This document shows, piece after piece, positions 1-45,629 of a stretch of 45,629 nucleotides of DNA. The position numbers and the translations under genes were made by a program. Within the stretch, counting starts at the first letter, position 1, and each line of letters opens with the position of its first letter. Source of the DNA: a virus; the IMG/VR virus record IMGVR_UViG_3300042914_003558, positions 1 to 45,629 of that record; one strand, 5' to 3'. The notes below the pieces were generated by a model. The model was not told the DNA's origin. It saw only the letters and a program-made list of their open reading frames with translations, and did not search any database.

Positions 1-1
1 C

Positions 2-466
2 TTTACATATCAAGAATTTTCACAACGATATGCTGACAGTTCTTTGCTTGGAGATACCATCCCTCTTCCTGAACTTCGCCGTCAGGATACAAAGAACCGC
101 CAGAATAGTATTGATGATGTTGATCCTTTTACTATTCAAAAATATCAGATTCTGATGCAGCATCACTTTGGTGAAGCAATGAAACTCTATCAGGATATGC
201 TTGATGCTGGGATTGCTAAGGAGTGTGCAAGGTTTGTTCTGCCCTTAGCGACCCCTACACGCCTCTATATGACCGGTTCAGTAAGGTCTTGGATCCATTA
301 TATTGATTTGAGGTCTGGACACGGCACACAGAAGGAGCATATGGATATTGCAAATGCTGCTAAGTGTATCTTTACCTGCCAGTTCCCTGCAGTATCTGAA
401 GCACTTGGTTGGACTCGTGAAGATTGCCCAGAGTGTATTGATCCTCCATCCATTACTATTGAATAA
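2..466 (+). CDS. thyX: Thymidylate synthase ThyX, 3' part (5' end outside window)
   Basis: Flavin-dependent thymidylate synthase, which makes dTMP from dUMP using FAD and methylene-tetrahydrofolate. The reading frame is open from base 2, so the window cuts the gene. The first visible residues include QEFSQRYAD, which fits the NExSxRY part of the ThyX signature. Further on, TPTRLYMTGSVRSWIHYIDLR and a following Q/E-containing helix match the usual C-terminal half. The RHR motif would lie just upstream. A TTG at 44 is internal and should not be taken as the start. phoH and gp59-gp32 downstream fit a nucleotide and replication block. Phages carry ThyX to boost dTMP supply. Confidence 0.88.
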   Translation, partial: FTYQEFSQRYADSSLLGDTIPLPELRRQDTKNRQNSIDDVDPFTIQKYQILMQHHFGEAMKLYQDMLDAGIAKECARFVLPLATPTRLYMTGSVRSWIHYIDLRSGHGTQKEHMDIANAAKCIFTCQFPAVSEALGWTREDCPECIDPPSITIE

Positions 467-469
467 ATA
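462..469 (+). promoter_or_regulatory. Possible late promoter AATAAATA
   Basis: The octamer matches the NATAAATA late-promoter consensus of T4-like cyanophages. It overlaps the thyX stop codon and lies 23 bases before the next start. Such octamers occur by chance in AT-rich DNA, so this is only a candidate. Confidence 0.35.
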
Positions 470-491
470 TCCTTATAGTTTATTGAAATTT

Positions 492-740
492 ATGGCAGTA
501 TATCCCGTTATTAATAAAGAGACTGGTGAACAAAAAGAAGTGACAATGAGTGTTTACGATTGGGATCAATGGAAAAAAGACAATCCAGAATGGGATAGAG
601 ATTGGAGTGACCCTTCAACCTGTCCTAACTCTGGAGAAGTCGGAGAGATATACGACAGACTTAAAAAGTCTCATCCTGGGTGGAACGATGTTCTCCATCG
701 TGCCTCCAAAATGCCTGGTTCCAACGTAAAACCTATTTGA
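492..740 (+). CDS. Small conserved T4-like cyanophage protein, FmdB-like without zinc ligands
   Basis: An 82-residue protein. The start at 492 (MAVYPVINKETGE) is chosen because the frame upstream overlaps thyX. The opening KETGE followed by a YDWDQWKKDNPEW segment and the end HPGWNDVLHRA resemble small phage proteins often labelled FmdB-like regulators. That family normally has a CxxC zinc ribbon near the N-terminus, but only one cysteine is present here, so metal binding is unlikely. It ends 3 bases before phoH and is probably co-transcribed with it. Its function is unknown and the family link is tentative. Confidence 0.7.
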   Translation: MAVYPVINKETGEQKEVTMSVYDWDQWKKDNPEWDRDWSDPSTCPNSGEVGEIYDRLKKSHPGWNDVLHRASKMPGSNVKPI

Positions 741-743
741 ATT

Positions 744-1499
744 ATGCCAACTAAAAGAAACACTCCAAAGTCTCCAGTTCCATTTGGAATGAGCAATAAA
801 CAAATGAAACGCAAAAAGCCAATTAACCTGGATTTAATGAGGTCAATTGAACCTCTTACAGAAAACCAGAAAGAACTTTTCCGATGCTACAAGAATGATC
901 AAAACTTGGTAGCATACGGATGTGCAGGTACAGGTAAAACATTTATTACCTTATACAATGCACTTAGAGATGTTCTTGATGAAAGATCACCTTACGAAAA
1001 GATTTACATTGTTCGCTCTCTTGTAGCAACTCGTGAGATTGGTTTTCTTCCTGGAGACCATGAAGACAAATCTTCGCTGTATCAAATTCCATACAAGAAT
1101 ATGGTGAAGTATATGTTTGAATTGCCAACAGAAGCAGATTTTGAAATGCTCTATGGTAATCTCAAAACTCAAGGAACGATTAGTTTTTGGAGCACTTCTT
1201 TTATTCGTGGAACTACTCTTGACAATGCAATCATCATTGTAGATGAATTCCAAAACTTGAATTATCATGAACTTGATAGTATAATTACTCGTGTAGGTGA
1301 AAATAGTAAGATCATGTTCTGTGGTGATGCTACCCAGTCTGACCTTCTTAAGACGAATGAGAAGAATGGAATTATTGATTTCATGAAAGTACTTCGTATT
1401 ATGCCTTCAATTGATATTATTGAATTTGGGGTTGATGATATTGTCCGCTCTGGATTAGTGAAAGAATACATCTTGGCTAAAATGGAAATCGGAGTATGA
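744..1499 (+). CDS. phoH: PhoH-like P-loop ATPase
   Basis: A 251-residue P-loop ATPase of the PhoH family, very common in marine phages. Walker A is GCAGTGKT at residues 59-66 (Lys65). Walker B is IIIVDEFQN, with Asp167 and Glu168. A sensor-like stretch, MFCGDATQSD, follows. This is the helicase-superfamily-like arrangement of PhoH. Bacterial phoH belongs to the phosphate-starvation regulon, but the phage role is unsettled and RNA or DNA metabolism has been proposed. Its stop overlaps the next start by 4 bases (ATGA), suggesting translational coupling to the exonuclease. No Pho box was recognised upstream. Confidence 0.93.
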   Translation: MPTKRNTPKSPVPFGMSNKQMKRKKPINLDLMRSIEPLTENQKELFRCYKNDQNLVAYGCAGTGKTFITLYNALRDVLDERSPYEKIYIVRSLVATREIGFLPGDHEDKSSLYQIPYKNMVKYMFELPTEADFEMLYGNLKTQGTISFWSTSFIRGTTLDNAIIIVDEFQNLNYHELDSIITRVGENSKIMFCGDATQSDLLKTNEKNGIIDFMKVLRIMPSIDIIEFGVDDIVRSGLVKEYILAKMEIGV

Positions 1500-2176
1500 G
1501 TTTTATTCATCATAATTACCTAGGTGAACTTGAATTAGAAAAGAAAGAAACAAATGGCATCCGTCTGTACAATCTTCCCGATGGGCAGTGGGTGCCTTCT
1601 ATCACTTCAGTCACTTCATTTTACAATCGCCAAATCTTTGTAAAGTGGAGACAGCGTGTTGGTCTTGAAGAAGCAAACCGTATTACTAAGAGAGCAACTG
1701 CAAGAGGAACTGACTTTCACCAAGTCTGTCAGGACTATCTGGAAAACAAAGAACTAAATTGGGATGATTACCAACCCCTAACAAAGTTTATGTTTTATCA
1801 TGCTAAACCAGAACTTGATAAGATAAATAATATTCATGCAATTGAGCGTACACTCTATTCTGAGTATCTTGGACTTGCAGGAAGAGTAGATTGTATTGCT
1901 GAATATGATGGAGAACTTGCAGTTATTGACTTTAAAACTTCTGATAAAATTAAACCAGAAGAATGGATTGAAAATTATTTCGTTCAAGAAACATTTTATG
2001 CCGCAGCGTACTATGAATTGACTGGCAAAGTAGTTAAAAAACTTATTACTTTGATGGTTACCCCTGGGGGAGAAGTAAAAGTATTTGACAAAAGGAACAA
2101 AGGGGATTATATTAAACTATTAGTACGTTATATTAAGGAATTTGTACATCACAATACTAGGTCAGATGGAGAATGA
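1496..2176 (+). CDS. PD-(D/E)XK-family exonuclease
   Basis: A 226-residue nuclease of the RecB-like PD-(D/E)XK superfamily. The core motif is GRVDCIAEY followed by AVIDFKTS. Asp132, Asp145 and Lys147 form the D-x12-D-x-K metal-binding and catalytic set, and the upstream GTDFHQVCQDYL helix is typical of Cas4/MGME1-like exonucleases. It probably degrades or trims DNA during replication or recombination, or helps recycle host DNA. It overlaps phoH upstream by 4 bases and gp33 downstream by 11 bases, so it sits in a tight early or middle operon. The substrate cannot be told from sequence. Confidence 0.85.
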   Translation: MSFIHHNYLGELELEKKETNGIRLYNLPDGQWVPSITSVTSFYNRQIFVKWRQRVGLEEANRITKRATARGTDFHQVCQDYLENKELNWDDYQPLTKFMFYHAKPELDKINNIHAIERTLYSEYLGLAGRVDCIAEYDGELAVIDFKTSDKIKPEEWIENYFVQETFYAAAYYELTGKVVKKLITLMVTPGGEVKVFDKRNKGDYIKLLVRYIKEFVHHNTRSDGE

Positions 2177-2423
2177 ATTAGAAAAAGCACTAGAAAGTAA
2201 GTTCTTTTGTCCATCAAGGTTTGCTCAAGAGATTGAAACTCTTGTTCACTCCAACACAGACATGAGATACATCGACGCGATTATTCATTTTTGCGAAAAG
2301 AATAATATTGATGTTGAGTCTGTGCCGAAATTAATTTCTAAACCGCTGAAAGAAAAAATTAAGTATGAAGCAATGGAACTTAATTTTCTGAAGAAGAGTT
2401 CCAGGGCAAAACTACCACTTTGA
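2166..2423 (+). CDS. 33: gp33-like late-transcription coactivator
   Basis: An 85-residue protein read from ATG at 2166; a longer frame from 2142 lies inside the exonuclease gene. The segment DMRYIDAIIHFCEKNNIDVESVPKLI and the C-terminal KEKIKYEAMELNFL match cyanophage proteins assigned as gp33. In T4, gp33 binds the RNA polymerase flap, works with the gp55 sigma factor and lets the gp45 sliding clamp activate late promoters. That fits the many NATAAATA promoters in this window. Its place just before gp59 matches T4-like gene order. It is short compared with T4 gp33 (about 112 residues). Confidence 0.8.
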   Translation: MENELEKALESKFFCPSRFAQEIETLVHSNTDMRYIDAIIHFCEKNNIDVESVPKLISKPLKEKIKYEAMELNFLKKSSRAKLPL

Positions 2424-2426
2424 GGA

Positions 2427-3023
2427 ATGATGCCGTTCGATGCCTACCGTTGTTATCTGTCACTAAAGAATCACTTTACAAAAGACAGTTATGATTACCA
2501 CAAATATTGTGGTAAGAGTCGTGCAACCGTTCAATCATTTTATAAACGTAAAGACCGCTTTTGGTTTGAACGTGTTTCAAGACAAAAAACAGATCAAGAA
2601 GTTGTTGATTTTTTTGTATCCAATTTCATTTCATGTACTGACCCAAGTAAACTTTGGATTGGTGAAATGATTAGAGATGGTGATAGTAGGTATGAGAGTT
2701 GGAAGAAAAGGAATCAATCACTTTCTTATATCTTTAAAGAAGAAACAACATCTCTGTTTGATGGTAAAAAAGTAGATGAAGTTTTTGATTGTTCTAAGGG
2801 ACATCCACCCGTTTTAAAAAAGTTCCTGAGCGGGAATATTTCACTAGAGACACTAGTGATCTATGACAAAATCTTCCTGTTCGGGAATAACTTTGATAAG
2901 AAATTAAATGACCCAGTGTGGGAAACCGTCAGTATGAAAATGAAAAAATATTCTTCCTTTCTAAATATTGATGTACCACGTTATAAAAAAATCTTGAAAG
3001 AAGTTGTTTTGGGAGAAAAATGA
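2427..3023 (+). CDS. 59: gp59 loader of replicative helicase gp41
   Basis: A 198-residue protein matching the T4 gp59 family (217 residues in T4). It begins MMPFDAYRCYLSLKNHF and has a basic helical N-terminal domain, as expected for binding fork DNA. gp59 loads the gp41 helicase onto gp32-coated single-stranded DNA, mainly in recombination-dependent replication. It starts 3 bases after gp33, overlaps the DUF1825 gene by 4 bases (ATGA) and is followed by gp32, its physical partner in T4. Start choice between the two adjacent Met codons is not certain. Confidence 0.85.
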   Translation: MMPFDAYRCYLSLKNHFTKDSYDYHKYCGKSRATVQSFYKRKDRFWFERVSRQKTDQEVVDFFVSNFISCTDPSKLWIGEMIRDGDSRYESWKKRNQSLSYIFKEETTSLFDGKKVDEVFDCSKGHPPVLKKFLSGNISLETLVIYDKIFLFGNNFDKKLNDPVWETVSMKMKKYSSFLNIDVPRYKKILKEVVLGEK

Positions 3024-3364
3024 GTTTTTTTAATTCTGAAGTTGTCCGTGCTGAGATGGCGGAAATTAGTGAAATGCAAGAAGAGGTTTACCGTAATGTC
3101 TTCACTTTTCCCACAATGACCAAAGAAGATAAACTTAAGCACGTTGAACTTCTTGAAAGACTTTTAGATAAACAAAAAGTTTTATTCACTCGTCTTAGTT
3201 TATCTGATGATCCTGAAGCAATTGAAATGAAAGAACGTGTCCTTCAGTCAGCTTCAATGATGGGTCTTCCACCTAACGTTGATATGAATGTGATACTTAA
3301 CAATATGTCTCAGATGCTTGAGGTGATGAAGAAACAGATTGACAAAACGGGTTCCGACCTGTAG
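3020..3364 (+). CDS. DUF1825-family protein
   Basis: A 114-residue, mostly helical protein. The start MSFFNSEVVRAEMAEI, the central LLERLLDKQKVLFTRLSLSDD and the methionine-rich C-terminus with NNMSQMLEVMKKQ follow the pattern of DUF1825. That family is found almost only in cyanobacteria and their phages. Its function is unknown. It is translationally coupled to gp59 (4-base overlap) and lies just before gp32, so it may work with the replication or recombination complex. The gp32 promoter -35 box lies inside its last codons. It is one of the better host-range clues in the window. Confidence 0.8.
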   Translation: MSFFNSEVVRAEMAEISEMQEEVYRNVFTFPTMTKEDKLKHVELLERLLDKQKVLFTRLSLSDDPEAIEMKERVLQSASMMGLPPNVDMNVILNNMSQMLEVMKKQIDKTGSDL

Positions 3365-3367
3365 AAT
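3339..3367 (+). promoter_or_regulatory. Sigma70-type promoter for gp32
   Basis: The -35 box TTGACA (3339-3344) and -10 box TAGAAT (3362-3367) are separated by exactly 17 bases. The promoter straddles the end of the DUF1825 gene and lies about 47 bases before the gp32 start. It would let host RNA polymerase make extra gp32 mRNA independently of the upstream operon, as expected for a protein needed in large amounts. Confidence 0.75.
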
Positions 3368-3413
3368 AACAAGGTACACACAAGCCAAATCCGTACAAAT
3401 CCGAGGTAATCCT

Positions 3414-4325
3414 ATGTCTTTTGCAGACCTTAAGAAACAATCTTCTCTTGGTTCTCTAACTTCAAAATTGGTGAAGGAAGTAGAGAAGATGAGTAACACC
3501 TCTGGCGGCGCTGATGAACGCCTCTGGAAACCCGAAATGGATAAGACTGGCAATGGTTTTGCAGTCATCCGTTTTCTACCCGCACCTGAAGGGGAAGAAC
3601 TCCCCTGGGCAAAAATGTACTCCCATGCCTTCCAAGGTCCTGGTGGTTGGTACATTGAAAACTCCCTGACCACTACTGGTGCTAAAGACCCTGTTTCCGA
3701 ATTCAACCGTGAACTGTGGAACAGTGGTATTGATGCAGATAAAGAAACTGTCCGTAAGCAAAAACGTAAACTGTCTTACTACAGCAACATCTATGTTGTG
3801 AAGGACCCTGCTAATCCCGCAAACGAAGGTCGTGTCTTCTTGTTCAAGTATGGCAAGAAAATCTTTGACAAGATTATGGAAGCAATGCAACCTGAGTTTG
3901 AAGATGAAACCCCCATCAATCCTTTTGATTTCTGGCAAGGTGCAAACTTCAAACTGAAGATTGTGAAGAAGGATGGTTATTGGAACTATGATAAGTCAGA
4001 GTTCGATCGTGTTGCTCCGCTGCTGGATGATGACGATGCACTTGAAGCACTTTGGAAGAAACAATACTCTCTCACAGCAGTAACTGCTCCTGACCAGTTC
4101 AAGACTTATGAGCAACTAGAAGCACGACTGAAGATGGTTCTTGGTCAGAAAACTTCCCGTCCTCGTCTGGATGAAGAAGTTGAAGATGAAGATAATGATC
4201 GCGGTTCTTATGTTCCCGACTTTACTTCACGTCGTCCTGAACCAGAACTTCCTGTAGTGAGTTCTTCTAATGACGAAGACGAAGACGATGCACTCTCTTA
4301 TTTCCAGCGTCTTGCTGAAGAGTGA
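3414..4325 (+). CDS. 32: gp32 single-stranded DNA-binding protein
   Basis: A 303-residue protein; the start at 3414 follows a GAGG Shine-Dalgarno. The order is a basic N-terminal segment (MSFADLKKQSS) for cooperative binding, a core OB-fold (GNGFAVIRFLPAP, GGWYIENSL, KLSYYSNIYVVKDP, FKYGKKIFDKI) and an acidic tail ending DEDEDDALSYFQRLAEE. The tail recruits replication proteins in T4. The T4 zinc ligands are not conserved: the T4 CPVC region is DPVS here, so this protein probably folds without zinc. It is GC-richer than its neighbours, consistent with strong expression. The stop codon directly abuts the gp53 stop on the other strand. Confidence 0.95.
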   Translation: MSFADLKKQSSLGSLTSKLVKEVEKMSNTSGGADERLWKPEMDKTGNGFAVIRFLPAPEGEELPWAKMYSHAFQGPGGWYIENSLTTTGAKDPVSEFNRELWNSGIDADKETVRKQKRKLSYYSNIYVVKDPANPANEGRVFLFKYGKKIFDKIMEAMQPEFEDETPINPFDFWQGANFKLKIVKKDGYWNYDKSEFDRVAPLLDDDDALEALWKKQYSLTAVTAPDQFKTYEQLEARLKMVLGQKTSRPRLDEEVEDEDNDRGSYVPDFTSRRPEPELPVVSSSNDEDEDDALSYFQRLAEE

Positions 4326-4994
4326 TTATTGGTATAGTCTGATATTATCAGCACGTTTTAAGGTTTCACTCTTATACTGAGTGGAACCTTTTTTGTATTT
4401 CATTAGTTCGTCCATATCATCATATACAATATTCAGATATTGTGGTTTCAGTAAGTAGATATTTCTTTTATCATCTTCAATCTTAAGTTCATATTCATAA
4501 TTTGTTACTGGAATTGCAATATTTGTTTGAGTAATATTTCTTTCAAGTCCAGCATCATAGTAATTGATTGAGAAGTTTGATTCAACTTGAAGTCCTTTTG
4601 CTATTATAACTACGTCTTGGGTATTTTTTATTTCTGGACTTTCGTAGTGATGAATACCATTATATAAAGTATTGTAATCACCATACTTATTCAAAAGGAA
4701 TTCATCAAATCTAGTTTGTGGCAATGGCCATTCAGTTTGAACATTGAGAATATTATTTGAAAGAAGAACAACCCAATCTAGTGTTGAATCCCCATAGATT
4801 TCAAATGCAACATTGTCTGGTCTATCATCACCTCTTACTTTGTACTTGGTAAAGTAAGCAAGGTTTTGGAAGATGTCTTCGCGTAACTTTCCTTTCTTAA
4901 AAAGATTTTTTACATTGATGTAATCTGATATTCTAGCATCAGGAAGTCTACTGACGTATTCAAAATCTGGAACTTGTCTGAAGTAACTTGGCAT
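4326..4994 (-). CDS. 53: gp53 baseplate wedge subunit
   Basis: A 222-residue protein beginning MPSYFRQVPDFEYVSRL, with SDYINVKNLFKKGKLRED and YGDSTLDWVVLLSNNI. These are the recognisable gp53 landmarks, the latter in the form tailed phages use for wedge proteins. In T4, gp53 (196 residues) clamps adjacent baseplate wedges together around the hub. It is the last gene of the leftward operon, 1 base after gp48. Its 3' end encodes the gp32 terminator hairpin on the opposite strand, which constrains the codons near KKGSTQYKSETLK. Confidence 0.88.
   Translation of the reverse strand: MPSYFRQVPDFEYVSRLPDARISDYINVKNLFKKGKLREDIFQNLAYFTKYKVRGDDRPDNVAFEIYGDSTLDWVVLLSNNILNVQTEWPLPQTRFDEFLLNKYGDYNTLYNGIHHYESPEIKNTQDVVIIAKGLQVESNFSINYYDAGLERNITQTNIAIPVTNYEYELKIEDDKRNIYLLKPQYLNIVYDDMDELMKYKKGSTQYKSETLKRADNIRLYQ
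4360..4394 (+). terminator. Rho-independent terminator of gp32, inside gp53
   Basis: A 12-base stem (AAGGTTTCACTC with GAGTGGAACCTT, one G-U pair) encloses a 7-base loop and runs into six T residues. It lies 35 bases after the gp32 stop, within the last codons of the opposite-strand gp53 gene. On the minus strand the hairpin is followed by AAAA, so it should stop only rightward transcription. Confidence 0.85.
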
Positions 4995-4995
4995 T

Positions 4996-6315
4996 TTAGT
5001 AACCTATCTCTTTATCTGGACCATTGGATCCTGTTCCCAATCCATAATCTTCATTAAACACTGGCTCAAGTTCTTGGAACTGCATTGTTATTTCATAAGA
5101 AACTAACACACCATCACGGAAAGTTGCATATTGCCCTTCTGGTGTATAATTAACGTTGAAATTTTGTAAAGCACATTCTTTTATCTTACCTATGTATGAA
5201 TGTTCCTTCCCGCTTATACCTAAGTGTAGATATTGTATTCTAAATGTATGAGGTGCTTTTAGGAAAAGGTTTGATGCAGATCTTTGAGGAGACATTCCCT
5301 GTTTAAAAAATCTTATAATTCCTATAATTTCTTTTGCCTCAGCTTGACTTCTAGCTGACATTTTAAAACTAAAATTAAAAGGTCTTAATGTTGGACCTTG
5401 AAATAGCAATTCCATATTTGGATTTAGAACTGCACCTTGTGTTCTAGATAGAAGTGAACCCGCATCTGTTCCAACTGCTGCTGCAGCAAATAAAGCTGCT
5501 AAACCTGTTGCTGCTTCGCCAGAATTATTTGATATTGCCTCTGCACCTTCTCCTACTTTATCTGCAGCTTTTCCTAGTCCTTGAGTTATTCCTGTTAGTG
5601 CTACATTTGCCGCAAATGCTTTGGCTGCATCTAACTCTCCACCATTCCAAGAAGCAGCATTAGTATCAGAAATTCCTGATGGTATTGGTAAAACTACAGA
5701 ACCTATACCATTTCTTTTTGAATCTCTTTCTGAAAATCCACCTAAACCAGATTGATTTTGAAGATTGCTGAATTGTTTTGCTTCATATTTTAACATTGTG
5801 AATTTAACAACATCTTGTTTTGTTTTTGCAATATCAATTGGATACTTTAAAACAGGAAATTGATTTCTTGTTTTTTTATCATTTACTGCTAACTCTGTTT
5901 CTAAGTTAATAGGATTTGATCCATCACCTGCAGGATTATCTGCTGCTGCTTTATTAGGACTTCCATTTGTTTTTTCAAATATTTGTTTACTTTCAGCGTC
6001 TAAAGTGAATTTGCTTTTAACAGATTCCATTTGATTTTTTGATGTATTCAAATGCTGCTGTGCAAATTGTTTGTCCTGAGCACTTGCATTATTATTGAGA
6101 GTCAGTTTACCATTCGCATCTCTTGTACCAAAGACTGTTGGATTAGTTCCCTTTGCATCACTATACTTAACAAGTTCTACTTTATAAGACTTCTTCCCGC
6201 TAGAATCTGCAGTCTCTGTAACCTTGGTTGCAGTAAATACTTGGGTCTTATTTCTTACAGAGTTGCCAAGAGTTACTGGAGTAACCTTACTAGTAGCTGT
6301 AGTTCCAGATGCCAT
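4996..6315 (-). CDS. 48: gp48-like baseplate tail-tube cap
   Basis: A 439-residue protein. The N-terminal 150 residues are low-complexity and Lys/Thr/Ser rich. A middle Ala/Gly segment (AATGLAALFAAAAVG) follows. The conserved C-terminal part contains NPNMELLFQGPTLRPFNFSF and a run on EAKEIIGIIRFFKQ, with YTPEGQYATFRDG near the end. This last region has the tail-tube fold pattern seen in gp48, which starts tube polymerisation on the hub. gp54 belongs to the same superfamily and cannot be fully excluded. Operon position next to gp53 supports gp48. Confidence 0.75.
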   Translation of the reverse strand: MASGTTATSKVTPVTLGNSVRNKTQVFTATKVTETADSSGKKSYKVELVKYSDAKGTNPTVFGTRDANGKLTLNNNASAQDKQFAQQHLNTSKNQMESVKSKFTLDAESKQIFEKTNGSPNKAAADNPAGDGSNPINLETELAVNDKKTRNQFPVLKYPIDIAKTKQDVVKFTMLKYEAKQFSNLQNQSGLGGFSERDSKRNGIGSVVLPIPSGISDTNAASWNGGELDAAKAFAANVALTGITQGLGKAADKVGEGAEAISNNSGEAATGLAALFAAAAVGTDAGSLLSRTQGAVLNPNMELLFQGPTLRPFNFSFKMSARSQAEAKEIIGIIRFFKQGMSPQRSASNLFLKAPHTFRIQYLHLGISGKEHSYIGKIKECALQNFNVNYTPEGQYATFRDGVLVSYEITMQFQELEPVFNEDYGLGTGSNGPDKEIGY

Positions 6316-6330
6316 CAGATATGAGGGTTT

Positions 6331-6720
6331 TTATTTATTTAGACGGAATTTGCCATACTGTAGTGCCAGTAGTTCATCAAGTTCTTCACGTTTAACAACA
6401 TGAAGTTTACCTATAACTTCTTCCCAAGTGTATTGCCTACCTTGTCTCCAATGAAAGTTGAGTCCTTTGAATCCCCATCTCTCCAATGAAGTGCAAGCAA
6501 TCAGTGGGTGTTGGTCATATTCAATGTCTGGAGTTTTTGGTTTATATAAAAACGTATAGAATTTTCCAGGTTCTGGATATAATACTTCTTCTTTAAATAT
6601 TTCCATAATAAGCATCATAATATCTTCGGGGTCTGTTGCTCCAGTTTCAACAACTCTCCTCTGCAGTTCTCTGGTTCTTGCAGTTCCTGTTCCTACATAC
6701 TGACCAAAACCTTCTGCCAT
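6331..6720 (-). CDS. Conserved T4-like cyanophage protein of unknown function
   Basis: A 129-residue protein I cannot assign to a T4 gene. It begins MAEGFGQYVGTGTARTRELQRR and has YDQHPLIACTSLERWGFKGL with WRQGRQYTWEEVIGKLHVV near the end. The aromatic-rich second half suggests a compact alpha/beta domain. The first codon overlaps the stop of gp4 by 1 base, and gp48 follows 15 bases on. It therefore sits among baseplate and head-completion genes and is probably a minor structural or assembly protein. I recognise it as recurring in cyanophage tail clusters. Confidence 0.7.
   Translation of the reverse strand: MAEGFGQYVGTGTARTRELQRRVVETGATDPEDIMMLIMEIFKEEVLYPEPGKFYTFLYKPKTPDIEYDQHPLIACTSLERWGFKGLNFHWRQGRQYTWEEVIGKLHVVKREELDELLALQYGKFRLNK
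6332..6339 (-). promoter_or_regulatory. Possible late promoter for gp48-gp53
   Basis: On the minus strand this reads AATAAATA, matching NATAAATA. It lies in the last codons of the 129-residue gene and 17 bases before the gp48 start, which is close. It could give extra gp48-gp53 mRNA on top of the operon promoter near 7190. Confidence 0.4.
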
Positions 6721-7163
6721 TACTTAATACCTAGTTCTTCTTCGGTGATTATCTTAAATTCTATAAGTCTATCAGCACAGAACTCTCTTGCTGCTTTCCA
6801 CTTTGCTTGGTTGACTTCAAAAGTAACGCATTCGTGGATATAAGATTTTGTTACTCTGGATTTTTTTGTTGGAGGTTTTGTTTGCTTCTTTGGTTTTACT
6901 TCAATCACATATGTTTTAATCTGACCAGTGCTTTCCTTCACTTTTATAATAAAGTCTGGAAAGTATTTGTGAACACGATTATCTACTGGAGAGATGTATG
7001 GAATGTAAAACTCTTCAGACCCCCACTCAAGTATGTTCTCATTCAAGTCACAATACCTACAAAAAAGTCTTTCCCAACTACTACGACAAATGATATTGTT
7101 TGGATTGCCTTTATACTTCTTCGGGAAAGATGGTTTGTATTTACTTTTAATACTTTCTGCCAT
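6720..7163 (-). CDS. 4: gp4 head completion protein
   Basis: A 147-residue protein. The conserved block RSSWERLFCRYCDLNENILEW, then EEFYIPYISPVD, KYFPDFIIK and YVIEVKPKKQT, identifies the T4 gp4 (gp50) head-completion family. This family has an endonuclease-like fold: the PDF...EVK pattern resembles a PD-(D/E)XK site (Asp in FPDF, Glu and Lys in IEVKP). In T4 it is needed to finish DNA-filled heads before tail joining. It is the first gene of the leftward operon, 24 bases after a TATAAATA promoter. Confidence 0.88.
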   Translation of the reverse strand: MAESIKSKYKPSFPKKYKGNPNNIICRSSWERLFCRYCDLNENILEWGSEEFYIPYISPVDNRVHKYFPDFIIKVKESTGQIKTYVIEVKPKKQTKPPTKKSRVTKSYIHECVTFEVNQAKWKAAREFCADRLIEFKIITEEELGIK

Positions 7164-7186
7164 ACATAATATATAAGGTCAAAAAG

Positions 7187-7194
7187 TATTTATA
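7187..7194 (-). promoter_or_regulatory. Late promoter for the gp4-gp53 operon
   Basis: Reads TATAAATA on the minus strand, the exact T4 late consensus, 24 bases before the gp4 start. It ends 2 bases before the start codon of the rightward tail-tube-like gene, so the divergent genes share a 32-base intergenic space. Confidence 0.75.
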
Positions 7195-7195
7195 G

Positions 7196-7999
7196 ATGCC
7201 TTCAACCAGAAACATTGCTGACATAAAATCGGCATTACTGCACCCAGCAACAACGTCTCATTTTGATGTGTTTATTGATAAACCAGCAAATTTGACTGCC
7301 CAGTATATGGGTGTAAATGGTGTTATCTATAATCAAGACAGATTAAATTTGATGTGCTCAGAAGCAACACTTCCTGGATCTAATTTAGCAACTTTGGAAC
7401 TTACTAATGACCATACTGGAGTTACTGAAAGGCACGCATATAGAAGAGTATATGATGATAGGATTGACTTAACTTTTTATGTTGATGTTGATAATTATTT
7501 GCCAATCAGATTTTTTGAGACTTGGATAAAGTATATTGCTCAAGAAAGTATTTCTGATGCGGGAGATCGTGGAGTTGGACTTGATGGTGGTAATTACTTT
7601 TATCGGTTTGCATATAGAGATGATTATGCATCTGATGGTCTTCAGATAACAAAATTTGAAAAAAGCATGATGGCAGGTGCTAAAGGATCAACTGGAAAAG
7701 CATTAACGTATAAATTTGTTAAAGCTTTTCCTATCAGTATTTCTTCTATGCCCGTGTCATACGATAGTTCTTCTTTATTAAAATGTACAGTAAGCATGAC
7801 TTATATGAGATATTATATTGAACGTTATGGTGGTGGTGCTCCTGATAATCCAACTGGCACACCAACGCAACAGGCTCAATTTAATTCTACCAACAAAAAT
7901 TTTACAGGAACTGGAGCTTTGGGCGTTCCTATTACTGGATTTAATATTGGAGGAATTCCTACATCTGTCGCAAAATCTTCTGGTAATACTGTTTCTTGA
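7196..7999 (+). CDS. Tail-tube-like protein (gp19/gp54 family)
   Basis: A 267-residue protein related to T4 gp19 tail-tube monomers. It starts PSTRNIADIKSALLHP and contains FDVFIDKP, CSEATLPGSNLATLEL, RRVYDDRIDLTFYVD and IRFFETWIKYI, the usual order of tube-fold strands, ending in a Gly/Asn/Thr-rich tail. It is longer than gp19 (about 163 residues) and lies away from the main tube gene. It may therefore be the gp54-like tube initiator that pairs with gp48, rather than the major tube protein. No good Shine-Dalgarno is visible. No perfect late promoter is seen on the plus strand, only an AT-rich stretch around 7170. Confidence 0.75.
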   Translation: MPSTRNIADIKSALLHPATTSHFDVFIDKPANLTAQYMGVNGVIYNQDRLNLMCSEATLPGSNLATLELTNDHTGVTERHAYRRVYDDRIDLTFYVDVDNYLPIRFFETWIKYIAQESISDAGDRGVGLDGGNYFYRFAYRDDYASDGLQITKFEKSMMAGAKGSTGKALTYKFVKAFPISISSMPVSYDSSSLLKCTVSMTYMRYYIERYGGGAPDNPTGTPTQQAQFNSTNKNFTGTGALGVPITGFNIGGIPTSVAKSSGNTVS

Positions 8000-8006
8000 T
8001 TTATAG

Positions 8007-8024
8007 GCACATTCTTTAATGTGC
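8007..8024 (+). other. Hairpin abutting the gp26 late promoter
   Basis: GCACATT and AATGTGC pair as a 7-base stem around a CTTT loop, directly followed by TATAAATA. There is no T tract, so it is not a standard terminator. It may protect the 3' end of the upstream mRNA. Confidence 0.45.
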
Positions 8025-8032
8025 TATAAATA
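8025..8032 (+). promoter_or_regulatory. Late promoter for gp26 and the hub/tape-measure operon
   Basis: Exact TATAAATA, 28 bases before the gp26 start. The Shine-Dalgarno AGGA follows before the ATG at 8061. It probably drives the long run of closely spaced genes from gp26 through the gp5-like hub. Confidence 0.75.
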
Positions 8033-8060
8033 ATCCTACTGAAACATTCTATAGGACATT

Positions 8061-8780
8061 ATGCCTTTACCTAAGATTGCTACACCAACTTATGAACTTG
8101 AATTGCCATCAACAGGAGAGACAATTCAATATAGACCGTTCCTTGTTAAGGAAGAAAAGTTACTTGTAATTGCTTTAGAGAGCGAAGATACAAAGCAAAT
8201 TACAACTGCAATTAAGACAGTAATTAAAAACTGTATCATCACAAAAAATATTAAAGTAGAATCATTACCAACATTTGATATTGAATACTTGTTCCTTAAT
8301 ATTCGTGGTAAGTCTGTTGGTGAAGAGTTGGAGGTTAATATTATTTGTCCAGACGATGGTGAGACTCAAGTTCCTGTGAAAATTAATCTTGATGATATCC
8401 AAGTTCAAAAAGACGAAGAACATTCCAATCGTATTAAACTTGATAGTAGTATTATGATGGAGATGAAGTATCCATCTCTTGACCAATTCATTAAGAATAA
8501 CTTTGATTTTGATAATAAAAATGCAATGGACCAATCATTTGAGTTGATTGGATCTTGTATTGATAAAATTTTTACTGAAGATGAAGTTTGGTCTGCCTCC
8601 GATGTGACTAAAAAAGAAATTGGAGAGTTTCTTGAATCAATGAACTCTTCTCAGTTTAAAGATATTGAGAAGTTTTTTGAGACAATGCCTAAACTTTCTC
8701 ATACTATTAAAGTAACTAATCCAAATACACAAGTTGAGAGTGAGGTTGTTCTTGAGGGCTTAGCGTCTTTTTTCGCGTAG
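8061..8780 (+). CDS. 26: gp26 baseplate hub subunit
   Basis: A 239-residue protein (T4 gp26 has 208). It begins MPLPKIATPTYELELPSTG, followed by IQYRPFLVKEEKLLVIALES, which is the recognisable gp26 N-terminal signature. CPDDGE and a C-terminal helical region rich in Phe and Glu follow. Related proteins act as a tail-assembly chaperone for the tape measure in other myophages, in line with the tape-measure-like gene two positions on. It is the first gene after the TATAAATA promoter and ends 2 bases before gp51. Confidence 0.85.
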   Translation: MPLPKIATPTYELELPSTGETIQYRPFLVKEEKLLVIALESEDTKQITTAIKTVIKNCIITKNIKVESLPTFDIEYLFLNIRGKSVGEELEVNIICPDDGETQVPVKINLDDIQVQKDEEHSNRIKLDSSIMMEMKYPSLDQFIKNNFDFDNKNAMDQSFELIGSCIDKIFTEDEVWSASDVTKKEIGEFLESMNSSQFKDIEKFFETMPKLSHTIKVTNPNTQVESEVVLEGLASFFA

Positions 8781-8782
8781 CA

Positions 8783-8971
8783 ATGGTCCATATGGACCTT
8801 GAAAATTATTTTCGTTTGAACTTTTCCCTGATGCAGTACCATAAATATTCTTTATGGGAGATTGAAAACTTGATACCGTGGGAAAGAGATATCTATGTTG
8901 CATTATTACAACAGCATCTTGAGGAAGAGCAATTAAAACAACAGCAGCAGATGAGCAATGCCCACTTCTAA
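8783..8971 (+). CDS. 51: gp51-like baseplate hub assembly protein
   Basis: A 62-residue protein whose core, YHKYSLWEIENLIPWERDIYV, fits the small gp51 family that follows gp26 in cyanophages. T4 gp51 is needed catalytically for hub assembly and is not in the virion. The C-terminus is Gln/Glu rich. The start could be 8783 or the internal ATG at 8792. It overlaps the next gene by 14 bases. A gp26-gp51 pair reading into a tape measure recalls the assembly-chaperone pair of other tailed phages. Confidence 0.7.
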   Translation: MVHMDLENYFRLNFSLMQYHKYSLWEIENLIPWERDIYVALLQQHLEEEQLKQQQQMSNAHF

Positions 8972-11246
8972 GGACTTAAAAGACCTAGATTCACAACTTA
9001 AAAAAACAGTTATCTCTGCCGAAAGTTTTAAGAGAGGGAGTTCTCTTGATTCCTCAAGAAGCATTGCAAATATACATAAGACACTATCAAATCTTGCGGA
9101 ACATACAAGGAAACTTGCTGTTCGTTTTATTAACTTAGAAAAAGTTGTTGATAATAATTCTAGAAAGATTACGATTCTCAAAAATCTTTCACAGTCTCAA
9201 AGTAAAAGAATAAGTGGCGATAATATTGGCGCAAAATTACCTGGCAGTTCTACATCAAATGTAGAAGATAGTATCTCTGCGATTGCAAAATCGGTAAGTT
9301 CAATTGCAGAGATAATGGCAAGTAGAAAAAAACTTGCCGATAATACCGCTGCTTATGAAAAAAGAAAAGCAGAACAGGAAAAAAGAGGACTTGCTGAAAG
9401 TAAGTTAGAAAATGTATTTACTGGAATTGCACGAACTGCAGAAAAAATTATAACGCCCGTAAAAAGTCTTCTTGATAGGATACTAGAATTTATTGGAACT
9501 GTCATTCTTGGAAGGATAATTTTTAAAATTATTGAGTGGTTTGGAAAAAAAGATAATCAAGAAAAAGTACAATCACTCATTCGTTTTTTTAAAGATCATT
9601 GGCCTAAGCTTCTTGCATTATATTTGGTATTTGGTAATTCTTTTGGAAGATTTGTTTTTAGTTTAACCAAGACTTTAATTGGTGGTGCAATTAAACTTGG
9701 TATTGCAATTGCTAAATTGTTAGCAGCAAAAAAAGTAGCAGGTGCTGGAAGTGTAGCAAAATTTCTTGGTAAACGTGGGGGTCTCATTGGTGCTGGATTA
9801 GCAACAGCTGTTACTGTCGGGGGAGCATTAGCAGTAACTAATACTCTTAAGGGTGAAGAAAAACCAAACACACAAAAGTTTTCTGGTGGTGGATTAGCAA
9901 TTCCAAGATTTGCTGGGGGTGGATTTAATTTTAAAGGTATGTTAGATCCATTAGGAATGCTTTTTGGTGGTGCATTTGGATCTGGAAAACCACAAGAAAT
10001 GATGAGTGGTTTTGTAAGTGGAGAGAAGGGTATTGATAAAGTCCCTGCGATGCTTAGTGATGGTGAATTTGTTATGTCTCGTGGTGCCGTTGCGAAGTAT
10101 GGTGTAGATACTTTGGAAGCAATGAATGCTGCTGGAGGTGGGACAAATAAACCAAAAATTATGAGTGGAACTACTTATGCTCAAGGTGGTGGGTTGGTTG
10201 GAAATAAACCCAAGCAAGATGAAATTAAAAATCAACAGAAAGATGCTGCTAAAACTCCTAACGCAGCAAGAGCAGCACAACAACTTCAAATAAAAAAAGC
10301 ACTCACATCAGGAAAGGGAATTTCTACAGGTACGTCTGAATCTGATGTAAGAAAAGAGTGGAATAATGTTTTTAATAATATAGACCATCCTTTATTTTAT
10401 AAAGTAGTATCTGATCCATCGTACAATTATACACAGTTTAAAAAAGATTATCTATCAAAACAATCAGAAAAACCAAAGTCAACATATAAACCTTATGTTT
10501 CTAGATTTGCAGGTGCTAGAGATGCTGCACACGAGAGAGCAAAAAGAATTCAACCATCAAGACCATATGTAAATCCATTCTCACCGGGAGGAATGTTTGG
10601 CGGTCCAAGAATGCAAGCAAGATTAGATTATGCTGCAGGAAAGGGTAAATATTATTCTTCTTCAGACCAAAAAACCTATGGAAATTATAATGATGCAGTA
10701 TCTGCTAAAAAGTCCAGGTTAACTTCATTGGCATCACAGCAAAGACTTAACAAATTGAGTTTTGCTGGTGCGAGTAGAAATAAATCAAGAGGTGTTAGAA
10801 TTGATGCTGAGGACAAAGCAAGATCGCAAGAAGTTAGGAGTAGGGGAGGTGCCTTTGGTCAAATGATGAGATTGAGCACTAGAATATTTGGTGGAGAAAA
10901 AGGTAGAAGCAGAGTTGAAGCGTCTGATAAAGCATCACAATCAAGAGTAAAACAAGCAGGTGCTGCTTCTATTGGTAGATATTATTCTTCTTCAGATGGT
11001 AAGTATTATAAAGATTATAATGCTGCAGTTAAAGCTAAAAAATTAAGACTTGCCGAACAGCAAAAGAAATCTAGTGGAGTTAAACCACCAGTAAAACCAA
11101 GTCCTAAACCATATGTTGCCTCTGGTGGAGGAATGGGCGGTAAGAGAGGGAGTGGTGCGAATCCAAGTGGCACAAAACCACCAAAATTTGGTGCAACTTG
11201 TCCTAAGAATGGTAATCAGAAGAAAAAAATTCTTGGTATATTCTAG
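8958..11246 (+). CDS. Tape-measure-like tail protein
   Basis: A 762-residue protein. Residues 1-160 are coiled-coil-like (Lys/Ser/Leu). Residues about 165-190 (FIGTVILGRIIFKIIEWF) and 205-245 are hydrophobic helices, followed by a Gly-rich stretch. Residues about 350-385 carry KVPAMLSDGEFVMSRGAV, a motif typical of phage tape measures. The C-terminal part is basic and Gly/Ser/Pro rich and holds two copies of a KYYSSSD...YNxAVxAKKxRL unit (about 562-588 and 672-698). It probably sets tail length or lines the tube, as gp29 does in T4, though it is not an obvious gp29 homologue. The hydrophobic block is shared with the next gene, so the two are probably paralogues. Confidence 0.7.
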   Translation: MPTSKDLKDLDSQLKKTVISAESFKRGSSLDSSRSIANIHKTLSNLAEHTRKLAVRFINLEKVVDNNSRKITILKNLSQSQSKRISGDNIGAKLPGSSTSNVEDSISAIAKSVSSIAEIMASRKKLADNTAAYEKRKAEQEKRGLAESKLENVFTGIARTAEKIITPVKSLLDRILEFIGTVILGRIIFKIIEWFGKKDNQEKVQSLIRFFKDHWPKLLALYLVFGNSFGRFVFSLTKTLIGGAIKLGIAIAKLLAAKKVAGAGSVAKFLGKRGGLIGAGLATAVTVGGALAVTNTLKGEEKPNTQKFSGGGLAIPRFAGGGFNFKGMLDPLGMLFGGAFGSGKPQEMMSGFVSGEKGIDKVPAMLSDGEFVMSRGAVAKYGVDTLEAMNAAGGGTNKPKIMSGTTYAQGGGLVGNKPKQDEIKNQQKDAAKTPNAARAAQQLQIKKALTSGKGISTGTSESDVRKEWNNVFNNIDHPLFYKVVSDPSYNYTQFKKDYLSKQSEKPKSTYKPYVSRFAGARDAAHERAKRIQPSRPYVNPFSPGGMFGGPRMQARLDYAAGKGKYYSSSDQKTYGNYNDAVSAKKSRLTSLASQQRLNKLSFAGASRNKSRGVRIDAEDKARSQEVRSRGGAFGQMMRLSTRIFGGEKGRSRVEASDKASQSRVKQAGAASIGRYYSSSDGKYYKDYNAAVKAKKLRLAEQQKKSSGVKPPVKPSPKPYVASGGGMGGKRGSGANPSGTKPPKFGATCPKNGNQKKKILGIF

Positions 11247-11258
11247 GAGATAGAGTAA

Positions 11259-14051
11259 ATGGCAATCACCTCAGACAAACTCCTAAACAGAACAACAAAA
11301 AATATTGATAGGAATATAATATTTTCTGGTGGTCCTTCTAATGTTGTTCTAACAAAAAAATCAGTAAAAGATATTGGTGAAATTAAAGTTAATGTAATTA
11401 AGATTGAAAGTATCTTGAAAGGAACTCTTGCATCTGAAAAGAAATCTCTTGATGAAAAGAAGAGGCAAGAGAGTGGTAAAAGAAGAGAGAAGCAAGAGGA
11501 AAAGCTAGAAACAAAACCTCAGGCAGAGAAAGGACCAATCAAGATGCCAAAGGTTCCCAGAACAGGATTTCTTGATTGGATAAAGAATTTTATTGGTAAT
11601 GTAATTCTTGGATATTTTGCTATAAGAATGTTGAAGTATTTGCCTAAGATAGTACCAATTTTAAAGTTTCTTGGATCTGCTACTGATTTTGTAATTAACA
11701 CTGGGGGAAAACTTTTAGATGGTCTGATTACTTTTGTTGACTGGGGTTACAAAGCAATTGATGCAACCACGGGATTCATTAAGAAGATTGGTGGATCTGG
11801 TGCCGCAGAAAATTTTGGAAAGTTTCTTGGTCTGATTGACAATGCGTTATTCCTGACAACTACGATTGCAACTGCTATGGCAGTTGAAGCTTTAACTTCA
11901 ACTAGTGGTAAAGATATTGATATAAACGGACAATCTAAACCTAAAGGAAAACCCACAGTAACGCAAGGAAGAGGAGGACAAAAATTAGGACCTAGATTAC
12001 CAGGAACTGGACCCAAAATTACTGGTGCTGGTGGCATTGGTAGACGTGGAACAAAAGCAATTCTTGGAACTGTAAGACCTTTACTTAAAAGACTTCCAAT
12101 TATTGGTGCTTTGATTGATTTTGGTTTGTCTGTGGCACTTGGAGAAGATCCTGGTAGGGCAGCATTTAAAGCAATAGGTGCGGCTCTTCTTGGTTCTGTT
12201 GGTGCTGCTGTTGGTTCTCTTGCTTTTGGTTTTGGTGGAATTATTGGTGGTATTCTGGGAAGTATAGGTGGTGATGCACTTGGTGGGGCATTATATGATT
12301 TATTTTTTGGTGGAAAGAAACCAAAACCTAAAGGCAAAGTTCAAGGAAAGGCAGGTGGTGGAATTACAAGAGGTGGTAAAGCACAAACAGGAGCAAGAAG
12401 AACTATAGGTGGAGACAAAAAGAAAGGAAAGTACAAAAGAACTTTAGCGAGGAAACCATCCAAAACTCAGTTCAAAGCAGATCCTAAAGATCCTTTAGTG
12501 AAGAGTGCTGAAGAACTTGATAAAACAAAATATTTTGGACCAGTTCTTTCGATCACAAATAAACTTGATATGAAAGAAGAACCAACCCAAAAAGATTATG
12601 AAAACGTTGGATTGGGTCTTAACTTATTAATTGCAAAAGGTCTTGAAGAAGGACAATTAAAGGGTGGATTGGTTGCTGCATTTGCTGAAGGTGGAATGGT
12701 AGATGGTGAGTTCTTGTCAGCAGCAGAAAAGGGAGTTGATATTAGTAGTTGGATTAGTAAAACTTTTAGAGATGAGTTTGAAACTAATGCTCAAAGAACT
12801 TTGAGATTGATAAGAGAAAGAAAAGAAAAGAAAGAACCTGATAAAAGTGATCCTACATTAACTGGACCTGATGAAGAATTGCCAAGTGGAACATTAACAG
12901 AGGGACAGTGGGGTCCCCTATTGGATTTAATTTCTGGCAAAGAATCTGGTGGAAATTATGAGGCAATGTATCCAAGTACAACACTAAAGGGTGCAACCAA
13001 GATGACCATCGCTGAAGTTGCTAGGAGAGCAACTGGTGCTGTCGGCAAATATCAACAACTCCCACAATATCTTGTAGGAAGGGCAAGAGCGGCAGGTCTT
13101 AATCCAGATAAAGATCTTTATAGTCCAGAGAATCAGGAAAAGATTATTATTAATGTCAATATTAAAGGAAGAGGTGGTGAAAGGTGGTTGAAAGGTGAGA
13201 TAAGTGATGAACAGTTTATGCAAGGATTGTCACAAGAATTTGCATCTTTACCCAATGCTCAGGGTAAGTTTTATTATCCTGGACAAAGAAGTTCAATGAC
13301 TGCAGAAAAAGTTAAAGCAGCTCTTTCTAAAGTTAAGAAAGGTGGATATAGTCAACAAGAAATAGCATCGTCAAAAACTGGAATGACCGGTCCTTTGGGA
13401 ACAGGAAAAGCATCTAGTGTTGATCAATTCAATGCGATTGCTAAAAAATATGGATTAACTTTAACAAGTGATTACCGACCTGGTGATTCTGGATATCATG
13501 GAAAGAATAGAGCGAGAGATTATTCAAATGATTCTGTGGGAAGAGGAACACCTGAACAGTTAGCATTTGCAAAATATTTGGTCCAAAATTATGGTTCATC
13601 ACTTACTCAACTAATCTATACTCCACTTGGATTTGGAATTGCTAATGGTAAAAAAGTCGGATTAGATTATTGGGGAGCATCAACAAATGCAATTCATTAT
13701 CACCATGTTCACGTTGCTCTTGCTAAGGGTGGACGGGTTCTTATACCAACATTTGCGATGTTGGCTGAAGAGGGTCCAGAGTTTGTTTTTGATGCAAACA
13801 CCACTGCTGGACTAGATAGAATTGCTCCTGGTATTTTAGAAAAATTAAATGTTGCAAAAACAAAACCACAACTTGCAAGTATTCTTCAATCTTATACGGG
13901 ATATGAACAACCATATGGAGAGACGCAGATTGTTGAGGTTCCTGTAGAAGTCCCCGTTGTTATGGGCAGAAATTCTTATGGATCTTCGTCAACAATAATT
14001 GCTCCTTCTGGTGTAGAGGATCCATATGAAGCACTTTATGTTGGTGGGTAA
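11259..14051 (+). CDS. Tape-measure-like tail protein with muramidase-like and M15-peptidase-like domains
   Basis: A 930-residue protein after AGGAGAT. Residues 1-95 are charged and helical. Residues about 100-135 (FLDWIKNFIGNVILGYFAIRM) match the hydrophobic block of the preceding protein. Gly-rich and hydrophobic stretches follow (about 240-350). Residues about 550-660 look like a transglycosylase or muramidase fold: GKESGG with candidate catalytic Glu562, then GAVGKYQ around Tyr598. Residues about 725-820 carry SDYRPGDSGYHG, with His747-x6-Asp754 and a later HVH (His816, His818), the zinc-ligand pattern of M15/LAS D,D-peptidases. The end has EEGPEFVFD, another tape-measure motif. It is probably injected or hub-attached and cuts both glycan and peptide bonds during entry. 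Confidence 0.75.
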   Translation: MAITSDKLLNRTTKNIDRNIIFSGGPSNVVLTKKSVKDIGEIKVNVIKIESILKGTLASEKKSLDEKKRQESGKRREKQEEKLETKPQAEKGPIKMPKVPRTGFLDWIKNFIGNVILGYFAIRMLKYLPKIVPILKFLGSATDFVINTGGKLLDGLITFVDWGYKAIDATTGFIKKIGGSGAAENFGKFLGLIDNALFLTTTIATAMAVEALTSTSGKDIDINGQSKPKGKPTVTQGRGGQKLGPRLPGTGPKITGAGGIGRRGTKAILGTVRPLLKRLPIIGALIDFGLSVALGEDPGRAAFKAIGAALLGSVGAAVGSLAFGFGGIIGGILGSIGGDALGGALYDLFFGGKKPKPKGKVQGKAGGGITRGGKAQTGARRTIGGDKKKGKYKRTLARKPSKTQFKADPKDPLVKSAEELDKTKYFGPVLSITNKLDMKEEPTQKDYENVGLGLNLLIAKGLEEGQLKGGLVAAFAEGGMVDGEFLSAAEKGVDISSWISKTFRDEFETNAQRTLRLIRERKEKKEPDKSDPTLTGPDEELPSGTLTEGQWGPLLDLISGKESGGNYEAMYPSTTLKGATKMTIAEVARRATGAVGKYQQLPQYLVGRARAAGLNPDKDLYSPENQEKIIINVNIKGRGGERWLKGEISDEQFMQGLSQEFASLPNAQGKFYYPGQRSSMTAEKVKAALSKVKKGGYSQQEIASSKTGMTGPLGTGKASSVDQFNAIAKKYGLTLTSDYRPGDSGYHGKNRARDYSNDSVGRGTPEQLAFAKYLVQNYGSSLTQLIYTPLGFGIANGKKVGLDYWGASTNAIHYHHVHVALAKGGRVLIPTFAMLAEEGPEFVFDANTTAGLDRIAPGILEKLNVAKTKPQLASILQSYTGYEQPYGETQIVEVPVEVPVVMGRNSYGSSSTIIAPSGVEDPYEALYVGG

Positions 14052-14074
14052 ATATAAGTAAGAGGTAATATAAA

Positions 14075-15430
14075 ATGGCAAATCAGGTAGTAACAAAGTC
14101 AGCAGAAGCTTCTAATATTACGCAACTTGATATCGTTTCAAACAAGACGGGGAAAACCGTAAGTGTTACTGGCGGAACCGTTGGGTTACTTTATTATGAA
14201 AGTATCCTACAAGATTCTATAAGAGCAACAGTAACTTTTGCTGACGTAGGAAATACGATCAATAATAAAACTGCCCTTGATGGGTTACCAATTGTTGGTC
14301 AAGAGCAAGTAAAGGTAAAGTTTTCTGATAATAATGAGAATGAATTGGACTTAACTTTGTATGTAAATAAAGTTACTCCTTTAAGTGATGATACTACAAA
14401 GTCTTTGGTTCAACTTGACTTGACATCTAAAGAGTTTATTTTGAATGAGAAAGTAAGATTGAATGAAAGGTTTGATGGTAAAATCTCAGAGCACATTAGA
14501 AAAATACTAACAGATAAAAACTACCTTGCAACAGAAAAAGAAGTTGATATTGAAGAGACTTCAAATAATTATAATTTTGTTGGCAATAATCGCAAACCTT
14601 ACTATGCTATGAATTGGTTGTCAAAAAAATCAATATCAGCAGAAGCACAAAAGAAAGGTGAAAGTGCAGGATACTTTTTCTTTGAAACTTATGATGGGTT
14701 TAAATTTAAATCAATAGATGGTCTTTTATCTCAAGAAAAGAAAAAGTCTATCCTGTATAACCAATCTCCAGATTCCAGAGGAGAAAATTTACCCGCTGGA
14801 TATGATGTAAAAGCACTTGACTATAACAAAGATAACAGTGTTGATGTTCAAGAAAAGTTGCAGATGGGTGCTTTTTCCACTAGAACAATTCTTTTTGACC
14901 CATTCAGTTGCTACTATGAAGTTGTGACCCAAAATGCTAAAGATAAAGAAGACTCTTTAAAACTAGCTGGTAAAGAACTTCCTGTTCTCAATTCGGAATT
15001 TAATCGTGGAGGAAAAAATAAAGAATTCTCTAGAACACAATATATGCTCCTTGATAGGGGAACCTTGCCTTCTGGTAGTGGTACTGGTAAAAATCAACAA
15101 CAACTACAGAAATCCAAAGAACTTAATTTTGAAGCAAAGGATATTCTAAATCAATCCATTAGAAGATATGGTCAGTTGTTTTCACAAAAATCAACCATCA
15201 CAATAGCAGGTGATTTTTCACTACACGCAGGTGATGTCATATTCCTAGATGCTCCAGAACTGCAAACTGATACAAAAAATGATGACATCAATAAGGAAAG
15301 TGGGGGTCTATATATTATAGCGGATTTATGCCACTATATTTCTCCAAAAGAAACATATACAAAATTAAATCTAGTAAGGGATTCTTTTGGAAGAAAGGGA
15401 AATCACACTTCAAATTATAATCCATTATGA
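14075..15430 (+). CDS. 27: gp27-like baseplate central hub protein
   Basis: A 451-residue protein (T4 gp27 has 391). The N-terminal domain has LLYYESILQDSIRATVTFAD, typical of gp27 and other hub proteins with a tube-like beta-barrel. KVTPLSDDTTKSLVQLDLTS follows, and a C-terminal strand pair carries GDFSLHAGDVIFLDAPE. gp27 forms the trimeric ring to which the gp5 spike and the tail tube attach. It follows AAGAGG and overlaps the CP12-like gene by 4 bases, with the gp5-like hub gene just beyond. Gene order agrees with hub function. Confidence 0.82.
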   Translation: MANQVVTKSAEASNITQLDIVSNKTGKTVSVTGGTVGLLYYESILQDSIRATVTFADVGNTINNKTALDGLPIVGQEQVKVKFSDNNENELDLTLYVNKVTPLSDDTTKSLVQLDLTSKEFILNEKVRLNERFDGKISEHIRKILTDKNYLATEKEVDIEETSNNYNFVGNNRKPYYAMNWLSKKSISAEAQKKGESAGYFFFETYDGFKFKSIDGLLSQEKKKSILYNQSPDSRGENLPAGYDVKALDYNKDNSVDVQEKLQMGAFSTRTILFDPFSCYYEVVTQNAKDKEDSLKLAGKELPVLNSEFNRGGKNKEFSRTQYMLLDRGTLPSGSGTGKNQQQLQKSKELNFEAKDILNQSIRRYGQLFSQKSTITIAGDFSLHAGDVIFLDAPELQTDTKNDDINKESGGLYIIADLCHYISPKETYTKLNLVRDSFGRKGNHTSNYNPL

Positions 15431-15645
15431 CACAAAGAAGTATTCAACAACACATAAATGATGATAAGGATAAGTTGGATGACCCAACATTGTCTCCTCA
15501 AATGAGAAGACACGTTGAAGATGAGTTGGGACACTTGGAAAAATACCAAGCAAATCATCCAGATGAAAACCACGATCCAACAGCGTTTGAGATGTATTGT
15601 GATGAGAATCCAGACGCTGCAGAATGTAAAATTTATGAAGATTGA
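15427..15645 (+). CDS. CP12-like small protein (C-terminal GAPDH-binding motif)
   Basis: A 72-residue acidic protein. Residues 1-50 are a charged helix (SPQMRRHVEDELGHLEKYQ). The end, EMYCDENPDAAECKIYED, matches the CP12 C-terminal loop: Cys58-x8-Cys67, the Pro between them, and a final acidic tail after Tyr. In cyanobacteria and plants this loop closes as a disulfide in the dark and binds GAPDH; with PRK it switches off the Calvin cycle. The N-terminal CP12 cysteine pair and the AWD-VEEL core for PRK are missing, so only GAPDH binding would be expected. It lies between hub genes gp27 (4-base overlap) and gp5 (6 bases away), so it would be made late. A purely structural role remains possible. 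Confidence 0.7.
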   Translation: MTQRSIQQHINDDKDKLDDPTLSPQMRRHVEDELGHLEKYQANHPDENHDPTAFEMYCDENPDAAECKIYED

Positions 15646-15651
15646 TAGGTA

Positions 15652-17433
15652 ATGGAAGGAGGAGCTTTATTCAATCCAGGATTTTTAGGTGGTAACTTTC
15701 TTTGGTGGGTAGGTCAGATTGCTGACGATTCTACCTGGAGAGATAATATCCTGCCTGGAAAATTTGAAAATAAAGATTCTATTCCTGGGTGGGGAAGAAG
15801 ATATAAAGTAAGAATTATTGGACTTCACGATAAGGAAGAAGAAACAATCCCATCAGATCAACTTCCTTGGGCACAAATAATGTATCCTGTGACTGCCGGT
15901 GGTGGGCAGACAAACGCAGGAGCAACAGCAAACTTAAGGCAGGGTAATTTTGTTTTTGGTTTCTTCCTTGATGGGCAGGATATGCAGGTTCCTGTCATTA
16001 TGGGAGTGCTTGGAAACAATGCACAGACTTCACTTCAAACAACAGTAGGAAACAGTGAATCTAACTTCTCTGGAACCAGTGGATATGCTAGAGGTTCTGA
16101 ATCTAAAGGTGCGGCAAAGGAGAAGGTGCCCAAAGAGGGTCTGGTCATTGTCAAACCCAAATCACCAGAACAGGCAAAGGAGTGTGCATCACCTCCTCCC
16201 GGAGTTAAACTTGATAAATTTGGATTAAGACCCGACCTAGCACTAACCAAATCTCAACTAGCAGACTCTCAAAGTGCAAGAGCAGAAGCAGATGCTCAAG
16301 GACTAACTGGTGCTGCAAAAGATGAATTTGTTAGACAAAGAGTTGCTCAAGGAATCAAGAATCGTTGTCAACAATCAAGTTCTCCAACATCACCTTCTCA
16401 ACCAGGTGCAACAAAAGAGAATGTAGATGCTGTCCACGAACTGAGTGCAGCCGATATCCAGAGGCAGGATAAGTATGTAGAAAAGATTGCATTGATGAAT
16501 CCTCACGGAAAGATTCAATCCGCAATGCGAGCAATACAGACTACCATTGATAATCTGATTCAAAAGATAAGCAAATATTTTAATGCAATTACAAGTTATG
16601 TTGATGCGGTATCGAATAAAATTTCCGACTTAAAAAAATTAGTTAGGGAAGCTTCGTGTCAAATTGCAAAGTATATGAAAATGCTTTTTGATAAGATAAT
16701 GGAATATGTGCTTAAACTTCTTAACAAAGCATTGGTAAAAGTCGTTTCTGCACTTCCATCTTCAATGAGATTTATGTTTGCAGACATCAAAGAAATTATT
16801 ACTGAGTTGATTTTGTGTTTGTATAATAAAATCACTCAAGGTCTCTGTGATTTAATTGAAAAACTATTAGAGAGTGCATTGAATCTTGATGAGACTGAAA
16901 AGAAAATAAGAAATAATTTGAACAATCCATCTCAAAAAGATACTACTGCTAAAGTTCCAGTTTGTTATGCCGAAACTCTAGTTGGACAAGTTATGGCAAT
17001 TAATCGTCCAGAAATTGATAAGGCAAATAATGCTCTACTTGATAACGTAAATGGTTTCTTGGATAATATCCAAACAGAAGTCGCTGGCGTAAGTAATTCA
17101 TTCTCTGATGTTCTTTCTAAGGTCGATTCAATCAATGGAAGTCTAACTTCTGCATTAAGTTTTGAAAATATTAAACTTAATGTATTTGGATGCGAATTAA
17201 AACCATTGGTTGCAGTTTCAGATTTCTATACTTTTGGTAAAGGTAGTGCTGCTCAACCTGATGGACAACTTCCAAGTGAAAAGTCTATTGAAAATGCAAC
17301 AGAAACTGCAACAAAGGCAGTAAATACTCCAGGAACTGTTGAAAACCAGGCTGCAAATTCGACAGCAACACAAACTCCATTTGCAGAACCGACTAGAGCG
17401 ACTCCAGACTTAGAACTTACTGAGTCACCATAA
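15652..17433 (+). CDS. 5: gp5-like baseplate hub protein lacking the lysozyme domain
   Basis: A 593-residue protein. Residues 1-130 (GNFLWWVGQIADD, WGRRYKVRIIGLHD, LPWAQIMYPVTAGGG, LRQGNFVFGFFLDGQDMQVPV) form the OB-fold of gp5/VgrG-type hub proteins. A linker rich in Ala, Gln and Pro follows. Residues about 270-410 are amphipathic helices (IQSAMRAIQTTIDNLIQKIS and onward). The C-terminal part is Thr/Ala rich. No T4-type lysozyme motif and no beta-prism repeat is seen. Those functions seem to be split between the enzyme-bearing protein at 11259-14051 and the spike-like protein at 21110-21787. It should sit on the gp27 trimer. Confidence 0.8.
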   Translation: MEGGALFNPGFLGGNFLWWVGQIADDSTWRDNILPGKFENKDSIPGWGRRYKVRIIGLHDKEEETIPSDQLPWAQIMYPVTAGGGQTNAGATANLRQGNFVFGFFLDGQDMQVPVIMGVLGNNAQTSLQTTVGNSESNFSGTSGYARGSESKGAAKEKVPKEGLVIVKPKSPEQAKECASPPPGVKLDKFGLRPDLALTKSQLADSQSARAEADAQGLTGAAKDEFVRQRVAQGIKNRCQQSSSPTSPSQPGATKENVDAVHELSAADIQRQDKYVEKIALMNPHGKIQSAMRAIQTTIDNLIQKISKYFNAITSYVDAVSNKISDLKKLVREASCQIAKYMKMLFDKIMEYVLKLLNKALVKVVSALPSSMRFMFADIKEIITELILCLYNKITQGLCDLIEKLLESALNLDETEKKIRNNLNNPSQKDTTAKVPVCYAETLVGQVMAINRPEIDKANNALLDNVNGFLDNIQTEVAGVSNSFSDVLSKVDSINGSLTSALSFENIKLNVFGCELKPLVAVSDFYTFGKGSAAQPDGQLPSEKSIENATETATKAVNTPGTVENQAANSTATQTPFAEPTRATPDLELTESP

Positions 17434-17436
17434 ATA
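17429..17436 (+). promoter_or_regulatory. Late promoter CATAAATA
   Basis: Matches NATAAATA, overlaps the gp5 stop codon and lies 42 bases before the next start. It is followed by the same TCCTTAT seen after the octamer at 462. Confidence 0.6.
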
Positions 17437-17477
17437 TCCTTATGAAGATTAAGAAGATAAAAATATAGAAACAGCAG

Positions 17478-20400
17478 ATGTCATTTAATCTTTTTGGACC
17501 AGCTACTTCTAATGATATAAAGGTTAACTACATTGACCCTCAGAGAGGGTTAGTGACTGATGTTAGTATTTGTGAAGCAAATGATTATGCAAAGAAAAAT
17601 CCAGGGACAACTTTTATTTTTCGAACCAGGAACGTAATTAAATACCTATCCATCAATGATGTTAATAACTTAACACCAAAAGATCTTGAAACCGAACAGG
17701 TGTGTAAGGGTGTTGAGTTTGATGGTGATTGTGGACCACTAGAAGTCTTCTTCTATGGTGGCGGGGGTGTTGGTGCTAAAGGAAATCCTATTGTAGGCGA
17801 AGATGGTGCGTTGCTAGCAATTGATTTGGTTTCTGGTGGATTTGGATATCAGTATCCTCCTGTTGTTGAAGCAAAAGATGAGTGTGGTGTTGGGGCAGGA
17901 TCTCTAGTTCGTGCAGTTCTTGGTGAGATTGTTGAGACTGAAGAAGTTTTTGACCGAGAAACTGATTTTGAAAATTATGAATTGTGTGAACCATCTGAAG
18001 TTGGATATGGTGTTAGGTATGGTGCTAATGGTGAAGAATTAGGAATCTGGGAACCAACTACATATGCTAATCTTTCTCAAGACCCAATTAAACAGGAGAT
18101 CTTAGAGTATCAGGAATTTCTACAAAGACTCTCCAAACCTTGGTGGACTACGAGAAAGTTTGCTCCACTCAGAACAACTAGTCTTGGCAAGGTAACAAGA
18201 AGTAAATTTGATGTCACTTTCCCACAGTGGAGTGATTTTATGAATCAGTATGCAATATCACCAGTTCCTCCTTCAAATGCTAGGGGAAGTGATTTTGCTG
18301 GCATACCATATTCATTTGAATGGGAAGAAGATTTCCCTTATGATGGGGAATATGTTTTTAATGGATTGTGTGATAATAAAGCAGAATTGTATATTGATGG
18401 TTCTAAAGTATCCGACTTGGGAAATTTTAACCAGGCACCAAGTCCAGTTAAAAAAAGAATTACTAAAGGTGTTCATACAATTAAGTTAGACTTATTGAAT
18501 TCTCCCATATATGAAGAGATACCTGGACAAGCAGGACCAGATTTTGTCCCAGTAACTTTCAATGTATATGGTGAAGGTAAAAGAACTAATTTCCTTGATT
18601 TTCATTTTACTGCAGAAGATAAATCACATTCCTTTGTCATTCGTGGTGTTGATAAAAATAGAGAAACCCGTACTGATATTATTAGACTCAAACCAAACAT
18701 TGATTATGAAGTAAAGGCAACTTCAAGAAGAGGTCCAGTAGAGCAAGGACTTCTTGCAAATGGAAGTAAAAATAAGGAAGGTGGGGCAAATTCATCTGCT
18801 AAAGGAGTATTCGCGGATTATATTGCATCTGCAAATGACAATGATGATATACAAGTAAAAGCACAATCTGGTGAGTTTTCTTCTGGTAAAAAGTCCACAT
18901 CAAAAAGTAATAGTAGAACTACTTTTGCACTGAGTTATAGAATTGATATTGAACCAGCAAGACCAGAACTTGGGTCTAAAGCTGTGTCTGCAAAGTCTTG
19001 GAATGAAAATCCAATGGGAGTTTCATTGTCAATTGATGCGCCAGTGCCTCCTGTTCCACAAGAACCAATCCCCCCACAAGAGGGAAGGTGCCCAAACAAT
19101 CCTATCTGGACAACAAGATTTCCTACTTCATCTCAAAAATGGTGGCCTGTTATTTTTGATGATAGATGGAGTAACTTCATGAATCGTTATGCAATATCTC
19201 CTATACCACCATCATCCGAAAAGGGTTCTGATGGGGGCGGAGTTTCGTACAGAAATTCTTGGACTGTTGAACTTCCTTACGATGGTTTCTACGGAGTTCA
19301 GGGAACAAGAGATAATTTTGGAAGACTTCTAATTGATGGCAACCCCGTGTCTAATCTTAATGGATTCAATAGAAATGATCCAGATACAACAAAGATTTTC
19401 CTAACGAAGGGTATGCATCAGATTGATGTTGAGATTGAAAATCAAAAAACAGAATCATTCAATTTGGTTGATAGAAAAATTTTTGACACTCTTGATTGGG
19501 GAGTTCCTGTTGCAACCACTGCTGCACAGGTAAACTCTAAACTCAAACCATCTTTTGTTCAAAAAGGCAGAGGTGTTTTCTTAGAAGTCGGTGGAGTTGG
19601 GACAGGAGAAATCTTGTTTAGTATGGATGTAAATGATAATCCATTCACTGCAGGAATGGCAGCAAAAGAAGTTATCATTCCAAGTGATACTGGTAGTGTC
19701 AGACTGAAGAGGGATCCAACCAAACAAAATGATAATGATAGAGGAAAGGCAAGTTTTACTGCTGGCAGATCTTATGGACCAATCCAAATTATTGGTGCAG
19801 GAACTGGTGCAAGAGGTCCTATTATCAACAGTCCTAATAGATTAGGACTTCGTGATGCTGATAGTGATGATGAGAATATCAAAATTATAATATCGGATGT
19901 TAAAAACGATGTTGGTTCTGCTGCTTCAGATGGATTAGGTTTGACAGCAGGAACATCAAAGGATGGTGTCAGTTACAGTGGGGATGAACTGTTCAAGTAC
20001 AGTCATCCTCAGTGGTCTGAGTTTATGAACAAACACTCTGTAAGTCCAAAGAGTAAAATTATTTCTGGTCAAGTTAAAATGATCTGGAACAATATTAATT
20101 TCCCTGAAGATGGACAATATGAATTTTTCCTTCAAGGTGATAACATTGCAACTGTCTTTATTGATGGTGCAGAAGTTGCAAGAAGCACAAACTTTAAAGG
20201 AGATCCTATAACAAAATTCGTTACTTTAGGTAATGGAAGAAAGAATGTTGAGATTATCTTACAGAATGTTGAGACTGTATCCAAAAATTTTGATGACAAC
20301 CCCTGTGGTGTTGCACTCAGAATCACAAAGAAAGTAAACATATCTAGCGGCACAAGTGAACCTTGGACTGCCAATCCTATTGGTATTTCTGCTATCCTTA

Positions 20401-21071
20401 TTCCACCTCCTTGCCCCAAGAGAGTAAGAGGAAAAGGAGTTGTTGTTGATGTCATTGTTGATGACCCAGGAAATGGTTATACTGCTCCATTTGCAGATCT
20501 TCCACCAGAAGTTGTTACTACATACCCAACTGCACTGAGATTGAAGAGCATTGTGATTGAAGACCCAGGAATCAACTACAGTTGTGGATCTGACCAAATA
20601 CAAATTACTCCCAACAATGGTGCTGTTCTTGACTATTCTTGCGATACCTTTGGTAGAATCGTAGAAGTTAAGATATTAAATCCTGGTCTTGGATTTACAA
20701 CTTATCCCGAAATAACAATACCATCTAGAACTGGAGTCAATGCAACCTTTAGACCACAATTTGAAGTTGTAAGAGATCCTATCGTTGCTGACCCAACAAA
20801 ACTACTTCAAGTAACAGACTTAGTTGGTCTCAAGCAGACTGGATATGTTGATGGTCGCTCATACTACGGATCAGTCTTCTATAAAGATGGTGTTACTTAT
20901 GCAGGTTTCTATGAAACACCTGGACAACTTGTGCAAGTTTATGCTACACTACAAGAAAGTATCGAGGCACAAGTTACTACACCTCCATCTGCAATTCCAA
21001 GGCAGGGTACTGATGTCACTAGTAATGATCCAAGACTCAATCTTCCTGGAACTCCAGAGAACTTGATTTAA
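17478..21071 (+). CDS. Large virion structural protein with three PA14-like repeats
   Basis: A 1197-residue protein. Three repeats begin with a conserved Trp (W251, W564 and W846) in the pattern QWSxFMNxYAISP. Each is followed about 40 residues later by DG...F and DNxxxxxIDGxxV, e.g. DNKAELYIDGSKV, DNFGRLLIDGNPV and DNIATVFIDGAEV. The DNxxxxxIDGxxV unit is the hallmark of PA14-type carbohydrate-binding beta-barrels. N- and C-terminal parts carry GFGYxxPPxV-like motifs (GGFGYQYPPV, GNGYTAPFADLPP) that recur in cyanophage fibre proteins. It is probably a baseplate-attached adhesin or fibre. It has its own upstream late promoter and no T4 counterpart that I recognise. Confidence 0.75.
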   Translation: MSFNLFGPATSNDIKVNYIDPQRGLVTDVSICEANDYAKKNPGTTFIFRTRNVIKYLSINDVNNLTPKDLETEQVCKGVEFDGDCGPLEVFFYGGGGVGAKGNPIVGEDGALLAIDLVSGGFGYQYPPVVEAKDECGVGAGSLVRAVLGEIVETEEVFDRETDFENYELCEPSEVGYGVRYGANGEELGIWEPTTYANLSQDPIKQEILEYQEFLQRLSKPWWTTRKFAPLRTTSLGKVTRSKFDVTFPQWSDFMNQYAISPVPPSNARGSDFAGIPYSFEWEEDFPYDGEYVFNGLCDNKAELYIDGSKVSDLGNFNQAPSPVKKRITKGVHTIKLDLLNSPIYEEIPGQAGPDFVPVTFNVYGEGKRTNFLDFHFTAEDKSHSFVIRGVDKNRETRTDIIRLKPNIDYEVKATSRRGPVEQGLLANGSKNKEGGANSSAKGVFADYIASANDNDDIQVKAQSGEFSSGKKSTSKSNSRTTFALSYRIDIEPARPELGSKAVSAKSWNENPMGVSLSIDAPVPPVPQEPIPPQEGRCPNNPIWTTRFPTSSQKWWPVIFDDRWSNFMNRYAISPIPPSSEKGSDGGGVSYRNSWTVELPYDGFYGVQGTRDNFGRLLIDGNPVSNLNGFNRNDPDTTKIFLTKGMHQIDVEIENQKTESFNLVDRKIFDTLDWGVPVATTAAQVNSKLKPSFVQKGRGVFLEVGGVGTGEILFSMDVNDNPFTAGMAAKEVIIPSDTGSVRLKRDPTKQNDNDRGKASFTAGRSYGPIQIIGAGTGARGPIINSPNRLGLRDADSDDENIKIIISDVKNDVGSAASDGLGLTAGTSKDGVSYSGDELFKYSHPQWSEFMNKHSVSPKSKIISGQVKMIWNNINFPEDGQYEFFLQGDNIATVFIDGAEVARSTNFKGDPITKFVTLGNGRKNVEIILQNVETVSKNFDDNPCGVALRITKKVNISSGTSEPWTANPIGISAILIPPPCPKRVRGKGVVVDVIVDDPGNGYTAPFADLPPEVVTTYPTALRLKSIVIEDPGINYSCGSDQIQITPNNGAVLDYSCDTFGRIVEVKILNPGLGFTTYPEITIPSRTGVNATFRPQFEVVRDPIVADPTKLLQVTDLVGLKQTGYVDGRSYYGSVFYKDGVTYAGFYETPGQLVQVYATLQESIEAQVTTPPSAIPRQGTDVTSNDPRLNLPGTPENLI

Positions 21072-21109
21072 ACCACATTAAATAGTTACTACAAGAATGA
21101 AATATAAAA

Positions 21110-21787
21110 ATGGCTCTTGCTAGAAATAAACATAATGATAGATTAGCAAAAGATAGGGACCCAAACGCCAAAGGTGGATATGATCCTAGATTTGATAATA
21201 CTAATCCAAGTGATACTGCTAAGCAAAACTATACTGCATTAAGATATGGTAATGACCACGGTTCTATTTCATTTGGGCATATTCACAAACAAGCAGATGT
21301 AACGGCATCTGTTCTACTTCAAGCACCAGAAGGAGACCATCAATTTTCATTAGATAAAGATGGCGACAGAAAAGGTTGGACTTCATCAACATCTCCTGGA
21401 CACTTCCAAGTTGAGTGTGGAAGTGATAGTAATGATAAAGAAGACACCTTGATGTTGAATGCAAAAAATGGTAATATTGTAATAGTAGCAACTAATGGTA
21501 AAATACGTCTAGAAGCAGATGATATTGAACTAGTTGCCAGAGGAACAGGCACAGATTCTGGAAATATTACCTGCACAGCAAGTGAAAACTTTGTGGTTAA
21601 GGATACTAAAAAAGTGATAATGAGTCCTTCCATATCATATAAAATTGTTACCCCAGGAACTGGTGAAGTTGTTGCAAATGGTGTTCTTAAAATGTATGGA
21701 TCGATTATCAGAGGAGTGACTGATGCTTGCTCTACAAAAGACAGTAAATATGGTGGTAAAAAGTTTGTTCAACAAAACAACAGGTAA
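21110..21787 (+). CDS. Spike-like structural protein (gp5 C-terminal-like beta-helix)
   Basis: A 225-residue protein. The N-terminal 70 residues are polar (YDPRFDNTNPSD). Then SPGHFQVECGS, TLMLNAKNGNIVIVATNGKI, RLEADDIELVARG and ITCTASENFVVKD form regular alternating strands like the triangular beta-helix of gp5, gpV and VgrG spikes. It may therefore supply the membrane-piercing spike that the gp5-like hub gene lacks. It lies after the PA14-like protein and before two fibre-like proteins. No metal-binding HxH tip motif is clear at the C-terminus, so spike assignment is inferred from the repeats. Confidence 0.65.
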   Translation: MALARNKHNDRLAKDRDPNAKGGYDPRFDNTNPSDTAKQNYTALRYGNDHGSISFGHIHKQADVTASVLLQAPEGDHQFSLDKDGDRKGWTSSTSPGHFQVECGSDSNDKEDTLMLNAKNGNIVIVATNGKIRLEADDIELVARGTGTDSGNITCTASENFVVKDTKKVIMSPSISYKIVTPGTGEVVANGVLKMYGSIIRGVTDACSTKDSKYGGKKFVQQNNR

Positions 21788-21800
21788 GGAGGATTATTAA

Positions 21801-22586
21801 ATGTCATTTTGTCAAGACGATGTAACAGTTGGAGGTCAACTTAAAGTTGGATTTGGTGTTGCTCCTGCTATTAAGGAAGGAGACCAAAAGATTAATGGAT
21901 CTGCTTTTATTGAAGGTCCTATGGTTGTTGGAAGTCCCTTTACATTTCCAACTTGCCAGGCTGCCTTGATGGTGGGCACTTTGGTAAATCCTGATGCAGA
22001 TGCAGAGAATCCTTTTATTCCTGGTTCTCTATGTACTGGAATCAATAATCCATATGCACTTTGTGTTCGTGGAGATGCTGCAATCTTTGATAACCTAGAT
22101 GTTAATAGAACAATCGCAGCAGGTAGAGATATTATTGCTCAAGGAGAAATTAAGTCTCGTTGTGGTGGGCATATTCTTTCTGCTAAAAAGAATTTTGACA
22201 TCCCACACCCGACAAAAGAGGGATGGAGACTTCGCCATACTTGTCCAGAAGGACCATCTAATGATGTATATTTCCGTGGAAGAGTTACCAATAAGGATGA
22301 AATTTTGCTTCCAGCATACTGGAAAAAATTAGTTGATTGGACTACAATTACAGTCAATCTTACACCAATTGGTTCACACCAGAATGTGATTATAAAAAGA
22401 ATGGATGAAGAAAAAATCTATCTTCAGTCCTATGGTGGTATGCCAATTGACTGCTTCTATCACATCTATGCGACTCGCGCTGATGGTGAGAGACTTATTC
22501 CTGAATATGAGGGAGAGTCTCCAGCAGACTACCCAGGAGATAATAACCAGTATTCAATTTCTGGTTACCATTATGATGTTAAATGA
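21801..22586 (+). CDS. Fibre-like structural protein A, with conserved C-terminal DIPHP domain
   Basis: A 261-residue protein after a strong AAGGAGG. The N-terminal half looks like fibre shaft (GGQLKVGFGV, NLDVNRTIAAGRDIIAQGEI). The C-terminal half from about residue 130 is a compact domain: NFDIPHPTKEGWRLRHTCPE, YFRGRV, LPAYWKKLVDWTTITVNLTP and YEGESPADYPGDNNQYSI. The domain is repeated in the next gene and is common at the ends of cyanophage fibre proteins, where an assembly or tip role is likely. Cysteines are frequent for a phage fibre. Receptor unknown. Confidence 0.75.
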   Translation: MSFCQDDVTVGGQLKVGFGVAPAIKEGDQKINGSAFIEGPMVVGSPFTFPTCQAALMVGTLVNPDADAENPFIPGSLCTGINNPYALCVRGDAAIFDNLDVNRTIAAGRDIIAQGEIKSRCGGHILSAKKNFDIPHPTKEGWRLRHTCPEGPSNDVYFRGRVTNKDEILLPAYWKKLVDWTTITVNLTPIGSHQNVIIKRMDEEKIYLQSYGGMPIDCFYHIYATRADGERLIPEYEGESPADYPGDNNQYSISGYHYDVK

Positions 22587-22597
22587 GGAGATGAAAA

Positions 22598-23359
22598 ATG
22601 CCAGCTGCATCTGATAAAAGAGTTGATGATGAATTTGTCCCTAGAAATACGAAGGACAACAACTGTAATGATAAGTTTATGGGTGGTACAAAATCCATAA
22701 GATATGATTATATTGCAAAGGCAACAACTGGTGATGATAATTACCCAGAAGATGCTTGTGACTTGTTGTATCATGGAAATGCCCAGATCGATAATCTCCA
22801 AGTAAACATGGAGATTAATGGAACTGGTGGTATTGATCTGATTGGAACTATAGATTCTGCTACTTCAATGACAGCTCCAACTTTTTTTGGAAATTTTGTC
22901 GGAAACTTAACAGGAACTGCAAGCGGAAACAAAAGTTCGGGTGCTTTTGATATTTCCCACCCCAAAAATGAGAACTTGAGGGTTCGTCATATTTGTGCAG
23001 AGGGTCCAGAGCCTGGAATTTATATTCGTGGTAGACTAAAAGGTGGTAATGTAATTAATCTGCCCGATTATTGGGATGGTCTCGTTGATCCAGATACTAT
23101 TACTGTTACACTAACTCAAATTGGTTATTCTCAGGATTTAATTGTTGATTCAATTGATGGTCTCAAGTCTGTAAAAATCAAATCTGGTGGCGCTGTTGCC
23201 ATTGATTGTTTTTATGAGATTTGGGTAGCAAGATGGTTGGATCCTAAAGATACATCTAAGAAATTGTTTGTCACTTATGAAGGAAAAACACCACACGATT
23301 ATCCTGGTGATAACTCTGACTTCATTGTGGGTGGAACCTCTGCTATTGACTGGCGGTGA
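22598..23359 (+). CDS. Fibre-like structural protein B, paralogue of the preceding gene
   Basis: A 253-residue protein after GAGGAG. The N-terminal part is different, with shaft-like FFGNFVGNLTGTASGNKSSG. The C-terminal domain repeats that of the preceding protein: AFDISHPKNENLRVRHICAE, YIRGRLKGGNVINLPDYWDG, TITVTLTQIGYSQD and YEGKTPHDYPGDNSDFIVGG. The pair probably arose by duplication, with the shaft diverging faster than the tip. It is the last gene of this structural run. A sigma70 promoter starts 5 bases after its stop, with no terminator between. Confidence 0.75.
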   Translation: MPAASDKRVDDEFVPRNTKDNNCNDKFMGGTKSIRYDYIAKATTGDDNYPEDACDLLYHGNAQIDNLQVNMEINGTGGIDLIGTIDSATSMTAPTFFGNFVGNLTGTASGNKSSGAFDISHPKNENLRVRHICAEGPEPGIYIRGRLKGGNVINLPDYWDGLVDPDTITVTLTQIGYSQDLIVDSIDGLKSVKIKSGGAVAIDCFYEIWVARWLDPKDTSKKLFVTYEGKTPHDYPGDNSDFIVGGTSAIDWR

Positions 23360-23363
23360 CCCC

Positions 23364-23392
23364 TTGACAAGGACCCCTGACCGTGCTATGAT
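23364..23392 (+). promoter_or_regulatory. Consensus sigma70 promoter opening the accessory island
   Basis: TTGACA (23364-23369) and TATGAT (23387-23392) are exactly 17 bases apart. This is one of the strongest host-type promoters in the window, and it sits in the late structural region 24 bases before a small gene. Confidence 0.8.
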
Positions 23393-23415
23393 ACCTAGGT
23401 AATCAAACGAACCCT

Positions 23416-23598
23416 ATGCAAGACGAATTCCTGACCCGCTGCGTTGTGGACCCCGTAAAGCGCAGCATTCATCTCTATTCTAATGAGGGTGATGAAAAGA
23501 CCGTGACCTGCGAAACCGTTGAACAGTTTATGAACGTTCTAGAGTTCGTCCGTGCTACAGTAGATGAAGAGACACTTGCTTATGCAAGTCCTCTCTGA
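23416..23598 (+). CDS. Small protein of unknown function under the sigma70 promoter
   Basis: A 60-residue acidic protein (MQDEFLTRCVVDPVKRSIHL at the start, VEQFMNVLEFVRATVDEET near the end). A beta-strand pair followed by a helix is likely. No family is recognised. It is the first gene after the sigma70 promoter, with only about 20 bases of leader and no clear Shine-Dalgarno. A GGTAATC leader string is shared with gp32 and the gene at 33061. Early expression suggests a host-takeover or regulatory role, but that is only inference. Confidence 0.65.
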   Translation: MQDEFLTRCVVDPVKRSIHLYSNEGDEKTVTCETVEQFMNVLEFVRATVDEETLAYASPL

Positions 23599-23673
23599 GG
23601 GAAAATTGACTTTTAATTCCATTTTTGGACGAAAAAAACTCCGGCAAATTTTTACGCACGATACTTTTTCAAA

Positions 23674-23880
23674 ATGAATCCTTATCGCATTAATTACAAA
23701 GCACTGAGAGAAGACGCAGTGAAAACAACACCAGAGAATGTGAAGGAAGCAAATGAGAATTTGTTTCGTGCAAAGTGGAATCTTCCTCAAGCAGCAAAGC
23801 ACTGTGGAATGTCACAAAAGGAAATGAAGTTGACATTCTGGGAGTTCCTCAAGTATAATCCTATCACTTACAAAGCGTAA
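23674..23880 (+). CDS. Small conserved protein with possible helix-turn-helix
   Basis: A 68-residue basic protein. After a charged helix, the segment WNLPQAAKHCGMSQKEMKLTF has the spacing of a helix-turn-helix: an alanine pair, a glycine turn and a second helix. WEFLKYNP follows. The same combination is familiar from short cyanophage proteins of unknown role. DNA binding is possible but not shown. It starts 75 bases after the previous gene; the intergenic DNA has no clear promoter. tRNA-Leu begins 8 bases after its stop. Confidence 0.65.
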   Translation: MNPYRINYKALREDAVKTTPENVKEANENLFRAKWNLPQAAKHCGMSQKEMKLTFWEFLKYNPITYKA

Positions 23881-23887
23881 GTTTTTT

Positions 23888-23960
23888 GCCCGTGTAGTCC
23901 AACGGCAGAGACAGAGGACTTAAAATCCTTCCAGTGTCGGTTCGAATCCGACCACGGGTA
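23888..23960 (+). tRNA. tRNA-Leu (anticodon UAA), short variable loop
   Basis: A 73-base cloverleaf folds by hand. The acceptor stem is GCCCGTG with CACGGGT (one G-U at the end), the discriminator is A and the D-loop carries GG. The anticodon stem GAGGA/TCCTT has loop CTTAAAA (anticodon TAA). The variable loop is only CCAGT, and the T arm is GTCGG-TTCGAAT-CCGAC. No CCA is encoded. UUA is a frequent codon in AT-rich phage genes. Bacterial tRNA-Leu normally has a long variable arm, so this one is unusual. The D stem has a mismatch at pair 13-22. Confidence 0.85.
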
Positions 23961-23990
23961 TGAGGTTTAACCTCTAAATACTCAAAAGTA

Positions 23991-24007
23991 ATAGGAACAT
24001 TCCTATG
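23991..24007 (+). promoter_or_regulatory. Hairpin covering the Shine-Dalgarno and start codon
   Basis: ATAGGA (23991-23996) pairs with TCCTAT (24001-24006) around an ACAT loop. The AGGA ribosome-binding site and the A and T of the ATG at 24005 are both in the stem, so translation of the next gene may be held back in read-through mRNA. A TCTAAATA weak late-promoter match lies at 23973-23980. Confidence 0.5.
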
Positions 24008-24274
24008 AAGTACAGAATTGATGCCGCATATGTCTGGTACAATCGCGGAAAACAAATTGTTTTGATGTACTTTATAAATCAAGTTCCTTTTACTTTTGAT
24101 GAACTCCCTGACGAATCTTTATTTGACTTGGAGTTAATCAAATTAGCAGATTACGAAAGACGATACGAACCAGAGGATCTTTATCAATCTTCTTACTACT
24201 TAATGTTAGAAGAGTGCCACCCTCTATTGTATGAGTTGGATTTAGAAAATCCTGAAATGTTACCTGTTGATTAA
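24005..24274 (+). CDS. Unknown acidic small protein
   Basis: An 89-residue protein. It begins MKYRIDAAYVWYNRGKQIVL, followed by FDELPDESLFDLELIKLADY and an acidic C-terminus ending in PEMLPVD. It is rich in Tyr, Leu, Asp and Glu. No family is recognised. It lies between tRNA-Leu and the HNH gene and starts inside the hairpin described above. Small acidic proteins of this type in phage early regions often bind host proteins, but no such claim can be made from sequence. Confidence 0.6.
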   Translation: MKYRIDAAYVWYNRGKQIVLMYFINQVPFTFDELPDESLFDLELIKLADYERRYEPEDLYQSSYYLMLEECHPLLYELDLENPEMLPVD

Positions 24275-24275
24275 A

Positions 24276-24300
24276 TTGTAACTATACTAAATAGTTACAA
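24276..24300 (+). other. Perfect 10-bp hairpin upstream of the HNH gene
   Basis: TTGTAACTAT pairs perfectly with ATAGTTACAA around the loop ACTAA. It begins 1 base after the previous stop and ends 13 bases before the HNH start. There is no T tract afterwards. T4 homing endonuclease genes often have hairpins in their leaders that block early translation; a similar role is possible here. Confidence 0.55.
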
Positions 24301-24313
24301 ATAAATTAAGAAT

Positions 24314-24670
24314 ATGAAAACTTGCTCTAAATGTGGTATAGAAAAACCATTGACAGAATACCATTCCGCTGGTATTATAAATGGAAAAAATTATACTCGC
24401 GGAGAGTGTAAGGTTTGTCAAAAAAAAGTTGTTAAGAAAAGAAGTAATTCTATTCGTGAAGATTATATTGAGTGGAAAAAAACTCTTCAATGTAATCGCT
24501 GTGGTTTTGATGATTATCGTGCTTTACAATTCCATCACGAAAGAGACAAAGAACATAATATAGCAGCAATGCTAAAAGGTGGATTTGCTCTCGAAAATAT
24601 CAAGAAAGAAGCAAAAAAATGTGAAGTTCTTTGCGCTAATTGTCATCAAATCCATCATTCTCGCCTCTAA
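24314..24670 (+). CDS. HNH endonuclease with zinc-binding cysteines
   Basis: A 118-residue protein. An N-terminal zinc knuckle has CSKC (4-7) and CKVC (32-35). The HNH domain has CNRC (60-63), HH (74-75), then CANC (107-110) with Asn109 and His114. This CxxC-HH-CxxC-H layout is typical of small phage HNH homing-type nucleases, which nick or cut DNA and spread their own gene. The last 8 bases of the gene, including the stop, form the start of tRNA-Thr. Such overlap suggests insertion beside a tRNA or a target site within it. A 10-bp hairpin precedes the start, and the Shine-Dalgarno is weak. Confidence 0.85.
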   Translation: MKTCSKCGIEKPLTEYHSAGIINGKNYTRGECKVCQKKVVKKRSNSIREDYIEWKKTLQCNRCGFDDYRALQFHHERDKEHNIAAMLKGGFALENIKKEAKKCEVLCANCHQIHHSRL

Positions 24671-24733
24671 AGCATTGTGGTGATGCACCGCTCTTGTAAA
24701 GCGGAGACGACAGTTCAATTCTGTCTAGAGGCT
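24663..24733 (+). tRNA. tRNA-Thr (anticodon UGU)
   Basis: A 71-base cloverleaf with perfect acceptor pairing (GCCTCTA/TAGAGGC). The D stem is GCAT/ATGC with GG in the loop. The anticodon stem CCGCT/AGCGG has loop CTTGTAA (anticodon TGT), and the T arm is GACAG-TTCAATT-CTGTC. The discriminator is T and no CCA is encoded. It reads ACA, a common codon in the fibre genes here. Its first 8 bases are also the end of the HNH gene. Confidence 0.92.
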
Positions 24734-24755
24734 CTTGAGTTCTATAAAACTCCAA

Positions 24756-24914
24756 ATGTCATTAATTTCACAACAAGACCGTCAGATGGTCATTGAAGCA
24801 CTTGAATATTATGTTCAAAAACTTAAGGATGATAACTGCACGGATGCTTCCATTACAGCATTCCAAACTCTTCTTAACTGGGTCGAACTCGAACACTTCA
24901 AAAATGAAAATTAA
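24756..24914 (+). CDS. Unknown 52-residue helical protein
   Basis: A short frame (MSLISQQDRQMVIEALEYY at the start) predicted to be two helices, with LLNWVELEHF near the end. It begins 22 bases after tRNA-Thr and overlaps the next gene by 11 bases, an arrangement typical of real packed phage genes. No family is recognised. It was chosen because of the Met start, even codon use and overlap. The Shine-Dalgarno is poor, so expression is uncertain. Confidence 0.55.
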   Translation: MSLISQQDRQMVIEALEYYVQKLKDDNCTDASITAFQTLLNWVELEHFKNEN

Positions 24915-25077
24915 TCTTTGGTATTGTGAGGATATGAAGCAATGGCGATGGACATTGACTGATAATTCTAGACCTATTTTGAGACAAGAATCTGGACAGC
25001 GCCCATTTCTGCGAGATGCTATGAATGATGTAGCAAATACAGTAGAATATATGTTAGAATGCAAACAAAGTGAGTAA
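24904..25077 (+). CDS. Unknown 57-residue protein
   Basis: The frame is open further upstream, but ATG at 24904 is the best start because it gives a short overlap with the preceding gene. The protein starts MKINLWYCEDMKQWRWTLTD and has a helix with DAMNDVANTVEYML. The beta-strand-then-helix layout with several Trp residues looks like a small folded domain. No family or function is recognised. The Mom-like gene starts 10 bases after it. Confidence 0.55.
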   Translation: MKINLWYCEDMKQWRWTLTDNSRPILRQESGQRPFLRDAMNDVANTVEYMLECKQSE

Positions 25078-25087
25078 AAATACTTAA

Positions 25088-25729
25088 ATGAAATCAGATT
25101 TTTACATAGATAGGGTAGGAAAAGAAGAAATCAAAGAACTTCTTTATACCTATCATTATCTAAAAGACGAATCTAAAGATTTTAAATCTGGTTTCAACTA
25201 TGGATTATACCGCAACACATTCACAGATGTCCTTAATATTGGCGGGTGTCTTGGTGCTTGCATTTTTACTGGTCTCCCAGTTCCAGAAATCGCAGTAGGT
25301 GCTTTTGGATTGAAAAGAGATGAGCAAGAAGGTTTATTTGAACTTTCCCGTCTCTGTATTCATCCAGAAGTACAGAAAGAAGAGTATAATATCACATCTT
25401 GGTTCGTCAGTCGTTGTATAAGGAGGTTTAGGAAAGATGCCTGCGTTCGTGCTATTCTTAGTTACGCTGACTCTGATCACCACTCTGGAACTATATACAG
25501 AGCTTGCAATTTTCAGTACTACGGTTTAACAGATTCCAAAAAAGATTTTTATTATGCTGACGGAACCAAACATTCACGAGGTAGTATCAAGGGTGCTGAT
25601 GGTGAGTGGCGTAATAGGAGTCGTAAACATCGCTATCTTATGGTTTTTGACAAGGAACTAAAGAAAAGGTTGACTTGGGAAGAGAAATCGTGGTATAATA
25701 ATCAAGACGATACTGAATCGTTACAGTGA
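25088..25729 (+). CDS. Mom-like GNAT-family protein (possible DNA modification)
   Basis: A 213-residue protein with the landmarks of phage Mom-like proteins. ELSRLCIHP (Glu85 onward) is followed by a helix, then SYADSDHHSGTIYRACNF (residues 125-142). This matches the Mom-type pattern in which an Asp/His-rich strand is followed by G-T-I-Y-x-A-x-N. Mu Mom is a GNAT-fold enzyme that turns adenine into a bulky modified base, protecting phage DNA from restriction. A related unknown acyltransferase role is also possible. It ends the accessory island before the terminator at 25750. Confidence 0.78.
   Translation: MKSDFYIDRVGKEEIKELLYTYHYLKDESKDFKSGFNYGLYRNTFTDVLNIGGCLGACIFTGLPVPEIAVGAFGLKRDEQEGLFELSRLCIHPEVQKEEYNITSWFVSRCIRRFRKDACVRAILSYADSDHHSGTIYRACNFQYYGLTDSKKDFYYADGTKHSRGSIKGADGEWRNRSRKHRYLMVFDKELKKRLTWEEKSWYNNQDDTESLQ
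25670..25699 (+). promoter_or_regulatory. Sigma70-like promoter within the Mom-like gene end
   Basis: TTGACT (25670-25675), an 18-base spacer and TATAAT (25694-25699) with a TGG just before it (extended -10). It lies in the last codons of the Mom-like gene and only about 50 bases before a strong terminator, so any transcript from it would be very short unless there is read-through. Confidence 0.5.
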
Positions 25730-25749
25730 CCCAAAAAGTGTGACTTGAG

Positions 25750-25778
25750 AACCTCCCCTTCGTGGGAGGTTTTCTTGT
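25750..25778 (+). terminator. Rho-independent terminator closing the accessory island
   Basis: AACCTCCC pairs with GGGAGGTT in an 8-base stem around loop CTTCGT, followed by a T-rich run (TTCTTGTTT). It lies 20 bases after the Mom-like stop. Confidence 0.85.
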
Positions 25779-25780
25779 TT

Positions 25781-25788
25781 GATAAATA
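25781..25788 (+). promoter_or_regulatory. Late promoter GATAAATA
   Basis: Matches NATAAATA, directly after the terminator and 20 bases before the S74 fibre gene. It is followed by CCTAAAAA, an extension shared with other late promoters in the fibre region. Confidence 0.75.
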
Positions 25789-25808
25789 CCTAAAAAGTAT
25801 CTGAAAAG

Positions 25809-27059
25809 ATGGGCATTCAAATAAACGGAAGTACTGATACAATTTCGGCAACTGATGGTGGGTTGATTGTAAGCGGTGCAGAACTGCCTGCAGTAATTAA
25901 TATTAATGCTACTGGTATTGTAACTGCTACAAGTTTTGTTGGTAATGTAACTGGTAATGCAACTGGATTATCGGGAACACCAAATATAGTTTTGGGTATT
26001 GCAACAGTATCGGCAGGTAGTACCAGTGCCCCATCAATAACTCCAACGGGAGACTCAAACACCGGTATTTTCTTCCCTGCTGCTGATACCATTGCGTTCG
26101 GTGAGGGTGGTGTTGAGTCAGCTAGGTTTGATAGTTCCGGTAGATTGTTGATAGGAACCAATACCAGCCGTAACGATTTCTTCAACAATACAACTACAGT
26201 TGCTGGTGGGATTCAACTTGAATTATCTGCTGATAACAACCTGAATAGATTTTTTACCTTTACTTCCAACAACAGTGATACTGGTGGTCCGTGTTTGATT
26301 TTTGGGAAATCAAGGGGAACGTCTGCAAATAGCAAAACCGTTGTTCAGGCTGATGACACTATTGCTCAGTTGAGCTTCAATGCTGCTGATGGCAGTGACA
26401 TGGTTCCTGCAGCACAAATCGCTGCAGTGATTGACGGCACCCCCGGCGCAAATGATATGCCGGGAAGATTGGTATTTTCGACAACCGCCGATGGAGCGAG
26501 CAGCCCGACGGAGCGGATGAGGATTAAAGCCGTTGGGACCACAAACACCTATGGTCCCAGTGATACGTTCTGGGTTGCTACTTCTGAGTCTTCGGGGACA
26601 GTGCATGCACTGTTTGTCGGCTCTAACGGAGCTAGTGGCATTAACGGTGGAAGTGTTTGCATAAAAATTCTTTCAAACGGCAACATCCAAAACACCAACA
26701 ACTCCTACGGCGCTCTTTCTGACTTCAAACTAAAAGAAAACATTGTTGACGCCAACTCCCAGTGGGATGACCTTAAAGCCCTCCAAGTTCGTAACTACAA
26801 CTTCAAGGAAGGTCAAACCCACACTCAAATTGGCCTGATCGCCCAAGAAGTTGAGCTTGTCTCCCCTGGTCTCGTCAGCGAATCCCCTGACCGCGACGCC
26901 GAAGGCAATGAACTTGGCACCACGACTAAGAGCGTCAACTATTCGGTGCTCTATATGAAGGCAGTCAAGGCGCTGCAGGAAGCAATGGAGCGCATCGAAA
27001 CCTTAGAAGCACAGAATGCTGATTTTGCTGCAAGAATTTCTACTCTAGAAGGAAACTGA
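25809..27059 (+). CDS. Tail fibre with C-terminal S74 self-cleaving chaperone
   Basis: A 416-residue fibre. The N-terminal module (MGIQINGSTDTISATDGG) leads to a shaft with SFVGNVTGNATG. From about residue 85, PTGDSNTGIFFP and ARFDSSGRLLIG match common fibre tip repeats. Residues about 300-416 are a peptidase S74 intramolecular chaperone, with SDFKLKENI giving Ser304 and Lys309 as catalytic dyad and a C-terminal coiled coil (ALQEAMERIETLEAQ). Such domains trimerise the fibre and then cut themselves off. DNA from about 26400 to 27000 is clearly GC-richer than the 5' half, so the tip appears imported. Confidence 0.88.
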   Translation: MGIQINGSTDTISATDGGLIVSGAELPAVININATGIVTATSFVGNVTGNATGLSGTPNIVLGIATVSAGSTSAPSITPTGDSNTGIFFPAADTIAFGEGGVESARFDSSGRLLIGTNTSRNDFFNNTTTVAGGIQLELSADNNLNRFFTFTSNNSDTGGPCLIFGKSRGTSANSKTVVQADDTIAQLSFNAADGSDMVPAAQIAAVIDGTPGANDMPGRLVFSTTADGASSPTERMRIKAVGTTNTYGPSDTFWVATSESSGTVHALFVGSNGASGINGGSVCIKILSNGNIQNTNNSYGALSDFKLKENIVDANSQWDDLKALQVRNYNFKEGQTHTQIGLIAQEVELVSPGLVSESPDRDAEGNELGTTTKSVNYSVLYMKAVKALQEAMERIETLEAQNADFAARISTLEGN

Positions 27060-27080
27060 AAGAGTAGAAAATAAAACTTC

Positions 27081-27112
27081 AAGAGACCGAAAACAACCTT
27101 CGGTCTCTTTTT
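27081..27112 (+). terminator. Rho-independent terminator after the S74 fibre
   Basis: AAGAGACCGAA pairs with TTCGGTCTCTT in an 11-base stem around AACAACC, ending in six T residues. It separates the S74 fibre transcript from the next operon. Confidence 0.9.
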
Positions 27113-27118
27113 TCGTAT

Positions 27119-27126
27119 GATAAATA
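27119..27126 (+). promoter_or_regulatory. Late promoter GATAAATA
   Basis: Matches NATAAATA right after the terminator, 31 bases before the start of the 1963-residue protein. Confidence 0.75.
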
Positions 27127-27157
27127 ATCCATAACGGAAACCATAAGAACTAATAAG

Positions 27158-30100
27158 ATGGGTCTCTCAAGATTAGATAATTTTCTCAAGTCATCGCGTG
27201 GTACTATTCTTTATGTTGATCCAAATAGTTTAGACGCAACAGATAGCATTGAGAACCAGGGTAATTCACTTACTCGTCCATTTAAAACTATTCAACGTGC
27301 TTTGATTGAATCTGCAAGATTCTCATATCAGCGTGGTTTGAATAATGACAGATTTGGTAAAACAACAATCCTACTATATCCAGGAGACCACATTGTAGAT
27401 AACAGACCAGGATGGATTCCCGATGGTCTGAATAATTATAGACTTAGAAGTGGCGCAGTAAGCAATAATTTACCACCTTTTGACTTAAATTCAAATTTTG
27501 ATTTAACATCACCTGATAATGAACTTTATAAACTAAACAGTATTCATGGTGGCGTGATTCTTCCAAGGGGTACTTCTCTTGTTGGTCTTGACCTAAGAAA
27601 GACAAAGATTAGACCAAAATATGTTCCGGACCCAACAAATGATAATATTGAAAGAAGTGCTATTTTCAGAGTAACTGGTGCTTGTTACTTATGGCAATTT
27701 AGTTTGTTTGATGCAGACCCAAACACTGTATGTTACATTGATTACACTTCCAACACTTTTGTTCCAAACTTCTCTCACCATAAACTAACTTGTTTTGAGT
27801 ATGCTGATGGAACAAATGGTGTTAATATTAATGATGATTTCCAAGTCTACTCTACGACTCGCACTGACTTGGATATGTATTATGAGAAAGTCAGTCTTGT
27901 TTATGGTCAATCATCTGGTCGCCCAATTGAGCCTGATTACCCAAGTTCTGGTCTTGATATTCAACCAAAGATTGATGAATACCGAATCGTAGGATCTACT
28001 GGTTTATCAGTTGGTATTTCAAGCATTAAAGCGGGGGATGGTGTAACTTCTTCCGCAAATGTTACCGTCACAACAACTTCTGCTGTTGCTGGTCTTGATG
28101 TAGACACTCCTTTCCGTGTCCAAGGGATTACTGCGTCTGGGTATAATGGGCAATTTGTTGTTGCAGACAAACTTAGTGATACAGAAATCGTTTATAGAGT
28201 ACAAAACGCACCAGTTAATCCTCTTCCAACTGTTACTGGTGCAACTCTTGCACTACAATCTGATACTGTATCTTCAGCATCTCCATATATCTTTAACATC
28301 TCTCTACGTTCAGTCTATGGAATGAATGGATTGCTTGCTGATGGTGATAAGGCAACAGGTTTCAAATCAATGGTTGTTGCTCAGTTCACTGGTATCGGTC
28401 TGCAGAAAGATGATAATGCATTTGTAAAGTATAATCCAACAAGTTCAATTTATGAAGACAATACAACATCAACAGTTCCTTTGAGCAATGACTCAAGATC
28501 TGTATTCAAACCTTCATATAAGAACTTCCATATTAAGGCAACAAACAATGCCTTCATTCAGTGCGTTTCTATCTTTGCGATTGGATTTGCTGAGCACTTT
28601 GTGTCTGAAAATGGTGGTGATATGTCCATCACCAACTCCAACTCAAACTTTGGTGCAAAAGCACTTGTTGCGGATGGATTCAGAAATGAAGCATTCCCTC
28701 AAGATGACTTAGGATATATTACTCACATTATTCCACCAAAAGAAATTCCACTTACAGAAACATCTATTGAATTTGATGCTATTGATGTAAACAAAACTGG
28801 AACTGCTGTTGGTGTAGGATCTACTGCTCATCTATACCTTTATGGCAGAACAAATGCAGGCGCACCACCTGAGAATGTAATTGAAGGATATAGAATTGGT
28901 GCAAGAGAAAATGATACTTTAAAAGTTCTTGTATCATATGCTGGAACTGTAACAGAATACAGCTCTCGTATTGTGATGCCTGGTTCACAAACAAGTAGCG
29001 AGAAAGTATTTACTGTTAAGCAAGGACCAACTGGTATTAATAGCATCGGTAGCTATAGTGCTGGTGGTGTCGCAAACGTATTAACGTTTACTCAAGCACA
29101 TACTTTCCTACCTGGAGAATCTGTCCGTATTATCAGTGATAGTGGACAAATTCCTGATGGACTTATTCCAAACAATGTTTATTATGCAATTACAAGTGGC
29201 GTAACAACTAATACAAATATCAAACTTGCAAAGACACTAGATGATGCACTGAATGGAAATGCACTTACAATCAACGAGAAAGGTGGATTGCTCAAGGTTG
29301 TAAGTAGAGTATCTGATAAAAATGCAGGTGAAATTGGACACCCAATTCAATACGATACTACAAATTCTCAATGGTATATTAAGGTTTCTGCAGCAACCAC
29401 TGAAAATTCAATCTTCACAACAATCGTAGGTCTAGGTTCAACTGGACTTGGTGAAGCAACACCTAGAACATACTTTAAGAGAAGATCTGATAGCAGAAAT
29501 TCTATTGATACTCTTTATAGAGTAAGATATGTAATTCCAAAGACTTCAGCAACTGGAATTTCGGCAAGATCGCCTGTTGATGGATTTATCCTGCAGGAAT
29601 CCAATACTTCAATTGGATCTAGCACTGCTGAAGTTCAAACTTATTTTGGTAGTGGTTCTCTTTCCAATCCAAGTCAGCAAAGAAACTTCAGAATTATTGC
29701 TGGCGCAAGATGGTCTGGATCTACTGCTACTATCGTAACTGAACTTCCACATAATCTTACTGTTGGTTCTGAAGTTGAACTTGCCAACATCACTAGCACC
29801 AATAATACTACCGCTGCATTTAATAGTGGATTTAACAGAAACTTTATTGTTACTGGAATTTCCAGTGCAAAACAGTTCACTGTTGGTCTTGCAACAGATC
29901 CAGGAACCTTCACGAATGATACTTCTGCAAGGACTCCATCTCTACCATACTTTAAGAGAAAGAAATATAACAATAGCTTCTATGTTTACAGACTTTCTGA
30001 GCAACAGAAATATGTTCAAGGTGAACAAGATGGTATTTACTATCTCCAGATACTAAACTCATCTAACAAACCAGTCGTTGCTCCATTTACTGAAGAAAAG

Positions 30101-33049
30101 TATTCTCAACCAGTTAAGGAACTCTACCCACAAACAAATAGAGATAATCCAACTGCAGATCCAGATGCAGCTAAGTGTTTTGCTGCATCTGCTCTGATTG
30201 GTGAAGTTGTTGTAGATGATGTAAGAAATAGTATTACTAAGGAAACTGTTGAAAAGTTTGTTCGGGATTCTAGCATTGGTATTGGAATTACGAACATTGT
30301 TTCTGCCCAAACTGGCATATCTCACACAATTACCAGTTCTTATGACCACGGACTGAATAGAATTACAACAGTTCAAATTAATGAACCAGGTGCTGGTTAT
30401 GGATCAGGAACTGCGGGGGACATTTATAATGTTCAGCTAGTTTCTATTGGTGGTTCAATCACAGGTAAGCACGCAACTGCTAAGATTAGTGTTGGATCTA
30501 CTGGTGCAATTACCGCTATCAAGATTATGGATGGTGGTTCAGCATATGGTATTGGCAACACTCTTGCAATTACTGGAGTCACTACTCAAAGTAATTTTGT
30601 TGAAGCAGTTGTTCAAGTTACGAATATTTACAACAATGTTGGCGATACCCTGAGAGTTGTAGGTGTTCAATCTGAAGGTTATGCTGGATATAATGATCTG
30701 TATAGAATTACTGGTATCAACATTGGTGAAGACAACAAGATTATTGTTTCTTCCGCATCAACCCTTAATGGTATTACAACAACTGGTGTTGGAGCAACTC
30801 TTTCCAACGGTTCTTACTTCTATCTGACTGGTGAAGCAATTAGAATCACCAGCTTTGATTACACTGCAGGAAGTGGAATTGCAACTGTTATCAGTGCAAA
30901 TAGTCACGGATTAAAAGTTGGTCAAAAGGTTAAACTTGCTGGTGCAAATCAACCACAGTACGTTGGAGACTTTGTTGTAAATGAAGTTCTTGATGTTCTT
31001 TCTTCTGTTCCAACTTACAAGTTTACTCTTAACATTGGCGTAGGAACTACTGCTCCAGCAGCAACTGGAACCTTATTTGCATATCGTGAAGGTTATGCTT
31101 CAAACGATGGAAGAATCGTTGTTGAAGATGAGAATATTAACGGTAGAATGGTTCCAACATATGCAGGTATTACAACTGTATTATCTGCTGATATTACTAC
31201 AGTAACAACTGATGAAATTAATGTTACAAGTCCAGGAAATCTAGACATCAATATTGGAGATTATCTGATTGTTGATGATGAAATCTTGAGAGTAAAGACA
31301 ACAACTGCTGGAACAAATCCAATCAAAGTTTTCCGTGGTGTTCTCGGAACAAAACCTGCAACACACTTAATCAACTCAACTCTTAGAAAGATTGAAGTAA
31401 ACCCAGTTGAGCTAAGGAGACATTCTATCTCCCGTGCATCTGGTCATACATTTGAGTATGTTGGATTTGGTCCTGGTAACTACTCAACTGCTTTCCCAGA
31501 CAAGCAAGACCGTCAAATTTCTGCAGAAGAAGAACTACTAGCTCAATCAACTAAGAGAGAGGGTGGTATTAACTTCTACACTGGAATGAATGACAAGGGT
31601 ATTTCATACTCTGGTAATAAGAAGTTAAGCACAATCACTGGTGTTGAAGAAATTTTTGATACTCCAGTTCAGACTGTAACTGGTGAAGACATTGGTATTC
31701 TTCCAAACATCAACGTTCTTAATCCACTAGAAGGAAACTTTACTCGTTCTATTCGCGTAGAAGGTGGTGATGATAACAGGGCAACTTCAGAGTTCAATGG
31801 ACCAGTTATTGTTAATAACAAGTTCACCTCAACTTCAAGCAAGGGTATTGAGGCAAATTCAATATTCTTACAAGGTGATGCTACAGTTTCTAGAAAGTAT
31901 ACTGTAGGTGTTTCTGCTCCAACTCTTGCAGGAAACCCAGGCGATGTTGTTTACTACTCCAATCCATCTGAAGGTGGATACGTTGGTTGGGTTTATACAT
32001 TAGAAAATGATTGGCGTAGATTTGGTAATGTAAGTATTTCAAAAGATCTTAATATTGCAATCTTTGACCAAGTTGGTATTGCAACCACAACTCCTGGAAA
32101 TTGTAAGTTAAGAGTTGGATCTGGAACAAGTCTATTCTGTGTAGATGAAGATGGTGTAGGTATCGGTACAACTGCTAATAACTATGCATTAAATGTTATT
32201 GGAGGAACAAATGTTGTTGGTTACCTAACCGCGACTTACTTTGTTGGTGATGGAAACTTACTGACCAACTTGAATGCTTCTGCAACTGGTTGGACTGTTA
32301 TTGCTGGTGGAATTTATAATACTGGTCTTTCTGGTGTTGGAATAGGAACTACAATTCCAACTGTTGGTCTTGAAGTTGGATCTGTTGGAGTAGCAACAAC
32401 TTCTCTCAGAGTTCACGGTACAGCAGACTTTGTTGGTCTAATTACTGCAAAAAATACTCTTATTACTGGAGTAACAACCATCTCTGGTTCTTATGATATC
32501 ACCAATCCAAACGGGGTAATTACTGTTGGTATTGCTACAGCAACTGTATTAAAAGTTGGAACAAATGGTGAAATTCTTTATGCAGACTCAAATACAGGTA
32601 TTGGATCGGTTGGTATTGGAACAACACTTCCAAGAGCAAAGTTTGATGTTGAAGGACATACAAGATTAAAAACAGTTTCTACAAATGTTGTTTTCTTAAC
32701 AAGTACTGCTAATGTTGTAACTGTTGATCTATCTGCATCTCAAAACTTCATTTGCACTGCAACTGAAAACATATCTCAGTTTACTCTTACAAATGTTCCA
32801 AACGGAGTATCTGAATTTACAATTAGAATCGCTCAAGATGCAACGGGTAGTAGATCTGTTGGTATTGATACTTTCCGAACAAGTGGTGGTGTAACAATTC
32901 CAGTTTATTGGCCTGGGGGAGGGGTTCTTCCAGTTGTAACAACAACTGCAAGTAGATCCGATATTTACTCCTTCAAGATATTTGACGGAGCAAACATTAC
33001 AAGTGCGGGATTATATGGTGTAATTGTCGGTCAAAACTTTGCTAACTGA
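27158..33049 (+). CDS. Giant fibre/structural protein with beta-helix-like N-terminus
   Basis: A 1963-residue protein. The start (SSRGTILYVDPNS, then RPFKTIQRALIESAR) resembles pectate-lyase-like right-handed beta-helix fibres. The middle contains repeated GAGYGSG and GSAYGIG units (around residue 1080 on) with strand-rich TTGVGATL-type segments. The C-terminal third has GNPGDVVYYSNPSEGGYVGW and VGIGTT/YALNVIG-type shaft motifs ending in ATYFVGDGNLLTNLNASATG. It is probably the long proximal fibre or a main adhesin of the tail, comparable in size to T4 gp34 (1289 residues) but longer. No T4 orthologue is certain. A short spacer with GAGGTAAT leads to the next gene. Confidence 0.72.
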   Translation: MGLSRLDNFLKSSRGTILYVDPNSLDATDSIENQGNSLTRPFKTIQRALIESARFSYQRGLNNDRFGKTTILLYPGDHIVDNRPGWIPDGLNNYRLRSGAVSNNLPPFDLNSNFDLTSPDNELYKLNSIHGGVILPRGTSLVGLDLRKTKIRPKYVPDPTNDNIERSAIFRVTGACYLWQFSLFDADPNTVCYIDYTSNTFVPNFSHHKLTCFEYADGTNGVNINDDFQVYSTTRTDLDMYYEKVSLVYGQSSGRPIEPDYPSSGLDIQPKIDEYRIVGSTGLSVGISSIKAGDGVTSSANVTVTTTSAVAGLDVDTPFRVQGITASGYNGQFVVADKLSDTEIVYRVQNAPVNPLPTVTGATLALQSDTVSSASPYIFNISLRSVYGMNGLLADGDKATGFKSMVVAQFTGIGLQKDDNAFVKYNPTSSIYEDNTTSTVPLSNDSRSVFKPSYKNFHIKATNNAFIQCVSIFAIGFAEHFVSENGGDMSITNSNSNFGAKALVADGFRNEAFPQDDLGYITHIIPPKEIPLTETSIEFDAIDVNKTGTAVGVGSTAHLYLYGRTNAGAPPENVIEGYRIGARENDTLKVLVSYAGTVTEYSSRIVMPGSQTSSEKVFTVKQGPTGINSIGSYSAGGVANVLTFTQAHTFLPGESVRIISDSGQIPDGLIPNNVYYAITSGVTTNTNIKLAKTLDDALNGNALTINEKGGLLKVVSRVSDKNAGEIGHPIQYDTTNSQWYIKVSAATTENSIFTTIVGLGSTGLGEATPRTYFKRRSDSRNSIDTLYRVRYVIPKTSATGISARSPVDGFILQESNTSIGSSTAEVQTYFGSGSLSNPSQQRNFRIIAGARWSGSTATIVTELPHNLTVGSEVELANITSTNNTTAAFNSGFNRNFIVTGISSAKQFTVGLATDPGTFTNDTSARTPSLPYFKRKKYNNSFYVYRLSEQQKYVQGEQDGIYYLQILNSSNKPVVAPFTEEKYSQPVKELYPQTNRDNPTADPDAAKCFAASALIGEVVVDDVRNSITKETVEKFVRDSSIGIGITNIVSAQTGISHTITSSYDHGLNRITTVQINEPGAGYGSGTAGDIYNVQLVSIGGSITGKHATAKISVGSTGAITAIKIMDGGSAYGIGNTLAITGVTTQSNFVEAVVQVTNIYNNVGDTLRVVGVQSEGYAGYNDLYRITGINIGEDNKIIVSSASTLNGITTTGVGATLSNGSYFYLTGEAIRITSFDYTAGSGIATVISANSHGLKVGQKVKLAGANQPQYVGDFVVNEVLDVLSSVPTYKFTLNIGVGTTAPAATGTLFAYREGYASNDGRIVVEDENINGRMVPTYAGITTVLSADITTVTTDEINVTSPGNLDINIGDYLIVDDEILRVKTTTAGTNPIKVFRGVLGTKPATHLINSTLRKIEVNPVELRRHSISRASGHTFEYVGFGPGNYSTAFPDKQDRQISAEEELLAQSTKREGGINFYTGMNDKGISYSGNKKLSTITGVEEIFDTPVQTVTGEDIGILPNINVLNPLEGNFTRSIRVEGGDDNRATSEFNGPVIVNNKFTSTSSKGIEANSIFLQGDATVSRKYTVGVSAPTLAGNPGDVVYYSNPSEGGYVGWVYTLENDWRRFGNVSISKDLNIAIFDQVGIATTTPGNCKLRVGSGTSLFCVDEDGVGIGTTANNYALNVIGGTNVVGYLTATYFVGDGNLLTNLNASATGWTVIAGGIYNTGLSGVGIGTTIPTVGLEVGSVGVATTSLRVHGTADFVGLITAKNTLITGVTTISGSYDITNPNGVITVGIATATVLKVGTNGEILYADSNTGIGSVGIGTTLPRAKFDVEGHTRLKTVSTNVVFLTSTANVVTVDLSASQNFICTATENISQFTLTNVPNGVSEFTIRIAQDATGSRSVGIDTFRTSGGVTIPVYWPGGGVLPVVTTTASRSDIYSFKIFDGANITSAGLYGVIVGQNFAN

Positions 33050-33060
33050 GGTAATCTGAT

Positions 33061-36000
33061 ATGAGACAGACAACTCTAGACCTAAACGGACCCTTTCTTT
33101 CGTTTACTCAGAATCCAGTAGGACTCACCACTAGCAATGGTGGAACGGTAGTTCTAACTGGTATTGCAACAGCAACTTTTATTACTGGAGTTAGCACAGA
33201 CTCTCCAACTGCACCGGTAAATCCAGCAACGGGAACTGGTAATATATCATACAAATGGTATGAGGTTGGAGTTGGAGAGTTAATTGATGGAACAAGAATA
33301 TCTGGTTCTGGTACAACAACTCTTACCCTAACAAATTTAACAACTCCAATTGATAGTGGTAGACAATTCTACCTTGTTGCAGACTATACCCCATCTGCAT
33401 ACTCTCAACCTGTTGGATCTGCAGTTACTGCTGGCACTACTCGCTCTACTGGTAATGCCTTTAATGATCCAATATCTTCTGGTATAGCAACAATTACAAT
33501 TGATCCTCTACTTGAAATCGTTGCCCAACCATCAAACAGAAATACGCTTGTAAATCAGAATACAACCTTTAATATTGATGCAGCATTAACTAATAATGAT
33601 ACAAACATATCTTATCAATGGTATCTCGATGGAGCACCCGTAAACGACGGAACACTAACTAAGCAAACTGCATCATCAACTACTATTGCTGCAACAGATT
33701 TATATTCAACCCCAAGAAATTTTTTAAAGGCAGATTTGCCTTTAAATTCTACCAGTGGATTTTCTGATACATCGCCAAATAATGCAACAGTCAATAACTA
33801 TGCAAATGGTGGTACTATAACGATCTCATCAGCACAATCAAAATATTACACTGCTTCTGCTAGAAAACCAATCATTACTCCACAAAGTAATGACTTTAGA
33901 GAAAGTCATATTGATATTAACACTGGAGCAGGAAGTGCTTTTAGACGTAATGACTTCTGTATAGAAGCCTGGGTTTATCCAGAAGACTTTACTTTTGGTG
34001 GTCAAGGTGGAATGGATTTTTGCTATCCACGCGCAAGAAACGGAAGTCCTACAGATGTTGCAATCGGACAAGTTCCTTATATCCGAATTGAAGGTAGTAG
34101 TGTAGTTTATAAAAATCCATCAGGAACTACTATTCAATCAAAGAGTGGTTTGATTGCTAATCAATGGAATCATATTGCAGTTGTTAGAAATGAACAAAGC
34201 ATTTATGTATATGTAAATGGTCAATCTACTTATGGCGGATACTTCTATTCTAATCCAGCAGATAACACTGACTATACTGGAATTGAATATTGGATGTTTG
34301 CATCTATTCGCACATTCACTTCTGGATTTTATATGCAGAATATTCGTATATATTCTGGAATTGCAAAATATAGTGCAGGAGAATCTTTCACACCAATCAA
34401 TGAAACTTTACCTTTCTTAAAAGTCGCTCTTCCATTTAATTCTGACTTTGGAATTACGGATAAGAGTTCATTGGTTACTGGAACTACTAGTGCCACTAGA
34501 ACTTTTAATTATTCTGATGGTGGAACTATAACCATATCAAATTCAAGATCAAAATTTTATGGTTCCTCGGCAAGAAAACCAATAGAAATTCCAAGAGTAG
34601 ATACTTTTAAAGAATCCTGGATTGGTGCAAATACTGGAACAGGAACTGCAATTGGAAGAGGTGACTTTACTATTGAAGCTTGGATTTATTCGGAAGATTT
34701 TAGTTATGCTGGTCCAGGACAGATATTCTCTTTCTTATATTCCCCTCACGAGGTTAATTATTCTCCATTTGGAACCAATCCCAATGGATATGTTCCACGT
34801 ATTATTCTTGGTGGTGGCAGCATTACTTGGCAAAGTGACATTAATGGAACAAATGAAACTATCAATATAAGCGGATTAAGAGCAAATACTTGGCATCATG
34901 TTGCATTTACTAGAAAAAATGGAACAATTGGTGCTCACCTTGATGGGCAATTTGTTAGATATTTTCAGGGAGGCAATCCTCTTAATTATAATGGTATTGA
35001 ATATTGGTTCCTTGCATCAAATAGAAACTTTACTTCTGGATTTTATATTAATGACCTTAGGGTATATGTTGGAGTTGCCAAATACTCTGCTCTCCTTCAA
35101 CAATCATTTACTCCTCCATCGGGGATGTTTACCTATAGAGTATCTGAAACAAAATCTTTCACTAACGATGGTCAATTAACATTACCTTCATCTGCAACTA
35201 ATATTCAAATGTCTGTTGCTGGAGCTAAAGGTGGAAGGGGTGGAGATGATAGTGGTGGATCTGGTGGTGGAGGAGCTGCAGGAAGACAAGGTAGATTTAC
35301 TCTAGGATCTGCTGCTGCAGGAAAAACACTAACATTTAAAATTGGTAAGAGAGGAAATGACGGACCTGGATGTTTTGGTAGAGGTTCAAATGGAGGAACT
35401 GGGGTAGCAAATGGTGGAAGAGGTGGTAATGCCTCTGGATGTTCAGGAACTGGTGGCGGTGGTGGAGGAGCCACTGGTATTGGTATCGCTGAATGGGGAG
35501 GAAATATTATAATCGCTGGAGGCGGTGGTGGCGGTGGCGGCGGCGCTTGGGAACGTAGTGCTGGTGGTGGTGGAACTGCTGGTGAGTTTAGTGCTACAAG
35601 TAATGATAGAATGTCTGCTTCTGCTGGTGGTGCTGGTGCTGATTCTGGATTCACCGGTCTTGATGGGTCTGGAGGCGGCGGCGGAGGTGCTGGTCGTCAA
35701 GGTGGCGGCGGTGGTGGTAATGGAAGAGATAAGAGTTTTGGCGCTGGTGGTGGCGGTGGTGGAACTTCTGAATATTATTCGGGTCTTGCAACTCTACAAA
35801 GCCAAAGCACAAATGATGGCGATGGATTTATGAGTATTTCATATGATTATATAACTGATGATAGCACTGTTGCAACATCATTAGTAAACCAGAATGTATA
35901 TCTTTCTGGAACTAAAACTAAGAATTTCACAATTAGATCTGATTATGCAACAGTTCAAAATGTTTATTGTGTAGTATCAAGCCCATTAGCATCAAATTCA

Positions 36001-37818
36001 CCACTTACAAGCAATACTGTTACGTTTGCATCTCTCCCAACTGCAGATACTGCAACAATTAATATAGAATCAATAGGAAATACTAATACTGCAACACTTT
36101 CAAGTGTTAATTTGAATAACGGTGACTATGAATTTGGTGGGTTCTCGTCAAAAGCAGCAGCAGGAGTTGCTGTTAATTATGTTTCTCTCTATTCCCCAAA
36201 CAGAGACATTAATGTTGAGATGGATTTATATGGTGGAAAAGGTGTTGATAGTGGTTCAAATCCTGGTGGGGAAGGTGGATTCTCCAGAATTCGTTTTACG
36301 ATGGAAAGAAATGTTGAATATGTGATAGAAGGTGTTGGTTCAAATATCAATGCTCCTTATGTTTATAGAAAAGGAAAACTGATTGCTTCCGTTGGTCAAG
36401 GTGGGTCTGCAGGAGTCTCTGGTAAAGGTGGTTTTGGTGGTGGTATTAATGTCGCTGGGCAAGAAGGAACTGGTAGACTTTTGGGTGCTGGTGGTGCTTC
36501 CATCAGACCATCAGAATTGCCCTCTAATGGAGTATTTGGTTCTTTAACTTCCCAAAATCCAACAGCACCAGATACAAAAGCAATTCAACCAAATGCAGGT
36601 CGTGCTCTTCCTTGCACTAAAGGAATCTATTGGCAACAGCAAGGTATTGGGGCTTGTAACGATATCGGCACAACTCAATTTAGACTACCTGATGGAACAT
36701 TAGTATCAAATACTGCTTCAATTTCTAGAGGATATAAGGCAGGATATAATATCATTCAAACTGCAGGAAGAGGTATTGAAGGTGGTAATGGTGGTAATGG
36801 TGTAACTGGTGGAACTGGTGGACAATCAGGTGCTGGAGGTGGTGGAGGTTCTGGATATTATGATGGATCAGTAAACCTTGTTTCTACTTCTCTGGGTGGC
36901 AGTAATGCAGACTCTAAAGTTATTCTAAGAGTTTCAAGTTCTGCTGCTGGTATACCATTAAGCACTCCAACATTTGAATACCTTATTGTCGCCGGTGGCG
37001 GTGGTGGAGGATCATTCCAATCAGGTGGTGGTGGTGCTGGAGGATTCTTAACAGGAACTATAAGTCAATATATCCCATCATTTGTCGTTGTTGTTGGACA
37101 AGGTGGCGCGGGTGCAGTTAGTGACAATAGTGCATCTAACGGTGGTAACTCTTCTATCATAAGTGGCACGGCTTTAAGTCTAATTGCTTTTGGTGGTGGT
37201 CGTGGTGGTAATTATGGAGTTGCTGGTGCAGATGGTGGTTCTGGCGGTGGTGGTGGTCCTCGTGATGGATCACCTTTCTTCTTCCCTGGTGGAAGTTCTT
37301 TATCTGGACAAGGCAATCGTGGTGGTCAGGGATATACAGGCTCTCCACCATATCCAGGTGGTGGTGGCGGAGGTGGTGCAGGATCTGCAGGTGGAGATAA
37401 AACATCTTCATTCTCTGCTGCAGGAAATGGTGGTAATGGCAAAGAGTCTTCAATCACTGGAACATCAATCATCTATGCAGGTGGTGGTGGAGCAGGACAA
37501 TATTGGGATCCTTTCACAAGTCAACCATTTGTAGGTGGTGGAACTGGTGGAACTGGTGGTGGTGGACAAGGTGGTGTTCAATACGGAACAGGAAGTACAA
37601 TTTATAGATTACCTAGCCAAGGAACTGATGGATTAGGTGGTGGTGGTGGAGCAGGTGGTGCTAATCAAAATGGTGCTAGAGGTGGAAGTGGTATTGTAAT
37701 AATTCGCTATCCAATATCATTCAATGCTGCAATTACAACCGGAAATGTTGAATATAATGTTGTTGGTCAGTATAGAATTTATATTTGGAGAGGTGACGGA
37801 AGCCTGACGTTTGTTTGA
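33061..37818 (+). CDS. Multi-domain adhesin: Ig-like, two LamG repeats and polyglycine domains
   Basis: A 1585-residue protein. The N-terminal 215 residues are Ig-like strands (SYKWYEVGVGE, SYQWYLDGAPVN). Two LamG/concanavalin-like domains follow (from about 221 and 452), each with DFxIEAWxYxEDF, an N-x-W-x-H-x-A strand and FTSGFY near the end. They are 231 residues apart and clearly duplicated. Residues about 720-905 and 1235-1550 are extremely Gly rich (runs of up to nine Gly), like the Gly-rich domains of phage tip adhesins, which form packed polyglycine II helices. Receptor binding is likely. It lies 11 bases after the preceding giant protein and is probably co-transcribed with it. Confidence 0.78.
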   Translation: MRQTTLDLNGPFLSFTQNPVGLTTSNGGTVVLTGIATATFITGVSTDSPTAPVNPATGTGNISYKWYEVGVGELIDGTRISGSGTTTLTLTNLTTPIDSGRQFYLVADYTPSAYSQPVGSAVTAGTTRSTGNAFNDPISSGIATITIDPLLEIVAQPSNRNTLVNQNTTFNIDAALTNNDTNISYQWYLDGAPVNDGTLTKQTASSTTIAATDLYSTPRNFLKADLPLNSTSGFSDTSPNNATVNNYANGGTITISSAQSKYYTASARKPIITPQSNDFRESHIDINTGAGSAFRRNDFCIEAWVYPEDFTFGGQGGMDFCYPRARNGSPTDVAIGQVPYIRIEGSSVVYKNPSGTTIQSKSGLIANQWNHIAVVRNEQSIYVYVNGQSTYGGYFYSNPADNTDYTGIEYWMFASIRTFTSGFYMQNIRIYSGIAKYSAGESFTPINETLPFLKVALPFNSDFGITDKSSLVTGTTSATRTFNYSDGGTITISNSRSKFYGSSARKPIEIPRVDTFKESWIGANTGTGTAIGRGDFTIEAWIYSEDFSYAGPGQIFSFLYSPHEVNYSPFGTNPNGYVPRIILGGGSITWQSDINGTNETINISGLRANTWHHVAFTRKNGTIGAHLDGQFVRYFQGGNPLNYNGIEYWFLASNRNFTSGFYINDLRVYVGVAKYSALLQQSFTPPSGMFTYRVSETKSFTNDGQLTLPSSATNIQMSVAGAKGGRGGDDSGGSGGGGAAGRQGRFTLGSAAAGKTLTFKIGKRGNDGPGCFGRGSNGGTGVANGGRGGNASGCSGTGGGGGGATGIGIAEWGGNIIIAGGGGGGGGGAWERSAGGGGTAGEFSATSNDRMSASAGGAGADSGFTGLDGSGGGGGGAGRQGGGGGGNGRDKSFGAGGGGGGTSEYYSGLATLQSQSTNDGDGFMSISYDYITDDSTVATSLVNQNVYLSGTKTKNFTIRSDYATVQNVYCVVSSPLASNSPLTSNTVTFASLPTADTATINIESIGNTNTATLSSVNLNNGDYEFGGFSSKAAAGVAVNYVSLYSPNRDINVEMDLYGGKGVDSGSNPGGEGGFSRIRFTMERNVEYVIEGVGSNINAPYVYRKGKLIASVGQGGSAGVSGKGGFGGGINVAGQEGTGRLLGAGGASIRPSELPSNGVFGSLTSQNPTAPDTKAIQPNAGRALPCTKGIYWQQQGIGACNDIGTTQFRLPDGTLVSNTASISRGYKAGYNIIQTAGRGIEGGNGGNGVTGGTGGQSGAGGGGGSGYYDGSVNLVSTSLGGSNADSKVILRVSSSAAGIPLSTPTFEYLIVAGGGGGGSFQSGGGGAGGFLTGTISQYIPSFVVVVGQGGAGAVSDNSASNGGNSSIISGTALSLIAFGGGRGGNYGVAGADGGSGGGGGPRDGSPFFFPGGSSLSGQGNRGGQGYTGSPPYPGGGGGGGAGSAGGDKTSSFSAAGNGGNGKESSITGTSIIYAGGGGAGQYWDPFTSQPFVGGGTGGTGGGGQGGVQYGTGSTIYRLPSQGTDGLGGGGGAGGANQNGARGGSGIVIIRYPISFNAAITTGNVEYNVVGQYRIYIWRGDGSLTFV
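33721..35110 (+). repeat. Tandem duplication of a LamG domain (two units, 693 bp apart)
   Basis: Unit 1 begins at FLKADLPLN (residue 221) and unit 2 at FLKVALPFN (residue 452). Shared landmarks are GGTITIS, SARKP, DFxIEAW, GIEYW and FTSGFY. The copies have diverged at DNA level, so the duplication is not recent. Confidence 0.75.
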
Positions 37819-37819
37819 G

Positions 37820-37827
37820 CATAAATA
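37820..37827 (+). promoter_or_regulatory. Late promoter CATAAATA
   Basis: Matches NATAAATA, 2 bases after the stop of the polyglycine adhesin and 32 bases before the next start. Confidence 0.75.
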
Positions 37828-37840
37828 ATTGAAAATAACC

Positions 37841-37859
37841 GGGGGGAGAGTGAACCCTA
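37841..37859 (+). promoter_or_regulatory. Repeated leader element, copy 1
   Basis: The sequence GGGGGGAGAGTGAACCC plus two bases runs directly into the ATG at 37860. Near-identical copies precede the genes at 40520 and 41259. It contains the Shine-Dalgarno (GGGAG) and a GGG/CCC pair that could fold. Confidence 0.7.
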
Positions 37860-39179
37860 ATGGCTGTCAATAAGAATTTTGTAGTCAAAAATGGGTTAGA
37901 GGTTGATACTAACCTTATCCTTGCGAATGCAGATACTAATAAGGTTGGTATTGGCACAACAGTTCCGAGATATACCTTACACGTTCACGGTCCTGCTGCA
38001 GCTGTCGGTGGCATTGGTGCAACAAACATTACCGTTTCTGGTATTGGTACTTTTGAGAACGAATTAAGAGTTGGTGTTGGTGGAAGTATTTTCAGCGTTA
38101 TTGCTGGACCATTGGGTGTTGGACAATCTGTTGGTATCAGAACAGCAAACCCATCTTATCTTTTAGACGTTCGCTCTCCAGTTTCTACTGGACAAACTGC
38201 ACTTTATGTTCAGGGTGACGTAAGATTTACTGGCATTACCACATCGGAATCAACACTATTTGGAAATAGACTGAGTATTGCTGGTGTTTCCACGTTTGTT
38301 GGATTCTCAACTTTCAATGATTATGTTTATATTCAGGATGGTCTAAATGTAACTGGTAATGGAGTTACTGCTACGACACTGAATGTAAGTGGGGTATCAA
38401 CATTTGTTGGATTTTCAACATTCAATGATTATGTCTATATTCAAGATGGTCTAAATGTTGCTGGTATCACAACTATCAACAATACAACTGATTCCGTTAC
38501 ATATAGCAACGGTGCAGTTGTAATTAAAGGTGGACTAGGAGTTGAAAAATCCGTTAATATTGGTGGTAATCTTGATGTTATAGGAAACATCACGATTGGT
38601 GGATCTTTCTTCTCATTAGAGAGTCAAGATGTTTATATTTCCAATAAAGATATTATCCTTGGATTTACAACTGTTGTAACTCCAAACGATGATACTGCAA
38701 ATCACGCTGGAATTGCAATTGCATCAACTGAGGGAAGCCCTCTAGTACCATTTGCTGCTTCTGGAATTAATACACTTCCAGACACATACAAGCAATTGAT
38801 GTGGTTTAGAAGTGGCACTCTTGGATTTTCTACTGATGCATTTGCATTTAATTATGGTCTTGCCATTGGAACAACGACAATGGCAAACGGAGTTCGTCTT
38901 GCTATTGGATCCAGTGTAACAGTTACAGATACAACAGTAAATGCAGTTTCTTTTGTTGGTGATGGTTCCAACTTAACTGGACTAGCAACTGGTTTAACTG
39001 CAACAGTTGGTATTTCATCTGGCGGAACAGTCATTGGAACTGGTATTACGATAGTTGATTATCGTATGACAAATGGAACAGTTACAGTTGCTGTTCCTCC
39101 AGAAACTGCACCTGGAATTGCAACAGTTACTATAAATCCCCAAGTCTCACTTGGTCTTGTTATCGCCCTTGGCGGTTAA
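37860..39179 (+). CDS. Fibre-like structural protein with 36-residue tandem repeat
   Basis: A 439-residue protein starting MAVNKNFVVKNGLEVDTNLI, a head module found in many cyanophage fibre proteins. VGIGTTVPRYTLHVHG and similar shaft units follow. Residues about 142-200 hold two copies of VSTFVGFSTFNDYVYIQDGL, 36 residues apart. The later part contains SQDVYISNKDIILGF and a C-terminal strand-rich end (TMANGVRLAIGSSVTV). It is probably a short fibre or fibre segment attached to the baseplate. It has its own late promoter and the repeated leader. No enzymatic motif is seen. Confidence 0.75.
   Translation: MAVNKNFVVKNGLEVDTNLILANADTNKVGIGTTVPRYTLHVHGPAAAVGGIGATNITVSGIGTFENELRVGVGGSIFSVIAGPLGVGQSVGIRTANPSYLLDVRSPVSTGQTALYVQGDVRFTGITTSESTLFGNRLSIAGVSTFVGFSTFNDYVYIQDGLNVTGNGVTATTLNVSGVSTFVGFSTFNDYVYIQDGLNVAGITTINNTTDSVTYSNGAVVIKGGLGVEKSVNIGGNLDVIGNITIGGSFFSLESQDVYISNKDIILGFTTVVTPNDDTANHAGIAIASTEGSPLVPFAASGINTLPDTYKQLMWFRSGTLGFSTDAFAFNYGLAIGTTTMANGVRLAIGSSVTVTDTTVNAVSFVGDGSNLTGLATGLTATVGISSGGTVIGTGITIVDYRMTNGTVTVAVPPETAPGIATVTINPQVSLGLVIALGG
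38285..38459 (+). repeat. Two 66-bp direct repeats, 108 bp apart
   Basis: Repeat 1 (38285-38350) and repeat 2 (38393-38458) encode the same 22 residues in the fibre-like protein. They differ only at several silent third positions, so protein sequence has been kept while DNA drifted. Confidence 0.8.
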
Positions 39180-39185
39180 TAAATA
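39178..39185 (+). promoter_or_regulatory. Late promoter AATAAATA
   Basis: Matches NATAAATA, overlaps the previous stop codon and lies 20 bases before the next start. Confidence 0.65.
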
Positions 39186-39205
39186 CTCTTAACACATAAA
39201 GAACA

Positions 39206-39745
39206 ATGGCAGAATCATTTTCAAACGCATTAAAGAGAGCAGCGGGGATTGTAACTACCAGTTCTGCAGGCTCTATTGGAATTACAACTAATCTAATCAC
39301 TGGTATTTCTACTGTTGGAATTGCTGTAAGTGATTTGGTAGATAATACTAATTTCATTGCTGGTAGCAAAGTTTCTTCAATTGGTGCTGGTCAAGTTGTT
39401 GTTGACAGAGATTCAACAAACACTGCATCAACTTCAAGTCAAACAGTTAGATTCCTTGGTGTTACTACAGCATATACCTCACCACCAGGAACCAAGAGTA
39501 TTCTGATTGGTGGCACATTTGCTAATAATACTAACAATTCAGTCAGTTTGACTGTAGAAGTTTATGATGCAAGTGCTGGAGTTGGTGTTGCAATCGCAAG
39601 TAAGATTCCAGTTCCTGCAGGAAGTTCATTTGTAATTTCAGATACTGGTAAGACACTACTAGAAGGTAGTGATGAACTCAGAATCTATTGCGATACTGCA
39701 AATGCTATTGATGCTTCATTGTCAATTCTTACTGGGGTAGCATAA
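39206..39745 (+). CDS. Structural protein of unknown function (fibre cluster)
   Basis: A 179-residue protein. It begins MAESFSNALKRAAGIVTTSS, followed by ITTNLITGISTVGIAVSDLV, VVVDRDSTNT and a beta-sandwich-like C-terminal half (KSILIGGTFANNTNNSVSLT, VPAGSSFVISDTGKTLLEGS). The start and a repeated pattern of short strands suggest a small virion or adaptor protein linked to fibres. I recognise the type from cyanophage fibre clusters, without a T4 name. It starts 20 bases after a late promoter and ends 1 base before the next gene. Confidence 0.7.
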   Translation: MAESFSNALKRAAGIVTTSSAGSIGITTNLITGISTVGIAVSDLVDNTNFIAGSKVSSIGAGQVVVDRDSTNTASTSSQTVRFLGVTTAYTSPPGTKSILIGGTFANNTNNSVSLTVEVYDASAGVGVAIASKIPVPAGSSFVISDTGKTLLEGSDELRIYCDTANAIDASLSILTGVA

Positions 39746-39746
39746 T

Positions 39747-40487
39747 ATGGCAGATCGTAACGGTTATATTGGAAGAGCGCCTGGCGATTCATCAGTAGTT
39801 ATTGCCAGACAAACATTCTCTCCAACAGGAGTAACAACAGATTTTACTTTTGCTGCTGGTTATTCTGTTGGATATGTTGATGCATTCTTAAATGGGGCAA
39901 AGTTAATTGAAGGACAAGACTATGTTGCATCAAACGGTAGCACAGTCGGTCTTACAAGTGCCGCACAAAGTGGTGATATTCTTGAGTTAGTTGCATATAA
40001 AGCATTTAATATTGCCATCCCTAATGCAACAGGTTCATTATCTGTTGGTGGAGATTTAACAGTATCTGGCGTTACTTCATCAGTTGGTGGATTTAACATT
40101 GGTATTCAGTCAGGTGGTATTGATATTGCTACTGGTGTTATTACAGCAATTAATTTTATCGGTGTAGGAAATACTTTTGTATACAATTCATCACTTAAAA
40201 CTGTTGATGTAAGTATTCAAGGTGGAGCAGGTGGAACTTGGGCTAGTTATAATGCAGGTATTGCAACCTCCAAATCAATTGGTGTTAATACTTCAACACT
40301 TAATAATCCAGGTTTAGTTGGTGCAGGAAATTCTTTCCAAGGAGTTTATGTAAGTAATGGAATGGTTATCTTTGATAATGTCCTAAATGGAAACCATTAC
40401 ATCGGAACAAATTTCAATGGTCTAGCAGCAGGACCAGTAACCATCGGTGGAACATTAACCATTGATGGCAACTATGTTGTTGTCTAA
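39747..40487 (+). CDS. Fibre protein with T7-type adaptor-like N-terminal domain
   Basis: A 246-residue protein. The N-terminal 95 residues (FSPTGVTTDFTFAAGYSVGY, then VDAFLNGAKLIEGQDYVASN, GDILELVAYKAF) form the beta-sandwich often used to attach fibres to phage tails. The rest is shaft: GDLTVSGVTSSVGGFNIGIQ and GVITAINFIGVGN, ending GTLTIDGNYVVV. It is probably a short fibre or the base of a fibre whose tip is another protein. It starts 1 base after its neighbour's stop, so the two are co-translated from the promoter at 39178. Confidence 0.75.
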   Translation: MADRNGYIGRAPGDSSVVIARQTFSPTGVTTDFTFAAGYSVGYVDAFLNGAKLIEGQDYVASNGSTVGLTSAAQSGDILELVAYKAFNIAIPNATGSLSVGGDLTVSGVTSSVGGFNIGIQSGGIDIATGVITAINFIGVGNTFVYNSSLKTVDVSIQGGAGGTWASYNAGIATSKSIGVNTSTLNNPGLVGAGNSFQGVYVSNGMVIFDNVLNGNHYIGTNFNGLAAGPVTIGGTLTIDGNYVVV

Positions 40488-40490
40488 ATA
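40483..40490 (+). promoter_or_regulatory. Weak late-promoter match TCTAAATA
   Basis: One mismatch from NATAAATA, overlapping the previous stop, but followed by the same CCTAAAAA as the promoters at 25781 and 45502 and then by leader copy 2. The extension makes it more credible. Confidence 0.45.
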
Positions 40491-40500
40491 CCTAAAAATA

Positions 40501-40519
40501 GGGGGAGAGTGAACCCAAA
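40501..40519 (+). promoter_or_regulatory. Repeated leader element, copy 2
   Basis: GGGGGAGAGTGAACCC followed by AAA directly before the ATG at 40520. It is identical to copy 1 over the 16-base core and has one change compared with copy 3. Confidence 0.7.
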
Positions 40520-41173
40520 ATGACAGTTATACGTCCGAATAGTATTTCTGGTATTAATAGCATCACGGCACAGGTAAGTGCGTTGAATTTTTATGATTCT
40601 GCTGGTGCGACTCTTTCTATTGGAGCAAGTGTTACTGGTAATGTAACTGGAAACGTTACTGGTAATGTAACTGGTAATATTACTGGTAATGCCACTGGGA
40701 ATTTTACTATTTCCAGTGGCAATCTTATTGTTGGTAATGGTTATGGTATTGACTTCTCTGCGGCAAGTAATGCTGCTGGGATGACTTCTGAATTGTTGAG
40801 TGATTATGAGGAAGGGACTTGGACTCCGACTCTTGGCGGAAATGCTACCTATACCGCGCAAGACGGCAGATATACAAAAGTCGGCAATGTTGTTACTGTT
40901 CAATTCCGATTGAAAGTTAATGTACTTGGAACAGGCAGTGTGAACTCCATTTCTGGGTTTCCCTTTGCACCGACTATTTTTTCAGCTGGGCATTATGGAG
41001 GATATTTTTCTCTTGCTACAAATGTAATCTTTTTGGCATTTTACCTATCCCCCGGATTAACAAATATAACTAATGTTTCCCAGTCCACAAGTGGAGCATC
41101 GGTAACAAACGGTCCATCTATCTATGGAAATGGTGCAGAGGTTATTGGAGCAGCAACTTATCAAGTTTCTTAG
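40520..41173 (+). CDS. Tail fibre protein with VTGN repeats
   Basis: A 217-residue protein. The N-terminal module (MTVIRPNSISGINSITAQVS) leads to a run of TGN triplets at about residues 38-58 (VTGNVTGNVTGNITGN), then a tip domain (LSDYEEGTWTPTLGG, TYTAQDGRYTKVGNVVTVQF) that is widespread at phage fibre ends. The tip probably binds the host surface. The TGN run is coded by near-identical DNA repeats also found in neighbouring fibre genes. Leader copy 2 precedes it. It looks like a self-contained fibre cassette. Confidence 0.78.
   Translation: MTVIRPNSISGINSITAQVSALNFYDSAGATLSIGASVTGNVTGNVTGNVTGNITGNATGNFTISSGNLIVGNGYGIDFSAASNAAGMTSELLSDYEEGTWTPTLGGNATYTAQDGRYTKVGNVVTVQFRLKVNVLGTGSVNSISGFPFAPTIFSAGHYGGYFSLATNVIFLAFYLSPGLTNITNVSQSTSGASVTNGPSIYGNGAEVIGAATYQVS
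40631..40700 (+). repeat. TGN-coding DNA repeats
   Basis: About six imperfect 12-bp units of the type ACTGGTAATGTA encode VTGN/ITGN/ATGN. Similar units lie at 25940-25970 and 41371-41430. Confidence 0.75.
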
Positions 41174-41219
41174 TCTACATAATTACATACACTCATACCA
41201 AAACACCACCACCCAAACT

Positions 41220-41227
41220 GATAAATA
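41220..41227 (+). promoter_or_regulatory. Late promoter GATAAATA
   Basis: Matches NATAAATA, followed by ACTAAAAA and then leader copy 3. It lies 31 bases before the next start, in the 85-base gap after the VTGN fibre gene. Confidence 0.75.
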
Positions 41228-41240
41228 ACTAAAAACTAAC

Positions 41241-41258
41241 GGGGGATAGTGAACCCAA
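41241..41258 (+). promoter_or_regulatory. Repeated leader element, copy 3
   Basis: GGGGGATAGTGAACCC followed by AA directly before the ATG at 41259. One base differs from copies 1 and 2 (T for G at position 7). Confidence 0.7.
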
Positions 41259-41699
41259 ATGGCATCAGAAATCAGAGTTAATAGTATTAATAATCGTTCT
41301 GGTCTTGGGACTGTAACCATTGCAGATAGTGGTTTAGTCGTTAGTGGAATTTTAACTGCTACTACTTTTGCTGGTAATGTTACAGGAAACGTTACTGGTA
41401 ATGTAGTAGGAAACGTTACTGGTAATATTAATGTAACCTCTGGAATATCAACAGTAGTCACATTAAATGCTACTACTTCGATTGGTATTAATACATCATC
41501 GCCAAAGACTTCATTAGACTTATCCCAATCAACACAAGGTATTGCACTACCACAAGGAACTACAGCACAAAGACCTTCTGGAAGTGCTCCATATATAAGA
41601 TACAACACATCCAATAGTGCATTAGAGTTCTACAATGGCACTGATTGGGTAGAGATTATCAGTGATTATTTCCCTTCTGGTTCCACTATTTTAGGTTGA
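41259..41699 (+). CDS. Short fibre protein with TGN repeats
   Basis: A 146-residue protein. The N-terminal module (MASEIRVNSINNRSGLGTVT, then LVVSGILTATTFAGNVTGNV) resembles those of the genes at 25809 and 40520. A TGN run follows at about residues 42-56. The tip half contains TSIGINTSSPKTSLDLSQST and RPSGSAPYIRYNTSNSALEF, then YNGTDWVEI, a common short fibre end motif. It may be a minimal fibre or a remnant after loss of a longer tip. It starts after leader copy 3 and ends 11 bases before the large adhesin. Confidence 0.75.
   Translation: MASEIRVNSINNRSGLGTVTIADSGLVVSGILTATTFAGNVTGNVTGNVVGNVTGNINVTSGISTVVTLNATTSIGINTSSPKTSLDLSQSTQGIALPQGTTAQRPSGSAPYIRYNTSNSALEFYNGTDWVEIISDYFPSGSTILG
41371..41430 (+). 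repeat. TGN/VGN-coding DNA repeats
   Basis: About five 12-bp units (type GGTAATGTTACA and GGAAACGTTACT) encode GNVTGN runs and closely resemble the units at 40631-40700. Confidence 0.7.
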
Positions 41700-41710
41700 G
41701 GTAAGCAATA

Positions 41711-44700
41711 ATGGCAAACGAATATTTAAAAAGAACTCCCACAAGTACTGGTAATCGTAAGGTATGGACTTGGAGTGGTTGGATAAAAAGAAATAAAATA
41801 GGAGCAACTACTGCAATTTTTCATCAAGGTGTTGATGACGATAATTCTACACAGTTTAGACTTGATAGTGGAAATACTTTTAGATATGAACACGCCGATG
41901 CATCTTCTCCCACTGATGCTTTAGTCAGTAGTAATGTTTTCAGGGATGTGTCTAATTGGTGCCATTTTGTGGTGTCAGTAGATACTACACAAGAAGTAGA
42001 ATCAAATAGAATACAGATATATTTTAATGGTGATAGACAGACAAATCTTGGAACAGCAAATTATCCCACTATAAATTTTGATACTGATATAAATTCTTTA
42101 ACGCAATTTTACATAGGTGCTTTAATATCCAGTGGAAATTATTATAATGGTGAAATGTCTGATGTCTTCTTCATAGACGGTCAAGCACTTACACCAGATG
42201 TGTTTGGTTTCTATAAGGAAGGAAAGGGTTATATCTCTACTGGTTCTACACAAGCAACTGATTTCAGACCAGGACAATGGGTTCCAAAGACACCAAGAGT
42301 CATCAAAACTGAAATCAACCGCAGAGGTGGTTTTGGCGTTAATGGTTTCTATCTTCCAATGAATGATAGTAGAAACTTTGGTGCTGATTTCCACGGTGAA
42401 CCTAATAGTATTATCACACTCAATGAGAAACTACCACAACCAAGAGTTGGTGTTGCATCAACTGCTGCTGCTGGTTTAGGTTATACTGATGTTTTAAGAG
42501 CAGACCCTTATGCTGCGAACTTGGTTCTTGCTCTGCCTTTTGTAAGTAGTGGTTTATGTACCAATGGAACGAATGTTGGTATTAACACTGGATTTGGTGA
42601 TTATTCTGCAATTATTAAAGGTAGTGGAAGTGCTAAAGTAGGAACTTTAGTTGGTAATGTCAGTATCGCAAACACTGCAGCATATTATGGAAGTTCTGGA
42701 TTTTTTGATGGAACTGATGATAGAATTACATTTGCTTCTAGTTCTGATTTTAACTTTGGAACTGGCGACTTTACTGTTGAGTTCTGGGCAAATTCTAATA
42801 ATGTAAATGGCACTGGGTCTCCTTCACAATTAGGATTTTTCCAAACATCAGATACTGCAGGAGGAATAAAAGCATCCTATACAGGTGGACTTGTAATCGT
42901 TCAAGGTGCAGGTCCAAGTGGAGGTGGAATTGGTAGAATTTTGGCAAAAGTTGGTGATTCTAGTGTAGGAACTGATGTTGGAATATTAACAACTAGTCAG
43001 TGGAATCACATTGCATTGGCAAGAAAATCTGGAACTGCAACTTTATATGTCAATGGAGTTGCAGTCGGTGTTAATACGACTGCAACAGAATCTATTACTG
43101 GAACTAATCTGGTTGTTGGTGGATACTCAAGCACATCATACCTATATCAAGGATACTTACAAGATTTTCGTGTTTATAATACTGCAAAATACAAAGGTGG
43201 TTTTGATGTTCCGAAACCTTATACACCAGTAGGTATTGCGACTTGGAGAGCAGTTCCTGATTGCACTGCGAATAACTTTGCTACTTTGAATGAATTAGAT
43301 AAAGCAAATAATACTGGGACACTGACAAATGGAAACCTGACAAATGGAACTACGGGTTCTAATAATGCTATAAAATCAACTGTTGGAGTATCAACTGGAA
43401 AATGGTATTGGGAATTTAGGACATCATCGGGAACGATGATTAATCATCATGGAATTGTTGCTGTTGGTCGTTCATTAGGAACAAACTATATTGGGCAAAC
43501 ACTTGATTCTTGGTCAATTTATGAGAGTAATGGAAATAAGAGAAATAATGCAAGTTTTGATTCTTATGGTAGTGGTTTTAGTGTTGACGAAATAGGAATG
43601 TGTGCATTAGACAAAACAAATGGAAAAATTTATTGGGGTAAGAGTGGAACTTGGTTTGCAAGTGGAGACCCTGCTGCAGGCACTAATGCTGCATTCTCAA
43701 ATATAAATTCTGTTTGTGGCGTTGGTTCAACAGATTCTTTTGTTTCTCCTGCTACTCAAGGACACCAAGCATGTTCTCATAATTTCGGTCAAAACCCAAC
43801 ATTCTCTGGAAACGTAGCAGCAGCAGGAACCTTCACAGACAGCAACGGCAAAGGACTCTTCAAGTATCAACCTCCAAGTGGTTTCCTAGCATTATGTGAG
43901 GACAACTTACCTACTCCTGCGATTTCTGATCCCGGTGATTACTTTAAGAGTGTGCTTTATACTGGTGATGGTAATAGTGGTAGAAGTATTACTGGTATTG
44001 GATTTACTCCAGATTTGGTTTGGATTAAGAGAAGAAATGGTGCTTCCGACCATGTGCTCCAAGATTCTGTGAGAGGATTTGGTTCAGGAACTAAATTAGC
44101 ATCTTCATCTACCAACTCAGAAAGTTTAGTTGATAATGGTGCCACAGATCCAAAATGGGGATATTTGAATTCTGTGAGTAGTGATGGATTTAGTTTGAAT
44201 GCATCAACAAATGGAGATCAGGTTAATAAGTCCACTGGAGACCCATATGTGGCATGGTGTTGGAGAGCAGGAGCAGGCACCACATCAACAAACACAGATG
44301 GTTCAATAACCTCTGTGGTCTCTGTGAATCAGGACGCTGGGTTTAGTATTGTGTCTTTTACAGGAACTGGTGCTCAAGGAACATTCGGTCACGGTCTTGG
44401 AAAAACTCCAAAGTTTATTGTAATGAAGAGAAGGACAGGTGGTACAAATAATTGGAGCGTTTATCATTCTTCACTTGGGTTATCTCACACAACTTATCCA
44501 AATTGGTTGTATTTAAGTGCAACCAGTTCCGAACAAAGTAGTGTAAGTTCTGCTAATCATCCTTTATATCAAAGACCAGATAGTAGTTTGATTTATTTAA
44601 ATACTGGAACTTCCGAATCAACTAATGTTTCTGGAAGCACTTATATCACTTACAGTTGGGCAGAAATTGAAGGCTTCAGTAAGTTTGGAAGTTTTGTTGC

Positions 44701-45010
44701 AAATGCAAATAGTGATGGACCATTTGCATATTGTGGGTTTAAACCGGCATGGGTAATAGTGAAAAACACAACACGAGCAGGTGGATGGATGATACTTGAC
44801 TCTTCACGCGATCCTGTCAACGTCGCCTCAAACTTCTTAGAGGCTAACGATACAGACGCAGAAGCATCAACACAACCAAGACTTGATTTTGTTTCAAACG
44901 GATTTAAAGTTCGTGCTGGATCAAGTTATACACCAAACGATACAAGTGGTGACGTTTATATCTTTGCCGCCTTCGCAGAGTCACCAATAAATTATAGTAA
45001 TGCCAAGTAA
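41711..45010 (+). CDS. Large adhesin with LamG, SPRY-like and repeated tip domains
   Basis: A 1099-residue protein after GAGGTAA. A first LamG/concanavalin-like domain covers about residues 15-160 (WTWSGWIKRNK to SDVFFIDGQALTPDVFG). A second covers about 330-490 (SSDFNFGTGDFTVEFWA, NHIALARKSGTATLYVNGV). A SPRY-like domain covers about 555-680 (VSTGKWYWEF, GKIYWGKSGTW). Residues 745-1099 hold three repeats of G-x-G-F-x-P-x-x-V-x-x-K...W with DS-type endings (GFTPDLVWIKRR, GKTPKFIVMKRR, GFKPAWVIVKN). LamG and SPRY folds bind sugars or proteins, so this is a strong receptor-binding candidate. It has no close T4 match. Confidence 0.78.
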   Translation: MANEYLKRTPTSTGNRKVWTWSGWIKRNKIGATTAIFHQGVDDDNSTQFRLDSGNTFRYEHADASSPTDALVSSNVFRDVSNWCHFVVSVDTTQEVESNRIQIYFNGDRQTNLGTANYPTINFDTDINSLTQFYIGALISSGNYYNGEMSDVFFIDGQALTPDVFGFYKEGKGYISTGSTQATDFRPGQWVPKTPRVIKTEINRRGGFGVNGFYLPMNDSRNFGADFHGEPNSIITLNEKLPQPRVGVASTAAAGLGYTDVLRADPYAANLVLALPFVSSGLCTNGTNVGINTGFGDYSAIIKGSGSAKVGTLVGNVSIANTAAYYGSSGFFDGTDDRITFASSSDFNFGTGDFTVEFWANSNNVNGTGSPSQLGFFQTSDTAGGIKASYTGGLVIVQGAGPSGGGIGRILAKVGDSSVGTDVGILTTSQWNHIALARKSGTATLYVNGVAVGVNTTATESITGTNLVVGGYSSTSYLYQGYLQDFRVYNTAKYKGGFDVPKPYTPVGIATWRAVPDCTANNFATLNELDKANNTGTLTNGNLTNGTTGSNNAIKSTVGVSTGKWYWEFRTSSGTMINHHGIVAVGRSLGTNYIGQTLDSWSIYESNGNKRNNASFDSYGSGFSVDEIGMCALDKTNGKIYWGKSGTWFASGDPAAGTNAAFSNINSVCGVGSTDSFVSPATQGHQACSHNFGQNPTFSGNVAAAGTFTDSNGKGLFKYQPPSGFLALCEDNLPTPAISDPGDYFKSVLYTGDGNSGRSITGIGFTPDLVWIKRRNGASDHVLQDSVRGFGSGTKLASSSTNSESLVDNGATDPKWGYLNSVSSDGFSLNASTNGDQVNKSTGDPYVAWCWRAGAGTTSTNTDGSITSVVSVNQDAGFSIVSFTGTGAQGTFGHGLGKTPKFIVMKRRTGGTNNWSVYHSSLGLSHTTYPNWLYLSATSSEQSSVSSANHPLYQRPDSSLIYLNTGTSESTNVSGSTYITYSWAEIEGFSKFGSFVANANSDGPFAYCGFKPAWVIVKNTTRAGGWMILDSSRDPVNVASNFLEANDTDAEASTQPRLDFVSNGFKVRAGSSYTPNDTSGDVYIFAAFAESPINYSNAK

Positions 45011-45018
45011 AATAAATA
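45011..45018 (+). promoter_or_regulatory. Late promoter AATAAATA
   Basis: Matches NATAAATA directly after the adhesin stop, 14 bases before the next start, and is followed by ACTAAAAAA. The short distance leaves a very short leader, but AAGG is still present as Shine-Dalgarno. Confidence 0.6.
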
Positions 45019-45032
45019 ACTAAAAAAGGCAA

Positions 45033-45506
45033 ATGATAATCACATCAAATTCAGTTCAGCACGCATACACAATTCCAAACATTTATACCATTGGTGAAGT
45101 TGATGGATTGGAGAATGTTGCGTACCAAGCACAAATCTATCTCCATTCATCAACTACTTTTGACCATACTTATGAGACCACCATTTATGATATGGAGTCA
45201 CCAGTAGGTATTGCAACCACAGTTACTGAATCAAAAACAGTCACTGAGTTTGCTGTATTTGATGTGAACCTAAACACTGTAGGACTTGCAGCAACATCAT
45301 TCACTGCATTTGATGATTTAGAAGAAGATGAAGTGCTTGAGTGGTGTTTTGATGCAGAACCAACACTGGTTGCCAATATTCAAGCAGAGCAGGAAGCAAA
45401 AGCATTGGAAGCAAAAGATAAGATTTTGAATCCAAGAAAATATCAAAGAGGTGAACCTGTAACTCCTTGGAGAAGAAGAGCAGACGAGGCAGCATCTGGA
45501 TTATAA
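45033..45506 (+). CDS. Small protein next to fibre genes, unknown function
   Basis: A 157-residue protein. It starts MIITSNSVQHAYTIPNIYTI and has strand-rich YQAQIYLHSSTTFDHTYETT, an acidic FDDLEEDEVLEWCFDAEPTL and a C-terminal helix rich in Ala, Glu and Lys ending in RRRADEAASGL. It is not shaft-like, so it could be a fibre-assembly chaperone or a small virion protein; T4 uses gp38 and gp57A in such roles. There is no homology to either that I can see. Its own late promoter lies just upstream. Confidence 0.65.
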   Translation: MIITSNSVQHAYTIPNIYTIGEVDGLENVAYQAQIYLHSSTTFDHTYETTIYDMESPVGIATTVTESKTVTEFAVFDVNLNTVGLAATSFTAFDDLEEDEVLEWCFDAEPTLVANIQAEQEAKALEAKDKILNPRKYQRGEPVTPWRRRADEAASGL

Positions 45507-45509
45507 ATA
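45502..45509 (+). promoter_or_regulatory. Late promoter TATAAATA
   Basis: Exact T4 late consensus overlapping the previous stop codon, followed by CCTAAAAAAG and 17 bases before the last start in the window. Confidence 0.75.
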
Positions 45510-45526
45510 CCTAAAAAAGTAATAAG

Positions 45527-45629
45527 ATGTCAATAGGCAATCCTGTATCACTCACAAATAATGTTGCCGCGAAGACCATAAGTGTGACTGCTACTCCTGG
45601 GCAGACACTTTTTACTGTTACTGGTGGTT
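45527..45629 (+). CDS. Start of another fibre/structural protein (3' end outside window)
   Basis: An open frame from ATG at 45527 to the window end (34 codons visible). The start, MSIGNPVSLTNNVAAKTISV, and later TVTGG resemble N-terminal modules of cyanophage fibre proteins. It follows a late promoter with exact consensus and a TAAG Shine-Dalgarno. The rest of the gene is not visible, so only the N-terminal part can be judged. Confidence 0.6.
   Translation, partial: MSIGNPVSLTNNVAAKTISVTATPGQTLFTVTGG

Follow-up and report, generated by a model that had tools for sequence, protein, structure and literature searches.

Two predicted wall-cutting domains in an exchange-prone cassette of a tape-measure-like tail protein from a T4-like cyanomyovirus

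The window analysed here is the whole of a virus record from IMG/VR (IMGVR_UViG_3300042914_003558), 45,629 bases in length. Its hub, PhoH, ssDNA-binding and CP12 genes resemble those of T4-like Synechococcus phages, and the DNA identity to the nearest isolates is 77-79%, over only part of the stretch. A cyanobacterial host is likely for the source phage because of the CP12 gene and of these T4-like Synechococcus phage relatives. A protein of 930 aa is encoded within the hub/tape-measure gene block of this cyanomyovirus fragment, and its homologues in isolated cyanophages keep the same gene order. The genes of the block considered here are the following:

8958..11246, + strand: upstream chassis gene, a paralogue, 762 aa (shared N domain, E=4e-50; weak PHROG tape-measure matches)
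11259..14051, + strand: dual-lysin, tape-measure-like tail protein, 930 aa (open reading frame and translation, ATG start)
14075..15430, + strand: tail/hub protein directly downstream, gp27-like by position (phrog_350 tail protein, E=8.4e-100)
15652..17433, + strand: gp5-like baseplate hub (Gp5_OB, E=1.1e-5; phrog_33098)

In T4, the hub protein gp5 carries a lysozyme domain, whereas the gp5-like hub of the source phage has the OB domain but no glycosidase or lysozyme domain in Pfam, as the first-pass annotation had proposed. The contrast with T4 drawn there is a fair one, although the arrangement is less unusual than was implied, dual tail lysins having been documented already. An enzyme domain was also looked for in the upstream chassis gene of the source phage, and none was found. 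Farther along the same strand, a Mom-like DNA modification protein (25088-25729; Pfam Mom, E=1.1e-21; phrog_1384, E=1.4e-30) is an unusual cargo among tail genes, and two tandem paralogous genes of unknown function (21801-22586 and 22598-23359, also + strand) cross-hit phrog_17490 and phrog_28536.

A scan of IMG/VR gave 72 loci, and profile searches over loci were used to define three conserved chassis parts (N, MID, and CT), the last two of which enclose a pair of domain slots (A and B). In the 930-aa protein these parts are arranged as follows, all on the + strand:

11367..11843, +: N chassis domain, conserved, aa 37-195 (profile search; tblastn to S-SM2, Bellamy, and S-SCSM1)
11949..12851, +: MID chassis region, conserved, aa 231-531 (profile search over loci; glycine-rich hydrophobic stretches at 275-294 and 301-338)
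12891..13358, +: slot A, lambda-R/GH104-like glycan-cutting domain, aa 545-700 (alignment, PDB profile, hhalign, Foldseek)
13380..13733, +: slot B, MT3/VldE-like LAS zinc peptidase domain, aa 708-825 (alignment, PDB profile, Foldseek)
13746..14045, +: CT chassis region, conserved, aa 830-929, with a tape-measure-like PTFAMLAEEGPE motif (profile search over loci)

The N chassis domain is common to the 930-aa protein and to the product of the upstream gene, which is therefore regarded as a paralogue of the dual-lysin gene. The hydrophobic blocks that had been described as tape-measure-like are indeed present, at residues 189-207, 275-294, and 301-338. The canonical form of the PTFAMLAEEGPE motif occurs in S-CREM1 homologues, and a search of phage records with the CT region alone matched S-SM2 and no other tape measures.

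The domain in slot A has been related to lambda endolysin R (1am7, GH104-type) by several means. Its profile matched lambda lysozyme among solved structures (1am7, E=0.0011) together with the hub of the cyanophage A-1(L) (8kea, E 0.0081), and local hhalign against lambda R gave E=4.6e-7. In the global hhalign, E562 falls on E19 of lambda and the GKYQ motif on lambda GRYQ, so that slot A holds both features of a lambda-R-type enzyme, with a catalytic Glu where the first helix ends, and a GxYQ motif. The putative catalytic acid is encoded at:

12942..12944, +: E562 codon, equivalent to lambda R E19 (family alignment; global hhalign)

This residue is invariant in 20/20 related sequences and holds in a wider set too. 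The glycosidase region is 67% identical to its match in Synechococcus phage S-CREM1 (E 2e-58) and also matches a PHROG endolysin family (E ~1e-14). No Pfam or NCBIfam family model matched slot A above its cut-off, and for this reason the domain is filed as GH104-like and not as a member of GH104. The muramidase/transglycosylase-like domain suggested by the first-pass annotation is thus retained as a lysozyme-like fold, but of the lambda-R/GH104-like type instead of GH23. Slot A is probably a lytic transglycosylase that acts through E562. Whereas lambda R works as a free enzyme at lysis, the slot A domain is embedded in a tail protein.

The domain in slot B shows the zinc motifs of the LAS/clan MD peptidases, HxxxxxxD and then HxH, in the right order. 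The residues concerned are encoded at:

13476..13478, +: R740 codon, equivalent to the VldE transition-state arginine R294 (alignment; role from PMC11667670)
13497..13499, +: H747 codon, putative zinc ligand, equivalent to VldE H301 (alignment)
13518..13520, +: D754 codon, putative zinc ligand, equivalent to VldE D308 (alignment)
13704..13712, +: H816-V-H818 codons, HxH motif, equivalent to VldE H373-x-H375 (alignment)

H747, D754, H816, and H818 are invariant in 7/7 family sequences, with a wider set in agreement, and R740 is conserved in every alignment row that covers its position. Together with E562 in GKESGG and Y598 in GKYQ, the H747-x6-D754 and H816-V-H818 motifs lie exactly where they had first been read. 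As with slot A, searches of Pfam and NCBIfam returned no family model above its cut-off. Among solved structures, on the other hand, the slot B profile matched the crystallised MT3 domain of VldE (9flh, E=1.7e-7), and the earlier M15/LAS-like assignment, correct as to fold and motifs, can be refined to the MT3/VldE type. VldE (Spr1875; 9flh-9fln) is a pneumococcal L,D-endopeptidase in which the catalytic zinc is bound by H301, D308, and H375, R294 and H373 are also used, and the L-Ala-D-Glu bond is cleaved (PMC11667670). It is the nearest solved relative of slot B, with which it shares fold, zinc ligands, HxH motif, and arginine at 26-29% identity in Foldseek alignments; however, it is a bacterial LysM protein and not a virion protein, and the substrate of slot B is here a prediction. 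By analogy, L-Ala-D-Glu endopeptidase is the best guess for the activity of this domain. Mycobacteriophage tape measure proteins also match the peptidase region, with E ~1e-15. The MT3 motif of the TM4 tape measure is muralytic and aids infection of stationary-phase cells (PMC1796659). TM4 is comparable in that its tape measure contains a wall hydrolase, but a paired glycosidase slot is not described in the accessible part of that paper. Slot B itself aligned with TM4 gp17 by hhalign only weakly (E 0.069), in the HxH region only.

Both folds have been supported by structure prediction, as the first-pass annotation had advised. An AlphaFold2 model of residues 537-837, built with 35 sequences, had a mean pLDDT of 85.8 and a pTM of 0.57, values that read as two confidently modelled domains whose mutual arrangement is uncertain. 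In Foldseek, this model matched the VldE entries (best 9flk, E=1.4e-4, prob 1.00; TMt 0.57-0.67), with hedgehog and MepA matches ranking below them, the A-1(L) hub (E 1.5e-4, prob 1.00), and lambda lysozyme 1am7 (E=0.055, prob 0.99, TMt 0.57), the last indicating a lysozyme-like fold. The A-1(L) hub and the tandem do not superpose as a whole, because the rmsd is 23 A over the 333-column Foldseek alignment. S-H9-2, at the top of the viral Foldseek list, was rejected as a dual-domain match because no peptidase motif follows its glycosidase. Alignments, PDB profiles, and the model show that a single tail protein holds two wall-hydrolase domains of different kinds, for which cleavage itself is predicted.

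The same two positions are occupied by other domains across the family. Each of the 56 distinct proteins that have MID as well as CT holds 289-590 aa between these two parts, a two-domain cassette, and clustering of the cassettes sorted slot A and slot B into 9 families each, which occur in 20 combinations. The Pfam names found in slot A are Phage_lysozyme2, Hydrolase_2 (SleB-type), Phage_lysozyme (GH24), Glucosaminidase, and Amidase_2, several of them below the gathering cut-off, and families A2 (that of the source protein) and A9 had no Pfam match. In slot B, M23 and CHAP were recognised by Pfam and the other families were unmatched; by eye, B1-B4 and B7 have LAS-like histidine/aspartate motifs, and B5 resembles a cysteine peptidase domain. 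In B1 (L019:10248-10628) and B3 (L039:7935-8369), the LAS-like zinc motifs are reversed, with HxH before HxxxxxxD or H...D, an order suggesting circular permutation. For B3 as a circularly permuted M23 domain the motifs are suggestive, but no PDB entry matched its AlphaFold2 model (pLDDT 90.6) and permuted versions of the sequences had no match in Pfam; the reading of B1 as a permuted M15/hedgehog-like domain found only weak matches to hedgehog.

Wall-cutting domains appear to be exchanged often in this virus family, because unrelated cutters fill these two positions in relatives that are otherwise almost identical. For example, the chassis of loci L046, L075, and L071 are 97-99% identical, and their cassettes are A5-B4, A5-B2, and A1-B2, respectively. 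The DNA alignment of L046 with L075 runs through aa 778 and resumes at 871, a swap of slot B only with sharp boundaries, and that of L046 with L071 runs to aa 607 and resumes at 876. In eight pairs with a chassis identity of at least 0.92, which are not independent of each other, the median identity was 0.20 for slot A, 0.26 for slot B, 0.83 for CT, and 0.96 for the next gene. The C-terminal half of the upstream paralogue also breaks the alignment in some near-identical pairs. Such contrasts could come from chimeric metagenomic contigs, but several independent pairs give the same picture, and domain content varies among isolates as well. A programmed switch that draws on silent copies was considered and rejected, as no second copy of two tested domain families was found in the contigs of seven long relatives (which may be incomplete), the weak A7 matches there being located within the tail gene itself. 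Preference is given to recombination between phages as the source of the exchange. Searches of open-access papers found none that describes such slot exchange.

The position of these proteins in the tail has been approached through isolates. In S-SM2, S-SCSM1, and S-CREM2, as in the source phage, the gene pair lies between gp26/gp51-like and gp27-like genes. RefSeq gives the S-SCSM1 homologue the name tail length tape measure protein, and ORF213 and ORF214 (the homologues) were detected in the virion proteome of that phage, where, according to its authors, they might also be carry-over after CsCl purification. The counterparts in S-CREM2, gp208 and gp209 (1565 and 1456 aa), were assigned by synteny and bear cassette-type domains; they had no chassis match above threshold, and both were found in the S-CREM2 virion proteome. 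In S-CREM2, which has the longest reported myovirus tail (418 nm), gp209 (L232:9185-13555) contains two glycan-cutter-type domains, A9/A2-like at 333-500 and GH24-like at 542-662. A glycosidase-like domain is found in the upstream paralogue of some relatives (L015:2362-4506, L227:2919-4898), lysozyme-like by eye in L015 and SleB-like in SynMITS9220M01 (E 0.01), and therefore the two activities can be divided between two genes. For five isolates, the combined length of the pair and the tail length are as follows:

S-CREM2: summed pair 3021 aa, tail 418 nm
S-N03: summed pair 1655 aa, tail 138 nm
S-H34: summed pair 1671 aa, tail 129 nm
S-CREM1: summed pair 2007 aa, tail 165 nm
S-SCSM1: summed pair 2081 aa, tail 173 nm

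S-CRM01, which has a single gene at this place (864 aa) and a tail of 140-170 nm, was omitted. The Pearson coefficient is 0.98, from five isolates only and driven by S-CREM2, and this tracking is only suggestive of a tape-measure role for the pair.

The explanation proposed here, which we hold with high confidence as a whole, is that of a paired tape-measure-like tail protein with two wall cutters for DNA entry in recombining slots. The protein would be one of two tape-measure-like tail proteins made from the hub gene block for a contractile cyanophage tail, and tail contraction would release it at the host envelope. There, slot A would cut glycan strands in the manner of lambda R, probably as a lytic transglycosylase through E562, and slot B would cut the stem peptide, probably at L-Ala-D-Glu, with Zn2+ on H747, D754, and H818 and the assistance of R740 and H816; both cuts together would open the peptidoglycan for DNA entry. 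Both slots would be exchanged by recombination across the phage family while the chassis stays, and therefore the enzyme pair could change quickly.

The nearest competitor keeps the same dual-lysin entry function and differs in the structural role: the protein would be a hub accessory on the baseplate, and the upstream paralogue alone, or neither protein, would measure the tail. Paired hydrolases are carried in the hub protein by A-1(L) and diffocin, and the tape-measure PHROG matches outside the peptidase are weak; the paralogy with the upstream gene, the tape-measure-like C-terminal motif, and the length tracking in five isolates, however, argue for a tape measure, so that we consider this placement the less probable one but a serious contender, a split role of the two paralogues being possible. 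Far less credit is given to the slot domains as folded but catalytically dead relics that act as wall-binding modules only. Although no Pfam model recognises the domains of the 930-aa protein, diverse relatives retain every catalytic and zinc residue, and where the slots of relatives are refilled, other hydrolase families take the place, which suggests selection for hydrolysis. Slightly less probable still is a lysis-time endolysin working from inside the cell instead of an entry enzyme: the S-CREM2 gp208/gp209, S-N03, and S-H34 homologues are annotated as endolysin and PHROG endolysin matches exist, but the gene is in the hub/tape-measure block, the chassis is long and hydrophobic, homologues or syntenic counterparts occur in virion proteomes, and the RefSeq name of the S-SCSM1 homologue is that of a tape measure.

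The dual-lysin idea is not new, because dual tail lysins are known, including one that has been assayed: the baseplate hub gp15 of A-1(L), whose endoglucanase and peptidase domains are active on Anabaena (PMC10966104). Like the protein described here, gp15 (8kea) belongs to a cyanophage tail and combines several domains that hydrolyse the wall, but it is a hub, built of a barrel domain plus three additional domains, and not a tape-measure-like chassis with two slots. Other examples that unite a glycan cutter and a peptidase in one tail protein are the diffocin hub-hydrolase CD1368 (PMC11329794) and CwlP of SP-beta (reviewed in PMC5380687); they involve other domain families and Gram-positive targets, and slot exchange is not described in the accessible text of these sources. 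Among cyanophages, tail genes of S-SM2, S-CREM1, S-SCSM1, and ACG-2014e have homologous chassis and/or cassette domains. S-SM2 and Bellamy have one LAS domain, in contrast to the two cutters here; S-CREM1 has the same glycosidase but a different M15-type peptidase, located in the upstream gene; and in ACG-2014e a related glycosidase is accompanied by a CHAP-like domain. What appears to be new is the exchange-prone two-slot cassette. We give about an even chance to a broader proposal, in which tape-measure-like proteins of cyanomyoviruses would form a two-slot blade holder, with glycan cutters mostly in one slot and peptide cutters mostly in the other, the slots being exchanged independently and often as a hypervariable host-adaptation locus like tail-fibre tips, and some slot-B families (B1, B3) being circularly permuted LAS peptidases.

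Which hosts a tailed phage can infect is usually attributed to its receptor-binding fibres. The turnover of both cutters in a tail gene that is otherwise nearly identical would make peptidoglycan a second barrier, one that changes fast and with which cyanophages must keep pace. The cassette also accounts for the adjacent cyanophage tail genes that are variously annotated as endolysin, chitinase, lysozyme, carboxypeptidase, or tape measure. Finally, these cassettes are natural, ready-made pairs of muralytic domains, of predicted activity, for laboratory testing.
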